Of a stretch of 64,000 nucleotides of DNA, positions 1 through 64,000 are shown one piece after another (positions within the stretch are counted from its first letter, which is position 1; the number at the start of each line of letters is the position of its first letter). The translations under genes were made by a program, and so were the position numbers. The stretch covers positions 124,001-188,000 of the forward strand of contig NZ_JAJTWU010000002.1 of assembly GCF_021353265.1 (NCBI RefSeq), written 5' to 3'. The notes under the pieces are model-generated. The model worked only from the letters and a program-made list of their open reading frames with translations. It searched no databases and had not been told where the DNA came from. Origin of the DNA: Pelomonas cellulosilytica (GTDB taxonomy: Bacteria; Pseudomonadota; Gammaproteobacteria; Burkholderiales; Burkholderiaceae_C).

Positions 1-446
1 GGCGCGGCGTAGAGGGCGGTGTTCAGCAGCACCTGTGCGGCCGCGAATCCCAGTGCCAGCCGCGCCGGCAACAGCACGGCCGCCAGCGCGGTCACAAGGA
101 AGGGCAGGCCCGGCGTCACGCTGACAGCCAGCAGGTCCACCAGCAGAAGGCCGGCCAGGCGCCGGTTCACGGTCAGCGTCTGCCCGCCCTGGCGCGCCAG
201 CAGGAAGATCAGTGCGACGAAGGCCAGCAGCAGTGCCACGCACAGCGCGACGAGGCCGCGGTCATTGACGTCGCCGCCCGACTGGCGCCAGGCCCACGAA
301 GCCAGTCCGTCGTAGGGCTCGGTGCGCACGCCCAGCAACGCCGCGCCGGCGCTGACCAGCTCCATCGCGCAAAAGGCCAGCGCCGCCAGCCGCAGCACGA
401 CCCCCGGCTCGGCCAGCCGCGCGAGCAGGCGGTCGAGCGAGGTCAT
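1..446 (-). CDS. N-terminal part of a polytopic membrane protein (cut by window edge)
   Basis: The reading frame opens with ATG at 446 and has no stop before the window edge, so about 148 N-terminal residues are visible. They contain four or five hydrophobic stretches (about residues 17-39, 70-90, 103-118 and 122-147) separated by short polar loops. No catalytic domain is visible. An N-terminal membrane block like this could be the sensor half of a signalling protein, but the rest lies outside the window and I do not assign a function. The ATG overlaps the mnmA stop as ATGA, so it is probably translated from the same messenger as mnmA. Confidence 0.7.
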
Positions 447-1639
447 GCGGCGACGGCCGCCGAGATGACGCCGCCGCCCAGGCACACCTCGCCGTCGTAG
501 ACCACGGCGCTCTGCCCGGGCGTCACGGCCCACTGCGGTGTGCTGAAGCGCAGCGTCAGCCGCCGTTCGGCATCGAACCCCAGCTGGCAGGGCGCATCCG
601 CCTGGCGGTAGCGCGTCTTGGCCGCGGCCTCGCCGGGGGCCGGCGCCGGCCCGGCGATCCAGCTCAGGTCGTCGGCCACCAGCGCGGCGCTCTGCAGCAG
701 CGGGTGGTCGTGGCCCTGCACGACGATCAGCGTGTTGCGTTCCAGGTCCTTGGCAGCCACGAACCAGGGCTCGTGATGGCCGCCGCCCTTCGGCGCCTGG
801 TCAGGCGTCCTCGCTGATCCCTGGGCTCCCTTGTCCTTCACGCCACCGATGCCCAGGCCCTGGCGCTGGCCCAGCGTGTAGAAGCTCAGGCCCACGTGCT
901 CGCCAAGCTTGCGGCCGCGCTCGTCGCGGATGGGGCCGGGCTGGTGCGACAGGTATTTGTTCAGGAACTCGCGGAACGGCCGCTCCCCGATGAAGCAGAT
1001 GCCGGTCGAGTCCTTCTTCTTCGCGTTGGGCAGCCCAATGTCGGCGGCGATGCGGCGCACCTCGGTCTTGGGCAGGTGGCCCACGGGGAACATGGCCTTG
1101 CTCAGCTGCGCCTGTGACAGGCGGTGCAGGAAGTAGCTCTGGTCCTTCAGCGGGTCCAGGCCCTTGAGCAGCTGGAAGACAGGCGCCCCCGCGTCCGGGT
1201 CGCCTTGGGACGGCCCGGCGGCGGCCCCGCGGTCGACCTCTCGCACTCGCGCGTAATGGCCGGTCGCGATCTTCTCTGCGCCCAGGCGCATCGCGTGGTC
1301 CAGGAAGGCCTTGAACTTGATCTCGGCGTTGCACAGCACGTCGGGGTTGGGCGTGCGGCCGGCCTGGTATTCGTGCAGGAAGCTCTCGAAGACGCGGTCC
1401 TTGTACTCAGCCGCGAAGTTGACATGCTCGATCTCGATGCCCAGCACGTCGGCCACCGAGGCGGCGTCCAGGAAGTCCTGACGCGACGAGCAGTACTCGT
1501 CGTCGTCATCGTCTTCCCAGTTCTTCATGAAGATGCCGACGACCTCGTGGCCTTGCTGCTTGAGCAGGTGTGCCGTGACGGCCGAATCGACGCCGCCGGA
1601 CAGGCCCACGACGACGCGGTGTTTCTTGGGGGAACTCAT
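443..1639 (-). CDS. mnmA: tRNA-specific 2-thiouridylase MnmA
   Basis: 398 residues. It catalyses 2-thiolation of the wobble uridine (U34) in tRNA-Lys, tRNA-Glu and tRNA-Gln, using ATP and relayed sulfur. The PP-loop motif SGGVDS is at residues 14-19. The two conserved cysteines are Cys103, in [12 protein letters not shown], and Cys215, in [10 protein letters not shown]; in the family they act in thiolation. The frame is open further upstream, but family similarity begins at MSSPKK, which fixes the ATG at 1639. The C-terminal domain has a Gly/Lys-rich insert around residues 265-290. The gene lies downstream of a nudJ-like gene, as in Escherichia coli, with an oxygenase gene between them. Confidence 0.97.
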
Positions 1640-1664
1640 GGGCGTGATTGTCCCAAAGCCCCCT

Positions 1665-2366
1665 TCAGCCGGTGGCGAACAGGCTTTCGGCGCGCTGGTA
1701 CAGCACCCAGCTCGTCGCGATGTACTTGTCGCCGCCGCGCGGCTGGTTGCCGCGGTGCGTGTGCGTGAAGCCGCCCGGCGCGATGAGCAGGCTGCCGGTG
1801 CGCGGCGCGATCTTGCGGGCCTGGTACAGGAACTCCGTCTCGCCATTGGCGAAGTCGTCGTTCAGGTAGATGGTCCACAGCACGGCGCGGTGCAGGGCCT
1901 CGCCCTGGTCCAGCTTGGGGTACTGCTCGCAATGCCAGTACGGGTAGCCGCCCTGGTCGGCCAGGTAGCGCTGCAGGTTGATTGCGCCGGGGCGAAACAC
2001 CTTGGCGATCAGGCCCATCAGGTGCGCGTCGTCCAGCGTGGCGACGGCGTCGGCGTCCAGCAGCGCCATCGTGCCGTCGGGCCGCTGCATCTGCAGCTTC
2101 AGCGGCGCCAGCGCCAGGTGCGCGTAGCGGCGCAAGTAATGCTTGAAGCCCTGGATGACGGCGTCGTTCAGCTGTGCGCAGGCGTCCGTCCACTCGGGGT
2201 GGCGGCTGATCGCGATGTCCCAGCTGTCCTTCATAGCCACGTCCACGCCGCTGCCCGTTTCGCCGCGCTGCACGCGCGTGCTGGCCTGAAAGCGCTCGAC
2301 AAGGGCGCGGCAGGCGTCGGCGCTGAGCGCGCCGTCGTAGACCTCGATGAAGTCGGGCACCGTCAT
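1665..2366 (-). CDS. 2OG-Fe(II) oxygenase superfamily protein
   Basis: 233 residues. The C-terminal half has the double-stranded beta-helix signature of 2-oxoglutarate/Fe(II) dioxygenases of the prolyl-4-hydroxylase type. A candidate H-x-E metal pair is at His145/Glu147 in [11 protein letters not shown] second histidine lies in FTHTHRG (His202 or His204), followed by basic residues that could hold 2-oxoglutarate. The segment with [11 protein letters not shown] is typical of the fold. The substrate cannot be told from sequence. Its start overlaps the stop of the upstream Nudix gene as ATGA, and mnmA follows after 25 bases, so the three genes probably form one transcript. Confidence 0.82.
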
Positions 2367-2860
2367 GCCTTCACCGCAGGCTGCTGCAGCGACGCATGGC
2401 TGAATACCGTGTCAACCGGCAACCGCCGGCCGGCGGCATGGTCGCGCACGCACTGCAGCACCAGCGGGCTGCGGTGGCGGTCCTCGCAGGCGGCGAGTTC
2501 GGCTTCGGTCATCCACAGCGTGCGCTGGATGCCCCGGTCCAGTGCCCGGCCGGCGATGGCCTCGCCGACGCTGCCACTGAATGCCAGCCGCACATAGGTC
2601 ACGTCCTCGGCCCGTGCGGGGCGCTGGAAGCGCGCGAGGTAGACGCCGAGGAAGGACTCCGGCGTGAAGGCACGGGCCGTTTCCTCCAGCGTCTCGCGAA
2701 CGACGGCTTCGAGCGGCGTCTCGCCCTGCTCCAGGTGGCCGGCGGGGTTGTTCAGCATCAGGCCTTCGGGCGTTTCCTCCTCGACGAGCAGGTAGCGGCC
2801 GTCGCGTTCGACGACCGCGGCGACCGTTACGCTGGGGCGGAACCGGGCGGTGGCGCTCAT
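2363..2860 (-). CDS. nudJ: Nudix hydrolase, NudJ-like phosphatase
   Basis: 165 residues. A complete Nudix box runs from Gly41 to about residue 63, with the REtlEE core at 55-60 that binds the catalytic metal. In E. coli NudJ (YmfB) hydrolyses thiamine-precursor and nucleoside diphosphates/triphosphates, and its gene sits immediately upstream of mnmA. The same neighbourhood here supports the NudJ assignment; length and box position agree. The ATG at 2860 is preceded by AAGGAG (complement of 2867-2872), which fixes the start although the frame stays open much further upstream. The stop overlaps the oxygenase start. Confidence 0.85.
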   Translation of the reverse strand: MSATARFRPSVTVAAVVERDGRYLLVEEETPEGLMLNNPAGHLEQGETPLEAVVRETLEETARAFTPESFLGVYLARFQRPARAEDVTYVRLAFSGSVGEAIAGRALDRGIQRTLWMTEAELAACEDRHRSPLVLQCVRDHAAGRRLPVDTVFSHASLQQPAVKA

Positions 2861-2888
2861 GAAAACTCCTTGTGAAATCGCACTGGCG

Positions 2889-2914
2889 GTGGCAGCCATT
2901 GTGTAAGCTGCCAC
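2889..2914. promoter_or_regulatory. Perfect inverted repeat in the nudJ/pntAA divergent region
   Basis: GTGGCAGC at 2889-2896 and its exact complement GCTGCCAC at 2907-2914 flank a 10-base A/T-richer spacer. The repeat lies in the 78-base gap between two divergent start codons (nudJ at 2860, pntAA at 2939). It could be an operator for a dimeric regulator serving both genes, or a leader hairpin for one of them. The arms are seen directly; the function is inferred. Confidence 0.4.
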
Positions 2915-2938
2915 GCACCCCGTCCCGGAGGAGATCGC

Positions 2939-4054
2939 ATGCAGATCGGCATCCCGCGCGAACGCGCGGCCGGAGAGACCCGTGTGGCCGTCACGCCCGA
3001 GACGGCAAAAAAACTCAAGGCGCAGGGTCACGTCTTGCGCGTGGAGCGCGGTGCCGGCCTGGCGGCCAGCGTCACGGACGAAGCCTACGAGGCCGCGGGC
3101 TGCGAGATCGTCGACCCGACCGCCGCGCTGGGCGCCGAGCTGGTACTGAAGGTGCGTGCGCCTGCCGCGGACGAGCTGCCGCTGATGAAACCCGGCACAG
3201 CTCTCGTCGGCATGCTGAACCCGTTCGACCGCGACGGCCTGGCCGCGCTGGCCGCCGCGGGGCTCACAAGCTTCGCGCTCGAAGCCGCGCCGCGCACGAC
3301 CCGCGCGCAGAGCATGGACGTGCTCTCCAGCCAGGCCAACATCGCTGGCTACAAGGCCGTCATGATCGCGGCGGACCGCTACCAGCGCTTCTTCCCGATG
3401 CTGATGACGGCCGCCGGCACCGTGAAGGCCGCGCGCGTCGTCGTGCTGGGCGTGGGCGTGGCGGGGCTGCAGGCCATCGCGACGGCCAAGCGGCTGGGCG
3501 CGGTCATCGAGGCTAGCGACGTGCGGCCGTCGGTCAAGGAGCAGGTCGAGTCTTTGGGCGCCAAGTTCATCGACGTGCCCTACGAGACCGCCGAGGAGAA
3601 AGAGGCGGCCGAGGGCGTCGGCGGCTACGCCAAGCCCATGCCGCCGAGCTGGCTGGCGCGGCAGCAGGTCGAGGTGGCCAAGCGTGTCGCGCAGGCGGAT
3701 GTCGTCATCACGACGGCGCTGATTCCGGGCCGCGCGGCACCGGTGCTGGTCACCGAGGACATGGTGAAAAGCATGAAGCCGGGCTCGGTCATCGTCGACA
3801 TCGCCGCGCCCGCCGGGGGCAACTGCCCGCTGACCGAGCCCGGACAGACTGTCATCAAGCACGGCGTGACGCTCGTGGGCGAGACCAACCTGCCGGCGCT
3901 CGTCGCGGCCGATGCGTCGGCCTTGTACGCGCGCAACGTGCTGGATTTCCTCAAGCTCGTCCTCACGAAGGAGGGCGCCTTTCACGTGCCGCTGGATGAC
4001 GACATCGTCGCGGCCTGCCGCGTCACGCAAGACGGCCAAGTCACGAGGGCATGA
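2939..4054 (+). CDS. pntAA: NAD(P) transhydrogenase subunit alpha part 1
   Basis: 371 residues. This is the soluble NAD(H)-binding domain I of proton-translocating transhydrogenase, which transfers hydride between NADH and NADP+ driven by the proton gradient. It starts with the family signature MQIGIPRE. The Rossmann nucleotide-binding loop GVGVAGLQAIATAKRLGA is at about residues 171-188, followed by SDVRP. The ATG is preceded by GGAGGAG (2927-2933). This is the short, split form of the alpha subunit; the membrane part is encoded by the next gene, with an ATGA overlap. Confidence 0.96.
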   Translation: MQIGIPRERAAGETRVAVTPETAKKLKAQGHVLRVERGAGLAASVTDEAYEAAGCEIVDPTAALGAELVLKVRAPAADELPLMKPGTALVGMLNPFDRDGLAALAAAGLTSFALEAAPRTTRAQSMDVLSSQANIAGYKAVMIAADRYQRFFPMLMTAAGTVKAARVVVLGVGVAGLQAIATAKRLGAVIEASDVRPSVKEQVESLGAKFIDVPYETAEEKEAAEGVGGYAKPMPPSWLARQQVEVAKRVAQADVVITTALIPGRAAPVLVTEDMVKSMKPGSVIVDIAAPAGGNCPLTEPGQTVIKHGVTLVGETNLPALVAADASALYARNVLDFLKLVLTKEGAFHVPLDDDIVAACRVTQDGQVTRA

Positions 4055-4377
4055 CCATGGAACTGGTTGATCACACCATCATCAATCTCATCATTTTTGT
4101 GCTGGCAATCTACGTGGGCTACCACGTCGTCTGGACGGTGACGCCCGCGCTGCATACGCCGCTCATGGCGGTAACGAATGCGATCTCGGCCATCGTCATC
4201 GTCGGCGCGATGCTGGCCGCCGCGCTGACCGAGACGCCGCTGGCCAAGGGCATGGGCGTGCTGGCAGTGGCGCTGGCGGCGGTGAACATCTTCGGCGGCT
4301 TCCTCGTCACGCGGCGGATGCTGGAGATGTTCAAAAAGAAGGAGCGCAAGTCGGCCGCCGGGAAGGAGGGCGCGTGA
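4051..4377 (+). CDS. pntAB: NAD(P) transhydrogenase subunit alpha part 2 (membrane)
   Basis: 108 residues, or 106 if translation begins at the second ATG at 4057. This is the small membrane subunit of split transhydrogenases. It has three hydrophobic helices (about residues 9-28, 36-60 and 65-88) and a lysine-rich cytoplasmic tail. Together with the membrane part of PntB it forms the proton channel. It overlaps pntAA by four bases. A strong GGAAGGAGGG (4361-4370) at its 3' end serves as the ribosome-binding site for pntB. Confidence 0.95.
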   Translation: MTMELVDHTIINLIIFVLAIYVGYHVVWTVTPALHTPLMAVTNAISAIVIVGAMLAAALTETPLAKGMGVLAVALAAVNIFGGFLVTRRMLEMFKKKERKSAAGKEGA

Positions 4378-5852
4378 TGAGCATGAACGTCGTCACGCTG
4401 CTGTACCTCATCGCGAGCGTCTGCTTCATCCAGTCGCTCAAGGGGCTGTCGCACCCGACGACCTCCATCCGCGGCAACGTCTTCGGCATGGCCGGCATGG
4501 CCATCGCGGTGCTGACGACGGCGGCGCTCATCGTCAAGCTGGCCGGCTCCGGCGCCGGGCTCCTGTGGGTGCTGCTGGGGCTCGTCGTCGGTGGCGGCTT
4601 CGGCGCCTGGAAGGCGAAGACGGTCGAGATGACCAAGATGCCGGAGCTGGTGGCCTTCTTTCACAGCATGATCGGCCTGGCGGCGGTGGCGATTGCCGTC
4701 GCGGCTGTGGCCGAGCCGGCGGCGTTCGGCATCACGCCGGCGCTGGATGCGGCGCTGGCCGGGATTCCGTCGGACGACGGCGTGGCGCCGCGCACGCTCG
4801 CACCCATCCCGCCTGGCAACAGGCTGGAGCTGGCGCTTGGCGCCTTCATCGGTGCCGTCACGTTCACCGGTTCGGTCATCGCCTGGGGCAAGTTGTCGGG
4901 CGGCTCCAAGTTCCGGTTGTTCCAGGGCGCGCCGGTGGTCTTCGGCGGCCAGCATCTGCTGAACCTGCTGCTGGGCGTGGCGGCGCTGGCGTTCTGCGCG
5001 ATGTTCTTCGCCACGGAGTCGGCGCTGGCGTTCGGCATCGTCGTTGCGCTGGGCCTGGTGCTGGGCGTCACGCTGATCATCCCCATCGGCGGCGCCGACA
5101 TGCCGGTGGTGGTGAGCATGCTCAACAGCTACTCGGGCTGGGCGGCGGCGGGCATCGGCTTCTCGCTGAACAACCCGATGCTCATCATCGCGGGCAGCCT
5201 CGTCGGCAGCTCGGGCGCAATCCTGAGCTACATCATGTGCAAGGCGATGAACCGCTCGTTCTTCAACGTCATCCTGGGCGGGTTCGGTGGAGATGCGGGC
5301 ACCGCGTCGGCCGGTGCCGCGGTGCAGCGCACGGTGAAGAGCGGCAGCGCCGACGACGCGGCCTTCGTGCTGGGCAATGCCGAGACAGTCATCATCGTGC
5401 CGGGCTACGGCCTCGCGGTGGCGCGGGCCCAGCACGCGGTCAAGGAGCTGGCGCACAAGCTCACCGAGAAGGGCGTCACGGTCAAGTACGCCATCCATCC
5501 CGTCGCCGGCCGCATGCCCGGCCACATGAACGTGCTGCTGGCCGAGGCCGAGGTGCCGTACGACCAGGTCTTCGAGATGGAGGACATCAACGCCGAGTTC
5601 GGGCAGGCCGACGTGGCGATCATCCTCGGCGCCAACGACGTCGTGAACCCCGCCGCGCACGTGAAGGGCAGCCCGATCTACGGCATGCCCATCCTGGAGG
5701 CGCACAAGGCCAAGACGGTCATCGTCAACAAGCGCTCGATGGCCGCGGGCTACGCGGGCCTGGACAACGAGTTGTTCTACATGGACAAGACAATGATGGT
5801 CTTCGGCGACGCGAAGAAGGTCGTCGAGGACATGCTGAAGGCGGTGGAGTAG
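4377..5852 (+). CDS. pntB: NAD(P) transhydrogenase subunit beta
   Basis: 491 residues. The first part is a run of membrane helices (about residues 1-265). The C-terminal NADP(H)-binding domain III contains PGYGLAVARAQHAVKEL and the GANDVVNPAA motif. The ATG at 4377 is chosen because it lies 6 bases after GGAAGGAGGG and overlaps the pntAB stop as TGATG. A GTG at 4374 and an ATG at 4383 are alternatives. The complex at the inner membrane supplies NADPH for biosynthesis and redox defence. Confidence 0.96.
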   Translation: MSMNVVTLLYLIASVCFIQSLKGLSHPTTSIRGNVFGMAGMAIAVLTTAALIVKLAGSGAGLLWVLLGLVVGGGFGAWKAKTVEMTKMPELVAFFHSMIGLAAVAIAVAAVAEPAAFGITPALDAALAGIPSDDGVAPRTLAPIPPGNRLELALGAFIGAVTFTGSVIAWGKLSGGSKFRLFQGAPVVFGGQHLLNLLLGVAALAFCAMFFATESALAFGIVVALGLVLGVTLIIPIGGADMPVVVSMLNSYSGWAAAGIGFSLNNPMLIIAGSLVGSSGAILSYIMCKAMNRSFFNVILGGFGGDAGTASAGAAVQRTVKSGSADDAAFVLGNAETVIIVPGYGLAVARAQHAVKELAHKLTEKGVTVKYAIHPVAGRMPGHMNVLLAEAEVPYDQVFEMEDINAEFGQADVAIILGANDVVNPAAHVKGSPIYGMPILEAHKAKTVIVNKRSMAAGYAGLDNELFYMDKTMMVFGDAKKVVEDMLKAVE

Positions 5853-5945
5853 CGGCTGGCCTGGGCCGGCAGAGAGGCGCCTGGCGGCGGCAAGGCGGGC
5901 GGACAGTGGTTAGAGTTCAAGACCGATCGAACTTCCATCGCTGCC

Positions 5946-6386
5946 ATGCCCCGCCTGCTTCCTGCTGCCGTCCTGTTGGCGGCCCTGTTCGCTTGGTCCG
6001 CCGCGCCGGCCCAGGGCACTATCGTCAAGGTCGACGATCCCTGGGTGCGCGCCACCGTTGCGCCGCAGAAGGCCACGGGCGCCTTCATGCAGCTGACGGC
6101 CGCCAGGACGGTCAAGGTCGTGGCGGCCAGCTCGCCGCTGGCCGACATCGTCGAGATTCACGAGATGAAGATGGACGGCGGTGTCATGAGGATGCGCGCC
6201 GTGGACGCGTTGCCGCTGCCGGCCGGCCAGTCCGTGGCGTTGAAGCCAGGCAGCTATCACGTCATGCTGATGGGGCTGAAGGCGCCCATCCGGGTGGGCG
6301 AGTCCGTGCCGCTGACGCTGACCGTCGAGGGTGAGGACAAGCAGCGCACGGCGGTGGAAATCCGCGCCGAGGCCCGTTCCCGCTGA
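5946..6386 (+). CDS. Periplasmic copper chaperone PCu(A)C
   Basis: 146 residues with a cleavable signal peptide (about residues 1-23, ending APAQG). The family copper motif H-x10-M-x21-H-x-M is intact: His72, Met83, His105 and Met107 at exactly the expected spacing. PCu(A)C proteins bind Cu(I) in the periplasm and deliver it toward the CuA site of cytochrome c oxidase, often with a Sco protein. No Sco, DUF461 partner or oxidase gene is adjacent. The gene follows pntB after 93 bases. Confidence 0.93.
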   Translation: MPRLLPAAVLLAALFAWSAAPAQGTIVKVDDPWVRATVAPQKATGAFMQLTAARTVKVVAASSPLADIVEIHEMKMDGGVMRMRAVDALPLPAGQSVALKPGSYHVMLMGLKAPIRVGESVPLTLTVEGEDKQRTAVEIRAEARSR

Positions 6387-6458
6387 GGCGGCGCGCGAAA
6401 AGCGCTCAAGTCCGGCGCGATCCGGCCGACAAGCAGGAACGAGCACCTCCGATCCGCC

Positions 6459-6800
6459 ATGCTGACGCCCATCACGACCTCGCCGAACGCCGCCACGCCT
6501 GAAGTGGCTGTGGCGCCCGCGCCGGCGCGTCGGGCCGGCAGCGAGCCGGCCTCGGCCGTTGTGACGGTGTCCGCCTCGGGCGCCCGGGCGGCGGCTACGC
6601 AGGACGCCGCCAAGGTCGCTACCGGCGCGGCTCAGGCGAGTGCCGACGTCAACCAGGACGGCACGGTGTCCGACCAGGAGCAGCTGACCGAGGACGCGCA
6701 GCGCGCGCTGAAGAAGGCCTTGCTGGAAGGCGGTCCAGGCCTTGACGCCGCCCTGCAGGCCTATCAGTCCATCGCGTCACTGGCCGACGTCCAGCGCTGA
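6459..6800 (+). CDS. Small hypothetical protein with one EF-hand-like loop
   Basis: 113 residues of unknown function. The N-terminal half is low-complexity and Ala/Pro/Thr-rich. Residues 64-73 (DVNQDGTVSD) match the first part of an EF-hand calcium loop, followed by an acidic helix-forming stretch with an LKKALLEGG segment. There is no obvious signal peptide or membrane helix. It follows the copper chaperone by 72 bases on the same strand and ends convergently with the clpP-like gene. Confidence 0.6.
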   Translation: MLTPITTSPNAATPEVAVAPAPARRAGSEPASAVVTVSASGARAAATQDAAKVATGAAQASADVNQDGTVSDQEQLTEDAQRALKKALLEGGPGLDAALQAYQSIASLADVQR

Positions 6801-6820
6801 CGCCGGCGTCGTGCGCGGAA

Positions 6821-6838
6821 GGGGCGCCAGCGCGCCCC
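6821..6838. terminator. GC-rich hairpin between convergent genes
   Basis: GGGGCGC (6821-6827) and GCGCCCC (6832-6838) form a perfect 7-bp stem with a 4-base loop. It sits in the 48-base gap between two convergent genes, so it could act in both directions. No T-run follows on either strand, so this would be at most a weak intrinsic or Rho-assisted stop. Confidence 0.4.
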
Positions 6839-6848
6839 GCCCAACCGC

Positions 6849-7451
6849 TCAGGCCAGGTCGGACTGCCGTTCGACGACGCGCGACGCCAGGCCGTAGGCG
6901 ATGGCCTCGTCGGTACTCATCCAGAAGTCGCGCTCGATGTCCACGCGCACGCGGTCCAGCGGCTGACCGGTCTCGCGGGCGATGACGCCGGCGATGCGCT
7001 CGCGGGCGCGGATGATTTCCTTGGCCTGGATGGCGATGTCGCTGGCCTGGCCGCCGGCGCCGCCGGCGGGCTGGTGGATCATGAAGCGCGTGTTGGGCAG
7101 CGCGACGCGGCGCTCCTTCGGCACGGCGAGATAAATGTGCGTGCCGGCGCTGGCCACCCAGCCGGTGCCGACGATGGTGACCGGCGCGCGCACGAAGCGG
7201 ATCATGTCGTGGATGGCGTCGCCGCTTTCCACATGGCCGCCCGGGCTGGACAGCAGCAGTGTGATCGGCGCGTCGGATTCCTGGCTCAGGGCCAGCAGGC
7301 GGCGGCACGTGGCGTGGGCGAGCTTGTCGTCGATCTCGCCGAAGATCATCACGTAGCGGCCCTTGAAGAGCAGCTGGTCTTCCTGCTTCTCGGGGGCGTC
7401 CTTCTTGGCGGCCTTGTCTTTGTCGTCGGCGGCGAGGGTGTGGTGTTGCAT
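6849..7451 (-). CDS. ClpP-family serine protease (non-canonical second type)
   Basis: 200 residues with a charged N-terminal extension (about 25 residues, Lys/Asp-rich). The ClpP fold is clear, and the catalytic triad is inferred as Ser101 (in GWVASAGTHIYL), His126 (in FMIHQP) and Asp175 (in ERDFWMS). The nucleophile elbow differs from the GQAASMGA of housekeeping ClpP, and no clpX or tig lies nearby. It therefore looks like an accessory ClpP-like peptidase and not the main Clp proteolytic subunit. The C-terminal STDEAIAYGL is standard for the family. Confidence 0.88.
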   Translation of the reverse strand: MQHHTLAADDKDKAAKKDAPEKQEDQLLFKGRYVMIFGEIDDKLAHATCRRLLALSQESDAPITLLLSSPGGHVESGDAIHDMIRFVRAPVTIVGTGWVASAGTHIYLAVPKERRVALPNTRFMIHQPAGGAGGQASDIAIQAKEIIRARERIAGVIARETGQPLDRVRVDIERDFWMSTDEAIAYGLASRVVERQSDLA

Positions 7452-7516
7452 GGTCAGGTCCGGGTTGAGGGCGCTACCTTACCGCGAGATGCGCGACCCG
7501 GCTGGAGTGGGCCGGT

Positions 7517-8290
7517 TCACGCATCGCCGCGCTGCCGCCACCACAGCAGGCTGGCGATGACGTACAGCGTCGCGCCACAACTGGTGCTCCAGGTGACGCT
7601 GCGCACGAGCAGGTGAGAGCGGTAGGCCGGCATCGCGGCGGGCGTGAGGGCCCAGGACGACAGCGCGCCGACGACCACCGCCACGCCGAAGCAGGCCCAC
7701 AGGAGGCGTCTGCGCTGCCGGTCCAGCGGTGGTGGCGGCGTCGGGTCCAGCCGGTGCCGCGCGTTGCGGTAGGCGAGCAGCAGGACGGCCGCGCCGAGCA
7801 CCGTGCTGAGGTGCTGGAGCACCTGGGCGACCAGCAGCGGCCGGTGGCCCGGCGCGGTGATCAGCGGGTCGTCCAGCCAGGGCAGCAGCTCATCGGTGAG
7901 TGGTCCTGTGTGTGTGAACGCGTCCCAGGCCAGGTGCGTCGCGGCACCGATCAGGATGGACAGTACGGTGACGGCCCAGGCCCGTCCGGCGGCCTGCGGC
8001 GGTGGCTGCAGCGCCTGACGCACAAGTGTGCGGTGTGGGTCGCGCAGCAGCACGGTCAGGGGCTTCGAGAAGCGCAGCAGCAGCGCCAGCAGCAGCAGGC
8101 AAACGGGCAGGCAGACGGTCAAGACGCCTTCGGGCGTGTGCAGGTACGCGCGCAGCGGGCCGTGCATGCCGATGTAGTGGCTCAGGTCGGGCGCCATCGC
8201 CCCGAGGATGAGGCCAGGCCAGGACAGCCAGCGCGGGCACAGGGGCCGCAGCGGCAGAACGGCTGCCGGGTGGGCAAAGGTCCAAGGCAT
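7517..8290 (-). CDS. DUF4184 family membrane protein
   Basis: 257 residues. It begins MPWTFAHPAAVLPL, the start signature I associate with DUF4184. About five hydrophobic segments follow. Conserved-looking His/Asp residues sit in APDLSHY (about residues 36-42) and in HLAWDAFTH, which suggests a membrane metal site like those of YdjM-type metal-dependent hydrolases, though this is unproven. The start at 8290 is chosen from the family N-terminus; the upstream frame is open but GC-rich noise. Confidence 0.78.
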   Translation of the reverse strand: MPWTFAHPAAVLPLRPLCPRWLSWPGLILGAMAPDLSHYIGMHGPLRAYLHTPEGVLTVCLPVCLLLLALLLRFSKPLTVLLRDPHRTLVRQALQPPPQAAGRAWAVTVLSILIGAATHLAWDAFTHTGPLTDELLPWLDDPLITAPGHRPLLVAQVLQHLSTVLGAAVLLLAYRNARHRLDPTPPPPLDRQRRRLLWACFGVAVVVGALSSWALTPAAMPAYRSHLLVRSVTWSTSCGATLYVIASLLWWRQRGDA

Positions 8291-8379
8291 AAGGGATCGA
8301 CAACTCGCGGAAGCAGGCCGCGAATGCTGCACCATTCCGCAGGGCCGGCCGGCCATCCGGCGTGCCCAAGTCGGCATCG

Positions 8380-9195
8380 TTACGCGCTTGGCGTGGTCTT
8401 GTAGAACCAGCGACGCGCGCCCTTGGGCTCGAAATGCGCCCACTGCCCTTCCGGCTGGGCCAGGCGGTCAGCCAGCGCGTAGAGGGCGATCGGGTTCACG
8501 CCCAGGCCGATGTGGCTGGCCGGCACCTCGATGTTCTCCGCCAGCGGCGACGGCTCGTTGACGCTGCAGCGCCAGGCCACGACGCCATCGCTCCTGGAGT
8601 AGATGGACGTCGTGGGCACCGGTGGCGGCTGGCGAATCTGCTCCAGCAGCGCCGGGTCGTGCGCCGCCTTGCCGCTGAGCAGCTCGAAGAAGCGCCAGGC
8701 GTTCGTCGCGCGTGGGTGGCCGGTGAACGGGGTGCCCAGCGTGACGACGCAACGTGTCAGCTCGGGGCATTCCTTGGCCAGCTCGCGGGCGTAGAGGCCG
8801 CCCAGGCTCCAGCCGATGAGGCTGACCTTGCGGTGGTGGCGGCGGTGCAGCGCCTGCAGGTCGTGCTTGATGCGCTCCAGCACGCCGGCACGCGGGCCGA
8901 AGTTGAAGCCCTGGCCCCAGGCTTGCGTCGCGTAGCCGAGCGAATCGAGCAGCGTGCGCAGCGGCGCCGTCGTGACGTCGTTGGCGCCGAGGCCGGGGAA
9001 GACGAATACCGGATGGCCGTCGCCCTGGGGCAGCTTCTTCATCCATGGCAGCGCGGCGAGCAGCGCGGCGTACTCCCACGGCGCGCGGCCTTCGAGCATC
9101 AGCAGCCAGGCGCTCGGCGCCCGCAGCTCGTGGTGCGCGGCGGCGTCGGGCTTGGCGGCGCGGCGTCGGGAGCGCGGGGAGGGGGCGGCGGGCAT
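8380..9195 (-). CDS. Alpha/beta hydrolase
   Basis: 271 residues. After a basic, Pro/Ala-rich N-terminus the alpha/beta hydrolase fold begins at about HPVFVFPGLGAND, an oxyanion-type segment. The nucleophile elbow is GWSLGG, with an Asp in YSRSDGVV and a His in ASHIGLG completing a plausible Ser-Asp-His triad. It resembles lipase-like or PHA-associated hydrolases, but the substrate is unknown. The ATG at 9195 is preferred to an in-frame TTG at 9222. It ends 89 bases before the DUF4184 start on the same strand. Confidence 0.82.
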   Translation of the reverse strand: MPAAPSPRSRRRAAKPDAAAHHELRAPSAWLLMLEGRAPWEYAALLAALPWMKKLPQGDGHPVFVFPGLGANDVTTAPLRTLLDSLGYATQAWGQGFNFGPRAGVLERIKHDLQALHRRHHRKVSLIGWSLGGLYARELAKECPELTRCVVTLGTPFTGHPRATNAWRFFELLSGKAAHDPALLEQIRQPPPVPTTSIYSRSDGVVAWRCSVNEPSPLAENIEVPASHIGLGVNPIALYALADRLAQPEGQWAHFEPKGARRWFYKTTPSA

Positions 9196-9295
9196 GCGGG
9201 GCGGGTGTCGGGCGGGGCGCAACGATGTTAGCCAGCCCGCCCGCGATCTTCGTAGACGCAGCTCCCGGTTTTCCGCCGCGCTGCGCCAGGAATGC

Positions 9296-9628
9296 TCACT
9301 CTTCCGGGACGAAGATCCAGAGCAGGATGTACACCAGTACGCCGCCGCCGAAGGCGAGGAACAGCAGCACGAAGATCAGGCGCCAGATCCAGGAGTCCAG
9401 CCCCGTGGCGCGGGCGATGCCGCCGCAGACGCCGCCGATCCAGCGGTCCACGCGGGCGCGGCGCAGGCCGTTGACCGCGCCGAGGTTGGGGCTGGCCTGC
9501 TGCGAGCCGTAGCCCGGTGTGGCTTGGCCGCCCAGCAGGCGGGCCTTGGCCTTGGCGAACTCCTCGTCGCTCAGCACGCCGCGTGCGTGCAGGTCGGCCA
9601 GCTTGGCGAGTTCGTCGGCGTCGTTCAT
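9296..9628 (-). CDS. PspC domain protein with N-terminal SHOCT segment
   Basis: 110 residues. Residues 5-31 match a SHOCT short oligomerisation motif (LADLHARGVLSDEEFAKAK). The PspC domain follows (about residues 55-108): RRARVDRWIGGVCGGIA, then two hydrophobic stretches ending in WIFVPEE. PspC proteins are inner-membrane stress or phage-shock components. There is no pspA or pspB next to it, so its partner is unknown. Confidence 0.9.
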   Translation of the reverse strand: MNDADELAKLADLHARGVLSDEEFAKAKARLLGGQATPGYGSQQASPNLGAVNGLRRARVDRWIGGVCGGIARATGLDSWIWRLIFVLLFLAFGGGVLVYILLWIFVPEE

Positions 9629-9734
9629 GTCGTGCTCCTTGCGGTGTTGATGGGGCGAAGCCTATCGGGGCAGGGCGCGTGCCGGCCAGTGCGTTGCGAC
9701 AGGCCGTCGATTCGGCAGGATGCGCCCGCGGAAA

Positions 9735-11537
9735 TCAGCGGACGGGCTGCCTGGCCGGGTCCACATCGACGAACTGCCAGAAGTCCAGCCAGAACAGCGG
9801 CCGGTAGTAGCCGCTCATCCACGGCTGCTCCAGGTCGGTGAGGATGCGGTGGACATGCACCTTGTAGGGCATGAAGGCCACGGTGATGCGCTTGGCCTCC
9901 TGGAACAGCGCGTCGCGCTCCGGGCCGTCCGGCAGGGCCTGCATGCGTTCGTACAGCGCGTCGAGGCGGGCGTTCCTGAAGCGGGGGAGGTTCTGCGTGC
10001 CGGAGGCCGGGCCGTAGTAGCGCTGCAGCGCCTCCTGCCCGTCGGGCGACGCCGCGGTGGAGCCCACGGGCCACATCTGGAAGTTGCCCGCCTGCGCCGC
10101 CTTCAGGTTCTCGGGCCATTGCTGGATCTTGATCTGCAGCCTGATGCCGATGGCCCGCAGCGCCTGCTCCCACAACTCGTCCAGGGAGCGGCTCAGCGAG
10201 TCGGGCTGCGTGTTGCGCGTCAGCACGAGCGGGCGGCCATCGGGCAGGTCGCGCCAGCCGTCGCCGTCGCGGTCGACGTAGCCGTACAGGTCCAGCAGCG
10301 CGCGGGCGCGGGCCGGGTCGTAGTCGCTCATCTCGCTCTTGAACGCGGGGTCGTAGCCACTGGTCGCGGGCACGATCGGCGACTGTGCCGGGACGGCCTG
10401 GCCGCGCCGCGCGAGGCGAATCTCCTTGCTCACGTCGTAGGCCAGCGACAGCGCGCGACGCAGCGCGACCTTGTCGGGCGTGACGCCGCCGATGACCGGG
10501 TCGTCGAGGTTGAAGCAGGTCAGCGTCATGTCCGGCGCGACCGTGAAGACGGCTTGCATGCCGCGCCTGGCAAGGTTGGGTGCGAGCTTGCCGCCCGGCG
10601 TGGCCTGCGTGATGAAGGCCTCGGGCACACGCTCGATGAAGTCGTGCTCGTTGTTCAGGAAGGACAGCCAGCGCGGCTGGTCCTCCGTGATGACGTCGAC
10701 GACGACCCGGTCCACCATCGGCAGGCGCCGGCCCTTGAACTTCGCATAGATCGCCTGGGCCTGGGCATCGCCGGGCGCGGGCTGTGCCTCGTAGTGGCGC
10801 TCGCGGTAGGTCGGGTTGCGCTCGAACACCATCTGGGAGCTGCGCCGCCAGGCCTTCAGCACAAAGGGACCGGTGCCCACCGGGTGCTCCATGAGGCGAT
10901 CGCCATAGAACTCGACCACCTCGTGCGCCACCGCGCCGTAGAGGTCGTTGCCCGCGAAGATCGATTCAATGAGCCGCGGCCGCGGGTCGTGCGTGCGCAC
11001 TTGCAGCGTGTAGCGGTCCAGCGCCTTCAGGCCCTCGATCTCGGCGTCGTAGGGGAAGGGCTTCCTGCTCTTGATCACCTGCTCGCGCAGCTCGGTGAGG
11101 CCCACGATGCCGGCTTCCTCGTACACCACCCAGGCCTGCGCGTTGGTGGCAGGGTCGGCGAAGCGCTTGATGCTGTAGACGAAGTCGTCGGCCGTCAGTT
11201 CGCGCTTGCGGCCCTTGAAAGCCGGGTCGTCGGCGAAGTAGATGCCGGGACGCAGCTTGATCCGGAAGGTCCTGAAATCGGCGCTGATCTCAGGCTCGCC
11301 CACCGCCACCAGTGGTACGACCCGGGCCGGGCGGGCCAGCGGGTCGAAGGTGTACGGCGACTCGAAGATGTGGGCCGTGAGCGTGCGCGAGTAGATGTCG
11401 GAGATGCCGGTGGGATCGAAGCCGGTCTCGGCCACGCGGAAGGCGTAGCGCAGCGTCTTCACGGGTGTGGCGGCCGGGGCCGGCGGCGCGGTGGCGAGCG
11501 CCACGCAGGCCGCGAGCGCGGCGAGGAGCAGTTTCAT
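9735..11537 (-). CDS. Family 5 peptide ABC transporter substrate-binding protein (copy 1)
   Basis: 600 residues with a signal peptide (about residues 1-22). It belongs to the SBP_bac_5 family of periplasmic oligopeptide binders. It is closely related throughout to the neighbouring copy: both have RYAF(R/K)VAETGFDP near the N-terminus, KGRKRELTA in the first lobe, and a calcium-loop-like DRDGDGWRDLPDG around residue 430. Its start overlaps the stop of the upstream copy as ATGA, so the two are co-translated. They lie divergent from the permease/ATPase genes at 13475-17311, which presumably form the same importer. The long-lobe form resembles YejA-type binders. Confidence 0.93.
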   Translation of the reverse strand: MKLLLAALAACVALATAPPAPAATPVKTLRYAFRVAETGFDPTGISDIYSRTLTAHIFESPYTFDPLARPARVVPLVAVGEPEISADFRTFRIKLRPGIYFADDPAFKGRKRELTADDFVYSIKRFADPATNAQAWVVYEEAGIVGLTELREQVIKSRKPFPYDAEIEGLKALDRYTLQVRTHDPRPRLIESIFAGNDLYGAVAHEVVEFYGDRLMEHPVGTGPFVLKAWRRSSQMVFERNPTYRERHYEAQPAPGDAQAQAIYAKFKGRRLPMVDRVVVDVITEDQPRWLSFLNNEHDFIERVPEAFITQATPGGKLAPNLARRGMQAVFTVAPDMTLTCFNLDDPVIGGVTPDKVALRRALSLAYDVSKEIRLARRGQAVPAQSPIVPATSGYDPAFKSEMSDYDPARARALLDLYGYVDRDGDGWRDLPDGRPLVLTRNTQPDSLSRSLDELWEQALRAIGIRLQIKIQQWPENLKAAQAGNFQMWPVGSTAASPDGQEALQRYYGPASGTQNLPRFRNARLDALYERMQALPDGPERDALFQEAKRITVAFMPYKVHVHRILTDLEQPWMSGYYRPLFWLDFWQFVDVDPARQPVR

Positions 11538-13333
11538 CGTTGGGTCTGGGCGAGCGCTGTGGTGTCGATGTCGATGTACTTCCAGAAGTCGCGCACGAAC
11601 AGGTTACGGCTGTAGCCGCGCACCCAGGGCTGGGCCATGTCGGTCCAGATGCGGTGCACGTGGAATTTGTACGGCGCATACGCCACCAGCAGGCGCTGGG
11701 CCTCCGTCATCAGCGCCAGGCGCTCAGGGCCGTCGGGCAGCGCCTTCTGCTTCTCGTACAGCGCCTCGAAGGCGGGCAGGTCGAAGCGCGACTTGTTGGC
11801 CTGGCCCTTGGCCTTGCCGGAGCCCAGCGCCAGGAAGGTGTCGCCGTCGGGCGTCGTGCTGAGCCAGCCGACGCCCCACATCTGCAGCTTGCCGGCGTTG
11901 GCCGCCTTCAGCTGTTCGGGCCACTTCGCAATCTTGAAGCGGATGCGGATGCCGATGGCGTCCATGTTCTTCTGCCACTGCTCGGCGAGCTGACGGTTCT
12001 GCGCGTCGGGCGTCGTGGCGTACTCGATCTGAAGCGGCTGTCCGTCGGGCAGGTCGCGCCAGCCGTCGCCGTCGCGGTCCACATAGCCGAAGAGGTCCAG
12101 CAGCGCGCGCGCCTTGGCCGGGTCGAACTCGCTCATCTCGCTCTTGAAGCCCGGGACATAGCCGTAGTTGACGGTCGGGATCGGCCCCTGGCTGGCCACG
12201 GCCTGGCCGCGGCGCACGAGGCGGATCTCCTTGTCCAGGTCCACGGCGAGGTTGATGGCGCGGCGCAGCGCTACCTTCTCCGGCGTGTAGCCGCCGACGA
12301 CCGGGTCCTCCATGTTGAAGTAGCTGAGCGCCACGTCCGATCGCGCGTAGCGCGTCATCGTGATGCCGCGCTTGGCGAGGTTGGGCGCGAGCTTGCCGTT
12401 GGGCATGGCGAGGCCGGTGAAGTCGGCGGGCACCTCCTCGATGAGGTCCGCCTCGCCGCGCAGGAAGGACAGCCAGCGCGGCTGGGCCTCCTCGATGATG
12501 TCGATGACGACGCGGTCGACCAGCGGCAGCTTGCGGCCCTGCAGCGCGGCGACCTCGGCCTTGAGCGTGTCGCTGGCTTCAGGCGGCGCCACCTCGGCGT
12601 AGCGCACGTCGCGGAAGTTCGGGTTCTTCTCCAGCACGATGCGCGAGCTGCGCCGCCACTCGGCCAGGCGCCAGGCATTGGTGCCGACCGGGTGTTCCAT
12701 GACGGCATCGCCATAGAACTCGACGACCTCGCGCGCCACGGCACCGAGGTAGCCGGCGTCGGCCAGCTGATGGATGAAGCGCGGGTCGGCCACGCCGAGC
12801 TTGATCTGCAAGGTGTAGCGGTCCAGCGCCCGCAGGCCTTCCACCTCGCGGTCGTAGTCGAACGGCGTCTTGGCTTTCAACGTGGCCTGGCGCAGCTCGG
12901 ACAGGCCCAGGATCTTCGCGTTCTCCAGCAGGTAGAGGTTGTTGCTCTTCCAGCGCGGGTCGTAGTGGCGCTTGATGCTGTAGACGTAGTCGGCCGCGGT
13001 CAGCTCGCGCTTCCTGCCCTTGAATGCCGGGTCGTCATTGAAGAAGATGCCGGGCTTGACGCGCAGCGTGATCGTCTTGAAGTCGGCGCTGACCTCGGGC
13101 AGCGCCTCGAGCGTGGCCGGGCGCAGCTTGAAGGGGCGGGCGCCGAAGTCGTACTCCAGCGGCGCGTCGAAGATGCCTGCTACGACAATGCGCGAGTACA
13201 GGTCGCTGACCTGCGCGGGGTCGAAGCCCGTCTCCGCCACCTTGAAGGCGTAGCGCAGCTCCTTGTCGGCCGCATGCGCGGCATTCAGGGTGCAGGCCAG
13301 GAGCAGGGTGGACAACAGGGACAGGAGCTTCAT
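11534..13333 (-). CDS. Family 5 peptide ABC transporter substrate-binding protein (copy 2)
   Basis: 599 residues with a signal peptide (MKLLSLLSTLLLACTLNAAHA). It is a paralogue of the downstream copy with the same landmarks, including RYAFKVAETGFDP and DRDGDGWRDLPDG. The upstream frame is open for over a kilobase, but homology starts at the ATG at 13333. It is the first gene of the two-gene binding-protein operon. A candidate promoter and a quasi-palindrome lie just upstream. Two binders for one membrane complex suggest a broadened peptide range. Confidence 0.94.
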   Translation of the reverse strand: MKLLSLLSTLLLACTLNAAHAADKELRYAFKVAETGFDPAQVSDLYSRIVVAGIFDAPLEYDFGARPFKLRPATLEALPEVSADFKTITLRVKPGIFFNDDPAFKGRKRELTAADYVYSIKRHYDPRWKSNNLYLLENAKILGLSELRQATLKAKTPFDYDREVEGLRALDRYTLQIKLGVADPRFIHQLADAGYLGAVAREVVEFYGDAVMEHPVGTNAWRLAEWRRSSRIVLEKNPNFRDVRYAEVAPPEASDTLKAEVAALQGRKLPLVDRVVIDIIEEAQPRWLSFLRGEADLIEEVPADFTGLAMPNGKLAPNLAKRGITMTRYARSDVALSYFNMEDPVVGGYTPEKVALRRAINLAVDLDKEIRLVRRGQAVASQGPIPTVNYGYVPGFKSEMSEFDPAKARALLDLFGYVDRDGDGWRDLPDGQPLQIEYATTPDAQNRQLAEQWQKNMDAIGIRIRFKIAKWPEQLKAANAGKLQMWGVGWLSTTPDGDTFLALGSGKAKGQANKSRFDLPAFEALYEKQKALPDGPERLALMTEAQRLLVAYAPYKFHVHRIWTDMAQPWVRGYSRNLFVRDFWKYIDIDTTALAQTQR

Positions 13334-13365
13334 CGCGGCGCGCTGGGCTGGAGCGGAAGTGGCGC

Positions 13366-13393
13366 AGTCTAGTAAACCTGGCCTGCGAGCGAA
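13366..13393 (-). promoter_or_regulatory. Candidate promoter of the binding-protein operon
   Basis: On the minus strand TTCGCT (13393-13388) and TAGACT (13371-13366) are separated by 16 bases and lie 33 bases before the ATG at 13333. The -10 hexamer is good and the -35 moderate for a sigma-70 promoter. The -35 lies inside the quasi-palindrome at 13384-13406. No experimental support; this is inferred from consensus only. Confidence 0.35.
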
Positions 13394-13406
13394 CGCGTTG
13401 CTCGCA
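13384..13406. promoter_or_regulatory. Quasi-palindrome, candidate operator
   Basis: TGCGAGC (13384-13390) is repeated in inverted form as GCTCGCA (13400-13406). Between them lies one G and the perfect 8-base palindrome AACGCGTT (13392-13399). The 23-base element sits in the divergent gap between the binding-protein operon and the permease operon and overlaps a candidate -35 box, a position suited to a repressor. Confidence 0.45.
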
Positions 13407-13433
13407 TAGACTTCGGCCCGTTTCCCCTGTGTG

Positions 13434-13453
13434 ACCCCGCGCCGACGCGGGGT
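13434..13453 (+). promoter_or_regulatory. Leader hairpin ahead of the permease gene
   Basis: ACCCCGC (13434-13440) and GCGGGGT (13447-13453) form a perfect 7-bp stem with a 6-base loop, 21 bases before the permease ATG at 13475. The region after it is TTCGTGGTTTATAGGAG, which includes the ribosome-binding site. It may modulate translation or be part of the promoter; no function is shown. Confidence 0.35.
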
Positions 13454-13474
13454 TCGTGGTTTATAGGAGCCCCG

Positions 13475-14413
13475 ATGGCGGCCTACCTCGTCCGTCGCCT
13501 GTGGCAGATGATCCCGACCCTGCTGGGCGTCGTGCTGCTGGTGTTCTTCCTGTTCAAGTACTTCGGCAGCGACCCGGCCGTCATCCTCGGCGGCATGAAC
13601 GCCAGCCCCGAGCAGATCGCCTCGATCCGCGAGCAGTTGGGCCTCGACAAGCCGGTCTGGGAGCAGCTGCTGATCTTCCTGAAGCAGATCGTCACCTTCG
13701 ACTGGGGCAAGAGCTGGGCGACGCAGGAGCCGGTGGCCAACCTGTTCGCCACGCGGCTGCCGGCCACGCTGACGATTACGCTGCCCATCCTGGTGCTGGA
13801 GGTGCTGCTGGCCATCCCGTTCGCGCTGGGCGTGGCGACGGTGCGCGGCAGCCTGACCGACCGCGCGGTCATGGTGTGCACGACGGTCGCGGTGTCGATC
13901 TCGCTGCTGGTCTACGTGATCCTGGCGCAGTACGTCTTCGCCTTCCGGCTCGGCTGGTTCCCGGTGCAGGGCTGGACGGCCAGCCACTGGACCAACCTGA
14001 CGACCTATGCGCCGCTGCCGGTGATGATCGCCGTGGCGGTGTCGCTGGCGCCGCAGATCCGGCTGTACCGCAGCTTCTTCCTGGACGAGCTGGGTCACGA
14101 CTACGTGCGCACCGCGCGGGCCAAGGGCCTGAGCGAGCGGACGGTGTTGCTGAAGCATGTGCTCCGGAATGCGCTGATTCCCATCCTGACCAATGTGGCG
14201 GTGCTGTTGCCGGGGGTGTTGGTGGGGTCCTTCCTGATCGAGGTGTTCTTCTCGATCCCCGGCCTCGGGCGCGAGCTGCTGCTGGCGGTGAACCGGGGGG
14301 ACTACCCGGTTATCCAGGCGTTCGCGATCTATCTGGCGGCGTTGACGATGGTGGTCAACCTGGTCGTGGATGTCCTGTACAAGCTGGTCGACCCGCGGGT
14401 GGTGCTGAAGTGA
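13475..14413 (+). CDS. Peptide ABC transporter permease (DppB/YejB type)
   Basis: 312 residues with six predicted membrane helices. The N-terminus MAAYLVRRLWQMIPTLLGV is characteristic of DppB/OppB permeases. The cytoplasmic EAA-type coupling loop is at about residues 208-235 (DYVRTARAKGLSE...HVLRNALIP). AGGAG lies 7 bases upstream of the ATG (13466-13470 region). It is the first gene of a permease-permease-ATPase operon, divergent from two binding proteins. Confidence 0.95.
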   Translation: MAAYLVRRLWQMIPTLLGVVLLVFFLFKYFGSDPAVILGGMNASPEQIASIREQLGLDKPVWEQLLIFLKQIVTFDWGKSWATQEPVANLFATRLPATLTITLPILVLEVLLAIPFALGVATVRGSLTDRAVMVCTTVAVSISLLVYVILAQYVFAFRLGWFPVQGWTASHWTNLTTYAPLPVMIAVAVSLAPQIRLYRSFFLDELGHDYVRTARAKGLSERTVLLKHVLRNALIPILTNVAVLLPGVLVGSFLIEVFFSIPGLGRELLLAVNRGDYPVIQAFAIYLAALTMVVNLVVDVLYKLVDPRVVLK

Positions 14414-14498
14414 TGGGCGGGCTGGTTCTCCGTTGCTCTGGCCTGGCGGCAATTCCCGGCAAGGGCCGGTCCACAACGACATATTTTCCGAAGCAGCC

Positions 14499-15601
14499 AT
14501 GAGCGCCGCGATCACCCCCAATGCGCCGGCAGTGCCGGCCGCCTCGCCGACGCAAAGCCACGGCGTCTGGTACGCCGCCTGGCGCCGCCTCAGGACCGAC
14601 CGCGTCGGCCTCGTCGCCATGGCTGTCGTCATCGCCTTCCTCGCGCTGGTGCTGCTCGCCGCCACCGACCTGATCGCCAGCGGCTGGCAGCGCGAGATCG
14701 GTGTGCCCAACGCGCCGCCCACCTTCGTCGGCCCGCAGCCGCAGGAAGACACCGGCCCCATCGCCGTGCCCCACGGACCCAACGTCGACCTGTCTGACAT
14801 CGACCCCCTCGCGCCCCGCTATGCCGAATGGGCCGAGCGCGCCAAGGCCTTCAAGACCGAGGAGGCGCCCAAGGCCCAGACGCTGCCGCTTGGCGGCGAC
14901 CGGCTGGGCCGCGACGTGCTGGCCAAGGTCATCAAGGGCGCCGAGGTGTCCATCGTCGTCGGCCTGCTCGGCGCCGTCGTCACGACGCTGATCGGGACCG
15001 TGCTCGGCGCGCTGTCGGGCTTCTTTGGCGGCAAGGTGGGCGACCTGCTGGAGTGGGTCTACAACGTCTTCACCGCCATCCCCTACATCGTGCTGCTGTT
15101 CGCCTTCGCCGCCGTCGCGCAGCACATGGACCTCGGCGCGCTGGACGCCGCCATCGGCCGCTCCAGCCGCCAGGTGTTGATGGTGGCGCTCATTCTCGCC
15201 TTCACCGGCTGGACCGGCATCTACCGGCTGATCCGCGCCGAGTTCATCAAGCACCGCGTGCGCGAGTACGTTCGCTCCGCCGAGGCCATCGGCGCGTCGC
15301 AGGGGGCGCGCATCTTCCGGCACATCCTGCCCAACGTGTCCCACGTGGCGCTCGTCCAGCTGTCGCTGCACGTCGTCAGCTTCATCAAGAGCGAGGTCAT
15401 CCTGAGCTACCTGGGCCTGGGCGTCGGCGTGGACCAGGTCAGCTGGGGCACGATGCTCAGCGAGGCGCAGAACGAGCTCATCCTCGGCTATTGGTGGCAG
15501 CTGGCCGCCGTCACGGCCTTCATGGCCGTCTTCGTCACCGCGTTCGCGCTGTTCACCGATGCGCTCAGAGATGCGCTCGATCCCAAGCTGAGGGGCCTGG
15601 A

Positions 15602-15605
<4 letters not shown>
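14499..15605 (+). CDS. Peptide ABC transporter permease (DppC/YejE type)
   Basis: 368 residues, longer than typical DppC (about 300). A hydrophilic insert of roughly 80 residues after the first helix (about residues 60-140) holds the GGDRLGRDVLAKV segment that precedes the transport core. The coupling loop is EYVRSAEAIGASQGARIFRHILPN. The ATG at 14499 is chosen by the family N-terminus (WRRLRTDRVGL). The stop overlaps the ATPase start as ATGA. The long insert and the fused ATPase downstream resemble the yejABEF layout. Confidence 0.92.
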
Positions 15606-17311
<1,706 letters not shown>

Positions 17312-17422
17312 GAGGCGCAGCGTGCAATCTGGACGCTCCGGCACCCGCGGCTCGCGGCCAGCGGCCCGAAACGCGATGAAATGAGCCGTCCGGGATCACG
17401 AACTCCCGCCCATCCGCCCGAG

Positions 17423-19501
17423 ATGCACCGACTCCAGGCACTCCGATCGATGTCCTGCGCAGGGCTGGCGGGGTTGCTGCTTGCCGCCTGCGCCCCCGCG
17501 GGCGACGACCCCGCGGCCGCGCGAGCGCCCGCCGCTGCCACGCAGGCCGATCCGGGCCTGGCCACGGAACTCGATCGCATCGAACGCGCCGCTCGCGCCA
17601 AGCCGGCCGAGTACGAACTGACGCTGCGGCGCCGCGCCGAGGCACTGCCGCGCGACAGTGCCGACCGGCTCGACGTGCTCGCATTGCGCGGTCTGCTGGC
17701 GGCGCAGGCCGGCGACAGGCCGCTCAGCGAGGAGCTCGCGCGGCAGCTGCGCAACTGGCCAGCCGGCGCGCAGCGCGCCGAAGCCGCCGTGGCCGCCGCC
17801 TATGTGACGGGCGAGTACCAGCGGGGGCGCGGCAATCTGCGCGAGGCCCGCAAGCACCTGGCGGCCGTCGACGCTGAGCAGCTGGCCGCGGCTGGCCGCA
17901 TCCACCGCTGGCGCTACCACCTGTTGCTGGCCACGACCAGCGGCGATGCCGGAGAGCTTGACGCCGCGCTGACCGAAGGCCACAACGCGCTGCGCCTGGC
18001 CCAGCAGATCGGCCAGCCCTGGCGCGTCGCGCTGTCCTATTCAGGACTGGCCTTCACGACGCTGCGTGCCGACACGCCGGCGCGCGCGCGGCAGATCGTC
18101 GCCCAGGCGCTGACCGAGGCGCTGAAGGACCCGGACCCGATGACGCTGAACCAGGTGCACACGATGCGCGGCATCGTGCACGCCGACGACAGCGACGCCG
18201 GCATCACCCTGCAGGCCTATGCCGATGCGCTGGACCAGGCAGCCCAGGCCGGCGCCGATTCGGTGCGGGCGCTGGGGCTGGCCAACTTCGCCGATCACCA
18301 CCTGCGCCAGGGACATCCGGCGCGCGCGCTGGAGCTGGCCGAGCAGGCGCTGCCGCTCGCGCAGGCCACGCGCAACGTCAACGCCGAGATCGTCGCGCGT
18401 TCCAACATCGGTCTGGCCAAGATCGCGCTCGGCCGCCTGGCCGAAGGCAGTGCCGAGGCCCGCGCTTCCATCGTGATGGACGAGCAGCAGGGGGCCATCG
18501 CCTATGCGTCGGACGAGTGGAAGGAGCTGGCCGGCTACCTGGAGCGCGCGGGCGACCTGGCCGGCGCCGTCGGCGCCTGGCGGGAGCACCGCCGCCTGGC
18601 CGACACCGTGTTGCGCGACCAGACCCGCCAGTTGCTGCTGGAGGCCCAGGAGCGCCAGGACGCCGAGCAGCGCGCCCGCGACATCGAGCTGCTCAACCGC
18701 GACAACGCGCTCAAGGCCGAGCAGGTGCAGCAGCGCAACCTCGCGCTGATGCTGTGGTCGGCGCTGGGTGGCTGCGTGCTGGTGTCGCTGGGCCTGCTGT
18801 ACCAGGCCTTCCGCCGCGTGCGGCGCACCAACGCCGCGCTGGTGCACAGCAACGCCTCGCTGCAGCGCCAGAGCGAGACCGACCCGCTGACCGGCCTGGC
18901 CAACCGCCGCCACTTCCAGTCGGCCATCCGCCAGTTCAGCGGGTCGGACGGTCTGGCGGCCAGCTTCTTCCTCATCGACGTCGACCATTTCAAGCGCATC
19001 AACGACGGCTTCGGCCACGCGGCCGGCGACGCCGTGCTGGCCGACATCGCGCGGCGGCTGCGCGAGGCCGTGCGCGACGACGACCTCATCGTGCGCTGGG
19101 GCGGCGAGGAATTCCTCATCGTCGCCCGCGCGCGGGACGGCATGTCGGCGCCGCAGCTGGCCCAGCGCCTGCTAGACCTCATCGGCGGCCGGCCGGTGGA
19201 GCGCGACGGCCGCCGCATCGCCGTCACCGCGTCGATCGGCTTCGTCAGCCTGCCGGTGCCACCGCACGGCCTGCGGCTGTCGTGGGAGCGCGCCATCGAC
19301 CTGGTCGACACCGTCATGTACCTGGCCAAGGCCCACGGCCGCAACAAGGCCTATGGCGTGGAGCGCATCCACGCGGCCGACGCCGAGGCCGCTGCCGCGC
19401 TGACGGTGCGGCTGGAAGCCGCCTGCAGCGAAGGCCTGGTCGCGTTGACGGCGCTCAGCGGCCCTTCCACCACCGGCGGTGGCCGGACCACCTCGCCATG
19501 A
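17423..19501 (+). CDS. TPR-containing membrane diguanylate cyclase (lipoprotein signal)
   Basis: 692 residues. The N-terminus has a lipobox (LLLAAC, Cys23), then a long helical TPR-like region (about residues 60-410), a coiled-coil and a membrane helix (about 432-455), and a GGDEF domain. The active-site motif is GGEEF at 560-564, with an inhibitory RxxD (RDDD) at 551-554, so the enzyme should make c-di-GMP and be product-inhibited. The ATG at 17423 is preferred because it puts the lipobox at a normal distance; ATGs at 17381 and 17450 are possible. The stop overlaps the next cyclase gene. Confidence 0.88.
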   Translation: MHRLQALRSMSCAGLAGLLLAACAPAGDDPAAARAPAAATQADPGLATELDRIERAARAKPAEYELTLRRRAEALPRDSADRLDVLALRGLLAAQAGDRPLSEELARQLRNWPAGAQRAEAAVAAAYVTGEYQRGRGNLREARKHLAAVDAEQLAAAGRIHRWRYHLLLATTSGDAGELDAALTEGHNALRLAQQIGQPWRVALSYSGLAFTTLRADTPARARQIVAQALTEALKDPDPMTLNQVHTMRGIVHADDSDAGITLQAYADALDQAAQAGADSVRALGLANFADHHLRQGHPARALELAEQALPLAQATRNVNAEIVARSNIGLAKIALGRLAEGSAEARASIVMDEQQGAIAYASDEWKELAGYLERAGDLAGAVGAWREHRRLADTVLRDQTRQLLLEAQERQDAEQRARDIELLNRDNALKAEQVQQRNLALMLWSALGGCVLVSLGLLYQAFRRVRRTNAALVHSNASLQRQSETDPLTGLANRRHFQSAIRQFSGSDGLAASFFLIDVDHFKRINDGFGHAAGDAVLADIARRLREAVRDDDLIVRWGGEEFLIVARARDGMSAPQLAQRLLDLIGGRPVERDGRRIAVTASIGFVSLPVPPHGLRLSWERAIDLVDTVMYLAKAHGRNKAYGVERIHAADAEAAAALTVRLEAACSEGLVALTALSGPSTTGGGRTTSP

Positions 19502-21522
19502 AGGCCTGGCTGCCGGCAGGCGTGCTGATCGTGGCCGGCCTGGCGCCGGGTTTCGCCATGGCCGCCGAGGGCGAGCATGCGGAGCACGCCGAGCTGGCCG
19601 CCCTCGTGCGCGATGCGTTCGAGGACCCCGCCGCCGCCCAGGCCGAACTGCAGCGCCGCTGGCCGCAGGACGCCACCCCGGCTCGTCTGGCGGCCTGGCG
19701 CCTCGTGCGCGGCCGGCTGCTGCTGGCCGCCGGCAAGGCGGACGCGGCCGATGCGGTGGCCGTCGAGCTGGCCGGGCAGCCTGAGGGCGTCGACCGCAGC
19801 TGGCTGCTGCGCGCCTTGCTGCAGGAGCAGGCGGGCAGGCCGGCCGGCACACTGGCCGAACGGGCGGTGGCCGGGCTGGAGGCGCGCTGCCGCGCCGCCG
19901 CGGTAGCCTGGCCCGACTGCGACTACCGCGCCGCCTGGGAGGGCCTGCGGCTGCTGCAGCGCGAGCAGGCGGGCCAGGGTGCCTACGTCGATGCCGAGGC
20001 CAGCGCGCGCCGCGGCCTGGCGCAGGCCCAGGCCGCGGGTGACCGCCACCTGACGGCGTTGAGCCGCGTCCAGCTCGCCCTGTTGCTGCAGGCGCAGGAC
20101 CAGACGGACGCTGGGCGTGCCGAGATCCGCGCCGCACTGGCCGAGGCCCAGGGTGACCCGGTCGCTGGTGCACGAGTGCGCAACTTCGAAGCGGCGTTCG
20201 AGCGCCGCGCGCAGAACGTCGCCGGGGCGCGCGCCGCGCTGGAGGCGGGCATCGCGCAGGCTGAGCAGGCGGGCGCGCCCCACCTCGCGGCGCTGCTGCG
20301 CTCCAATCTCGTGGATGCCTACATGCATCAGGGCCGGCTGGCCGAGGCGCAAGCCGCGGGTCGCCTGGCATTGCCGGTGCTGCAGCGGTTCGGTGACCGC
20401 GTCTACGAGCGCGGCCTGCACCACAACCTCGCCGTGGCCCATATCAAGCTGCATCAGTTCGACGCCGCCCGCCAGGAGCTGGCCCGTGTCGCCGACATCT
20501 CGCAGGATCCGGCGGAGCTGGTGTCGCGCGCCCGCGAACTGCGCGAGCTGGGTGATGCCTGGGCCGACGCGGGGCAGTACAAGGAGGCGCTAGCTGCCTT
20601 CCGCGACGAGCGCGAGCTGACGGCGCGCATCAACGAACGCAACCGCGCCAGTGCGCTGGAGGAACTGCGCCGCAAGTACGACACGGCCGCCCGCCAGCGT
20701 GACCTCGACCTGCTGGCCCGCGACGGCCAGATCAAGGACCGCCAGCTGGAGAACCGCCGGCTGGCACAGCGCGTGGGCCTAGCCGTCGGCGCGCTGCTGC
20801 TGCTGTCGCTGGCGCTGATCGGCGTCGTGCTGCTGCGCATGCGCCGGGCGCAGGCGCTGCTGTCGGCCAACCAGCGGCTGCTGCGCGCGCAGAGCGAACG
20901 CGACCCGCTGACCGACCTCTCCAACCGGCGACACTTCCTGGCCGTCATGGACCAGCGCGCCCGCACGGTTGGCGCGGACGGCTTCCGCGGCGCATTGCTA
21001 ATGATCGACATAGACCAGTTCAAGACTGTCAACGACCGGTACGGTCACGCCGCCGGCGATGCCGTCATCGTCGAGGTCGGTCGGCGCATCCGTGCGGCGG
21101 TGCGCGCCAGCGACCTCGTCGTGCGCTGGGGGGGCGAGGAGTTTCTCGTCTATGCGCCCGAGCTGCCCGGCGACGACCTGGCGCAGATGGCCGTGCGCGT
21201 GCTCGGCGGCATCGCTGGCTCCCTCATCACGACGGACGCTGGCACGCTGCGCGTCACGGCGTCCATCGGTTTTGCCAGCTTCCCGTTGGGCGACTCGGCC
21301 AGCCCCGGAGGTGCAGCGCTGCGCCTGCATTGGGAGCAGGCCGTCAACTGGGCCGACATGGCGCTCTACAAGGCAAAGGCCGAAGGCCGCAACCGAGCCA
21401 TCGGCATCGCCGCCGTCCAGGCGCCGGATGCCGACGCACTGACCGCCATGCTGCAGGACCTCGACGCTGCCTGCCTGAACGGCCAGGTGAAGCTCAACGT
21501 GCTGCAGGGGCCCGCCGCGTGA
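19498..21522 (+). CDS. TPR-containing membrane diguanylate cyclase
   Basis: 674 residues. A signal peptide (about residues 1-22) is followed by a periplasmic TPR-like region, a helix/coiled-coil, one membrane span (about residues 420-443) and a GGDEF domain. GGEEF is at 545-549 and the RxxD inhibitory site (RASD) at 536-539, both intact. The architecture matches the preceding gene, so the pair probably arose by duplication followed by strong divergence of the sensor part. ATGA overlap with the upstream gene and GTGA overlap with the downstream gene place it in one operon. Confidence 0.9.
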   Translation: MKAWLPAGVLIVAGLAPGFAMAAEGEHAEHAELAALVRDAFEDPAAAQAELQRRWPQDATPARLAAWRLVRGRLLLAAGKADAADAVAVELAGQPEGVDRSWLLRALLQEQAGRPAGTLAERAVAGLEARCRAAAVAWPDCDYRAAWEGLRLLQREQAGQGAYVDAEASARRGLAQAQAAGDRHLTALSRVQLALLLQAQDQTDAGRAEIRAALAEAQGDPVAGARVRNFEAAFERRAQNVAGARAALEAGIAQAEQAGAPHLAALLRSNLVDAYMHQGRLAEAQAAGRLALPVLQRFGDRVYERGLHHNLAVAHIKLHQFDAARQELARVADISQDPAELVSRARELRELGDAWADAGQYKEALAAFRDERELTARINERNRASALEELRRKYDTAARQRDLDLLARDGQIKDRQLENRRLAQRVGLAVGALLLLSLALIGVVLLRMRRAQALLSANQRLLRAQSERDPLTDLSNRRHFLAVMDQRARTVGADGFRGALLMIDIDQFKTVNDRYGHAAGDAVIVEVGRRIRAAVRASDLVVRWGGEEFLVYAPELPGDDLAQMAVRVLGGIAGSLITTDAGTLRVTASIGFASFPLGDSASPGGAALRLHWEQAVNWADMALYKAKAEGRNRAIGIAAVQAPDADALTAMLQDLDAACLNGQVKLNVLQGPAA

Positions 21523-22514
21523 AGCCGCTCGACCGCCGCAGCCTGCTGTGCTGGCTGGCCAGCGCCCCGGCGATGGCCCAGCCCGGCGCGCCCGCCTGGC
21601 CCAACCGGACGATGCGCATCGTCGTGCCCTACCCGGGCGGCGGCCCGGCCGAAATCGCCGCGCGGCTGCTCGCGCCGGAGCTGCAGCGCAGCCTGGGGCA
21701 GTTGGTGGCCGTGGACCTCAAGCCCGGCGCGGGAGGCAACATCGGCAGCGCCGAGGTCGCCGGCGCCACCGATGGTCACACGTTGCTGATGGGCGGTGTC
21801 GGCACGCATGTGCTGAACCCGCTGCTGTCGCGCCGCCTGCCCTACGACCCGGTGAAGGACTTCGCGCCGGTGGGCCTGCTGGCGACGGTGCCGCTGGTCG
21901 TCGTCGTCAACCCGGCGCTGGCGCAGGCCCAGGGCATCCGCCGGCTGGCCGATCTGGTCAGCGCCGCCACGAGCCAGCCGGGCCGGCTCAACATCGCCTC
22001 CGGTGGGAACGGCACCACCAGCCATCTCGCCGGCGAGCTGTTCAAGCGGGCGACGCAGACCTACATGCTGCACTTCCCGTACCGAAGCACGGTGTCGGCA
22101 CAGGAGGACGTCGTCGCCGGCAACATGGACCTGATGTTCGATGCGCTGCCGTCGGCGCTGCCGCTGATCCGCGCGGGCAAGCTCATGCCGCTGGCCGTCA
22201 CCAGCGCGCGGCGCAGTCCCAGCCTGCCTGACCTGCCCACGGTCGAGGAGGCGGGCGGTCCCGCTCTGAAGGGCTACGAGGCCAGCGCCTGGCTGGGCCT
22301 GTTCGCGCCCGCGCACCTGGCCGCCGACCCGCTGGCCCGGCTGCGCCGCGACACGCTGGCGGCGCTGGCCCATCCCATGCTGCGCGAGCGCATGACGGCC
22401 CGCGGACTGCTCGTGCAGGGCGGCGGCGCGTCGGAACTGGCCGCCCTCATCGAGGCCGAGACGACGAAATGGGCGCGCGTCGTCCAGTTGTCGGGCCTCA
22501 AGGTGGACCGCTAG
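21519..22514 (+). CDS. Bug family (TctC-like) tripartite tricarboxylate transporter substrate-binding protein
   Basis: 331 residues starting at a GTG that overlaps the cyclase stop (GTGA). A signal peptide covers about residues 1-20. The Bug hallmarks are present: RIVVPYPGGGP near residue 33, KPGAGGNIG near residue 67, and a C-terminal alpha-helical lobe. Bug proteins bind carboxylates and similar small solutes. No tctA or tctB membrane gene is nearby, so this is an orphan binder, possibly a sensor accessory for the cyclases with which it is co-translated. Confidence 0.92.
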   Translation: MKPLDRRSLLCWLASAPAMAQPGAPAWPNRTMRIVVPYPGGGPAEIAARLLAPELQRSLGQLVAVDLKPGAGGNIGSAEVAGATDGHTLLMGGVGTHVLNPLLSRRLPYDPVKDFAPVGLLATVPLVVVVNPALAQAQGIRRLADLVSAATSQPGRLNIASGGNGTTSHLAGELFKRATQTYMLHFPYRSTVSAQEDVVAGNMDLMFDALPSALPLIRAGKLMPLAVTSARRSPSLPDLPTVEEAGGPALKGYEASAWLGLFAPAHLAADPLARLRRDTLAALAHPMLRERMTARGLLVQGGGASELAALIEAETTKWARVVQLSGLKVDR

Positions 22515-22516
22515 GC

Positions 22517-24199
22517 ATGGCGCCGCCGCGACGCGGTGACATGACGTCGACCTGGCGGTCCGACCTGATGGCCGGCGCGGTCGTCGCCGTACTGCTGGTG
22601 CCGCAGAGCCTGGCGTACGCGATGCTCGCCGGCCTGCCGCCGCAGGCCGGCCTGTACGCCAGCCTGCTGCCGCTGCTGGCCTACGCCGTGTTCGGCTCCA
22701 GCCCGGTGCTGGGCCTGGGCCCGGCGGCGGTGCTGGCGCTGATGATCACGCAGGCGCTGGCGGGGCTGCCGCCGGGCGTGACGCCCGAGGCCGGGGCGCT
22801 GGTGCTGGCCGCCGAGGTGGGCGCGCTGCTGGGGCTGGCGGCGCTGCTGCGGCTGGATGCGTTGTCCAGCCTGCTGTCGGTGCCGGCGCTGCGCGGCTTC
22901 GAGAGTGGGGCGACGCTGATGATCGCGGCGGGCCAGCTGCCGGTGCTGCTGGGCAGCACGGCGAGCGGCTCGACGTTGCCGACGCTGGCCCAGTCGGCGC
23001 TGCACGGCGGCTGGCAGCCGGTGAGCGCAGCCTGGGGCGGCGTGGCCATCATGCTGCTGATGGCCTCACGGCGCGGCGGCCGGCAGCTCGCGCGGCTGGC
23101 ACCGCTGGCACTTCTGGTCGCGGCGATGGCGGTGTCCGCGTTCACGCCGTTGGCCGGCGGCGTGGCGCAGGTGGGCGCGCTGCCGGCACTGTCGCTGCCG
23201 CTGGCCTGGCCGTTATGGGACGCAGCACTGTGGCGGCAGCTGCTGCCCTCGGCCGCGCTGATCGGGCTGATGACCTTCGTCACGAGCCTGGCGGTGTCGG
23301 AATCACTGGCGCAGCGGCGGGGCGAGAAGCTGCTGCCCGCCGCCGAGCTGCGCGGCCTGGCCGCGGCCAACATGGTGGCCGGCGTCAGCGGCGGCATGCC
23401 GGTGGCCGGCAGCTTCTCGCGCAGCATCCTGCTGCACGAGGCGGGCGCGCGGTCGCGTTGGGCGCTGGTCTTCGTGGCGGCCTTCATGGCGCTGGCGCTG
23501 CTGCTGCTGGCCGGGCCGCTGGCCCACCTGCCCAAGCCGGTGCTGGCGGCCACCATCGTCGTCGCCGTGCTGGGCGGTTTCACAGCCCGCCACTACGTCG
23601 AGGCCTGGCGCTATGCACGCGCCGAAGGCCTGTTGATGGTGGCCGTCACGGCGGCGGTGCTGCTGTGGAGCGTCGGCGCGGCGCTGGCGATGGGCGTCGT
23701 CGGCTCCGTCGCGCTGCTGATCCGGCGCACGGCGCAGCCGCACGTGGCGCGCGTCGGCCGCGTCCCGGGCACGCAGCATTACCGCAATGTCGAGCGCTAC
23801 GCCGTGGAATGTCAGCCCGACGTCGTCGGCCTGCGCATCGACGAGAGCCTGGTGTTCACGAACGCGCGCGGCCTGGTGGACGCCGTGCTGGAGCGCGTGC
23901 GCGAACACCGAGTGCTGCTGGGCGAACCGCAGCGCGTGCTGCTGCTGATGGGGCCGGTCAACCACATCGACATGTCCGGCCTGGTGGCGCTGCAGGAGCT
24001 GCGCGCCGCGCTGGCCGCCGAGGGGATTCGGCTGGAGTTCTCGGAAGTCAAAGGGCCCGTGCTGGACCGGCTGCGCGCCGTCGGCTGGCTGGAGCGGCAG
24101 GATGTGTCGCTCTACCTCAGCCACCATGAGGGCGTCCAGGCCGGTGCCCATGCCCTGCGCCCGAGCCAGGCCGACCACGACGCCCCGGGGCAGCTTTAA
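22517..24199 (+). CDS. SulP family anion transporter with STAS domain
   Basis: 560 residues. The first 400 or so form 10-12 membrane helices of the SulP/SLC26 type, with LVPQSLAYAMLAGLPPQAGLY close to the N-terminus. A cytoplasmic STAS domain occupies about residues 425-540, with the NHIDMSGL phosphoacceptor-like loop. Members carry sulfate, bicarbonate or other anions; the substrate is not predictable here. The ATG at 22517 lies two bases after the Bug stop; an ATG at 22541 is an alternative start. Confidence 0.92.
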   Translation: MAPPRRGDMTSTWRSDLMAGAVVAVLLVPQSLAYAMLAGLPPQAGLYASLLPLLAYAVFGSSPVLGLGPAAVLALMITQALAGLPPGVTPEAGALVLAAEVGALLGLAALLRLDALSSLLSVPALRGFESGATLMIAAGQLPVLLGSTASGSTLPTLAQSALHGGWQPVSAAWGGVAIMLLMASRRGGRQLARLAPLALLVAAMAVSAFTPLAGGVAQVGALPALSLPLAWPLWDAALWRQLLPSAALIGLMTFVTSLAVSESLAQRRGEKLLPAAELRGLAAANMVAGVSGGMPVAGSFSRSILLHEAGARSRWALVFVAAFMALALLLLAGPLAHLPKPVLAATIVVAVLGGFTARHYVEAWRYARAEGLLMVAVTAAVLLWSVGAALAMGVVGSVALLIRRTAQPHVARVGRVPGTQHYRNVERYAVECQPDVVGLRIDESLVFTNARGLVDAVLERVREHRVLLGEPQRVLLLMGPVNHIDMSGLVALQELRAALAAEGIRLEFSEVKGPVLDRLRAVGWLERQDVSLYLSHHEGVQAGAHALRPSQADHDAPGQL

Positions 24200-24244
24200 T
24201 CCGCTTCTGCTACCGTCTCGGCCCAACCCGCGCGCCTAGACGCC

Positions 24245-25738
24245 ATGAATGATCAAGAGACCCTGCTCGGCATCCGCCGTGGCATCGAGAAGGAAAGCCT
24301 GCGCGCCCTGTCCGGCGGCGGACTGGCGCTGACCCCCCATCCGCTGGCCCTGGGCTCGGCGCTGACGCACCCGCACATCACGACCGACTACAGCGAATCG
24401 CAGCTGGAGCTGATCACCGGCGTGCATGCCGGTGTCGATGACGTGCTGGGCGAGCTGACCGAGATCCACCAGGCCGTCTACCGGGCGCTGGCCGACGAGC
24501 GGCTGTGGGTCAGCTCCATGCCTTGCGAGCTGCCAGCCGACGAGACCATTCCCATCGCCCGCTACGGCAGTAGCAATGTTGCTCGCGCCAAGAGCGTGTA
24601 CCGGGTGGGCCTGGGCCAGCGCTATGGCCGGCGCATGCAGACGATCTCGGGCATCCACTACAACTGGTCGCTGCCGGGCGTGTCGACGGAGGGCTATTTC
24701 GGCGCCATCCGCAACTTCCGCCGCGACGGCTGGCTGCTGCTGTACCTGTTCGGCGCCAGCCCGGCGCTGTGCGACAGTTTCGTGCACGACCGTGACCACG
24801 GATTGCAGCGCCTGGCCGACCACACGCTGTACCTGCCGCATGCCACGTCGCTGCGCATGGGGCGCCTCGGCTACCAGAGCGACGCGCAGGCCAGCATTGC
24901 CGTCAGCTACAACTGCCTGGAAAGCTACGCCGCGTCGCTGCAGGAGGCGCTCTCTCGCCCGTACCCGGCCTACGAGGCCATCGGCGTGCAGACGCCCGGC
25001 GGCGACTACCAGCAGCTGTCCACCAGCCTGCTGCAGATCGAGAACGAGTTCTACAGCACCATCCGCGCCAAGCGTGTGATCCGCTCGGGCGAGCGCCCGC
25101 TGCACGCGCTGCGCGAGCGGGGCGTCGAGTACATCGAGGTGCGGCTGATGGACCTGGACCCGTTCGAGCCGGTGGGCATCGGTGCCGACGCCATCCGCGT
25201 GCTGGACGCATTCCTGCTGCACTGCCTGCAAAGCCCCAGCCCCGAGGACACGCCGGACGAGATCGCCGCCAATGCCCGCAACCAGCACCGCGTCGCCGCA
25301 CGCGGCCGCGAGCCGGGGCTGGTGCTTGAGCACTGGCAGCGCGGCGACCGGTCATTGGCCGAGTGGGCGCGGGAGATCCTGGCCGGCTGTGCGGCGCAGG
25401 CGAAGGCGCTGGATGCGGCCCATGGCGGCACGGCCTACACCGAGGCGCTGCGCCGCGTGGCCGAGCGGCTGGACCACCCCGAGCTGTGCCCGTCGGCCCG
25501 CGTGCTGGCCGTCATGGCCCAGGACTTCGGCCACAGCCACGTCCGCTTCATCCGCCACCAGAGCGATGCGACACGGGCCGCGCTGCTGGCGCTGCCGTTC
25601 CCGGAGGGGCTGCAGCAACGCTTCGAGCGGCTGGCCGCGGAGTCGCTGGCCGAGCAGGCGCGCATCGAGGCCGCCGACTCGATGGACTTCGAGGCCTTCC
25701 GGCGGCACTACATCGCGCCCGAGCGGATGGCGGTCTAG
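24245..25738 (+). CDS. gshA: Glutamate--cysteine ligase, type 1
   Basis: 497 residues. It joins glutamate and cysteine with ATP in the first step of glutathione synthesis. The family landmarks are GIEKESLR near residue 13, TTDYSESQLELIT near 47, and the ISGIHYNWSLP segment near 136. Length and layout match the proteobacterial GshA family (E. coli 518 residues). The ATG at 24245 lies 45 bases after the SulP gene. It could be read from that operon or its own promoter. The two ends (GshA stop and the MHYT gene stop) are convergent, 21 bases apart. Confidence 0.97.
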   Translation: MNDQETLLGIRRGIEKESLRALSGGGLALTPHPLALGSALTHPHITTDYSESQLELITGVHAGVDDVLGELTEIHQAVYRALADERLWVSSMPCELPADETIPIARYGSSNVARAKSVYRVGLGQRYGRRMQTISGIHYNWSLPGVSTEGYFGAIRNFRRDGWLLLYLFGASPALCDSFVHDRDHGLQRLADHTLYLPHATSLRMGRLGYQSDAQASIAVSYNCLESYAASLQEALSRPYPAYEAIGVQTPGGDYQQLSTSLLQIENEFYSTIRAKRVIRSGERPLHALRERGVEYIEVRLMDLDPFEPVGIGADAIRVLDAFLLHCLQSPSPEDTPDEIAANARNQHRVAARGREPGLVLEHWQRGDRSLAEWAREILAGCAAQAKALDAAHGGTAYTEALRRVAERLDHPELCPSARVLAVMAQDFGHSHVRFIRHQSDATRAALLALPFPEGLQQRFERLAAESLAEQARIEAADSMDFEAFRRHYIAPERMAV

Positions 25739-25759
25739 GAGTCGGTGCGGCAGAGGCGT

Positions 25760-27898
25760 TCACGCCTCGGCCGGCGCGGTCTCGCAGCCACGGGGCGCCT
25801 GCGAGCGCCGCGCCCAATGCACCAGCTCCGCCGCCGGCATCGGTCGCGCGAACAAATAGCCCTGCAGCTTGTCGCAGCGCTTGGCGCGCAGCTCGGCGGC
25901 CTGGCCCGTCGTCTCCACACCCTCGGCCACCACTTCCAGGCCCAGCGCATGGGCCAGTTCGATGACGGCCTTGACGATGGCGCGTGCGTCGGCGCTTGTC
26001 TCCAGGTCCTGGATGAAGCTACGGTCGATCTTCAGCTGCGACACCGGCAGACGGCGCAGGTAGGACAGGCTGGAATAGCCGGTGCCGAAGTCGTCGATGG
26101 ACAGGCTCACGCCCAGCGCACCGAGGCGCTGCAGCGTGCGCTCGGTGGCGCCAGCATCTTCCATCGCGACCGACTCGGTGATCTCCAGGCTCAGCTGCGA
26201 GGCGTCCATGCCGTTGCGCTGCAGCGCGTGCTGGAGCCGCTGCAGCAAGGCCTCGGGCTGGCGCAGCTGCTGCACCGAGAGGTTGATGGCGACGCGCAGC
26301 CGCAGGCCCTGGTCGCGCCACTCGGCCACCTGGCGGCAGGCCTCGTCGATGACCCAGTCGCCCAGCGCGATGATGATGCCGAAGCGCTCCGCCACCGGGA
26401 TGAACGTGGCGGGGCCAATGGCGCCGCGCTTGGGGTGCTGCCAGCGCAGCAGCGCCTCCACGCCGAGTACGCGCTGCGTGTCGCCGGCCACCTTGGGCTG
26501 GTAGTGCAGGCTCAGCTGGCCGGCGCCGCCGTCTTCCAGCGCGGCGCGCAGGTCGCGGGCCAGCTCCAGCTGGTCGCGCACGCCGTCTTGCATGTGAGCT
26601 TCGAAGAAGGCAAACCCGTTGCCGCCGCCGCGCTTGACGGCCTGGGCGGCTGAATCCGCCTGGGCGATCAGTGCGCGGCCCGGCAACTGCTCGCGCTGGC
26701 TCAGCGCGATGCCGATGGAGGCCGACAGCCGCAGCGGCTGGCTGCCTTCGCCCACGCTGATGGACATCGGCTGGCCCAGGCAGTCCAGCAGCCGCTGCGC
26801 CACCTGGGCCAGCGTGGCTTCGGGCGTGTCGCCTTCCAGCAGCAGCACGAACTCGTCGGCGCCCAGTCGGGCGAGCGTGTCGTGGCCGCGCGCCTGGGCC
26901 TGCAGTCGCCGGGCCACCTCGCAGAGCACGGCGTCGCCGGCGGCATGGCCAAAGGCCTCGTTGACGGGCTTGAATCCGTCCAGGTTCAACATCAGCACCG
27001 TCAGTCCGGCGCCGTCGCGGCGACCGCGGGCGAGGGCGTGGCTGATGCGGTCGTCCAGCAGCTGGCGGTTGGCCAGGCCGGTCAGCGGATCGCGCAGCGC
27101 CTGCTCGGCCAGTTCGGTCGTGGCCGCCTGCAGCGACTGCTGCAGCCGCAGTGCGCGGCGGCGCAGCGTGGCGTCCAGGCGCGAGGTGCCGAGCGTCAGC
27201 AGCAGCAGGGCCAGCGCGGCGCTGCCGACGAGGCTGGTGAGGTTGTCGCCGCGCAGCGCATTGGCGCTCAGGCAGACGCTGCCGTCGGCGATGCCGGCCG
27301 CGGCCATGCCGGTGTAGTGCATGCCGGTCACGGCGGCGCCCATCACCAGGGCTGCGGCCCCCTGGCCCCAGCGCGCCTGGGCGGCGCTCAGGCGGCGCAG
27401 CCAGAAGAAGATCCACAGCGCCGCCGCTGCCGCGCCGGTGGCCACGCCGGCGGACGCCGCGACCAGGCCCCAGCGCCAGTGGATGCCGGGCGACAGCACC
27501 AGCGCCGCCATGCCGATGTAGTGCATCGCGCAGATGCCGGCACCCATGCTGGCGGCCCCGAGCGTCAGCCGGCTGGCGGTCAGTTGGTCCTCGGCCGCCA
27601 CGCGCAGTGCGATGGCCGAAACGGCCACGGCGGCCAGCCAGCTCAGCGCGGTGATCGTGGCGTCGTAGCCGACGGCGAACGGCAGCCGCAGCGCCAGCAT
27701 GCCGACGAAATGCATCGCCCAGATGCCGCTGCCCATGGACAGCGAGCCGGCGGCCCACCAGACCCGGGCGCTCGCGGCGTCCGGCGTCCTCACGCGCTGG
27801 GCGAGGTCCAGCGCCACGAACGACGCGAACACAGCGGTGAGGTAGGAGAGCACGACGACGCCGGGGTCGAAGCGTAGCGCGAGGTCGGCAACGGGCAT
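25760..27898 (-). CDS. MHYT-GGDEF-EAL c-di-GMP signalling protein
   Basis: 712 residues. The N-terminal MHYT membrane sensor (about residues 10-235) shows repeated MHF/MHY-G-M motifs such as [16 protein letters not shown] and GMHYTGM, thought to bind copper and sense a gas or redox signal. The GGDEF domain has GADEF at 346-350 in place of GGDEF, so cyclase activity is doubtful. The EAL domain keeps EALLRW (481-486), DDFGTGYSS and KIDRSFI, so phosphodiesterase activity is likely. Overall it may lower c-di-GMP, opposing the nearby cyclases. Confidence 0.94.
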
Positions 27899-27985
27899 CG
27901 TTTCAGTATGGGGTGGAACCGCTGGCCTGGTGCGTTATGTCAGTCCAGCGGATGCGGCAGCGTTCACGGCCGACGTGAGCGCAAC

Positions 27986-28022
27986 AAAAAAAAAGAGACC
28001 CGGTCAGCTCGCTGCCGGGTCT
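27986..28022 (-). terminator. Intrinsic terminator of the 28111-30360 gene
   Basis: Read on the minus strand, AGACCCGG (28022-28015) pairs with CCGGGTCT (28003-27996) around an 11-base loop, followed within a few bases by nine consecutive T (27994-27986). This is a textbook Rho-independent terminator. It lies between the stop of the sensor-GGDEF gene at 28111 and the start of the MHYT gene at 27898, so these two genes are separate transcription units. Confidence 0.88.
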
Positions 28023-28056
28023 GCAAACCCTCACGAGGAGGGCGTCGTTGGGAGTC

Positions 28057-28087
28057 ACCACTGTAGGCGCCGGCACGCCGCAGTGGT
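28057..28087. repeat. Two-tier hairpin downstream of the sensor-GGDEF gene
   Basis: ACCACTG (28057-28063) pairs with CAGTGGT (28081-28087), and inside it GGCG pairs with CGCC around a CCGGCA loop. No T-run follows, so it is not itself a classic terminator. It lies just before the intrinsic terminator in the direction of minus-strand transcription and could protect the 3' end of that messenger. Confidence 0.45.
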
Positions 28088-28110
28088 CGGCACTATTCAC
28101 CGTGGCTACT

Positions 28111-30360
28111 TCATCCCGCCGACGCGGGCGGGCTGGGGGCCATGACGGCCTGGTTGCGTCCGCCGGCCTTGGCGCGGTAGAGCGCGTCATCGGCGGCCTG
28201 GACCAGATCGCTGGCGAGGGTGTCGGGTCCGGGGCGCAGGCTGACCGTGCCCAGGCTCAGCGTCACGTGCGAGGCGGCGTCGGAGGTCGTGTGCGGGATG
28301 GCCAGGCGGTCCATGGCCTCGCGGATCGTTCGTGCCACCGTCTGCACACCGGCTTCGTCCGTCTCCGGCAGCAGCAACACGAACTCCTCACCACCATAGC
28401 GGGCCGCCACGTCGCGCGGCCTGCGGGCGGCCTGCTGCAGCGCCTGCGCGACGCGGCGAAGGCAGTCGTCGCCCTGGAGGTGGCCATAGTGGTCGTTGTA
28501 GCGCTTGAAGAAGTCCACGTCGCACAGGATGAGCCCGAGTGGCAGGCCGTTGCGGCGGTGCTGTGCCAGCTCGACGGTCATGGCTTGCTGGAAGGCGGCG
28601 CGATTGGCGACGCCGGTGAGCCCGTCCATGAAGGCCAGGCGCCGCAGCTCCTGGTTGGCGGCGTCCAGTGCCTGCTCGGCGCGACGGCGCACGTCGACCT
28701 CCCGCTGCAGCTGCTCGGTGCGCTGGCGCACCTTCGCCTCCAGTTCCTGGGCGTGGGCTTCCAGGGCCGCGCGCTGGTGCTGCTGGTGCAGCGCCGCGCT
28801 GAGCGCGCCCGCGAAGCCCTCGTGGTCCAGGTCCCAACCGGGCGGCGCGTCGAAGAGGATGAGGCCGTAGGCCGCGTCGGCGCAGCACAGCGGATAGACG
28901 AACAGGTGGCCGCGGGCCAGCTCGTGCGCCAGCGTGTCGGGCAGCAGCTGCGACGCCGGGTAGGGTGCGCCGTCGTCCACCGTGGCGCCGGGCGATGAAG
29001 CCAGCCGCAGGCGCGCGAGGCGAGGCGCCCCTTCGGCGGCCGGCTCGAACGTCGCCAAGAAGTAGCGTGACAGGCCCAGGTTGCGGATGTACCAGGCGCA
29101 GCCGTCCAGCACCGAGTGCAGGTCCTGGCGGCTGCCAAGCAGCGCCATGTTCTCGCTGGCGAAGCGGTCGTGGCGCAGCTGGTGGAAGTGCGTCATCCGG
29201 TAGGCGAAGTGCTCGACGGCCGAGAAGACGGGGTACAGCGACGCCAGCATCTCGTGGAGCCGGGCTCGCCCCGGGGCGTCCAGCGTCGCGGCCACGCGCT
29301 GGGCCGCGCGTTCGACGTGGCGGCGCAGCGCATGCTGGTCGTCACGCCGGCCAAGGCCGTCCAGCAGCAGGGTTTCCCAGTCGTGCTGCAGGGCCGCAGC
29401 GGCCGCGGGGTGATGCGCAGCCTCTCGCAGCCGGGCCTCGATCCAGGCCGGGGCGGCATCTCCCGCGTCCTCTTCCATCAGGCTGCGCAGCCAGATCGAC
29501 ACCGGCGAGCCGCAGGAGCGTCGCACCCGCAGCTCGGTGTCCAGCACGAGGCGCTCGGCGGCGGGCGGGAGGCCGGCGATGCGGTCCAGCAAGGCTTCGG
29601 CGGCACGGCGGCCGAGCTGCGCCAGCGGCTGGCGCACGGTCGTCAGCGGCGGGATGTTGAACTGCGCATCCACGGTGTCGTCGAAGCCCGTCACGGCCAC
29701 GTCCTCGGGCACGCGCAGGCCCGCCTGCTGCAGCACCTCGATGACGGCGAAAGCCATCGGATCGTTCAGGCAGACGACGGCGTCGATGTCGCGCGTGCGC
29801 TGCAGGATGCGCTGCATGCCCTCGCGCGCATCGGCCGACCAGAAGCCGCCATAGGCCACGCGCTCCTCCGGCAACTCGACGCCGTGCTCGGCCAGCGCCT
29901 CGCGCACGGCGCTCTCGCGGGCGTCGGAATCCGGGTGGCCCTTCAGGCCGCTCATCAGCACGAAGCGTCGCCGGCCGCAGCCCACGATCAGGTGCTCCAT
30001 CAGCGCACGCATGCCGCTGCGGTCGTCCACCAGCACGCGCTGGCAGCTCGGCACGTCGCGCGCCATCATCACCAGCGGCCGGGCGGACAGGTGGGCGAGT
30101 CGCTCCATCAGCCGGGCGTCGGACACGTACTTGCCCAGCGTGGACGCGAGCACCAGGGTGCCGGCGTGCATCGCCGGGTCGATCCGGTCGTAGAGCCCGC
30201 TGGCCTGCCCCAGGCCCCAGTCCGTCGTGTCCAGCTCCTTGCCGATGTACAGCGTGGCCGCCATGCCGCGGGCGGCGAGCACGTCCAGCACGCCGGAGAT
30301 GACGGCGCGGTGGTACGGGTAATAGGCGTCGGTGATGACGGCAACGCTGTCAGCGGGCAT
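28111..30360 (-). CDS. Diguanylate cyclase with LacI/GalR-type ligand-binding sensor
   Basis: 749 residues. Residues 1-275 are a type I periplasmic-binding-like domain of the LacI/GalR kind (AVITDAYYPYHRAVISGV; VTGFDDTVDAQFNIPPLTTVRQP) but without the usual N-terminal helix-turn-helix and without a signal peptide. A middle region of about 260 residues is of unknown type. A coiled coil (about 555-595) leads into the GGDEF domain, with GGEEF at 656-660 and RxxD (RPRD) at 647-650. It should therefore be a cytoplasmic enzyme whose c-di-GMP output is tuned by a small molecule. The ATG at 30360 is chosen by domain boundary. Confidence 0.9.
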   Translation of the reverse strand: MPADSVAVITDAYYPYHRAVISGVLDVLAARGMAATLYIGKELDTTDWGLGQASGLYDRIDPAMHAGTLVLASTLGKYVSDARLMERLAHLSARPLVMMARDVPSCQRVLVDDRSGMRALMEHLIVGCGRRRFVLMSGLKGHPDSDARESAVREALAEHGVELPEERVAYGGFWSADAREGMQRILQRTRDIDAVVCLNDPMAFAVIEVLQQAGLRVPEDVAVTGFDDTVDAQFNIPPLTTVRQPLAQLGRRAAEALLDRIAGLPPAAERLVLDTELRVRRSCGSPVSIWLRSLMEEDAGDAAPAWIEARLREAAHHPAAAAALQHDWETLLLDGLGRRDDQHALRRHVERAAQRVAATLDAPGRARLHEMLASLYPVFSAVEHFAYRMTHFHQLRHDRFASENMALLGSRQDLHSVLDGCAWYIRNLGLSRYFLATFEPAAEGAPRLARLRLASSPGATVDDGAPYPASQLLPDTLAHELARGHLFVYPLCCADAAYGLILFDAPPGWDLDHEGFAGALSAALHQQHQRAALEAHAQELEAKVRQRTEQLQREVDVRRRAEQALDAANQELRRLAFMDGLTGVANRAAFQQAMTVELAQHRRNGLPLGLILCDVDFFKRYNDHYGHLQGDDCLRRVAQALQQAARRPRDVAARYGGEEFVLLLPETDEAGVQTVARTIREAMDRLAIPHTTSDAASHVTLSLGTVSLRPGPDTLASDLVQAADDALYRAKAGGRNQAVMAPSPPASAG

Positions 30361-30436
30361 GAACCCATGATAAGAACCCGCGGGCCGATCGCGGCAGCGC
30401 GCGGCGTGCGGGACCTCACGCTCGGATAATCCGGCC

Positions 30437-31108
30437 ATGCCGACCGCCCCTCACCGCGCCGATCCCGCCTTTTCCGAAGCCGACCTGGAGCGCCTGCAGG
30501 CCCTGCTGGACGCGCTGCCCGCGCCGCTGGAGCCGCTGGACGTCAGCATGCTGGACGGCTATCTGTGCGGCGTGCTGCTGCAGCCCGAGCCGGTGCCGCT
30601 GTCCGCCTGGCTGCCGCCGCTGCTGGACAGCGAAGGGCGCCCCACGCCCGCGCGCGTCGACGACGAACTGCTGGCGCTGCTGCGTCGGCGGCACAAGGAG
30701 CTCAACGTGGCCATTGCGGGCCGGCAGTGGTTCGACCCGTGGGTGTTCGAGCTGGAGGACGGCGACGACCCGAGCGAGACGGTGCTGCCCTGGGTGGCCG
30801 GCTTCGCCCATGCGCTGGACGCGCACCCGGCATTGATGCGGCTGCCTGAGGAGCCGCTGCTGGAGCCATTGGCCGCCCTCTACCTGCACCTCGACCCGGA
30901 CGACCTGGAGGACGCCGACACGCTGCTCGAGGAGATCGAGTCGCTGGAGCCACCGGCCGACCTGGAGGAGGCCGTCGAGGGGCTGGTCAGCGCGGTGCTG
31001 ATGCTGGCCGACGTGTCGCGGCCGCTGAAGCCGTCCGCGGCTAGCCAAACAGCCGGCGGGCGTGCAGGCCCAGGCCGGTCGCGACCGAGGCAAACCGGTC
31101 GCCGGTGA
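30437..31108 (+). CDS. UPF0149 (YgfB/YecA) family protein
   Basis: 223 residues. The core (about residues 12-195) has the UPF0149 pattern: LDALPAPLEPLDVSMLDGYLCGVL near the N-terminus, WFDPWVFEL in the middle, and acidic helical C-terminal parts. The family is of unknown function; YecA members can carry a C-terminal SEC-C zinc motif, which is absent here. Its last 68 bases overlap the 3' end of the convergent Hsp70-like gene, and the final basic tail (GGRAGPGRSRP) is encoded within that overlap, so the true C-terminus may be unusual. Confidence 0.82.
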   Translation: MPTAPHRADPAFSEADLERLQALLDALPAPLEPLDVSMLDGYLCGVLLQPEPVPLSAWLPPLLDSEGRPTPARVDDELLALLRRRHKELNVAIAGRQWFDPWVFELEDGDDPSETVLPWVAGFAHALDAHPALMRLPEEPLLEPLAALYLHLDPDDLEDADTLLEEIESLEPPADLEEAVEGLVSAVLMLADVSRPLKPSAASQTAGGRAGPGRSRPRQTGRR

Positions 31109-32321
31109 CGCGCGCGGCCTGCGGGAAGCCGGCCGCCATCCCGTCCACCAGCAGCCGCAGCCCCGTCGAGCCGCCGGTGAAGTAGAGCGCGTCGACCTGC
31201 GCGGGCTTGAGGCCCGCCAGCGCGACGGTCTCGTGTGCCGTCGCGATGATGCGGTCCAGGTCGGCGCGCAGCGCGTCGACGGCGGTCCTCTCGCTGAGCG
31301 GCAGCACGAGGCCGGGCTCGACCAGGCCGAGGTCCACCGTCGTATCCGCGCCGCCGGAGACGGCGATCTTGGCGCCCTCGGCGCGCGCGGCCAGTTCGTG
31401 GCCCAGGCGCTCTTCCAGCACCGTCATCAGCCGGGCATGCTGGCGCACGTCGGCGAACCAGCTCTTCATGCCGCGCCACTCGGCCACGCGCAGCGGCGCG
31501 TAGCAGGTGTTGATGAGGTGCCAGGTGGCGAGGTCGAAGTAAATGCCGCTGGGGACTTCGCGACCGCTCGGACCGGTCGCGCGGTAGCCGAATTGCGGCA
31601 TCAGGCCGGCCAGCTCGATGTGGCGGTCGAAGTCCGTGCCGGCGATGTGGATGCCGTGGCTGGCCAGGATGTCGTCGCGCCGGGCCAGCCGCTGCACGCG
31701 CTCGGGGCCCACGCGCACGACGGAGAAGTCGCTGGTGCCGCCGCCGATGTCGGCGACCAGCACGGTCTGCTCTCCCTTGCCGTCACGGATGGCCTGCTGC
31801 TCGAAGTCGAACGCGGCGGCGATGGGCTCGTACTGGAACTGCACGTCGGTGAAGCCCACGGCCCGCGCGCAGGCGGCCAGCTGCGCCTGCGCCGCAGCAT
31901 CGCGCTCGGGCTCGCCGTCGACGAAGAACACCGGCCGGCCCAACACGACGCGCTCGGGTTCGCCGGCCAGCCGGCGCAGCCGCTTCAGGTAGCCTGCGAC
32001 GATGTCCGAGTACTTGGCGCCGCGGCCGCCGCCCACATCGGTGGTCTGCTCGATCAGCGACGAGCCGAGGATGCTCTTCATCGAGCGCATCAGCCGGCCG
32101 TCGTGGCCGTCCACATAGGCCGCCACGGCGGCGCGGCCGAAGGCGCGCGGCGGGCCGTCGGCATCGTGCGGCCCCTCGGCGAAGTAGAAGACGGCCGTGG
32201 GCATCGTGCGCTGGCCGGGCTCCAGCTCGATGAGCCGCATGCCCTGGGCGGCGTCGGGCACCGCCACGGCGGAGTTCGAGGTGCCGAAGTCGATGGCGCA
32301 GAAGCGGGGCGAGGCGTCCAT
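31041..32321 (-). CDS. yegD: Hsp70-family protein, YegD-like
   Basis: 426 residues. It is an actin/Hsp70-fold ATPase with the phosphate-1 loop DFGTSNS at residues 10-16, a phosphate-2 loop VADIGGGTSDFSVV, and an adenosine motif TGGSTGLR. It lacks the C-terminal substrate-binding domain of DnaK, as does E. coli YegD (about 450 residues). The role is unknown. The ATG at 32321 fits the family N-terminus (SPRFCAIDFGTSNS). A plausible promoter lies at 32366-32393. Confidence 0.9.
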   Translation of the reverse strand: MDASPRFCAIDFGTSNSAVAVPDAAQGMRLIELEPGQRTMPTAVFYFAEGPHDADGPPRAFGRAAVAAYVDGHDGRLMRSMKSILGSSLIEQTTDVGGGRGAKYSDIVAGYLKRLRRLAGEPERVVLGRPVFFVDGEPERDAAAQAQLAACARAVGFTDVQFQYEPIAAAFDFEQQAIRDGKGEQTVLVADIGGGTSDFSVVRVGPERVQRLARRDDILASHGIHIAGTDFDRHIELAGLMPQFGYRATGPSGREVPSGIYFDLATWHLINTCYAPLRVAEWRGMKSWFADVRQHARLMTVLEERLGHELAARAEGAKIAVSGGADTTVDLGLVEPGLVLPLSERTAVDALRADLDRIIATAHETVALAGLKPAQVDALYFTGGSTGLRLLVDGMAAGFPQAARVTGDRFASVATGLGLHARRLFG

Positions 32322-32365
32322 GGCGATGTGCCGGGCCCTGGGGCCGGTCCTGAGAAAGGGCGCGC

Positions 32366-32393
32366 ATTCTAGGAACACAATCCGCGCCGACAA
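32366..32393 (-). promoter_or_regulatory. Candidate sigma-70 promoter for the yegD-like gene
   Basis: On the minus strand TTGTCG (32393-32388) and TAGAAT (32371-32366) are separated by 16 bases and sit 45 bases before the ATG at 32321. Both hexamers match the consensus at four or five of six positions. The element overlaps the ribosome-binding site of the divergent prsT gene (AAGGAG at 32392-32397), so the two genes share an 81-base control region. Confidence 0.5.
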
Positions 32394-32402
32394 GGAGACC
32401 TC

Positions 32403-35189
32403 ATGACCTCGCGCCGCGCCCTCGCCCTCGTTCTCGTTGCCGCCCTGACGGCCTGCAGCCAGCGTTCCCCGGAGGAATTGCTGGCCGCGGCCCAGAAGCG
32501 CCTCGAGCAGAAGGACGCTGCAGGCGCCGTCATCGAGCTGAAGAATCTGCTGCAGGAGAACGCCGACAACGCCGCCGGCCGGCTGCTGCTCGGTAAGGCG
32601 CTGCTGGAGTCGGGCGACCTGTCCGGCGCCGAGATTGAGCTGCGTCGCGCCTGGGAGCTGGGTGCACCGCGCGACGAGCTGGTGCCCGTGCTGGCGCAGG
32701 CGATGCTGCAGTCGGGCCAGTCGCGCAAGCTCATCAGCGAGTTCGCCGGCGAGAGCCTGGCCGATCCCAAGGCCATGTCGTCGCTGCTGCAACAGCTGGC
32801 GCTGGCTCATCTCGCGCAGGGCAACGTGACCGAGGCCAAGGCCGCCGCGGTGCGCGCGCTGCAGCTGGCACCCGAGACCGAGTCGGCCGTCGTGGTTGCG
32901 GCCCGTGCGAAGCTGGCCGCCGGCCTGCCCGACGAGGCGCTGGCGGCGCTGGACGAGCTGCTGTTCCGCAATGCCAAGGCCGACAAGGCGCTGCTGCTGA
33001 AGGCCGAGGTGCTGCTGTCGCGCGGCAAGGTGCAGGAGGCCCAACCGCTGCTGACGGACGTGCTGGCGATGGAGCCCAACAGCTTCGAGGCGCGTTCGCT
33101 GCTGGTGCGGCTTGCCTTCGGCCGCAAGGACTTCGATGCGGCGGCCAAGCTGATCGACGCGATGCCGCCGGCGCTGGCCAAGAAGCCGCAGGGGCGTTTC
33201 CTGCAGGCCCAGCTTGCGCTGGCCAAGAACGACGCGGCCAAGGCCAAGGAGCTGGCGCTGCCGTTGCTGAAGGTGCTGCCGAACTACCTGCCGCTGCTGC
33301 GCCTGGCCGCCGCCGCGCACCAGCAGCTGGGCGAGCCGGCCGATGCCGAGAACCTGCTCAACCAGGCCATCAAGCTCGCCCCCGAGGACGGCGGGCTGCG
33401 CCGCCAGTACGCCAGTCTTCAGCTGCAGCGCCGAGCCCCCGGCCCGGCGCTGGAGACGCTGCGGCCCGTGCTCGAAAGTGGCAGGGCCGACGGGGACACC
33501 TTGCTGCTGGCGGGCAAGGCGCAGCTGTTGCAAGGCAACTTCGAGGCGGCGGACCGCGCCTTCGGCGCCGCGGCCAAGCTGCGCCCAGACGACGCGAAGA
33601 CGCAGGCGGCGCTGGCGTTGTCGGCCATCGTGCGCGACAGCATCACGCCGGGCGGTGCCGGCCGCGCGAAGGCCGATGCGGCGCTGGCCCAGCTGCGCGA
33701 GCTGGCCGCCAAGGACAGTGGCAGCAACTACGACCTGATGATCGTCAACGCGCTGATGAGCCGCCAGGACCTCCCGGCGGCGCTGGCCGCCATCGACAAG
33801 CTGGTGCCGAAGATGAAGGACAGCCCGGTGCCGGCCTCGCTGCGTGGCCGCATCCAGCTGGCCCGCAAGGACACGGCCGCCGCGCAGGCGTCGTTCGAGA
33901 GCGCCCTGAAGGCCGACGCCGGTTACCTGCCGGCGCTCATCGGGCTCGTGGCCATCGATATGCAGGCCAACCGCAGCGCCGCCGCGATCAAGCGGCTGGA
34001 GGACTTCATTGCCAGTCAGCCCCACTCGCCGCAGGCGCGCCTTGCGCTGGCCGAGCTGCTGCTGCAGACGCGGGCGCCAATGGAGCGCGTGACCGAAGTG
34101 CTGACGACTGCCGTGCGCGAGGAGCCCAACGAGGCCAACCTGCGCGTCGCGCTCATCGACCATCAGCTGCGCCTGGGCAACATGCCCGCGGCGGCGCAGG
34201 CGGCGCAGGAGGCCTCGGCCGCGCTACCGCTGAACCCCGACCTGCTGGAGCGTCTGGCGCGCACCCAGCTGGCCAGCGGTGACAAGGCCCAGGCCACCAA
34301 GACCTACTCGCGGCTGACGGCGCTCGCGCCGTCGCGCGCGCATGGCTGGCTGGGCCTGGCGCAACTGCGCTACGCGGAGAAGGACTACGCCGGCGCGGAG
34401 CGCGAGGTCAAGCGCGCGCTGGAGGCCGAGCCGTCGTCCACGCTGGCGCAGCGCCTGCTCATCCAGCTTGCGATCCGCCAGGGCCGCACGGAGGAGGCGC
34501 TCATCGCGTTGCACGAGCGTCAGAAGAAATTTCCGAAGGAAGGCTATGCCTACGCCACCGAAGCCGACATCGAGCTCGGCCGCCAGCGCACCGACGCCGC
34601 CATCGCGCTGCTGCGTAAGGCCGTGGCGCAGCCCGAGCCGGGCGACGCCGCGCCGCGGCTATTCGCAGTGCTGGTGTCCGCGAAGAAGCGCGACGAGGCG
34701 CTGGCCTTCGAAAGCCAGTGGACGGCCGCCCACCCGCAGGACCAGGGCTTCACGGCGGCAGCGGCCGACGTGCTGCTCGTGCGTGGTGATTTGGAGGGGG
34801 CGCTGGCCCGCTACGAGGCGTTGCTCAAGCGCAGCCCGGACGCCATCCCGCTCATCAACAACGTGGCCTGGCTGCGCAGCAAGGCCGGCAAGCCGGGCGC
34901 GAGGGAGCTGGCCGAGCGCGGCCTGCAGCTCAAGCCCGACAACGGCGCATTGCGCGACACCTATGCGACCGTGCTGGCCAATGAGAAGGCCTTCGACAAG
35001 GCCGTCAGCCTGCAGCGCCAGCTCATTGCCGACCAGCCCGACCAGCCGTCCTACCGCCTCAACCTGGCGCAAATTCTGATCCAGTCGGGCGACAAGGCCG
35101 GCGCGCGCATGGAACTGGAGAGCCTGGCCAAGCTGGGGCCCAAGTTCCCGCAGCAGAAGGACGTGGACGCGCTGCTGAAGTCGCTCTGA
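32403..35189 (+). CDS. prsT: PEP-CTERM-system TPR-repeat lipoprotein PrsT
   Basis: 928 residues. The N-terminus has a lipobox (ALTAC, Cys18), and the rest is a long array of tetratricopeptide repeats. The opening PEELLAAAQKRLEQKDAAGAVIELKNLLQ-type segment is what I recognise as PrsT, a protein that accompanies exosortase/PEP-CTERM export and exopolysaccharide loci. No exosortase, PEP-CTERM protein or polysaccharide gene is in this window, so this copy is separated from the expected partners or they lie elsewhere. The ribosome-binding site AAGGAG is 5 bases before the ATG. It ends flush against the dadA stop. Confidence 0.88.
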   Translation: MTSRRALALVLVAALTACSQRSPEELLAAAQKRLEQKDAAGAVIELKNLLQENADNAAGRLLLGKALLESGDLSGAEIELRRAWELGAPRDELVPVLAQAMLQSGQSRKLISEFAGESLADPKAMSSLLQQLALAHLAQGNVTEAKAAAVRALQLAPETESAVVVAARAKLAAGLPDEALAALDELLFRNAKADKALLLKAEVLLSRGKVQEAQPLLTDVLAMEPNSFEARSLLVRLAFGRKDFDAAAKLIDAMPPALAKKPQGRFLQAQLALAKNDAAKAKELALPLLKVLPNYLPLLRLAAAAHQQLGEPADAENLLNQAIKLAPEDGGLRRQYASLQLQRRAPGPALETLRPVLESGRADGDTLLLAGKAQLLQGNFEAADRAFGAAAKLRPDDAKTQAALALSAIVRDSITPGGAGRAKADAALAQLRELAAKDSGSNYDLMIVNALMSRQDLPAALAAIDKLVPKMKDSPVPASLRGRIQLARKDTAAAQASFESALKADAGYLPALIGLVAIDMQANRSAAAIKRLEDFIASQPHSPQARLALAELLLQTRAPMERVTEVLTTAVREEPNEANLRVALIDHQLRLGNMPAAAQAAQEASAALPLNPDLLERLARTQLASGDKAQATKTYSRLTALAPSRAHGWLGLAQLRYAEKDYAGAEREVKRALEAEPSSTLAQRLLIQLAIRQGRTEEALIALHERQKKFPKEGYAYATEADIELGRQRTDAAIALLRKAVAQPEPGDAAPRLFAVLVSAKKRDEALAFESQWTAAHPQDQGFTAAAADVLLVRGDLEGALARYEALLKRSPDAIPLINNVAWLRSKAGKPGARELAERGLQLKPDNGALRDTYATVLANEKAFDKAVSLQRQLIADQPDQPSYRLNLAQILIQSGDKAGARMELESLAKLGPKFPQQKDVDALLKSL

Positions 35190-36464
35190 TCAGGCGTTGT
35201 AGAAGCCGAACGTCATGTCGGGGTGGCGCCCGGCGATGAGCTCGGCCATCGCCCGGCCGGAGCCGGCGCCATGCGTCCAGCCCAGCGTGCCGTGGCCGGC
35301 GTTGATCCACAGGTTGCGGGCCCTCGCGCTGCGGCCGATGTAGGGGATGTTGGTCGGCGTGCTGGGCCGCAGGCCGCACCAGAAGTTGGGCTCGCTCGTG
35401 TCGGCCACGCCCGGGAACAGCTCTTCATAGCGCTTGACCAGCGCCGCGCAGCGCACGCGAGCCGTCGGCGAGTCCAGGCCGAGGTCGAAGCCCGACAGCT
35501 CCGCCGTGCCGGCGATGCGGATGTGGTCGCCCAGCCGCGAGATGGCGATCTTGCGGCTGTCGTCCAGCAGGCTGACGACGCTGGCGGCCTCCGGCTTCTT
35601 CAGCCGCAACGTGGCGGAGTAGCCCTTGGCCGGGTAGATGTTCAGGTGTTCGCCGAGTGGCCGCACCAGGGCCGGCGTGTAGGAGCCCATCGCGGCGACG
35701 AAGGCATCGGCCTTCAGCGCCTGACGGGTGCCCGTGCGCATGTCGGCCACCTGCACCGTCTCGATGCCGTCGCCCGCGCGCTGCAGGCCGAGGATGTCGT
35801 GCTCGTACAGGAATTGAGCGCCGCGCGCCGCGCACAGCGCCGCGAGCTTGTGCGTGAAGACCTGCGCGTCGCCGCTCTCGTCGCTGGGCGTGAAGGTGCC
35901 GCCGGCGATGCGGTTACCGAACGCGGCCAGCGCCGGCTCGACCTTCAGTACTTCCTCGCGGCTCAGCACGCGGCGGTCCACGCCGTGGCGGCGCATGATC
36001 TCGGCGCCCGCGGCGCCGGACTCGTAGTCGGCCGCGCTGGAGAAGAAATGCAGGATGCCGCGCTCCAGCCGGTAGTACTCGATGCCGGTGCGATCGACCA
36101 GCTCCTTCAGCGACGCATGCGAATAGCGCCCCAGCTGCACCAGTTCCTCGACGTTGCGCTCGAACGCGGCATCCGTGCACTGCGCCAGGAAGGCCAGGCC
36201 CCAGCGCCATTGATTCGGGTCGAGTCGGGGGCGGAACAGCAGCGGCGAGTCGTCGCGCAGCAGCCACTTCGCCACCTTGAACGGCGCGGCGGCGTTGGCC
36301 CAGGGCTCGCAGAAGCTGACCGAAATCTGCGCGCCGTTGGCAAAGCTGGTTTCCAGCGCGGCGCCGGGCTGGCGGTCGACGACGACCACCTCGTGGCCCT
36401 CGTCCAGCAGGTACCAGGCGGTGGCGATGCCGATGATGCCGGCGCCGAGGACGACGATCTTCAT
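35190..36464 (-). CDS. dadA: D-amino acid dehydrogenase small subunit
   Basis: 424 residues. FAD-dependent oxidative deamination of D-amino acids, chiefly D-alanine, at the inner membrane with electrons passed to the respiratory chain. The N-terminal FAD-binding GxGxxG is GAGIIG at residues 7-12, followed by ATAWYL and the VVVVDRQPGAALETSFANG segment typical of DadA. The C-terminus contains GHGTLGWTHGAGSG. Length is close to E. coli DadA (432). It is divergent from an ArgP-like regulator gene, which could control it. Confidence 0.95.
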   Translation of the reverse strand: MKIVVLGAGIIGIATAWYLLDEGHEVVVVDRQPGAALETSFANGAQISVSFCEPWANAAAPFKVAKWLLRDDSPLLFRPRLDPNQWRWGLAFLAQCTDAAFERNVEELVQLGRYSHASLKELVDRTGIEYYRLERGILHFFSSAADYESGAAGAEIMRRHGVDRRVLSREEVLKVEPALAAFGNRIAGGTFTPSDESGDAQVFTHKLAALCAARGAQFLYEHDILGLQRAGDGIETVQVADMRTGTRQALKADAFVAAMGSYTPALVRPLGEHLNIYPAKGYSATLRLKKPEAASVVSLLDDSRKIAISRLGDHIRIAGTAELSGFDLGLDSPTARVRCAALVKRYEELFPGVADTSEPNFWCGLRPSTPTNIPYIGRSARARNLWINAGHGTLGWTHGAGSGRAMAELIAGRHPDMTFGFYNA

Positions 36465-36598
36465 GGAGTATTCAGAGCGGTTGAAGCGCAGTTTGTAAAC
36501 CGAAGCCGGGCGCGGCGGCGGACCGTCGGTGATTGTCCGAAGGCGTGATGGCTTTCAGAAGAGGGATTAATAAAAATCGCTCTACATTAGAAGAGCTT
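36465..36598. promoter_or_regulatory. Divergent dadA/argP control region
   Basis: 134 bases separate the dadA and argP-like start codons. It has an A/T-rich core (about 36565-36590, GATTAATAAAAATCGC) that stands out from the GC-rich surroundings and is typical of LysR-type binding and promoter DNA. I could not fix a convincing -35/-10 pair or a T-N11-A box by eye. Confidence 0.4.
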
Positions 36599-37507
36599 AT
36601 GAAAGACTTCGACACGGCGGCACTCGACTGCCTGGCAGCGCTGGCCGACGCCCAGGGCTTCGAGCGGGCGGCCCAGCGGCTGGCCATCACTCAGAGCGCG
36701 GTGTCGCAGCGTCTGCGCACGCTGGAAGCCCAGGTCGGCCAACCACTCGTCGTGCGCTCACGGCCGCTGCGGCTAACGGAGGCGGGCAAGGTGCTCCTGC
36801 GCTTTGCCCGCCAGATGCAGGCGCTGCGGGTGGACGTGGCGCGGGAGCTCGGTGGACGCGTGTCGCCGCAGTCCCGGCTGGCCATTGCGGTCAACGCCGA
36901 CAGCCTCGCGACCTGGGTTCTGCCCGCGCTGGACGGCTGGGTCCAGCAAGGGCTCCGCGAGGGCTACGGGCTGGAGCTGGTGGTCGACGACCAGGATTTC
37001 ACGCACGACAGCCTGCGCCAGGGCGCGGTGCTGGGTTGCGTGTCCACGGTGTCGGAGGCGCTGCAGGGGTGCCGCGTCGAACCGCTGGGCGTCATGCGCT
37101 ACGTGGCGGTGGCCAGCCCGGGTTTCCTGGCCACCCAGTTGCCGGACAGCCTGCACGCCGGCAACTTCGCCGACACGCCCTTCCTGGTGTTCAACCGCAA
37201 GGACGACAACCAGTCACAGTGGGTGGCGCAGGCTTTCGGCGTACGAGCGCCGCGGCTGCGAGAGCGCTTCGTGCCGTCCAGCGAGGCCTATGTGACGGCT
37301 GCCGTCAGGGGCTGGGGGGTGGGCGTTGCACCAGAGATTCAGGTGCGGCCCTTCATCGCCGCCGGCACGCTGGTGCCGATCCGGCCGGATGTCAGCGTCG
37401 ACGTGACGCTCTATTGGCACCAGTGGCAGCTACAGGGGGGTAGTGCGTTGCTCGACCGGATCGGCCAGTCGCTGGCCCGGGGCGCGCGGCTGGCGCTGGG
37501 TCAGTGA
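36599..37507 (+). CDS. argP: LysR-family transcriptional regulator, ArgP-like
   Basis: 302 residues. The N-terminal winged helix-turn-helix (about residues 3-60) reads LDCLAALADAQGFERAAQRLAITQSAVSQRLRTLE, the ArgP/IciA variant. The C-terminal effector domain contains NADSLATWVLPAL, conserved in ArgP. ArgP senses lysine/arginine and activates the exporter gene argO. No argO/lysE lies next to it, and it faces dadA, so the target here may include dadA. The ATG at 36599 matches the family start; earlier in-frame ATGs at 36533 and 36548 would add non-homologous residues. Confidence 0.88.
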   Translation: MKDFDTAALDCLAALADAQGFERAAQRLAITQSAVSQRLRTLEAQVGQPLVVRSRPLRLTEAGKVLLRFARQMQALRVDVARELGGRVSPQSRLAIAVNADSLATWVLPALDGWVQQGLREGYGLELVVDDQDFTHDSLRQGAVLGCVSTVSEALQGCRVEPLGVMRYVAVASPGFLATQLPDSLHAGNFADTPFLVFNRKDDNQSQWVAQAFGVRAPRLRERFVPSSEAYVTAAVRGWGVGVAPEIQVRPFIAAGTLVPIRPDVSVDVTLYWHQWQLQGGSALLDRIGQSLARGARLALGQ

Positions 37508-37668
37508 CCTTCGGGGGCGGAAGCGCCGGCAGCCGGCGCCGCGACGGCCTGGGCCACGATCATCGAGCCCGCGTCGCCCGGCTGGACGGCCTGGGCGATC
37601 CAGAGCGTCACGGCCACGACCAGAACGATCATGCCGTTGGCGATCCATTTCAGAACTGCTGAGGTCAT
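37501..37668 (-). CDS. Small single-span membrane protein, hypothetical
   Basis: 55 residues. One clear membrane helix (about residues 10-28, GMIVLVVAVTLWIAQAV) and an Ala/Pro-rich tail ending PEGH. The codon use (GC-rich third positions) looks coding. It overlaps the 3' end of argP by 7 bases, convergently. No strong ribosome-binding site is visible, so it is a moderate-confidence gene of unknown function. Confidence 0.5.
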   Translation of the reverse strand: MTSAVLKWIANGMIVLVVAVTLWIAQAVQPGDAGSMIVAQAVAAPAAGASAPEGH

Positions 37669-37841
37669 GCGGGAAAGCCCGAATTTCGAGGAAGGCGCGC
37701 AGCTTAAGCGCATCCGGGCCGCGTGGTTCAACAGACCGACGAAAGCGATCCGGAGATTTGCAATCACGCAACGCGGGGGGTGATGCATGCTTGCCACAAG
37801 ATGCGATGCCTATTGGTCAGGCCCCCATCTGAACGTGTGGA

Positions 37842-37859
37842 ATTGCCATCAGAGGCAAT
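37842..37859. promoter_or_regulatory. Inverted repeat upstream of a small gene
   Basis: ATTGCC (37842-37847) and GGCAAT (37854-37859) form a perfect inverted repeat with a 6-base spacer in the unusually A/T-rich gap between 37669 and 37961. The sequence just after it (ATATTTACTGACAG) could include a -10 element for the gene at 37962. Operator function is only a guess. Confidence 0.35.
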
Positions 37860-37961
37860 ATTTACTGACAGTTGCGGGGTTTCTTTGTCATACGGATCCT
37901 TCACACTGGTTGCACTTCGCGTCGATGCGGTTGTCGGCGCACCCAGCCAGAGAGGTTTGCC

Positions 37962-38183
37962 ATGCGGTTTCCAGCAGCGCTGCGCTTTCTCCGCCGTGAC
38001 GCTGCCGCGCGCAGCGAACCCGATCCTGCCGATCTCGGCACGGCCTTCGGCCTGGACGCCTGCCTCGATGGCGGCGGCTTCAGCGAATATCGCCAGCAGC
38101 CGCCCAGCGACGTGCTTGAGTCGCAGTCCGTGCGCGGCGTGCAGGACTCGCCGCTCGGCTGGCTGTCGCGCCGGACGGCCTAG
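37962..38183 (+). CDS. Small hypothetical protein
   Basis: 73 residues, Arg-rich at the N-terminus (MRFPAALRFLRRDAAARSEPD) and with no recognised domain. AGAGG lies 6 bases before the ATG. Its TAG stop overlaps the TAG of the convergent pssA gene in a CTAG shared by both strands, a compact junction common in this window. Function unknown. Confidence 0.55.
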   Translation: MRFPAALRFLRRDAAARSEPDPADLGTAFGLDACLDGGGFSEYRQQPPSDVLESQSVRGVQDSPLGWLSRRTA

Positions 38184-38797
38184 ATCTTTGGAATCCTGAT
38201 CCGGCTCACCATCAGCGAGCCGAACACCGCAAACAGCAGCACCAGCGGGTGCAGCCGGAAGCCGCCGAGCCACCACACCCCGCCCCAGAGCTGCTCACCC
38301 AGCGCGCCTTGCGCTGCGGCCACCCACAGCAGCGCCACGAGCACCATCGATGTCGGGATGGGCGTGCCCTCGAAATACGCCACCTTGTCCGACCCGGCGC
38401 TGAGCTTCTCCGCCGTCACGTTGAAGCGCGCCAGCCGGCTCACGCCGCACGCGACGAAGAACACCAGCACGATGCGGTCGTACAGCCCCTGCATGCCGCA
38501 GCCGTAGGCGATGGCCGCCGGTGCGACGCCGAAGGAGATGATGTCGGCCAGCGAATCGAGCTCGCGGCCGAGCGCTGAGCTCTTCTGCCGCCAGCGTGCG
38601 ATGCGGCCGTCCAGTACGTCGAAGACCAGCGCCAGCGGGATCAGTGCGCATGCGTATTGCAGATGCCGCGCGTCGCCGCTTTGCAAGAAGCTCATAACGG
38701 CGAACAGCGCGCCCATGCCGGCGCAGGCATTGCCGAGCGTGAACCAGTCGGCGAGGTGGAACTCGCGGATCATCGAGAACGGCTTGGGGCGGTTCAT
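38180..38797 (-). CDS. pssA: CDP-diacylglycerol--serine O-phosphatidyltransferase
   Basis: 205 residues with several membrane helices. The CDP-alcohol phosphatidyltransferase motif D-x2-DG-x2-AR-x8-G-x3-D-x3-D is complete: Asp60, Asp63-Gly64, Ala67-Arg68, Gly77, Asp81 and Asp85. The enzyme makes phosphatidylserine, precursor of phosphatidylethanolamine. The exact alcohol acceptor is inferred from overall similarity to PssA. Its start overlaps the stop of the nucleotidyltransferase gene (TGATG), so it is the last gene of the HPr-kinase-related operon, an unusual place for a phospholipid gene. Confidence 0.88.
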   Translation of the reverse strand: MNRPKPFSMIREFHLADWFTLGNACAGMGALFAVMSFLQSGDARHLQYACALIPLALVFDVLDGRIARWRQKSSALGRELDSLADIISFGVAPAAIAYGCGMQGLYDRIVLVFFVACGVSRLARFNVTAEKLSAGSDKVAYFEGTPIPTSMVLVALLWVAAAQGALGEQLWGGVWWLGGFRLHPLVLLFAVFGSLMVSRIRIPKI

Positions 38798-39870
38798 CAG
38801 CGGTTGTCGTCAAGGGCCTGGCTCTGCGGCGGCCGCAGCGCCTTGTGCAGCAGATGGTAGACCAGCAGCGGCAGCGGCATGCGCAGCCAATGCGAGCGGA
38901 TGTAGAGCGTGCGGCAGCACCAGGCGGTCCAGGCGTCCGACGCGCTCGCATGCATGGGACGCAGCGCGCGGGCGTACATGAAGTCGAGCACCGGCTCGGG
39001 TCTGCCGGCGCCACTGCCGGCGAGCACGTCGGTCGGGACCGGCGTCTGCAGTTCCTGATGGCAGTAGCGCAGCGCCAGCCGCAGCGGGCGCTGCAGGCCG
39101 TGCTGTTCGGCGCGCGCCAGCAGGCGGCGCCAGAAGTCGGCCTCCGCACCCCAGTGCCGCATCAGCAGGTCCAGGTCGCTCAAGTCGCGCAGCAGGTTGT
39201 CCGGTTCGCCCTCATGGAACAGATGGGCGGCGCTGTGCAGCACCATGTCCACCGGTGCCAGCACCCAGACGCCGCGGTGGCCGGGCACCTCGACGGCGTC
39301 GCGCAGCAGCGCGGCGGCATCGACATGGCTGCGGCTGGTGGGTGGAAGGATGGTGTGATGCACATCGAGTGCCGTGCCGCGGAACAGGTGCATCAGCGGC
39401 GGCAATTCATGCATCCAGCGGCGGTAGTAGCGCTGGTCGTAGGCGTCGAGCTTGTCGCCGCTCCAGCCCTGCACGGCGAGCAGCGATTCGGCCTCGTCGA
39501 GCACCGCCCGTGGCAGCAGGATGTCCACGTCGGAGAAGACGCGGCCCCGGGCCGCCGGCAGCCCGGCCATCACGTAGGCCGCGCCCTTGAGCAGCACCAG
39601 CGGCACACCCAGCGGCGCCAGCACCTGCTGCAATGCCCTAACCTCGTAATGCACCGACAGGTGCTGGCGTGCGGCCATCATCGCGGCGGACTGCAGGTGG
39701 CGCGCGGGCCGTTCCGGCACTTCCACTCCGGTGGCGTCCAGCTGAAGGTGCAGGCGCCCCAGCAGGTTGGCGTGACGCGCCTGGCGCACGAGCACGTCCC
39801 ACTGCAGCAGATCCAGGCCGCGGGCCGCACCCGCGTCCCGCAGCACGCGGGTCAGCAGCGCAGGGCTCAT
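38797..39870 (-). CDS. Nucleotidyltransferase family protein (NTP_transf_5-like)
   Basis: 357 residues. The nucleotidyltransferase core is at about residues 92-120: LVLLKGAAYV then SDVDILLP at 113-120, with the two Asp (Asp114, Asp116) expected to bind metal. A long helical region follows with several His residues (ALDVHHT; HSAAHLFHEG). This family is often found beside HPr-kinase-related and PqqD-like genes, in peptide or exopolysaccharide contexts. The substrate is unknown. Start and stop both overlap neighbours, so it is tightly coupled with the kinase gene and pssA. Confidence 0.86.
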   Translation of the reverse strand: MSPALLTRVLRDAGAARGLDLLQWDVLVRQARHANLLGRLHLQLDATGVEVPERPARHLQSAAMMAARQHLSVHYEVRALQQVLAPLGVPLVLLKGAAYVMAGLPAARGRVFSDVDILLPRAVLDEAESLLAVQGWSGDKLDAYDQRYYRRWMHELPPLMHLFRGTALDVHHTILPPTSRSHVDAAALLRDAVEVPGHRGVWVLAPVDMVLHSAAHLFHEGEPDNLLRDLSDLDLLMRHWGAEADFWRRLLARAEQHGLQRPLRLALRYCHQELQTPVPTDVLAGSGAGRPEPVLDFMYARALRPMHASASDAWTAWCCRTLYIRSHWLRMPLPLLVYHLLHKALRPPQSQALDDNR

Positions 39871-40781
39871 GCCGGCGATCGGGCCAGGTCGTCGAAGACT
39901 TGCATGGCCTCGTCCAGGTTGCCGTAGCGGAAGCTGAAGTGGCCGCAGCGCGCGGTCAGCTCGCCCACGGTCTCGAAGCCCTGGCGGCCGAGGATGGCAT
40001 AGTTCATCGCGTTGTCGGCGATCTGCAGGAAGGCTTGGCCGCGGGGCATGGGCGTGAGTGTCGCCGCTGCACCCGCCTCGTACTTCGGCAGCACCATCGA
40101 GCACGGTTGCGCCGGCTGGCCGCCGGCCTGGACGCTGGCCACCGGCGGTGCCATCAGCGCGACCGTGCCCTTGCTGGTGTCATGGACCGGGCGGGTCAGG
40201 AAGGCGTCCGGCGCGAAGCCGCGGATCACGTCGATGGACGCGTTCTTCAGGTTGACCGGCCGGGCCAGACCCCAGACGCGCGCCGCATCGAAGTCCACCA
40301 GCGTCAGCTCGTCGCTGAGCAGCCGCCAGCCACGGTTGACGAGGGCGGCACACAGCGTGCTTTTGCCGGAGCCCGGCGGCGCCGGCAGGATGACGGCCCG
40401 TCCGTCGCGGGCGACGCAGGCCGCGTGCAGCACCAGCAGGTGGTGGCTGTAGGCTGTGACGCACCAGTTGAGCCCCCACTCCAGCATCGGCAGCGCCTGC
40501 GCGCGCGGCAGCGGCGTGAAGGGCTTGACGTCATCGGCCAGGAATTGCACCTGCGGCCGCAGCCAGCGCCGCAGCCCCGGCGTGGCGGCGACTTCGACGT
40601 GGAAGTCGATCATGTCGCCGTCGGGCGCGAGTTCATGTTCGCCGTACAGCGTGGCCAGCTCCGTGGCGATCTCATCCACGTCCGTGCGCAGCGCGCAGTT
40701 GAACGGGCCGGTCACGAGGCGCAGGCCCTGCCGCAGCGCGGCGCGGAAGCCGGCCGGTCCGAGATCCTTGACGCGCCTCAC
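39867..40781 (-). CDS. HPr-kinase-related P-loop kinase (HprK-rel-A type)
   Basis: 304 residues. A P-loop is at residues 134-141 (APPGSGKS), followed by LCAALVNRG and a Walker-B-like LLSDELTLVD, the arrangement of the HPr kinase/phosphorylase fold. A His (119) precedes the loop in LLVLHAACVARDG. It lacks the N-terminal domain of true HprK, which fits the HPr-rel-A system kinase. The start is a GTG overlapping the PqqD-like stop (GTGA). The phosphoacceptor is unknown; no HPr-like gene is present in the window. Confidence 0.88.
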   Translation of the reverse strand: MRRVKDLGPAGFRAALRQGLRLVTGPFNCALRTDVDEIATELATLYGEHELAPDGDMIDFHVEVAATPGLRRWLRPQVQFLADDVKPFTPLPRAQALPMLEWGLNWCVTAYSHHLLVLHAACVARDGRAVILPAPPGSGKSTLCAALVNRGWRLLSDELTLVDFDAARVWGLARPVNLKNASIDVIRGFAPDAFLTRPVHDTSKGTVALMAPPVASVQAGGQPAQPCSMVLPKYEAGAAATLTPMPRGQAFLQIADNAMNYAILGRQGFETVGELTARCGHFSFRYGNLDEAMQVFDDLARSPA

Positions 40782-41110
40782 GTCAGGACGGCGGCGCTGT
40801 CGCCGGCCCGTGCCACCAGGCCGGCCTGCTGCAACTCGTCCAATGTGTGCCCGAGCAGCTCATCGGCCAGTGATGCATCGGCCTCGCCGTCGTCGGCTGC
40901 CAGCACATGGTCCAGCAGGTCAGCCCGGGTCAGCTCATGACCAGGATGCCGGGACCAGATTTCCAGCAGGAAGCTGGCGAGGTGGGACAGCAGCAACGTC
41001 TCGCCAGTGTCGGGGTCGAAGCAGACGTGCCCATCCTCGAACTCGCGAGACAACAACCGGCCGGCGGCCGGCGCGGCACGCCAGCGCTGAGCGTTGCCGC
41101 CCAGGGGCAT
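40778..41110 (-). CDS. PqqD-like small protein (HPr-rel-A system peptide chaperone type)
   Basis: 110 residues. The PqqD-type fold is suggested by FEDGHVCFDPDTGETLLLSHLASFLLEIW, a beta-hairpin followed by a helix, then a C-terminal helix DELLGHTLDELQQAGLV. PqqD-like proteins bind the leader of a precursor peptide and present it to a modifying enzyme. It lies 5 bases after the exported-protein gene and overlaps the kinase gene, which suggests that it presents that protein or another small peptide to the kinase or nucleotidyltransferase. Confidence 0.82.
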   Translation of the reverse strand: MPLGGNAQRWRAAPAAGRLLSREFEDGHVCFDPDTGETLLLSHLASFLLEIWSRHPGHELTRADLLDHVLAADDGEADASLADELLGHTLDELQQAGLVARAGDSAAVLT

Positions 41111-41115
41111 GGGTG

Positions 41116-41739
41116 TCAGACGGGGACCTGTTGGGTCAGGAACTTCAGGTAGCCGATGACCTGATCCCGTCCCCAGGGCTTGGTCTGAGCCGGCGGCGTG
41201 TAGCCACCGCCGAGAACGCCCAGGTTCCACATGTCGACAAAGCGCTGCTTGGTCGGCCAGGTGGTGTCGTTGCCAACGGCGACAGCCTGCAGGTAGCAGG
41301 CCATCAGCAGGCCCTGGTCGCTGGTGTCAGCCTTGGCGAGCCAGCTGCTGACCGTGGTGTCGTTGCTGTAAGGGCCAAGGTTCAGGCCGAGCGAGCTGAC
41401 CAGTGTGTCGCGGGTGATCGAGAACACCGTCTTGCCGTAGAAGTACCGGAAGGGCGACGTCGAGTTCTGGCAGTTCGTGGTGCGCCAGGCCGATGCCTTC
41501 AGACCAGGGTCGGCACAATTCTTCGGGCCGCGGCTCAGATTGCCGGAGACGGTGAAGCCGGAAGGCAGCTTGCAGGAGCAAGCCATCACGGACGCGGGCT
41601 TGAGCGCCACCAGTGCGGGCGCACCGATGGCGCCAGCACGCAGAAGGCTGCGGCGCGTCCTGGAAACACCAGGCGCGGCCACAGCCGCAGGCTGCGCTTC
41701 GGGCGTCTGCTGCGGGTCGCGGGGTTGGTGTTCGTTCAT
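41116..41739 (-). CDS. Exported protein with Tat signal, candidate modification target
   Basis: 207 residues. The N-terminus is a 25-residue hydrophilic leader, then SRTRRSLLRAG with twin arginines at 29-30, a hydrophobic stretch and a cleavage site near residue 53. The mature part starts ACSC (Cys54, Cys56) and has more cysteines at 75, 90 and near 148, with Ser/Thr/Asn-rich stretches. I recognise no enzyme domain. It is the first gene of the PqqD-like/HprK-rel/nucleotidyltransferase run and has the leader-plus-core look of a modified substrate. A GAGG is 9 bases before the ATG at 41739. Confidence 0.8.
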   Translation of the reverse strand: MNEHQPRDPQQTPEAQPAAVAAPGVSRTRRSLLRAGAIGAPALVALKPASVMACSCKLPSGFTVSGNLSRGPKNCADPGLKASAWRTTNCQNSTSPFRYFYGKTVFSITRDTLVSSLGLNLGPYSNDTTVSSWLAKADTSDQGLLMACYLQAVAVGNDTTWPTKQRFVDMWNLGVLGGGYTPPAQTKPWGRDQVIGYLKFLTQQVPV

Positions 41740-42080
41740 GACAGTAGGCCTCGTGGATCCGTTTTTGCTTGTTCCGGCAAGGTTGGCGATGCTATCGGAC
41801 GCTTCGCCACTTGGTGCGGAAGTGTTCCACACAATGCCGGCACAGGGGGTTGGCTCGCGCCCCCCTGATCGGGTGGACTTCGGTGGCTGGGCAGAGGTTG
41901 TTTGCCGCGAGGGTGTCACACGCCTTCAATGCAGCCGTGGCCGGGCGCGTTCGGCGGGTGTTTTGCGGCTGGTCCGTCCATGCTGCGGCTCATGGCGGGG
42001 ATGCGTCAGCCTGTCGCAGCGTGCTGGCGGGGCTCCACGGGCCTGTCGACACTGCGGCCCAAGACGCCCAGGAGAACACT
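41740..42080. other. Long divergent intergenic region
   Basis: 341 bases with no convincing gene. It separates the exported-protein operon (minus) from the DUF2807 gene (plus). It contains a hairpin: CAGGGGG at 41843-41849 pairs with CCCCCTG at 41861-41867. Reading frames crossing it lack ribosome-binding sites and recognisable protein. It is probably the control region for both sides; the last 20 bases hold the ribosome-binding site (GGAG) of the DUF2807 gene. Confidence 0.5.
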
Positions 42081-42878
42081 ATGTCCCGACTCGCCCTGAT
42101 GATCTTCACCACCGCGCTGGCTGCGGGAGCCGCCCAGGCCGGCGACGACGACTGGCGCCTGCGCATCCGCAAGGAAGCCGACGGCTGGTCGGCCCATCTC
42201 AGCGTGCCCGTCGAGTACGGCAGCGGCAAGAACCGTGTCAGGGGCTCGGGTGCCAAGGTGGAGAAGGTTCGCACGCTCGCCGCGTTCACGAAGCTGCGCC
42301 TGGACGGCCCGTTCGACGTCAAGCTGGCGCAGGCGGGCACCGACCAGGCCACCATCGTCGCGGACGACAACGTCGAACCGCTGGTCGAGACGGTGGTGGA
42401 GGGCGACACGCTCGTCGTGCGCCTGAAGCGCGATGCGGGCTTTACGACCCGGTTCACGCCCACGGTGCGCCTCGACGCCCGGGGCCTGCAGGCGGTGGCG
42501 CTCCACGGTTCGGGTGATCTGGCCATGGACCGCTTCAGGGCCGACAGCCTGGCGCTGAACGTTGTCGGCTCCGGCGACGTGCAGCTCGGCCTCGTCGAGC
42601 TGAAGGAGCTGAACGTGAGCATCAGCGGCTCCGGGGACGTCCGTCTGGCCGGCCGGGCCGACCAGCAGACCTGGAAAGTCAGCGGGTCGGGCGACGTCGA
42701 TGCCGGTTCGTTGACCGGGCGTTCGGCCCGCGTGGAGCTGAGCGGTTCGGGGGACGTGTCGCTTGGTGTCGTCGAGGAACTGGACGCGCGGCTGACGGGC
42801 TCGGGCGACCTCAGCTATGCCGGCCGGCCGCAGTTGCGCCAAAGCGTCAGCGGTTCCGGCGAAATCCACCGCCGCTGA
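42081..42878 (+). CDS. DUF2807 family exported protein (GIN-domain beta-helix)
   Basis: 265 residues with a signal peptide (about residues 1-20, ending AAQAG). Residues 70-265 form the DUF2807 repeat fold, with a GSGD (once GSGE) motif repeated seven times roughly every 15-22 residues, e.g. LHGSGDLAM, VVGSGDVQL and SISGSGDVRL. Such repeats stack into a right-handed beta-helix. The protein is probably periplasmic or on the cell surface. No partner gene is obvious; the function of the family is unknown. Confidence 0.88.
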   Translation: MSRLALMIFTTALAAGAAQAGDDDWRLRIRKEADGWSAHLSVPVEYGSGKNRVRGSGAKVEKVRTLAAFTKLRLDGPFDVKLAQAGTDQATIVADDNVEPLVETVVEGDTLVVRLKRDAGFTTRFTPTVRLDARGLQAVALHGSGDLAMDRFRADSLALNVVGSGDVQLGLVELKELNVSISGSGDVRLAGRADQQTWKVSGSGDVDAGSLTGRSARVELSGSGDVSLGVVEELDARLTGSGDLSYAGRPQLRQSVSGSGEIHRR

Positions 42879-42893
42879 GTTCCAATCGCGTGG

Positions 42894-43544
42894 GTGAACC
42901 CACGCGATCTCTGGTGGCAGGCGCTGGTCGACGGCCCCGACGGCCCGTTGCTGCTGGCCCTGTTCGGCGCCGATGGACGGCTGCGGCTGGCCAATGCGGC
43001 GTATCGCTCGGCCTGGGCCCTCGGGGCCGACGAGCTGCCGACGCGTGCCGAGATCGTCGAGGCCGCTGGCGCCGCGGGCGTCGGCCCCGTGGCATTGCCC
43101 GGGCGGCGGCAGCGCGCGCCACGGTCGGGCTATGAACAGTCCTGGCGGGACGGTCGGCGGTTGTGGTGGGTGGAGCAGCCGACCGCGGACGGCGGTTGTG
43201 CGTGCACCGGCGTCGACATCAGCGCGCTGCCGCGGCCGCGCCCGGCGACCGGGCAGGTGTTGTCGACCCAGGCCGGACTGGAGTTGCTGCAGTCCCTGCT
43301 GAGCGACGCGAGCGCCTGGCCGCTGTGCGTCGCGACGACGGCGCCGGGTGCCGACGGCCAGACGTTGCTGGCGCAGATCCGTGGCGAGGACGGTTGCGCG
43401 CGGCTGGCCGATGGCCGCCTGATGCTGCTGCTGCCCTCGACCGGGCCGGCCCAGGCCATCGCGCTGTGCGAACGGCTGGGTGGCCTGAGCCTTACGGAGG
43501 CGCAGTGGGGCGAGTCGGCTACCGAGCTGCTGCTGAGAGCCTGA
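42894..43544 (+). CDS. Hypothetical protein with PAS-like N-terminus
   Basis: 216 residues, starting at a GTG 15 bases after the DUF2807 stop. Residues 20-110 resemble a PAS domain (LFGADGRLRLANAAYRSAW, a common PAS opening). The C-terminal third (TQAGLELLQSLLSDASAWPLCV...DGRLMLLLPSTGP) recalls a worn-down GGDEF domain without the catalytic motif. It may be a decayed signalling protein. Its last 26 bases overlap the convergent phosphatase gene. No ribosome-binding site is clear. Confidence 0.55.
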   Translation: MNPRDLWWQALVDGPDGPLLLALFGADGRLRLANAAYRSAWALGADELPTRAEIVEAAGAAGVGPVALPGRRQRAPRSGYEQSWRDGRRLWWVEQPTADGGCACTGVDISALPRPRPATGQVLSTQAGLELLQSLLSDASAWPLCVATTAPGADGQTLLAQIRGEDGCARLADGRLMLLLPSTGPAQAIALCERLGGLSLTEAQWGESATELLLRA

Positions 43545-45174
43545 GGTCGCGGCCCTGCGCTTGCGCCGGGGCCGGCAGGCCAGCGATGGCGGCCAGCGTC
43601 GGCGCCAGGTCGGCAATCTCGACACGCGTGGGCACCTCGCCCGCACCGACGTAGGCAGGCCCCCAGAACAGCAGCGGCACGTGGGTGTCGTAGACATGCG
43701 GGCTGCCGTGCGTGCTGCCGCCCGGCCGGGAGCTGAAGATCCAGTTGGGCCGCAGCACGATCTGCAGTTGCGCGGCACGCGTCGGGTCGTAGGACTTGCG
43801 CATGGCCTCCAGATAGGACGTGGTCGTGTCGCTGCCCAGCAGTTGCTCGCGCGTGAAGACCGCGTCCACGCCCGGCAGCTTCAGCAGTTCGTCGCGCGCG
43901 ACGGCCTGAACGTCGGTGAAGGTCAGGCCGCGCTCGGCCGCGAGCGGCTCGTCGAGCAGCAGGCCGGACGCGGAGAAGTTCCGCGCCAGCTTATCGACGC
44001 CGAACCGGGCGCTAAGCGCCGCATTGACGGCGGCGAGCGATGGTCCGTTGTTGAAGCGGCCGGCGTCGCGCCCCTGTGTCAGCGCCCACTCGGGTGTGTC
44101 GGTGAAGCCGTGGTCGGCCGTCAGCGCCAGCACGTAATTGCCGGCGCCCACGGTCTGGTCGAGGAACTGGAAGAATGCCTGCAGGTGGCGGTCCAGGTGC
44201 AGCAGATGGTCGTGCGACAGCCGCGACTCGGGGCCGAAGGCGTGGTTCACGTAGTCGTGGCTGGACAGGCTGACCGACAGGATGTCCTGCACCCCGCGCT
44301 GGCCCAGCTGCTCGTTCGTGACCGCGGCGCGGGCGAAGGCCAGCGTCAGCTCGTCGCCGAACGGCGAGGCCAGCAGGTTGCCGTAGAAGCGTGGGCCGGG
44401 TGCGTCCATCTGGGCGCCGATGACGGCAGGCAGCCGGTTGCCGTTGCCGCTGGCGATTTGCCACGGCTGACCGTCGGGCACGTCGCGCGCGTAGGCCGAC
44501 TCGGCCAGCAGCGGCGCCCAAGCCTTCTGGAAGAACGCGTCGGCCGGTCGCGCGGCATTGAAGTCCTTCACCCAGGCCGGCAGCGCCGACATGTAGTAGG
44601 TGCTGGACGAGAACTGCCCCGTTTCGCCCATGTACATATACGCCGTACCGAGGTGGCCGGCGGGCAGGATGGCGCCGCGGTCCTTGCCCGAGATGCCGAT
44701 GACCTTGGAGCTCGGCGAACGCCCGCGCAGCACGTCGCCCAGCGTCTCGGCCTTCAGGTTGCGTGGGCTGGTGCCGGACAGCGGCGCCGTCGGGTTGTCC
44801 AGGTAGGTGTAGGCCGCATCGCCGGTGTTGTAGACCGGCCCGCCGGTGGCCGGGTCGCGCCATTCGTTGCTGATGATGCCAGTGCGCTGAGGGTAGGCGC
44901 CCGTCAGCATGACCGAATGCCCGGCCGCCGTCACGGTGTGGCCGTGGCCGTAATGCGCCTGGGAGAACCAGCGCCCGTGGTCCAGGAATCGGGCGAAGCC
45001 GTCCGGCACCAGCTGGCTGCGCGCGCCGGTGACCTGCCGCATCGGCAACCCGTCGATGACGACGAGCACCAGCAGCTTGGGCCCCGGGGGCGGCGCGGGC
45101 GGCGGCGTCGTGCAGGCGGACAGGGCGGCGGCCAGGGCTAGGCCCAGGAAATGGCGGCGATCAAGGAGTGGCAT
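43519..45174 (-). CDS. Alkaline-phosphatase-superfamily lipoprotein (PafA/NPP-like)
   Basis: 551 residues with a lipobox (LSAC, Cys21) and a proline-rich linker. Alkaline-phosphatase superfamily landmarks are VVIDGL (Asp41), the nucleophile-bearing GHTVTAAGHSVMLTG at residues 78-92, SHDYVNHAFG, and TADHGF for zinc binding. It resembles PafA-type phosphate-monoester phosphatases or nucleotide pyrophosphatases; the exact substrate is not predictable. Probably anchored in the outer or inner membrane facing the periplasm. The start is 61 bases from the divergent gene at 45236. Confidence 0.9.
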   Translation of the reverse strand: MPLLDRRHFLGLALAAALSACTTPPPAPPPGPKLLVLVVIDGLPMRQVTGARSQLVPDGFARFLDHGRWFSQAHYGHGHTVTAAGHSVMLTGAYPQRTGIISNEWRDPATGGPVYNTGDAAYTYLDNPTAPLSGTSPRNLKAETLGDVLRGRSPSSKVIGISGKDRGAILPAGHLGTAYMYMGETGQFSSSTYYMSALPAWVKDFNAARPADAFFQKAWAPLLAESAYARDVPDGQPWQIASGNGNRLPAVIGAQMDAPGPRFYGNLLASPFGDELTLAFARAAVTNEQLGQRGVQDILSVSLSSHDYVNHAFGPESRLSHDHLLHLDRHLQAFFQFLDQTVGAGNYVLALTADHGFTDTPEWALTQGRDAGRFNNGPSLAAVNAALSARFGVDKLARNFSASGLLLDEPLAAERGLTFTDVQAVARDELLKLPGVDAVFTREQLLGSDTTTSYLEAMRKSYDPTRAAQLQIVLRPNWIFSSRPGGSTHGSPHVYDTHVPLLFWGPAYVGAGEVPTRVEIADLAPTLAAIAGLPAPAQAQGRDLRLSAAAR

Positions 45175-45235
45175 GACGTGTTTTGCGGCGACTTGAGGGT
45201 CGAGCTTACGTCGTCACAATCGATGGCGACTAGCC

Positions 45236-45949
45236 ATGGCCACGCAAGACGACTTCGACCCGGCACGCGCCCTCGACGGCTGGCGGCCTCCTGCGCCCGC
45301 GCCGCTCGACCTGGAGCTGGGTCGACTGCTGGACGCCGGCCGCGCGACGCTGGACGATGCCAAGAAGGAGCGGCTGAAGGCGCGCGGCTACACGCTGGAC
45401 GACATCGAGGACGTCGAGCTGCCGGCGGTGGCCCCGCTGCCGCCAGTCGGTGAGCCGCCGCGCCTGAACCTGCCGGCGGCGCCTGTGCCGCGGTCGGCCC
45501 AGCTGCTGACGAGCTGGCAGCCGCAGGCCTGGACGGCCCTTGTGCGGCGCGTGCGCGGTGCGAGCGCCGAGGTGCTGCAGACCGCCAACGGCCCCATCGT
45601 CGAGAACCATGCACCGCAGTGGCTGTGCGCGCTGTGGCCGCCGCAGCGGCTGGACTCGCCGCTGCTGGGCCGCTGGCCGGAGCTGGCCACGCTCATGGGC
45701 GCAGAGACCGCCTGCGGCGCGCTGCACCAACTGCTGCCCCAGCTGCCGCCACGGGCACTGCTGTGGCCGGCGGAACTGGATGTGGACTGGGCGCTGATCG
45801 CGGACATCGTGTTGCACCAGGACGCGCGCCTGCGTCCGGCCCAGGCGCTGGCGCTGCGCGAGCTGGCCGAGGCCGAGCGCGGCAAGAGCTTCGCGCGCCT
45901 CAACGACGGCTACGCGCTGCGCGACCGCGTCGCGAGGCGGCGCGCGTGA
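45236..45949 (+). CDS. Hypothetical protein
   Basis: 237 residues with no recognised domain. There is a short N-terminal region with an Asp/Pro-rich segment, a KKERLKARGYTLDDIEDVEL helix, and a C-terminal Leu/Ala-rich helical part ending in basic residues. No signal peptide or membrane helix. It is translationally coupled to the downstream crotonase (GTGA overlap), so the pair is probably functionally linked. Confidence 0.72.
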   Translation: MATQDDFDPARALDGWRPPAPAPLDLELGRLLDAGRATLDDAKKERLKARGYTLDDIEDVELPAVAPLPPVGEPPRLNLPAAPVPRSAQLLTSWQPQAWTALVRRVRGASAEVLQTANGPIVENHAPQWLCALWPPQRLDSPLLGRWPELATLMGAETACGALHQLLPQLPPRALLWPAELDVDWALIADIVLHQDARLRPAQALALRELAEAERGKSFARLNDGYALRDRVARRRA

Positions 45950-46704
45950 ACGGCCAGCCGCCGCTGCTGCAGATCGACGCCGGCGTGGCCCGTATCACGC
46001 TGCGCCGTCCGCGCCAGGCCAACCGGCTCGCGGTCGAGGACCTGGGCACGCTGCAGGACTTCATTGCTGACGTCAACGCGAACGCCGCCGTGCGTGTGCT
46101 GGTGCTGGCCGGCGAGGGCCGGCATTTCTGCAGCGGCTTCGACCTCGGTGCGCTGGGCCGCATCGACGCCGGAGCGCGCTTCGGCGAGCTGGCCGATGCG
46201 CTGGAGGTCGCGCGGCCCATCACCATCGCCCGGTTGCACGGCGGTGCGTATGGCGGCGCGGCCGACCTGGCGCTGGCCTGCGATTTCCGCCTGGGCGCAC
46301 CGGCGGTGGACATGTTCGTGCCGGCCGCGCGCATCGGGCTGCATTTCTACGGCGGCGGCCTGCGCCGCTTCGTCAACCGGCTGGGCCTGACCATCGCCAG
46401 GCAGGTGCTGCTGGCGGGCCGCACGCTGGATGCCGACGCGCTGCTGCGCTGCGGCTACCTGGACCAGTTGCTGCCCGACGTCGAGGCGCTGGACTCCGCC
46501 GTCGCCGCGCTGACGGCGGAGTTGCTGGCCATGGCGCCGCTGGCGCTGCTGCCGATGAAGCAGCACCTCAACGCCATCGCCGCGGGCCGATTGGACACCG
46601 ACCGGCTTGCCGAGGACATCGTGCGGGCGCGCGACTCGGCCGATCTGGCCGAGGGCCAGGCGGCCTGGGCCGGCAAGAGACCGGCTCGTTTTGAGGGGTG
46701 TTGA
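45946..46704 (+). CDS. Enoyl-CoA hydratase/isomerase (crotonase) family protein, atypical active site
   Basis: 252 residues starting at GTG 45946. The crotonase fold is clear: CSGFDLGAL near the oxyanion hole, then GGAYGGAADLALACDF. In standard hydratases the equivalent segment has a catalytic Glu (GGG-x-ELALACD); here it is Asp, and the second catalytic Glu is not evident in PAARIGLHFY. Hydratase activity is therefore doubtful. It could be an isomerase, dehalogenase-like or another CoA-ester enzyme. No other beta-oxidation genes are near. Confidence 0.86.
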   Translation: MNGQPPLLQIDAGVARITLRRPRQANRLAVEDLGTLQDFIADVNANAAVRVLVLAGEGRHFCSGFDLGALGRIDAGARFGELADALEVARPITIARLHGGAYGGAADLALACDFRLGAPAVDMFVPAARIGLHFYGGGLRRFVNRLGLTIARQVLLAGRTLDADALLRCGYLDQLLPDVEALDSAVAALTAELLAMAPLALLPMKQHLNAIAAGRLDTDRLAEDIVRARDSADLAEGQAAWAGKRPARFEGC

Positions 46705-46800
46705 AAGTCCTAAGGCGGGCACGGCGCGCATCGTGGAAAATACGGTGCCTGCGCCTTTGCCTGGCGCCTCCCTCTCACAACTCTCTTCGACAGGACCAGC

Positions 46801-47037
46801 GTGGCCAAAGAATCCACCAAGACGACCATCGAAGCAGACGGTCTGCGCTACCGCTCCAAAGCCCCGGGTTCGCCGTTCGCGGCCACCTCTTCGTTCGGAG
46901 CCGCAACCATGTCCTGCTTCCTCTGCGGCAAGCATCGCCCGCGTGCGATGCTGAAGTCCAAGAAGCTGCTGGGCAAGTCTCAGCCCGTGTGCTCGCCGTC
47001 CTGCAAGGAGCTGGACGCGCAGATTGCCGCGAAATAG
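46801..47037 (+). CDS. Small zinc-ribbon-like protein, conserved hypothetical
   Basis: 78 residues from a GTG start with AGGA 6 bases upstream. The C-terminal half has two cysteine pairs, CFLC and CSPSC, about 30 residues apart, separated by a basic KKLLGKSQ stretch. This pattern suggests a zinc ribbon binding nucleic acid or protein. The function is unknown. It is preceded by a 96-base gap after the crotonase gene and followed directly by a region of hairpins. Confidence 0.72.
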   Translation: MAKESTKTTIEADGLRYRSKAPGSPFAATSSFGAATMSCFLCGKHRPRAMLKSKKLLGKSQPVCSPSCKELDAQIAAK

Positions 47038-47251
47038 TCAGCGCCTCATCCAGTCGTGCACCGCTGAACGTGGGCAGGCCTGACCGGTCTTGCAGACTGT
47101 GCCGCAGCCCTTCGGCAGGCACGTCGAGCCCACCGGGGCCAACGTATCCGGCCTAGGTCCCTTAGGGGACGGCGATGCAAGCGGGGCGTGCCCCACTTGC
47201 ACGCCGCCAGACACACCGCCAGACGGGCCGGCCCGCGGAAAGCCCTGAGCC
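47038..47251. other. Gap with two hairpins before rsmE
   Basis: 214 bases between the zinc-ribbon gene and rsmE. GTCCC/GGGAC (47157-47161 and 47166-47170) and TGCAAG-C-GGGG/CCCC-A-CTTGCA (47176-47201) form two adjacent hairpins; no T-run follows. On the minus strand a 78-codon frame (47274-47038) ends in a Cys-rich tail, but its codon use is less biased than real neighbours. Confidence 0.45.
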
Positions 47252-47968
47252 TTGCCTCGATTCTTCGTCGACATCCCGCTCACCTCGCCTGGCGAGGTGT
47301 CGCTGTCGCCTGGCGCCGCGCGCCATGTGCAGGTGCTGCGGCTGCAGCCGGGGGATGCGCTGACGCTGTTCGACGGCAGCGGGCTGGAATGGCAGGCCGT
47401 CGTCACGGCGATGGGGCGCAGCGAGGTGCGCGTGAACCTCGTCGCGGCGACGCAGCCGCGGCGTGAACTCGACCGTGCGGTGACGCTGGCCGTCGTCATG
47501 CCGGCCAATGACCGCATGGATTTCATCGTCGAGAAGGCGACCGAGCTGGGCGCCGCCGTGCTGCAGCCGCTGGTGGCCGAGCGCTCGGTGCTGCGGCTGG
47601 CCGGCGAGCGGGCCGACAAGAAGCGTGCGCACTGGCAGGGCGTCGCCATCGCCGCGGCCGAACAGAGCGGGCGGACGGTGCCGCTGCGGGTGGAACCTGT
47701 GCTGCCGCTGTCCGCCTGGCTGGCCGCGCTGCCGGCGCCGGCTGCCGATGAATGGCGCGGTGTGCTGAGTCCGCGTGCCGTTGCGCCGCTTGCGCCCATC
47801 GCTGCAGCCCGGGCGTCGTTTCTCAGCGGGCCGGAGGGCGGGCTCAGCGACGCCGAGGAAGACGCCGCGCGCGCCCGTGGCTTTGCGGCCGTCACGCTCG
47901 GGCCGCGCATCCTGCGCGCCGACACGGCGCCGCTGGCCGTGCTGGCCTGGCTGGCGCTGGGGGCCTAG
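47252..47968 (+). CDS. rsmE: 16S rRNA (uracil-1498-N3)-methyltransferase RsmE
   Basis: 238 residues starting at a TTG (47252). It methylates N3 of U1498 in 16S rRNA with SAM. The N-terminus PRFFVD is the RsmE signature, and the PUA-like domain is followed by the SPOUT fold: EKATELGAA near residue 90, and the deep-trefoil knot with SGPEGGLS and LGPRILRADTAPLAVLA at the C-terminus. It ends with a TAG overlapping the convergent THUMP methyltransferase stop. Confidence 0.95.
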   Translation: MPRFFVDIPLTSPGEVSLSPGAARHVQVLRLQPGDALTLFDGSGLEWQAVVTAMGRSEVRVNLVAATQPRRELDRAVTLAVVMPANDRMDFIVEKATELGAAVLQPLVAERSVLRLAGERADKKRAHWQGVAIAAAEQSGRTVPLRVEPVLPLSAWLAALPAPAADEWRGVLSPRAVAPLAPIAAARASFLSGPEGGLSDAEEDAARARGFAAVTLGPRILRADTAPLAVLAWLALGA

Positions 47969-49245
47969 CTCGCGGCGGGCTCGTCGGCGGGCTTGCGCGC
48001 CGAGCCCTTGACGAGGTCGAAGCGGAACAGCCGGCATTCAATCGGGCCGTTCCACATCGGCACGCGGCGGGATTCCTTCAGGCGCATCTTGCCGGGCAGC
48101 TTCATGTCGGGACTCAGCATCCAGGCGGTCCAGCCGGCGGCGTTCTCGGTGTACTGCCGCTTCCAGTGCGCGGCCAGGCGCGGGAAGAAGTCATCGCCGC
48201 CGTCACGGGCCTCGCTGCCGCCGGCGTCCCGCGTCATGGCCGCCTTGCCACGCACCTCGATGCGCTCACCATAGGGCGGATTCATGACGATGCTGCCGGG
48301 CATGCCGTCCGGCAGCTGCGGTGCAGGACGCTCCAGCGCATCACCGCCGTTGAATTGGATATAGGCCGCCACGCCGGCGCGTTCGGCATTGCGGCGCGCG
48401 AAGTCGACCATGCGGAAGGCCACGTCGCTGGCGTAGATGGGCACGGCCGGCGGGTGGATGCGGGCGCGGGCGGCCTGCGTCATCTCGCCCCACGCCTGCT
48501 TCATGGCGCCGGTGGAGAAGGGCAACTGCCGCTCGAAGGCGAAGCGGCGCTGCAGGCCAGGCGCGGCATCGCAGGCGATCAGCGCGGCTTCGATCGGGAT
48601 GGTGCCGGAGCCGCAGCACGGGTCGTGCAGCGCGCCGCCTTGCTCGGCAGTACCGCGCCAGCCGGCGGCAGCGAGCATCGCCGCGGCCAGCGTTTCCTTC
48701 AGCGGCGCATCACCCTTGTCGATGCGCCAGCCGCGCTTGAACAGCGGTTCGCCGGAGGTGTCGACATACAGCGCCGCGCGTTCGGGCCCGACGTGCAGCA
48801 CGACGGGCAGGTCGGGCCGCTGCGTATCGACGCTGGGCCGCTCGCCGGTGCGCTCGCGGAGCTGGTCGCAGATGGCGTCCTTGATGCGCAGCGCGGCAAA
48901 GTTCAGGCTCTTCAGCGGCGAGCGCTGCGCCGTCGTGTCGACGCGCAAGGTGTGCTGGGGCGTCAGCCAGTCGCGCCAGTCGACGCGGCGGGCCAGCGCA
49001 TAGAGGTCTTCCTCGTGGCGGTAAGGGCCTTCGATGATCTCGACCAGCACGCGCTGCGCCAGCCGGCTTTCGAGGTTGATGCGCATGGCGTCCTCGGCCG
49101 TGCCGAGCAGGCCGCAACCGCCGCGCAGCGCCTGCACCTTGCTGCGCACGCCGGGCGGCAGGAAGCGTTTGAGCTCCTCCTCCAGCAGCGGTTCGACGCC
49201 ACCGGGGCAGGACACGAAAAGGGACAACTTGATTGGCAGGCTCAC
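47965..49245 (-). CDS. THUMP-domain SAM-dependent RNA methyltransferase (RlmL-N-terminal type)
   Basis: 426 residues from a GTG at 49245. It has an N-terminal THUMP domain (about residues 60-170) and a class I methyltransferase domain, with the SAM-binding DPCCGSGTIPIEAA near residue 208 and the catalytic NPPYGER near 318. It matches the first half of E. coli RlmKL, which makes N2-methylguanosine at G2445 of 23S rRNA. The second (RlmK) half is absent, so only the RlmL-like activity is expected. It is divergent from the esterase pair. Confidence 0.88.
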   Translation of the reverse strand: MSLPIKLSLFVSCPGGVEPLLEEELKRFLPPGVRSKVQALRGGCGLLGTAEDAMRINLESRLAQRVLVEIIEGPYRHEEDLYALARRVDWRDWLTPQHTLRVDTTAQRSPLKSLNFAALRIKDAICDQLRERTGERPSVDTQRPDLPVVLHVGPERAALYVDTSGEPLFKRGWRIDKGDAPLKETLAAAMLAAAGWRGTAEQGGALHDPCCGSGTIPIEAALIACDAAPGLQRRFAFERQLPFSTGAMKQAWGEMTQAARARIHPPAVPIYASDVAFRMVDFARRNAERAGVAAYIQFNGGDALERPAPQLPDGMPGSIVMNPPYGERIEVRGKAAMTRDAGGSEARDGGDDFFPRLAAHWKRQYTENAAGWTAWMLSPDMKLPGKMRLKESRRVPMWNGPIECRLFRFDLVKGSARKPADEPAAS

Positions 49246-49302
49246 GACGTGGATTGTCGCCGCCTCTAAACTGGACAGCGGTATCCACTGCCCGAGGCCG
49301 CC

Positions 49303-50169
49303 ATGAAGCGAATCGCCCTGACCCTGGCATTCCTGTGCTCGATCCCGCCCGTGAGTGCCGACACGCCGCCGGCCTTCCCGCTCCACACGACGCCCAGCAC
49401 GCAGTTGCGCGTGCTGCCCAAGAGTGCCGACGGCCGCAGCTACCAACTGCACGTGCACCTGCCGGCATCGTTCGGCAGCGAGCCCAAGCGGCGCTACCCG
49501 GTGCTGTTCGTCACCGACGGCTACTGGGATTTCGCGACCGTCGTCGCCTCGTACAACAACCTCGCCTACGACAAGGTCGTGCCGGAGTTCATCACGGTGG
49601 GCCTGGGCTATGCCGGCACCGGGCTGGACTACGGCAGGCTGCGCACATGGGACCTGTCGCCTGTGCCGCTGAGCCCGGGCGACGGCGACTCCGGCCACGC
49701 CGACAAGTTCCTCGCCGTGCTGGAGCGGGACATCATTCCGTTCGTCGAGCGTGAGTACCGCGCCGACCCGGCGCACCGCGCGCTGGCCGGCAGTTCGCTC
49801 GGCGGGCTGTTCACGCTGTACGCGATGTACGCCCGACCGGGGCTGTTCGAGGGCTACATCGCCGCGAGCCCCGCTGTCGTTGCCGGCAACGACTGGCTGA
49901 TCACGCAGGCCAAGGCATTTGCCGAGGCCGGCAAGCCGATCAAGGCGCGCCTCTACGTCACTGGCGCCGAGTACGAATGGCCGGGCTTCCTCGCCGGCAT
50001 CAAGCGATACCAGGCGCTGCTGCCCGAACTCAAGCATCCGCAGCTTGTCTTCCAGAACCGCATCATCGACGGCGAACGCCACGCCGGCACCAAGGCCGAG
50101 AGCTACACGCGCGGCATGCGCTACGTCTTCGAGCCACTGGCACCGGAGACCGGTCCGTCGAAGGACTGA
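49303..50169 (+). CDS. Esterase D-like alpha/beta hydrolase, exported (copy 1)
   Basis: 288 residues with a signal peptide (about residues 1-19). It belongs to the esterase family PF00756 (IroE/Fes-like, esterase D). The nucleophile elbow is AGSSLGGLFTLY, with Asp and His partners probably in the GERHAG region. Siderophore esterases and related hydrolases share this fold; the substrate is unknown. It is a tandem paralogue of the next gene, with the same landmarks in the same order (VLFVTDGYWDF, AGSSLGG, RIIDGERH). Confidence 0.85.
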   Translation: MKRIALTLAFLCSIPPVSADTPPAFPLHTTPSTQLRVLPKSADGRSYQLHVHLPASFGSEPKRRYPVLFVTDGYWDFATVVASYNNLAYDKVVPEFITVGLGYAGTGLDYGRLRTWDLSPVPLSPGDGDSGHADKFLAVLERDIIPFVEREYRADPAHRALAGSSLGGLFTLYAMYARPGLFEGYIAASPAVVAGNDWLITQAKAFAEAGKPIKARLYVTGAEYEWPGFLAGIKRYQALLPELKHPQLVFQNRIIDGERHAGTKAESYTRGMRYVFEPLAPETGPSKD

Positions 50170-50176
50170 CCCCGCC

Positions 50177-51040
50177 ATGAAGCGACTCGCCCTGTCGCTG
50201 GCTCTCGCGTTGGGCGCGCTGCCGGCGCTGGCCGCCCCCGCGCCCGTCTATCCGCCGCACGTCGTGCCACGCACGCAGCTGCGCGTGCTGCCCCCGACGC
50301 CCGAGGGCCGGCACTACCAGTTGCACGTGCACCTGCCGGCGTCCTTTGCGAGGGAGCCGCAGCGGCGCTACCCGGTGCTCTATGTCACCGACGGCTACTG
50401 GGACTTCACGACCTTCATCAACGCCTATAACAGCAAGGTCGCGGACCGCGTCGTGCCCGAGTTCATCATCGTGGGCCTGGGCTACGCTGGCGACAACCCC
50501 GACTACGACATGTTGCGCCGCTGGGACCTGCCGCCGATGAAGCTGCCGCAACCCGGCGACACGGGCCATGCCGACAAGTTCCTCGCGACGCTGGAGCACG
50601 AGATCATCCCGCTCGTCGAGCGCGACTACCGCGCCGACCCAGCCCACCGCGTGCTGGCTGGCAGCTCACTGGGCGGCCTGTTCACGCTGTACGCGATGTA
50701 CACGAAACCGGCGCTGTTCCAGGGCTACATCGCCGCCAGCCCGGCCGTGAACGTCGCCGACGACTGGATCATCCGGCAGGCCAGGGCCTATGCCGCGACA
50801 GGCAAGCCGATCCCGGCGCGTCTGTACGTGACCGGTGCCGAGCTGGAATGGCCCGCCTACCTCGCCGGTATCCAGCGCTACATGGCGTTGCTGCCTGAGC
50901 TGAATCATCCGGGCCTCGTGTTCGAGAGTCGCATCATCGACGGCGAGCGCCACAGCGGCACGAAGCCGGAAAGCTACGCGCGCGGCATGAAGTTCGTCTT
51001 CGCGCCCTTGGCGCCGGAGACCGGGCCGCAGAAAGACTAG
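50177..51040 (+). CDS. Esterase D-like alpha/beta hydrolase, exported (copy 2)
   Basis: 287 residues with a signal peptide (about residues 1-19). Highly similar in order and motifs to the preceding gene (VLYVTDGYWDF, AGSSLGG, RIIDGERHSGTK), so a tandem duplication is clear. Seven bases separate the two genes, and they are surely co-transcribed. The stop overlaps the TAG of the convergent 170-residue gene. The differences between copies suggest slightly different substrates. Confidence 0.86.
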   Translation: MKRLALSLALALGALPALAAPAPVYPPHVVPRTQLRVLPPTPEGRHYQLHVHLPASFAREPQRRYPVLYVTDGYWDFTTFINAYNSKVADRVVPEFIIVGLGYAGDNPDYDMLRRWDLPPMKLPQPGDTGHADKFLATLEHEIIPLVERDYRADPAHRVLAGSSLGGLFTLYAMYTKPALFQGYIAASPAVNVADDWIIRQARAYAATGKPIPARLYVTGAELEWPAYLAGIQRYMALLPELNHPGLVFESRIIDGERHSGTKPESYARGMKFVFAPLAPETGPQKD

Positions 51041-51549
51041 CGCACCCGCGCCACCTTGACCTGGAAGCCCACGCCCTCGATCTCCAGGTAGAACGCGCCC
51101 AGCATGCCGCGGTGCACGATGACCTTGGGGTCCTGCAGGTCGTAGTAGGCGCTGCTGCCATCGACCACGCGCCAGACCTGGCCGTTCTCCAGCTCGATGC
51201 GCGTGTTCGGCCCCCAGCCCTGGAACTTGCCGACGATGCGGCTGTCGATCTGCTTCAGCTCGGGCGCGGCGGCCGTGGGCTTGACGGATTCCTGGCCGAA
51301 CTTGGCGACGGGGTCGGCCGGTGCGGCCGGCGGTACCGCCACGGCGGCAATGGGCGCGGCGGCCTGCGCGGCGACCGGGCCGATGGGCGGCGTGGCCGGT
51401 AGCGGCAGCGCGTCGTAGCAGGCCAGGCGCTTCGTCGCGTCGGCGAGCTGCCGGCAGACCTGCAGGTCTGCCACGGCCGGCTGCGCGTGAGCGGCGGAGA
51501 CGGCGGCCAGCGCCGTCAGTGCAAAAGCCAGGGGACGCCATCTCGACAT
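51037..51549 (-). CDS. Conserved hypothetical exported protein
   Basis: 170 residues with a signal peptide (about residues 1-22). The N-terminal part has CRQLADATKRLACYDAL, a pattern also found in small exported proteins of unknown role and in some type VI secretion accessory proteins. A Pro/Ala-rich linker follows, then a C-terminal domain with NGQVWRVVDGSSAYYD and IEGVGFQVKVARVR. The ATG at 51549 is chosen by the signal peptide. It follows rpoN by 8 bases on the same strand, so it probably rides on that operon. Confidence 0.7.
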   Translation of the reverse strand: MSRWRPLAFALTALAAVSAAHAQPAVADLQVCRQLADATKRLACYDALPLPATPPIGPVAAQAAAPIAAVAVPPAAPADPVAKFGQESVKPTAAAPELKQIDSRIVGKFQGWGPNTRIELENGQVWRVVDGSSAYYDLQDPKVIVHRGMLGAFYLEIEGVGFQVKVARVR

Positions 51550-51557
51550 GGAAACTC

Positions 51558-53063
51558 CTACAGCGCCTTGCGCAGGTTGGCGGGCGCGATCTTCATCGCC
51601 TCGCGGTACTTGGCCACCGTGCGCCGCGCGCACTGGATGCCTTGCTCCTCCAGCATGGCCGCGAGCGCGCTGTCGGACAACGGTTTCTTCGTATCCTCGG
51701 CGGCGACGAACTGCTTGATCAGCGCGCGCACCGCCGTGCTGGAGGCCTCGCCGCCTGCTTCCGTCGACAGGCCGGAGCCGAAGAAGTACTTCAGCTCGAA
51801 GGTGCCCCAAGGCGTGGCCATGTACTTGGCGGTTGTCACGCGGGAGATGGTTGACTCGTGTAGCCCCAGTTCGTCGGCGATCTCGCGCAGCACCAGCGGC
51901 TTCATTGCCAGCTCGCCATGCGTGAAGAAGCCGCGCTGGCGCTCCACGATGGCCTGGCTGACGCGCAGGATGGTGTCGAAGCGCTGCTGGATGTTCTTGA
52001 TGAACCAGCGCGCCTCTTGCAGCTGGCCGCCCAGCGGCGAATTGCTGATGCCGCCGCGCGTCGCGCGCAGCGCGTTGGCATACAGCTCGTTGATGCGCAG
52101 CTTGGGCGCCACCTCGGGGTTGAGCATGACGCGGAACTCGCGCCCGCTCTTGCGCACGATGACGTCCGGCACGATGGCGGCCGCGGCGGCGCCGGTGAAC
52201 CGGCGGCCGGGCTTGGGCTCCAGCTGCGTGATCATCAGCTGCGCCTCGCGCAGCAGCACCTCGTCTGCGCCGGTCTCGGCCATCAGCCGGCGCACGTCGC
52301 GGCGGGCCAGCAGTTCCAGGTGGCCGTTGCAGATGTGGATGGCGGTGGCCTGGGCGGGGCAGGCGATGCCAGCACGCAGCTGCAGCGTCAGGCATTCGGA
52401 CAGGTTGCGCGCGCCGATGCCGGCCGGGTCAAGGCTCTGCAGCAATCGCAGCGCGATGCGCAGGCGGTCCGCCAGATCCTCGCGCGCCTCCTCGTCGGCG
52501 TCGTCGCCCGCCAGCGCGGCAGCCAGCTCCTCCAGCGAGTCCTCCAGGTAGCCGTCCTCGTTGAGCGACTCGATGAGCACGTGCATGGCCGCCCGGTCTT
52601 CCGGGGACAGGCTCATGCCGGCCAGCTGCTGGGCGAGGTGTTCGGCCAGCGTCGTTTCGGCCGACTCCTGACTCTCGCGCTCGCCGTCGTCGTCGCCGCT
52701 GGCAGGACTGTTGCTGGGCAGCTCGCGGATGCCGTCGAAGTCGTCCCGCTCGGTGCCGTTCTCCCAATCCTCGCGCTCGGTGCCGCCGAAGTCGTCGCCG
52801 CTGAGCTCGGGCGCCTCGCTGCTGCTGCCGCCGTCGGTGTCGACACCGCTGTCTCCAGATGACTCGGCGGGCGCATTGGCGGCCAGTTCCGGCGTGCTGA
52901 CGGTGAACTCCTCCTCCGTCTCCAGCAGCGGATTGCTGGCCAGCATCTGCTCGACTTCCTGGTGCAGCTCCAGCGTGGAGAGCTGGAGCAGCCGGATGGA
53001 TTGCTGAAGTTGTGGCGTCAGCGCGAGGTGCTGACTGAGGCGGACTTGGAGGGTTTGTTTCAT
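51558..53063 (-). CDS. rpoN: RNA polymerase sigma-54 factor
   Basis: 501 residues. The N-terminal region I is Gln/Leu-rich (SQHLALTPQLQQSIRLLQLST), an acidic region II follows with long Asp/Glu stretches, and the C-terminal RpoN box ARRTVAKYRE is at residues 479-488. The factor directs transcription from -24/-12 promoters with enhancer proteins, for nitrogen and other regulons. It stands in the standard lptA-lptB-rpoN order. The usual following gene hpf is not present; a small exported protein follows instead. Confidence 0.97.
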   Translation of the reverse strand: MKQTLQVRLSQHLALTPQLQQSIRLLQLSTLELHQEVEQMLASNPLLETEEEFTVSTPELAANAPAESSGDSGVDTDGGSSSEAPELSGDDFGGTEREDWENGTERDDFDGIRELPSNSPASGDDDGERESQESAETTLAEHLAQQLAGMSLSPEDRAAMHVLIESLNEDGYLEDSLEELAAALAGDDADEEAREDLADRLRIALRLLQSLDPAGIGARNLSECLTLQLRAGIACPAQATAIHICNGHLELLARRDVRRLMAETGADEVLLREAQLMITQLEPKPGRRFTGAAAAAIVPDVIVRKSGREFRVMLNPEVAPKLRINELYANALRATRGGISNSPLGGQLQEARWFIKNIQQRFDTILRVSQAIVERQRGFFTHGELAMKPLVLREIADELGLHESTISRVTTAKYMATPWGTFELKYFFGSGLSTEAGGEASSTAVRALIKQFVAAEDTKKPLSDSALAAMLEEQGIQCARRTVAKYREAMKIAPANLRKAL

Positions 53064-53077
53064 GTCCGTCCCTGCCC

Positions 53078-53842
53078 CTACATCCGGAAGTGTTCGCCGA
53101 GGTAGACCTTGCGCACGTCCGCGTTCGCAACGATCTCGTCCGGCGTGCCCTCGGCGAGCACGGCACCCTCGCTGATGATGTAGGCGCGGTCGCAGATGCC
53201 CAGCGTCTCGCGGACGTTGTGGTCTGTGATCAGCACGCCGATGCCGCGGCTCTTCAGGAAGCCGATGATGCGCTGGATCTCCAGCACGGCGATCGGGTCG
53301 ACGCCGGCGAAGGGCTCGTCCAGCAGGATGAAGCGCGGCTGCGTGGCCAGCGCACGGGCGATCTCGACGCGCCGCCGCTCGCCGCCGGACAGCGCCGGCG
53401 CCGGGCTGTCGCGCAGGCCTTCGATGGACAGGTCGTGCAGCAGGCCGTTCAGCAGTTCGTCGATGCGGGCGTTGGGCAGCGGCTTGCCGCGGTCGTCCTG
53501 CTGCAACTCCAGCACGGCGCGGATGTTCTGCGCTACGGTGAGCTTGCGGAAGATCGACGCCTCCTGCGGCAGGTAGCTCAGCCCCAGCCTCGCGCGCTGG
53601 TGGATTGGCAGGCGCTGCACCTCAGCGCCGTCGATGCGGATGACGCCGGCGTCGGACCGCACGAGGCCCACGATCATGTAGAAGCTGGTCGTCTTGCCGG
53701 CGCCGTTGGGGCCCAGCAGGCCGACGACCTCGCCGCAGTCCACGCGCACGTGCACATCCTTGACGACCTTGCGGACGCCATAGGTCTTGGCCAGGCCCTC
53801 GGCCTCGAGACGGCTGCCGCAGGCAGGGGTGGCGCTCGTCAT
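53078..53842 (-). CDS. lptB: LPS export ABC transporter ATP-binding protein LptB
   Basis: 254 residues. The Walker A motif GPNGAGKTT is at residues 44-52, the signature [16 protein letters not shown] in the second half, and Walker [15 protein letters not shown] follows. LptB powers extraction of lipopolysaccharide from the inner membrane with LptF/G/C. It starts in an ATGA overlap with lptA and is followed by rpoN 14 bases later. Confidence 0.96.
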
Positions 53843-54447
53843 GAGGGCTTGCGGGGCGTCGTGATCGTCGTCGACGGCTGCAGCGGCAACCCCGGCTGGA
53901 CAGCGGACGCCGGGGCGTCGCCGGCCTGGGCGCGCGGCATCATGACGATGCGCGTGCGGCCGTTGGGGTTGGGCGACGCGTTGCCGCCTTCCAGCGTGAA
54001 CACCTCGGAGCGGCTGTCATAGACGATGACGGCGCCCGTCACCTCTTCGGCCACCAGCGAGCCGCGCGTGCGGCGCACGTTGGCGTTGCCGATGAAGCGG
54101 ACGGTCTCGGTGCGGGTGTCGTACTCCAGCTGGTCGGCTTGGCCCTCGACGGCCTCGCCGGGCGTGTCGCGGTTCTGACGGAAGCTCACCGGCTGGCCGG
54201 CCACGCCGCTGGCAAAGGCCTGCACATAGCCGTCCGGCGTCTCCTTGACGTCCACCTTCTCCGCCTTCAGCTGCAGGCTGCCGCGGGTAATGATGACGTT
54301 GCCCTCCAGGCCCAGGCGCTGGTTGGCGTTGTCGATGCTGCCGGGCTTGTCGGATGAAAAGACGAACGGCTTGAGCCGGTCGGCTTTCTCCGCGTGGGCG
54401 GCGGTCAGAGCAAGCGCAAGTGCAAGCGGGATGAGGGGGCGGGGCAT
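53839..54447 (-). CDS. lptA: Lipopolysaccharide transport periplasmic protein LptA
   Basis: 202 residues with a signal peptide ([19 protein letters not shown]). The core OstA/LptA fold is visible: [17 protein letters not shown], then [19 protein letters not shown] and the repeat in [18 protein letters not shown]. It bridges the periplasm for LPS transport. The ATG at 54447 gives a normal signal peptide; an ATG at 54471 adds eight residues. A TAGAAT -10-like hexamer lies on the minus strand at 54475-54470. lptC is not directly upstream; dsbA is. Confidence 0.92.
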
Positions 54448-54571
54448 GGCGGCACGGAAGTTGCAGGCCATTCTAGGCCGGCCCCCAGCGTATCAGGCCG
54501 CTTGCCGTGACAACTTGATCGGGTAATTGACGCTGTTGAAACGGCGTAGGTCAGGCCGGCGTCGCCCGCCT

Positions 54572-55234
54572 TCAGGCCTTGCTGCGGGCCCGCTGGATCA
54601 GGAAGTCCATGACCTGCAGCGCCTTGGCGCCGGACTCGCTCTCCGGCACGCGTTGGCCGACGGTGGCCATCCCGGGCGAGGTCAGGAAGCGGCCACCGAT
54701 GCCCACGCTGGGCACGCCGTCGATGCGGAAGGCCTCGGACAGCTTCTCGGCCTGCGTGCACTTGGTCTGCACGCCGAACGAGTTGTAGGCGTCCTGGTAC
54801 TTGGCGGCGTCGACGCCCAGCGTGCCGAGAAACTTGGCCTGGGCCTTGACGTCGTCCAGCGGCAGGCCCTGCTGGTGCATGGCCGCGAAGATGGCCGGGC
54901 GCACCTGGGCTTCCTTGCCCAGTGCCTCCAGCGCGTAGAACATGCGCTGGTGGATCTTGACGTTGGCGCGGAAGGCCACGTGGGCCTTGCGGTAGCTGAC
55001 GTCGGCCGGCAGCTTCTTGGCCCAGTCCTCGATCAGCGGCTCGAACGCGTAGCAGTGCGGGCAGCCGTACCAGAAGAACTCGACGACCTCGATCTTGCCG
55101 GGGGGCGTCGGCAGCGGCTGCGACAGCACGGTGTACTGGCGGCCCTCGACGGGGCCGCCCTGGGCGAGGGCCGGGCCGGTCGCGGTCAGGACGGGGGCGG
55201 TGGCGAGCAGGGCGGAGAAATCGCGGCGCTTCAT
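54572..55234 (-). CDS. dsbA: Thiol:disulfide interchange protein DsbA
   Basis: 220 residues with a signal peptide (MKRRDFSALLATAPVLTATGPALA). The thioredoxin-fold active site CPHC is at residues 58-61. DsbA introduces disulfides into periplasmic proteins; its substrates in this window could include the Cys-containing exported proteins. The ATG at 55234 is preferred to the one at 55246 since AAGG lies 11 bases upstream and the signal peptide is better placed. Confidence 0.95.
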   Translation of the reverse strand: MKRRDFSALLATAPVLTATGPALAQGGPVEGRQYTVLSQPLPTPPGKIEVVEFFWYGCPHCYAFEPLIEDWAKKLPADVSYRKAHVAFRANVKIHQRMFYALEALGKEAQVRPAIFAAMHQQGLPLDDVKAQAKFLGTLGVDAAKYQDAYNSFGVQTKCTQAEKLSEAFRIDGVPSVGIGGRFLTSPGMATVGQRVPESESGAKALQVMDFLIQRARSKA

Positions 55235-55258
55235 GGCGGGAGGCATCCTTCAGGCGGG

Positions 55259-55939
55259 TCAGCGTTGTGCACGGACGAGGTTGGCTTCGAAGCCGGCGCC
55301 CTCGATCTTGCGTTGCAGGTCTTCGGCGGCATCGCGCGTGTCCATGGGACCCAGGCGCACGCGGTAGACGGTGCGGCCATTCTGCTCGCGCTCCATCACC
55401 TTCGCCGTGAAGCCCTGGATGGCCAGCTTGGCCTTCTGGGTTTCGGCCTCTTCCGGGCGCGTGAAGGCGCCGGCCTGCACGAAATAGACGTAGGGCTCGG
55501 CTCCCGGTGTCGCGGCAGGCGCCGGTGTGGCCGCAGCGGTATCGGCCTTGGATGCGGCCGCCTTGGGCGGCGTGACAGGCACCTGGGCGGCCGGCTGCGG
55601 CTGCGTGGCCGCGGCGCTGGCGGCGGCCACGGCGGCGCTGGCGCTCGTCGTCGCCGGGGGCGGTGCGGTCAGCGGTGGCGTGTTGACGACGCCGCTGGCG
55701 CTGCGCGCGGCCTTGCCGGCCAGCGGCGCGTTCGGGTCCCAGTTCTTGTTGCGCTCGGCCTCTGCGGCATCCTGCTCGGCAGTGCGTTGCGGCACCTTGT
55801 TGACGAACGGGATCGGCACCTTGGTGATGTACAGCGCCACGCCCAGCGCAATGGCTAGGCCCACCAGCAGGCCGACGATGAGGCCCAGGACGAAGCCGCC
55901 CTTTTGCTGTTTGTGGCTGGCGGGTTTGGAGGAGGTCAT
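55259..55939 (-). CDS. SPOR-domain cell-division-associated protein
   Basis: 226 residues. One N-terminal membrane helix (about residues 15-38), an Ala/Pro-rich periplasmic linker (about 60-140), and a C-terminal SPOR domain (about 147-222; [19 protein letters not shown] ... VYRVRLGPM). SPOR domains bind denuded septal peptidoglycan, as in FtsN. It starts inside the 3' end of argS (ATGA overlap) and lies 24 bases upstream of dsbA, so argS-SPOR-dsbA is one run. Confidence 0.92.
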
Positions 55940-57636
55940 TCGGTCTCCGAGGTTTCAGGGATGTCGCGGCTCATCTGTTCGGGCGCGCTGACGCCCAGCA
56001 TGCCGAGCGCATTGGCCAGCACCTGGCGGGTTGCTTGCAGCAGCGCCACGCGCGCGCGTGTCAGCTCCGGCGCCTGGCCCAGCACGCGTTCGGCGGCGTA
56101 GTAGGCGTGATAGGCGCCGGCCAGGTCGCGGGCATAGAAGGCAATGTCGTGTGGTGCGATGCCGGCGGCGGCGCCGGTCAGCATGTCAGGGTAGGCGGCG
56201 AGCTTGAGCATCAGCGCCTCTTCCGTCGGTGCGGTCAGCAGACCCAGGTCTGCCGCGCTTTGCAGGTCACCGCCCCACTTGCGGATGACGGAGCAGATGC
56301 GCGCATGGGCGTACTGCACGTAGAACACTGGGTTCTCGTCGTTCTGTTTCAGCGCGAGGTCGACATCGAAGACGAACTCGGTGTCGGCCTTGCGGCTGAT
56401 CAGGAAGAAGCGCACGGCATCGCGACTGGTCCAGTCGATCAGGTCGCGCAGCGTCACATAGCTGCCGGCGCGCTTGGAGATCTTGACCTCGGCGCCGTCC
56501 TTCATGACGGTGACCATCTTGTGCAGCACGTAGTCCGGGAAGCCCTGCGGGATGCCCAGGTTCACCGCCTGCAGGCCGGCGCGCACGCGGGCGATGGTGC
56601 CATGGTGGTCCGTGCCCTGGATGTTGATGCACTGCGTGTAGCCGCGCTGGAACTTGTTGATGTGATAGGCCACGTCGGGCACGAAGTAGGTGTAGCCCCC
56701 TTCCTTCTTGCGCATGACGCGGTCCTTGTCGTCGCCGTAGTCGGTCGTGCGCAGCCAGAGGGCGCCGCCTTCCTCGTACGTCTTGCCGCTGGCCACCAGA
56801 CGCTCGACCGTCTTTTCCAGCTGGCCGCCGGCGTAGACGCTGGTCTCCAGGAAGTAGCTGTCGAACTTCAGGCCGAAGGCCTGCAGGTCCAGGTCCTGCT
56901 CGTGGCGCAGGTAGGCCACGGCGAACTGGCGGATGCTGTCGAGGTCGTCCACGTCGCCCGAGGCGGTGAACTCCCGGTCGTCGGCCTTCACCGTTTCCTT
57001 GCGCAGGAAGGCGTTGGCGATGTCCTGGATGTAGTCGCCGTTGTAGGCGGCCTCGGGCCACTCGGCATCACCGGGCTTGAAGCCCTTGAGCCGCAGCTGT
57101 GTGGAGTTGGCCAGCGTGGCGATCTGCACGCCGGCGTCGTTGTAATAAAACTCGCGGGTGACCTGGTGGCCCTGGCTCTGGAACACGGAGCACAGCGCGT
57201 CGCCCAGCGCTGCCTGGCGGGCGTGGCCCACGTGCAGCGGGCCGGTCGGATTGGCCGACACGAACTCGATCATTACGTGCTTGCCGGTGGCCGGGCGGTG
57301 ACCGAACTTGCCGGCGGCGGCAAGCACCTCGGCGACGACCGCCTGCTTGGCGGCGGGTTTCAGGCGGATGTTGATGAAGCCGGGGCCGGCGATTTCGAGC
57401 GACTGCACCCACTGCTCGAACGCCGGCTGGGCCTGCAGCGACGCGATGAGCCGGGTGGCCAGTTCGCGCGGGTTGGCCTTCAGCGGCTTGGCCAGCTGCA
57501 TCGCGGCCGTGCAGGCGAAGTCGCCGTGGGCGGCCTGCTTGGGGGATTCGAAAGCCGCGACGGCGGTCGTGCCGGGGGCGATTTCTTGCAGAGAGTCGGC
57601 GAGTGCGGCGAGCAGCGCCTGCTTGGCTTGGATCAT
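55936..57636 (-). CDS. argS: Arginyl-tRNA synthetase
   Basis: 566 residues. Class I synthetase with the HIGH-type motif HVGH in [16 protein letters not shown] (about residues 133-148) and the KMSKS-type loop KISKRAG near residue 390. It has the N-terminal Arg-specific additional domain and the C-terminal DALR anticodon-binding domain ([14 protein letters not shown]...). A TAGAAT -10-like hexamer lies on the minus strand at 57649-57644, just upstream of the ATG at 57636. First gene of a long minus-strand run down to rpoN. Confidence 0.96.
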
Positions 57637-57690
57637 GGACGGGATTCTAGGAGCCCCCCTTCAACGCCTGGGGTCGGCGTCCCGGTGGAC

Positions 57691-58086
57691 TCAGCCGGCC
57701 GGCGGCTCGTGGCAGGCGACACAGAGCTTGTTGCCGTCCGGGTCGCGGAAGTAGGCGCCGTAGTAGTCCTGGTGATAGTGCGGGCGCAGTCCCGGCGGGC
57801 CTTCGCAGCGGCCGCCGTGGGCCAGCGCCGTCGCGTGGGCGTCGTTCACCTGTGCCCGGCTGGCGGCCAGCAGCGCGACCATCTGGCCGTTGCCGGGCGC
57901 ATGCTCGCCCTCGAACGGCGCGCCCAGCAGCAGCAGGGGGCGCGGGCCGGGCGTGCTTTGCCAGCCGGCCCATGGCCGCTCCGGCTCGCAGAACCGCTCG
58001 GCAATGCCGAGGCCGGCGAGCAGCGGCCTGTAGAAGGCGAGGGCGCGTCCGAAGTCACGTGTGCCGATGAAGATGTGCGAGAACAT
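57691..58086 (-). CDS. VOC family (glyoxalase-like) protein
   Basis: 131 residues, one vicinal-oxygen-chelate domain of paired beta-alpha-beta-beta-beta modules. FSHIFIGTRDFGRALAFYRPLL is the usual start, and YGAYFRDPDGNKLCVACHE the end. Such proteins include glyoxalase-like enzymes, antibiotic-resistance proteins and dioxygenases; the substrate is unknown. The ATG at 58086 is chosen by the domain start. Its start lies 31 bases from the divergent kinase ATG, so promoters overlap. Confidence 0.86.
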   Translation of the reverse strand: MFSHIFIGTRDFGRALAFYRPLLAGLGIAERFCEPERPWAGWQSTPGPRPLLLLGAPFEGEHAPGNGQMVALLAASRAQVNDAHATALAHGGRCEGPPGLRPHYHQDYYGAYFRDPDGNKLCVACHEPPAG

Positions 58087-58117
58087 GGGACAAGGCCTCC
58101 GGGGAGCGGCTCGTATC

Positions 58118-59464
58118 ATGCCCCGCGTGAGCGCTCTTGCTGAAGACCTGCCCCTCCACATCGGCCGCTACCAGGTGCTGCGGCGACTGGGCGAGGGTGC
58201 GACCAGCGACGTGTTCCTGGCGCGCGACCCCTTCCAGGGTCAGGAGGTCGCGATCAAGCGCATGCGTAGCTGGGCGCCGCCGCAGGACGAGCCGGCCAGC
58301 GACTTCAGCAACCGCTTCTTCAGCGCCGAGGCGGCGCTGGCCGGGCAGCTGAACCACCCCAACGTCGTCGCCATCCTCGACGCCGTGGCCGAGGCCGCAG
58401 CGCCTTATCTGGTCATGGAGTACGTACCGGGCGTCACGCTCAAGCATTTCTGCCGCAGCGACCGCCTGCTTCCGTTGGAGCAGATCGTCGAACTCGCGTT
58501 CAAGTGCGCGATGGCGCTGGGCTACGTTTACCACCAGGGCCTGATCCACCGCGACGTGAAGCCCGCCAACCTGCTGGCCGTGCTGGATGCCTCCGGCCAG
58601 GTCGTGGACGTCAAGGTCAGCGACTTCGGCTCCGCGCTGAACCTGAACGCCGATGCGACGCAGATCCACCGTGTCGGCTCGCTCGCCTACATGCCGCCGG
58701 AGCAGATCGAGGGCGCCGACGTGGACTGCCGCGCCGACATCTACGCGCTGGGCGCCGTGCTGTACCACCTCATCAGCGGGCGGGCGCCCTTCGAGGCGCC
58801 GCACCAGATGGCGCTGATGCACCAGATCTATCACCAGGCGCCGCTGTCGCTGGTGGGCCAGCGCGAGGGCGTCACGGCGGCGCTGGACGCCGTCGTGCAG
58901 CGAGCGTTGGCCAAGCAGCCGCATGAGCGCTTCGCCGACTGGGAGGAGTTCGCCCGCGCGCTGTCGTCGCTGGTCGCCAGCCAGCAGGTGCCGTTGAACC
59001 GGCTGGGCGAGGTGCGGGATTCCGAGCGCTTCAACATGCTGCGCTCGCTGGAGTTCTTTGCCGAATTCGGCGATGTGCAGCTGTGGGAGGTCGTGCGCCG
59101 CGCACGCTGGAAGCGCTATCCCGAAGGCTATGCGCTGTTCCGCCGCGGTCAGGAGGGGAACAGCTTTCACATCATTGCGCAGGGTGAGGTGGAAGTGTTC
59201 CGGGACGGCCGGCTCGTCGCCACGCTGGGCCAGGGCACATCGGTGGGCGAGATGGCCTACCTGGCGCCCAACCCCGACCTGCGCCGCCACAGTACCGACA
59301 TCAAGGTTACGCGCGAGTGCACGACGATCTGCTTTACGCCCGAGTCCATGGAGCAGCTGAGCTCCGAATGCCGGCACCGCTTCGACCGCGGCTTCATCCG
59401 CGTGCTGGTGCGCCGCCTGCACGCCGCCCACGAGGCGCTGGCGCATCCGCGACGCATCCTGTGA
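58118..59464 (+). CDS. Ser/Thr protein kinase fused to a cyclic-nucleotide-binding domain
   Basis: 448 residues. The N-terminal Hanks-type kinase has the glycine loop LGEGATS (24-30), catalytic Lys47 (VAIK), HRDVKPANLL with Asp146, and DFGSA at 169-173, so it should be active. From about residue 310 to 425 there is a cyclic-nucleotide-monophosphate-binding domain (FFRRGQEGNSFHIIAQGEVEVF-type start, with VGEMAYL and a DLRRHSTDIKV phosphate-binding segment). The fusion suggests that cAMP or cGMP gates the kinase. No membrane helix. The ATG at 58118 is chosen by the kinase start. Confidence 0.9.
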   Translation: MPRVSALAEDLPLHIGRYQVLRRLGEGATSDVFLARDPFQGQEVAIKRMRSWAPPQDEPASDFSNRFFSAEAALAGQLNHPNVVAILDAVAEAAAPYLVMEYVPGVTLKHFCRSDRLLPLEQIVELAFKCAMALGYVYHQGLIHRDVKPANLLAVLDASGQVVDVKVSDFGSALNLNADATQIHRVGSLAYMPPEQIEGADVDCRADIYALGAVLYHLISGRAPFEAPHQMALMHQIYHQAPLSLVGQREGVTAALDAVVQRALAKQPHERFADWEEFARALSSLVASQQVPLNRLGEVRDSERFNMLRSLEFFAEFGDVQLWEVVRRARWKRYPEGYALFRRGQEGNSFHIIAQGEVEVFRDGRLVATLGQGTSVGEMAYLAPNPDLRRHSTDIKVTRECTTICFTPESMEQLSSECRHRFDRGFIRVLVRRLHAAHEALAHPRRIL

Positions 59465-59559
59465 CTGGGCTGACGGCGGGCGGCCGACCTCTTGGCAGCC
59501 CCGCCGGCCCGTGCTGGAATCCTCGCGTTCCCACTCCCGACACCTGCAAGGAGACCCCG

Positions 59560-59847
59560 ATGAAACGATTCGCCATCTTGCTGGCCAGCGCCGCGCTCAC
59601 CGTGGCGGCCCATGCCACCCCGCAACAGGACAAGATGAAGTCGTGCAATGCCGAGGCCAAGTCCAGCGGCAAGACCGGCGACGAGCGCAAGGCCTTCATG
59701 AAGGAATGCCTGTCGGCCAAGTCCGCCGCTGCGCCGAGCCCCGCCGCAGCCTGCGAGCAGTCCGCCAAGGACAAGAAGCTGCACGGCGCCGCGGCCAAGT
59801 CGCACATCAAGAAGTGCACGGCCGACGCGGCCTCCGCGCCGCAGTGA
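59560..59847 (+). CDS. psiF: PsiF family protein
   Basis: 95 residues with a signal peptide (about residues 1-19). Two PsiF repeats follow, each with Cys...Lys/Ala...GDERKAFMKECL-type spacing; the cysteines could form disulfides. E. coli psiF is phosphate-starvation-induced, of unknown function; I see no Pho box in the 95 bases upstream. AAGGAG lies 6-7 bases before the ATG. It is followed by an intrinsic terminator. Confidence 0.86.
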   Translation: MKRFAILLASAALTVAAHATPQQDKMKSCNAEAKSSGKTGDERKAFMKECLSAKSAAAPSPAAACEQSAKDKKLHGAAAKSHIKKCTADAASAPQ

Positions 59848-59868
59848 CGCCTCGCGTCTGACCCCCTC

Positions 59869-59896
59869 GAAGCCACCTGCGGGTGGCTTCTTGCTT
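59869..59896 (+). terminator. Intrinsic terminator after psiF
   Basis: GAAGCCACC (59869-59877) pairs perfectly with GGTGGCTTC (59882-59890) around a TGCG loop and is followed by TTGCTT. It lies 22 bases after the psiF stop and has the strong 9-bp stem expected of a Rho-independent stop, although the T-run is short. Confidence 0.8.
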
Positions 59897-60010
59897 ACTG
59901 GCGCAGCGCAGCGACGCCGTCCGACACGCCGGCGGCGACATCACCGGCCCCGCGCGGTACGGGTTGCGACGACAGTGAAGCCATGTGAAGGCAACCCCGA
60001 GGACCTGACC

Positions 60011-60277
60011 ATGAACACCGCTTCCGTCCAGCCCGATTCCGATCTGCATACCGGCGCCGTGTACTGGCGCATCACCCTCGTGTCCGTCGTGGCTGCTGCG
60101 ACGCTGGCGCTGACAGCCTGTGCCGGCATGTCATCGCGTGAGCGCAGCACGGTCGTCGGTGCGACGGCAGGCGCCGTCGTTGGCGGCGCGGTGACCGGCA
60201 CGACGACCGGCGCCGCCGTCGGCGCTGCGGCTGGCGGCCTCGTTGGCAACGAGGTCGACAAGCGCCGTAACCGCTGA
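60011..60277 (+). CDS. Glycine-zipper lipoprotein (OsmB-like)
   Basis: 88 residues. A 25-residue N-terminal extension precedes a hydrophobic signal with a lipobox (LALTAC, Cys37). The rest is a glycine zipper (VVGATAGAVVGGAVTGTTTG...), which in OsmB/SlyB-like proteins spans or lines a membrane. Osmotic-stress role in relatives; not shown here. The ATG is preceded by GAGG at 59999-60002. It ends two bases before the convergent dppF stop. Confidence 0.75.
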   Translation: MNTASVQPDSDLHTGAVYWRITLVSVVAAATLALTACAGMSSRERSTVVGATAGAVVGGAVTGTTTGAAVGAAAGGLVGNEVDKRRNR

Positions 60278-60279
60278 CC

Positions 60280-61239
60280 TCAGGCCGCGTGACAGGCCAC
60301 GCGCCGACCGTCCACGTCGCGCAGCTGCGGCGCCTCTTCCGAGCACCGCGGCATGGCCAGCGGGCAGCGCTTGTGGAAGGCGCAGCCCGTGGGCGGATTC
60401 AGCGGGCTGGGCAGCTCGCCGTGGATGACGATGCGCTGGCGTCGCTCGACCTTACGCAGCGCTGGCGTGGCACTCATCAGCGCTTGCGTATACGGGTGGC
60501 GGGGCGACGCGAACAGCGTGCGCTTGTCGCCCACCTCCACCGCGGCGCCGAGGTACATGACCATGACGTCGTCGGCCACATGCTCGACAACCGACAGGTT
60601 GTGCGAGATGAACACATAGCCCGTGCCGAACTCGTCCTGCAGGTCCATGAACAGATTCAGGATCTGAGCCTGAATGGACACGTCCAGCGCGCTGACGGGC
60701 TCATCCGCGACGACGATGCCGGGGTTCAGCACCATGGCCCGTGCGATGGCGATGCGCTGGCGCTGACCGCCCGAGAACATGTGCGGATAACGGCGCAGGT
60801 GCTCCGGCCGCAGCCCCACCTTGGCCGCCAGCCCCTCGACGCGCTCGCGCCGCTCGGCGGCCGAGAGCGGCGTATTGATGACCAGCGGCTCGGCCAGCGT
60901 CGTCGCGATCGTCTTGCGCGGGTTCAGCGACGCGAACGGGTTCTGGAACACCATCTGCACGTCGCGCCGCAGGCCTTTCAGCGTCGCGGCGTCGGCCGTG
61001 GCGGCGTCCACGCCGCGGATCTTCAGCGCGCCGCGTGAGGGCGCTTCGATCAACGTCAGCTGGCGCGCCAGCGTGCTTTTGCCGCAGCCCGATTCACCGA
61101 CGACGGCCAGCGTCCTACGTGGCGCCAGCGTGAAGCTCACGCCGTTCAGCGCCTTCACGACACCCTTGGGCTGGAACAGGCCGCGCCGCACCTCGTAGTG
61201 CCGGGTCAGGTCCAGCGCCTCCAGCAGCAGTTCAGCCAT
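60280..61239 (-). CDS. dppF: Dipeptide ABC transporter ATP-binding protein DppF
   Basis: 319 residues. ABC ATPase with Walker [10 protein letters not shown], signature [15 protein letters not shown], Walker [15 protein letters not shown], and the C-terminal oligopeptide-transporter extension with Cys residues ([14 protein letters not shown]) that may bind an iron-sulfur cluster or metal. Last gene of the dpp operon. It overlaps the dppD stop by eight bases. Confidence 0.95.
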
Positions 61240-62206
61240 GGGCAGGCGCCTCCAGCACAGGATAGAAGCAGCGCACGCCGTCGGCCAGCGCCGGGCGTTC
61301 CGCCGCGCAGCGCGGCTGCGCGCGCGGGCAGCGCGGCGCCAGCAGGCAGCCGCTCGGCCGGTTCAGCGCGCCAGGCACCAGCCCCGGCAGCGCGGACAGC
61401 CGCCGCGCGCCGCGGTTGTGCTCGGGAATGGCGGCCAACAGCGCGTTTGTGTAGGGGTGGCGAGGCGCGTCGAACAGCGCGGGCGCGGCGCTCGTCTCGA
61501 CAACCTGGCCGGCGTACATGACGGCCACGCGCGCTCCGTTCGGCGGGCCCGCGTCCGCCATCTCGGCGACGACGGCGAGGTCGTGCGTGATCATGACGAG
61601 GCCCATGCCGTGATCGCGCTGCAGCTTCAGCAGCAGCGCCATGACCTGGGCCTGGATGGTCACGTCCAGCGCGGTCGTTGGCTCGTCGGCGATCAGCAGC
61701 TTCGGCCCGCAGGCGATGGCCATGGCGATCATCACGCGCTGGTTCATGCCGCCGGACAGCTGGTGCGGGTAGGCGTTCGCGCGGTTGGCTGCGTCAGGGA
61801 TCTCGACCTGCTCCAGCAGCTCGACAACGCGTTGGCGTGCCGCCTTTCCGGTGAGGCCCAGGTGGGCCTTCAGTGCCTCGGCGATCTGCGCGCCGACGGT
61901 GTAGCTGGGGTTGAGGCTGGTCAGCGCGTCCTGGAAGACCATTGCGATGTCGCGGCCGATGAGGTGGCGTCGCTCGCGGGCGGTCAGGCGCAGGAGGTCC
62001 TGGCCCTGGAACTCGAGCGCGTCGGCGTGGGCGCGGCCGGGTGGGTCGATGAGGCCCATCAGGGCCAACATGGCGACGGACTTGCCGGAGCCGGATTCGC
62101 CGACGATACCGAGGAATTCGCCGGGTTCCAGGCTGAGGTCGAGGCCGTCGACAGCAGGGAACGTGCCGAAGTGCACTTGCAGGTTGCGGATGGTCAGCAG
62201 GCTCAT
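61232..62206 (-). CDS. dppD: Dipeptide ABC transporter ATP-binding protein DppD
   Basis: 324 residues. Walker A GESGSGKS, signature [14 protein letters not shown], Walker [15 protein letters not shown], and a Cys-containing C-terminal extension ([12 protein letters not shown]). Together with DppF it energises the DppB/DppC permeases. It begins 76 bases after dppC and overlaps dppF. This transporter is separate from the fused-ATPase transporter at 13475-17311. Confidence 0.95.
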
Positions 62207-62282
62207 TCGCGTGGCTCCGTCAGGTGGTTCACGCGAATTCCCAGCATTGGCCTTGCCATCAACGCGGAGCGGCGAGAAAGCA

Positions 62283-63176
62283 TCAAGCCACCCTCTTCAA
62301 CCGCGGGTCCAACGCATCCCGCAGCCCGTCGCCCATCAGGTTGATCGCCAGCACCGTCACCAGAATCGACAGCCCTGGCAGCGTCACCACCCAGGACGCC
62401 CTCGCGATGTAGTCCCTGGCTGACGACAGCATCGTTCCCCACTCCGCCGTCGGTGCCTGCACGCCCAGCCCCAGGAAGCCCAGGCCCGCCGTCTCCAAAA
62501 TGGCCGACGAGAACGACAGCGTCGCATTGACGATCAGCGGCGCCATGCAGTTGGGCAGCACGGTGATGAACATCAGCCGCCACACGCTCGCGCCAGCGAC
62601 GCGGCTGGCCGTCACGTAGTCGCGGTCGATCTCGGCCAGCGCCGCGGCACGCGTGAGCCGCACATAGCCTGGCAGCGCGCCGACGGCAATCGCGATCACC
62701 GTGTTCACGAGCCCAGGCCCCAGCACCGTGATCACGCAGATCGCCAGCAGCAACGCCGGCAGCGCCAGCACGATGTCCATCACGCGCATGATGGCGGGCG
62801 AAAGCCAGCGCCCGAAGAACGCCGCCAGCAGCCCCAGCAGCACCCCCGGCAGCAGCGACATCGCCACCGCCGCCAGGCCGATGCCCAGTGACACGCGACC
62901 CCCATGCAACAGCCGGCTCAGCATGTCGCGGCCCAGCTCGTCGGTGCCGAGCAGGAAGCGCGCGCTGCCGCCTTCTGCCCAGATCGGCGGCGTCAGCATG
63001 AAGTCGCGGTACTGCTCGATAGGGGCGTAGGGCGCCAGCAATGGCGCGAACAGGCAGGTCGTCGCGATCAGAGCGAAGACGATCAGCGCCGCCAGCGCGC
63101 CGCGGTTGGCGGCGAAGCCCTGCCAGAAATCGCGCAGCGGGCCGGGAGGCGTGGTTTCGGCGATGGCTGTGGTCAT
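62283..63176 (-). CDS. dppC: Dipeptide ABC transporter permease DppC
   Basis: 297 residues with six membrane helices. The N-terminal [18 protein letters not shown] and the [18 protein letters not shown] segment are typical of DppC. The coupling loop [24 protein letters not shown] is present. The ATG at 63176 overlaps the stop of an embedded hypothetical gene (ATGA). A further ATG at 63206 would add ten unrelated residues. Confidence 0.94.
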
Positions 63177-63562
63177 GCAATGGCCTTGCCAGACTCTCGA
63201 GTCCATGCAAACAGCTCACCGAGCGTCATGTCGCTGTGCCAGCGTGCTTGCAGTTCAAGACCGTGCGTGAGCTTGAGGTCCCGGGCCAGGGTTTCGAGTT
63301 CGAGCGCGTCAGGCATCCAACGCTTCGGATACAGATGCCCATAGACGTCGAGCACCCGATCGCCAGGGCTGAATAGAAGGCGATGTCGGTCCGAGAACGC
63401 GAACGCGCGCACGAACAAGCCCAGGAAATCGCGGATCTGAGCGTTCGACGCAGCCGGGAAGGCATGCTTCCAGGCGGAGCCCTGGCAGCTCCGTTCCCTG
63501 TACGCTGCAGGCAAGCTGTCGAGCAAGCCTGCGAGCCAGTGTCGAAGTCGGTTCAACTGCAT
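63173..63562 (-). CDS. Hypothetical protein embedded in the dpp operon
   Basis: 129 residues without signal peptide or membrane helix. The N-terminal part is basic (RLRHWLAGLLDSLPAAYRERS), the middle has IRDFLGLFVRAFAFSDRHRLLFSPGDRVLDVYGHLYP, and the C-terminus resembles an acyl-carrier-like helix bundle only weakly (ALELETLARDL...MTLGELFAW). I do not recognise the family. It lies two bases after dppB and overlaps the dppC start by four, so it is translated with the transporter. It interrupts the normal dppB-dppC order. Confidence 0.7.
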   Translation of the reverse strand: MQLNRLRHWLAGLLDSLPAAYRERSCQGSAWKHAFPAASNAQIRDFLGLFVRAFAFSDRHRLLFSPGDRVLDVYGHLYPKRWMPDALELETLARDLKLTHGLELQARWHSDMTLGELFAWTRESGKAIA

Positions 63563-63564
63563 GC

Positions 63565-64000
63565 TCAGTGCCCGCCCCGAATCCGAGGATTCACGACGCC
63601 GTACAACACATCCACTACCAGGTTCACGCCGATGAACGTCATCGCAGAGATCAGGATGCCAGCCTGCACGACCGGGTAGTCGCGCCGCGCGATCGAGTCG
63701 ATGAGCCACTTGCCGATGCCCGGCCAGGAGAAGATCGTCTCGGTCAGTACGGCGCCCGCGAGCAGGCTGCCGGTCTGCAAGCCCACGACCGTCAGCACCG
63801 GGATCAGCGCATTGCGCAGCGCGTGGACGACAACGACCCGCGCCGGCGACAAGCCCTTGGCTCGCGCCGTGCGCACATAGTCCTCGCGCAGCACCTCCAG
63901 CATGCTGGATCGCGTCATACGCGCGACGACAGCGAGCGTGCTGGTGCCCAGCACCAGCGCCGGCAGCAGCAGGTGGCTCAGCGCCGACGTGAACGCGCCT
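63565..64000 (-). CDS. dppB: Dipeptide ABC transporter permease DppB (cut by window edge)
   Basis: Only the last 145 residues are visible; the start lies beyond the right edge. They contain the coupling loop DYVRTARAKGLSPARVVVVHALRNALIPV and the end IGVNLVVDVLYGVVNPRIR, both typical of DppB. Encodes one of the two membrane subunits of the second peptide importer. The frame continues open to the edge with fitting residues (LLLPALVLG). Confidence 0.92.
   Translation of the reverse strand, partial: GAFTSALSHLLLPALVLGTSTLAVVARMTRSSMLEVLREDYVRTARAKGLSPARVVVVHALRNALIPVLTVVGLQTGSLLAGAVLTETIFSWPGIGKWLIDSIARRDYPVVQAGILISAMTFIGVNLVVDVLYGVVNPRIRGGH

Follow-up and report, generated by a model that had tools for sequence, protein, structure and literature searches.

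Our analysis of a locus in Pelomonas cellulosilytica and of its relatives demonstrated a conserved order of genes encoding an HPr-kinase-related kinase, a PqqD-like protein, a PF14907 nucleotidyltransferase-fold enzyme (NTase) and a twin-arginine exported protein, the co-occurrence of this grouping with exosortases, and a shared promoter element in relatives. The four genes are a genuine cassette. We consider it probable that they constitute a dedicated protein-modification system, in which the kinase phosphorylates a serine of the exported protein, the NTase adds a hexose or nucleotide, and the product is exported by the Tat pathway.

In the window, the stretch of 64,000 nucleotides analyzed here, five coupled genes occupy 38180-41739 on the minus strand (Table 1). 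All five genes and all four tight or overlapping junctions described in the earlier note were borne out when the open reading frames were checked. The stop of the exported gene lies 5 nt from the PqqD-like ATG; the PqqD-like and kinase genes overlap via GTGA (GTG 40781, stop ending at 40778) and the kinase and NTase genes via ATGA (ATG 39870, stop ending at 39867); and at the last junction, TGATG, the NTase stop meets the pssA ATG at 38797.

Table 1. Features of the cassette and its neighbor in window coordinates.
Feature	Position	Strand	Remarks
Exported protein, 207 aa, predicted cassette substrate	41116..41739	-	twin-arginine leader R29 R30
Codons Arg29-Arg30, leader twin arginines	41650..41655	-	invariant 49/49
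Codon Ser60, invariant serine	41560..41562	-	invariant 49/49; 100/104 in second alignment
Codon Ser65, putative first-choice phosphoacceptor	41545..41547	-	invariant 49/49; 103/104 in second alignment
PqqD-like protein, 110 aa, presumed leader-binding chaperone	40778..41110	-	TIGR04353 29.5 bits
HprK-related kinase A, 304 aa, GTG start	39867..40781	-	TIGR04352 378.1 bits
PF14907 nucleotidyltransferase-fold enzyme, 357 aa	38797..39870	-	184.5 bits
pssA-type CDP-alcohol phosphatidyltransferase, 205 aa, co-oriented neighbor outside conserved cassette	38180..38797	-	TIGR00473 113.2 bits

The kinase is of the HPr-rel-A type, as had been proposed, scoring 378.1 bits against HprK_rel_A (TIGR04352, cut-off 200). 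Against HPr(Ser) kinase proper (TIGR00679) it reaches 15.1 bits, below the cut-off of 240, and its profile matches solved HPr kinases weakly (1jb1, E 7.2e-4). Residues H119, K140, D157 and E158 are invariant in an alignment of 28, with a spacing that presumably equals that of the HPr kinase catalytic residues. The assignment of the NTase was likewise correct (PF14907, NTP_transf_5, 184.5 bits against a gathering score of 31.2), and K95-G96 and D114-x-D116 are invariant in an alignment of 43. Its structure model (mean pLDDT 94) recovers NTase folds, a likeness that by itself says nothing on function. For the PqqD-like protein, a match to PqqD_rel_X (TIGR04353, E 1.1e-6) upholds the suggested kinship, but the score of 29.5 bits stays under the curated cut-off of 35, and we therefore label the protein PqqD-like rather than file it as a TIGR04353 equivalog. 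All 20 aligned PqqD-like proteins, that of the window included, match TIGR04353 at E<=0.1, and 5 of the 20 match the lasso PqqD model at the same threshold. The pssA product exceeds the TIGR00473 cut-off (113.2 bits against 107), and Pfam and NCBIfam family searches found no HPr-like protein among the five genes.

The grouping was surveyed in 181 sources, two of which (L085 and L163) were dropped for lack of a kinase match, leaving 179 loci, 169 of them distinct; the named loci represent the best 80 among at least 249, so that distant forms of the cassette are under-sampled. Across the 169 distinct kinase loci, HprK_rel_A is adjoined by a PF14907 NTase in 166, the three exceptions all being situated at contig ends, and accompanied by a PqqD-like protein in 164, while a twin-arginine exported protein lies inside the cassette in 167. 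Substrates were called with a leader profile, which gave an upstream candidate in 152 of the 179 loci; the profile also supplied 10 downstream candidates, a further 21 were chosen by eye, and low-scoring candidates were retained or replaced by eye. One locus with ample flank (L144) yielded no recognized substrate. The place of the exported protein as first gene, put forward in the earlier note, is the usual one, although in 10 of the 167 loci the gene has been relocated downstream of the NTase gene, still within the cassette. That note would have given up its proposal had homologs of the kinase and PqqD-like protein rarely neighbored the exported protein; they nearly always adjoin it, and this check therefore does not refute the proposal. 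Its five-gene unit survives as the four-gene grouping, which recurs in nearly every kinase locus, without pssA, which is near the kinase in only 21 of the 169 distinct loci (four of them upstream on the opposite strand) and within about 9 kb of it in 0 of 49 order-wide loci. pssA is thus a local neighbor outside the conserved cassette.

The locus resembles the HPr-rel-A system in that the kinase lies far above its cut-off and has PqqD-like and NTase neighbors, as in nearly all relatives examined; this adjacency of the three genes, which we took as a criterion from a reading of the model names, is present here. It differs in that the window's PqqD-like protein falls under its cut-off and the exported partner matches no NCBIfam or Pfam model. 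Our literature searches found no paper on, and no published function for, the HPr-rel-A system. Its enzymes, which have curated names, here gain a partner, an exported family matching no searched model, and the cassette becomes a directly testable modification system. Weak profile similarity also relates the kinase to ScmC (31.1 bits) and the PqqD-like protein to ScmD (20.5 bits) of SynChlorMet, but both scores are far under the respective cut-offs of 125 and 100.

The exported protein is a predicted Tat substrate: a twin-arginine motif, SRTRRSLLRAG, stands ahead of a hydrophobic stretch as judged by eye, and R29 and R30 are, together with S60 and S65 (numbered as in the window's protein), the only invariant residues among 49 aligned members, none of which matches a Pfam or NCBIfam model at E<=0.001. 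The two serines provide a candidate site for the HPr-rel-A system. Close to the mature N-terminus, a motif S-[GA]-x-x-S occurs in 95 of 106 non-redundant members against a shuffle mean of 14.8, with kinship ignored as in all our shuffle and Fisher tests; in the window's protein the spacing between the serines is one residue longer. A structural role of the invariant serines is conceivable. In a reverse search, the 49-member profile found matches in 47 of 300 genomes of the order; those spanning most of the profile sit beside the kinase, and three kinase-negative genomes match it in part only. Several substrate classes exist, with unrelated mature parts, a leader of the same kind and the same slot in the cassette; a profile learned on the main class responds only weakly to the serine motifs that the other classes carry at their C-termini, and one substrate (locus L068) carries the leader and an atypical Gly/Ser-rich tail. 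Much larger proteins, about 940 to 2900 residues long, also contain the C-terminal domain of the exported protein. The earlier note had spoken of a peptide; at about 200 residues, the substrate is better regarded as a whole protein.

From these features and from published precedent, we infer the catalytic steps, the modified site, leader recognition, Tat export and an extracellular role as follows. The PqqD-like protein would bind the twin-arginine leader and present the segment directly behind it. The HPr-kinase-fold enzyme would then phosphorylate an invariant serine, with Ser65 as first and Ser60 as second choice, and the PF14907 enzyme would take the phosphate as acceptor, most likely for a hexose or nucleotide. 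Once modified, the protein would exit by the Tat pathway and may work outside the inner membrane within an exopolysaccharide/PEP-CTERM program of these soil and water bacteria.

The proposal of phosphorylation followed by glycosylation or nucleotidylation draws on the lasso peptides. In published work, PsmK phosphorylates Ser, PsmN, annotated as a nucleotidyltransferase, puts hexoses on it (PMC9266682; PMC8498205), and lasso kinases require a His-Lys-Asp-Asp set (PMC9266682). The clusters of paeninodin (PadeK) and pseudomycoidin (PsmK/PsmN) share with the cassette an HPr-kinase homolog, a nucleotidyltransferase, likened here by annotation, a serine target and a leader-bearing product, and PqqD-type proteins are used there too. 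Differences remain: among the five genes examined here there is neither a lasso cyclase nor a leader protease, the substrate, at ~200 residues, is a protein and carries a twin-arginine leader, and its candidate serines follow this leader, whereas the lasso serine ends the chain. If our proposal is correct, tailoring by a kinase and an NTase is not confined to small lasso peptides but includes a Tat-exported protein.

What is the setting of the cassette? The link to PEP-CTERM genomes suggested in the earlier note is strong: an XrtA-like exosortase (TIGR02602 over 200 bits, a threshold picked after the data were seen) occurs in 46 of 49 kinase-positive against 25 of 250 kinase-negative genomes of the order, kinship ignored, and any exosortase match in 47 of 49 against 63 of 250. 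Relatives extend this link to shared regulation. A PrsR-box (TGTCGN6TTTACA, a consensus chosen post hoc) with a -24/-12 sigma-54 site (the textbook form, fixed before looking) precedes the exported gene in 92 of 154 loci, among them the Zoogloea locus L165, against a shuffle mean of 0.2 and 1 for the reverse complement, kinship again ignored. This is the architecture published for PEP-CTERM genes (PMC1569441) and their PrsK/PrsR/sigma-54 regulon, with a mean spacer of 82.7 here against 62.8 published. Upstream of the window's own exported gene the element was not found (best 7/11 for each half), and in the window's family it occurs in only 12 of 48 loci. In relatives, the HPr-rel-A system thus acquires a setting, the PrsR/sigma-54 element and XrtA-type exopolysaccharide genes. 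The window's exported protein differs from PEP-CTERM proteins in lacking their signal, a C-terminal PEP motif, transmembrane stretch and basic tail (its C-terminus is GYLKFLTQQVPV), and the cassette resembles a modification unit, not a sortase.

A possible, though less probable, alternative keeps the phosphorylation of the exported protein and makes the NTase a true nucleotidyltransferase that places a nucleotide on the protein or its phosphate and adds no sugar. The fold held in common with NTases shows no function, and the sole experimental precedent found for the kinase/NTase pair reports hexoses. It is unlikely that the kinase and NTase instead control folding, release or export timing, as a reversible switch like that of HprK on HPr, leaving the mature protein without lasting modification. 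HPr kinase is itself a regulatory enzyme, and the kinase's invariant H, K, D and E are presumably spaced like its catalytic residues; but an HPr-like protein is absent among the five genes, the kinase has kept an exported protein as its partner in 167 of 169 loci, and control is already supplied by PrsR/sigma-54 in relatives.

We regard it as very unlikely that co-inheritance alone keeps the order and that the exported protein acts independently as an extracellular domain protein. A TPGYWKNH-type domain does occur in four large proteins, where the match excludes leader and serine motif, but the unrelated mature parts behind one kind of leader in one slot, and the ten loci that moved the exported gene yet retained it in the cassette, speak against such independence. 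Highly improbable, too, is a cooperation of all five genes in which a phospholipid head group becomes linked to the modified serine, yielding a lipid-anchored protein, as has been proposed for archaeosortase with archaetidylserine synthase. The overlap of pssA with the NTase gene in the window, the 21 loci with pssA nearby and the higher frequency of close pssA relatives in kinase-positive than in kinase-negative family genomes (33 of 49 against 42 of 151, an association that ignores kinship) would fit this idea; however, the fetched stretch contains no pssA in 148 of the 169 distinct loci, the gene is also present in 42 kinase-negative genomes, and of the 33 kinase-positive family genomes that have it, 17 place it close to the kinase and 16 at another site.

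The cassette is often close to XrtA/PEP-CTERM exopolysaccharide genes. We speculate, as a doubtful extension of the proposal, that a phosphoglycosylated form of the exported protein serves as an attachment point or primer for XrtA-type exopolysaccharide: the serine would receive its phosphate and first sugar in the cytoplasm, the folded protein would leave by Tat, and the polysaccharide of the co-regulated locus would then be joined to it. If true, this would represent a bacterial protein-to-polysaccharide linkage through phosphoserine.

The best reading of these data is that four of the window's genes form a dedicated modification cassette, consisting of a twin-arginine exported protein, a PqqD-like protein, an HprK_rel_A kinase and a PF14907 nucleotidyltransferase (NTase), and that the exported product is part of an exopolysaccharide programme. 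The window coordinates bear out the five same-strand genes and the junctions described in the earlier note, and its naming of the HPr-rel-A kinase is upheld by TIGR04352. Its PqqD-like call stands in part: TIGR04353 is indeed the family matched, but the score misses the cut-off. The enzymes are already named in NCBIfam and hence do not represent a new kind of enzyme; the present addition is a substrate family with invariant serines, together with the link to a regulon. Among the open-licence papers searched, we found no paper on the cassette family names or on their combination with PEP-CTERM.

Features of the cassette and its surroundings in the window
Feature	Coordinates	Strand	Match or remark
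Exported protein	41739-41116	-	no match in Pfam or NCBIfam at E<=1
PqqD-like	41110-40778	-	PqqD_rel_X TIGR04353, 29.5 bits (cut-off 35)
HprK_rel_A kinase	40781-39867	-	GTG start; TIGR04352, 378.1 bits (cut-off 200)
NTase	39870-38797	-	PF14907, 184.5 bits (cut-off 31.2)
pssA	38797-38180	-	TIGR00473, 113.2 bits (cut-off 107)
Region upstream of exported gene	41740-41900	-	without PrsR box, as in the window's clade
Frame with GSGD repeats	41769-42878	+	divergent from cassette; sub-threshold LiaG match alone, 18.5 bits (cut-off 285)
PafA-like alkaline phosphatase	43522-45174	-	upstream of cassette; 413.8 bits (cut-off 650)

Among 300 Burkholderiales genomes, P. cellulosilytica counted, 50 have a kinase above the TIGR04352 cut-off, as do 49 of 200 genomes of its family. 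Loci from both sets were combined with the best 80 of at least 249 named loci in a species-level collection (titled as beta- and gammaproteobacteria and some alphaproteobacteria); removal of two sources without a kinase hit left 179 loci, 169 with distinct kinases. Among these 169, with the same restriction on the named loci, the four genes recur together: in 166 the NTase directly follows the kinase (the other three have at most 718 bases of contig remaining), in 164 the PqqD-like gene directly precedes the kinase, and 167 have a twin-arginine exported protein within the cassette, 157 of them upstream and 10 after the NTase. In three of the five loci that lack a PqqD hit (L155, L159 and L162), a short frame is visible by eye at that position. 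Genomes G436 (L133 and L152), G409 (L143 and L153) and G381 (L136 and L157) carry two cassettes apiece, and every one of these has an exported protein of its own. At L125 (6107-6829) and L140 (6125-6853), the first exported protein has a nearby companion with a leader of the same type, giving some cassettes two candidate substrates. Locus L163 (6085-8807) holds a second, smaller arrangement around an HprK-like kinase, which scores 71 bits against TIGR04352 (cut-off 200). Immediately before this kinase lies a frame (7579-7809) of 76 residues that combines a twin-arginine leader with a tail rich in Gly, Lys and Asp; an opposite-strand frame carries an NTase-like D-x-D motif.

The inclusion of pssA in the unit, as the earlier note had it, is not supported by this comparison. 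It lies near the kinase in 21 of the 169 distinct loci (named loci again the best 80 of at least 249), namely those of the window and its family plus named contigs of Rubrivivax, Paucibacter and Roseateles, and in four of these it is upstream on the opposite strand; within about 9 kb of the kinase, none of 49 order-wide loci has a relative. Among the family genomes, 33 of the 49 with the kinase and 42 of the 151 without it carry a close relative (above 240 bits), and P. cellulosilytica has a second pssA above the cut-off. We treat pssA as a neighbour of the cassette.

What distinguishes the putative substrate? Mean column identity among 49 aligned exported proteins is 19 percent, and the sole invariant residues are the leader arginines R29 and R30 and the serines S60 and S65 (window numbering); C56, C75 and L150 are nearly invariant. 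In a second alignment of 104 sequences, S65 is kept in 103 and S60 in 100. In 95 of 106 non-redundant members, the motif S-[GA]-x-x-S falls within 45 residues of the mature N-terminus, versus a shuffle mean of 14.8; the window copy has one extra residue between the two serines. No member of the 49 matches a Pfam or NCBIfam family at E<=0.001 (best 0.0013). In the predicted structure, about residues 131-200 are helical with good confidence, and confidence is poor around S60 and S65 (block means 55 and 61); this is compatible with, but no proof of, a flexible stretch following the leader.

A profile of the 49 members matches 47 of 300 order genomes. Matches spanning most of it adjoin the kinase, and some kinase loci match by the leader and first serines only. 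Three kinase-negative genomes match: G108 and G184 solely through the C-terminal part, which lies within large proteins, and G255 over a leader-length stretch (E 8e-4). Kinase-positive G088 and G067 also have this C-terminal domain within large proteins; in all four it is a TPGYWKNH-type domain lacking leader and serine motif. The large frames with the domain, 940 to 2878 residues long, lie at L250 (16-8652), L251 (42-4796), L252 (145-3342) and L253 (120-2942). A further 17 proteins, which fall into small unrelated clusters apart from the main class, retain the leader; in 16 of them (the exception being L220) a serine motif, for example SCWTS, SAWNS or TAFTS, lies near the C-terminus as a possible counterpart of the S60/S65 site. 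Four proteins of these classes likewise have no Pfam or NCBIfam family at E<=0.001. Substrates at L065, L069, L072, L078-L081, L156 and L160 lack the TPGYW domain and have, close to their C-terminus, a conserved SCWTS-like motif (SCWTS, SCYTS, SCWSS, SCWAS or SCWNS).

Lasso peptides offer a precedent. Two reviews describe phosphorylation of a precursor serine by an HPr-kinase homologue and, for pseudomycoidin, addition of one or two hexoses onto the phosphorylated serine by PsmN, an annotated nucleotidyltransferase (PMC9266682; PMC8498205). Rumen lasso clusters are accompanied by HPr kinase, PqqD and nucleotidyltransferase genes, according to a third review (PMC7533575). As in the cassette, an HPr-kinase homologue is paired with a nucleotidyltransferase, PsmN being one by annotation.

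The association with PEP-CTERM sorting mentioned in the earlier note is reflected in the order: across 299 genomes, P. cellulosilytica left out, an exosortase above 200 bits (our label, XrtA-like) occurs in 46 of 49 kinase-positive versus 25 of 250 kinase-negative genomes, and any exosortase hit in 47 versus 63. In 19 same-contig genomes picked by eye, kinase and exosortase lie at most 60 kb apart in 15 and more than 600 kb apart in three. Ten neighbours at five loci, picked by eye for an exopolysaccharide or regulatory look rather than counted over all neighbours, all carried names that tie them to XrtA, PEP-CTERM or exosortase-A; they include PrsK, PrsT, EpsB_2, TIGR03027, TIGR03007 and the PEP-CTERM-box response regulator. 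P. cellulosilytica has PrsR (728 bits) and two exosortases, all on contigs other than the cassette's.

Is the cassette part of the same regulon? Of 154 distinct loci, 81 have a sigma-54 site (at least 9 of 11 positions) ahead of the exported gene, versus a shuffle mean of 9.8. Upstream of these sites TGTCG and TTTACA are conspicuous, together forming a 17-base element, TGTCGN6TTTACA, which is paired with a sigma-54 site at a spacer of 25-110 in 92 of 154 loci; shuffles give 0.2 and the reverse complement gives 1. PEP-CTERM genes have the same published architecture, in which a 17-base motif ending in TTTACA precedes a sigma-54 site at a mean spacer of 62.8 (PMC1569441), versus 82.7 for the cassettes; RpoN dependence has been shown for an Aquincola PEP-CTERM gene (PMC9850573). 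Of all 30 exact boxes in four genomes, inspected as a control, about 17 by eye (nine by a stricter scripted tail pattern) precede a gene whose product ends in a PEP-CTERM tail or a similar one of VPVPAA type; a single box belongs to a cassette, and the others fall into neither group. Their spacers average 71, so those of the cassettes are somewhat longer. A simple regulon story is opposed by the low rate of the element pair in the window's family (12 of 48 loci versus 80 of 106 others) and by its absence upstream of the window's exported gene. The upstream region of the window's clade, which lacks the PrsR box, is possibly under different control. The stretches CCACCC..GGGG and TGTRTGAAACACT, the latter with one mismatch in the window, are common to the window, L119, L124, L130, L138, L149 and L151.
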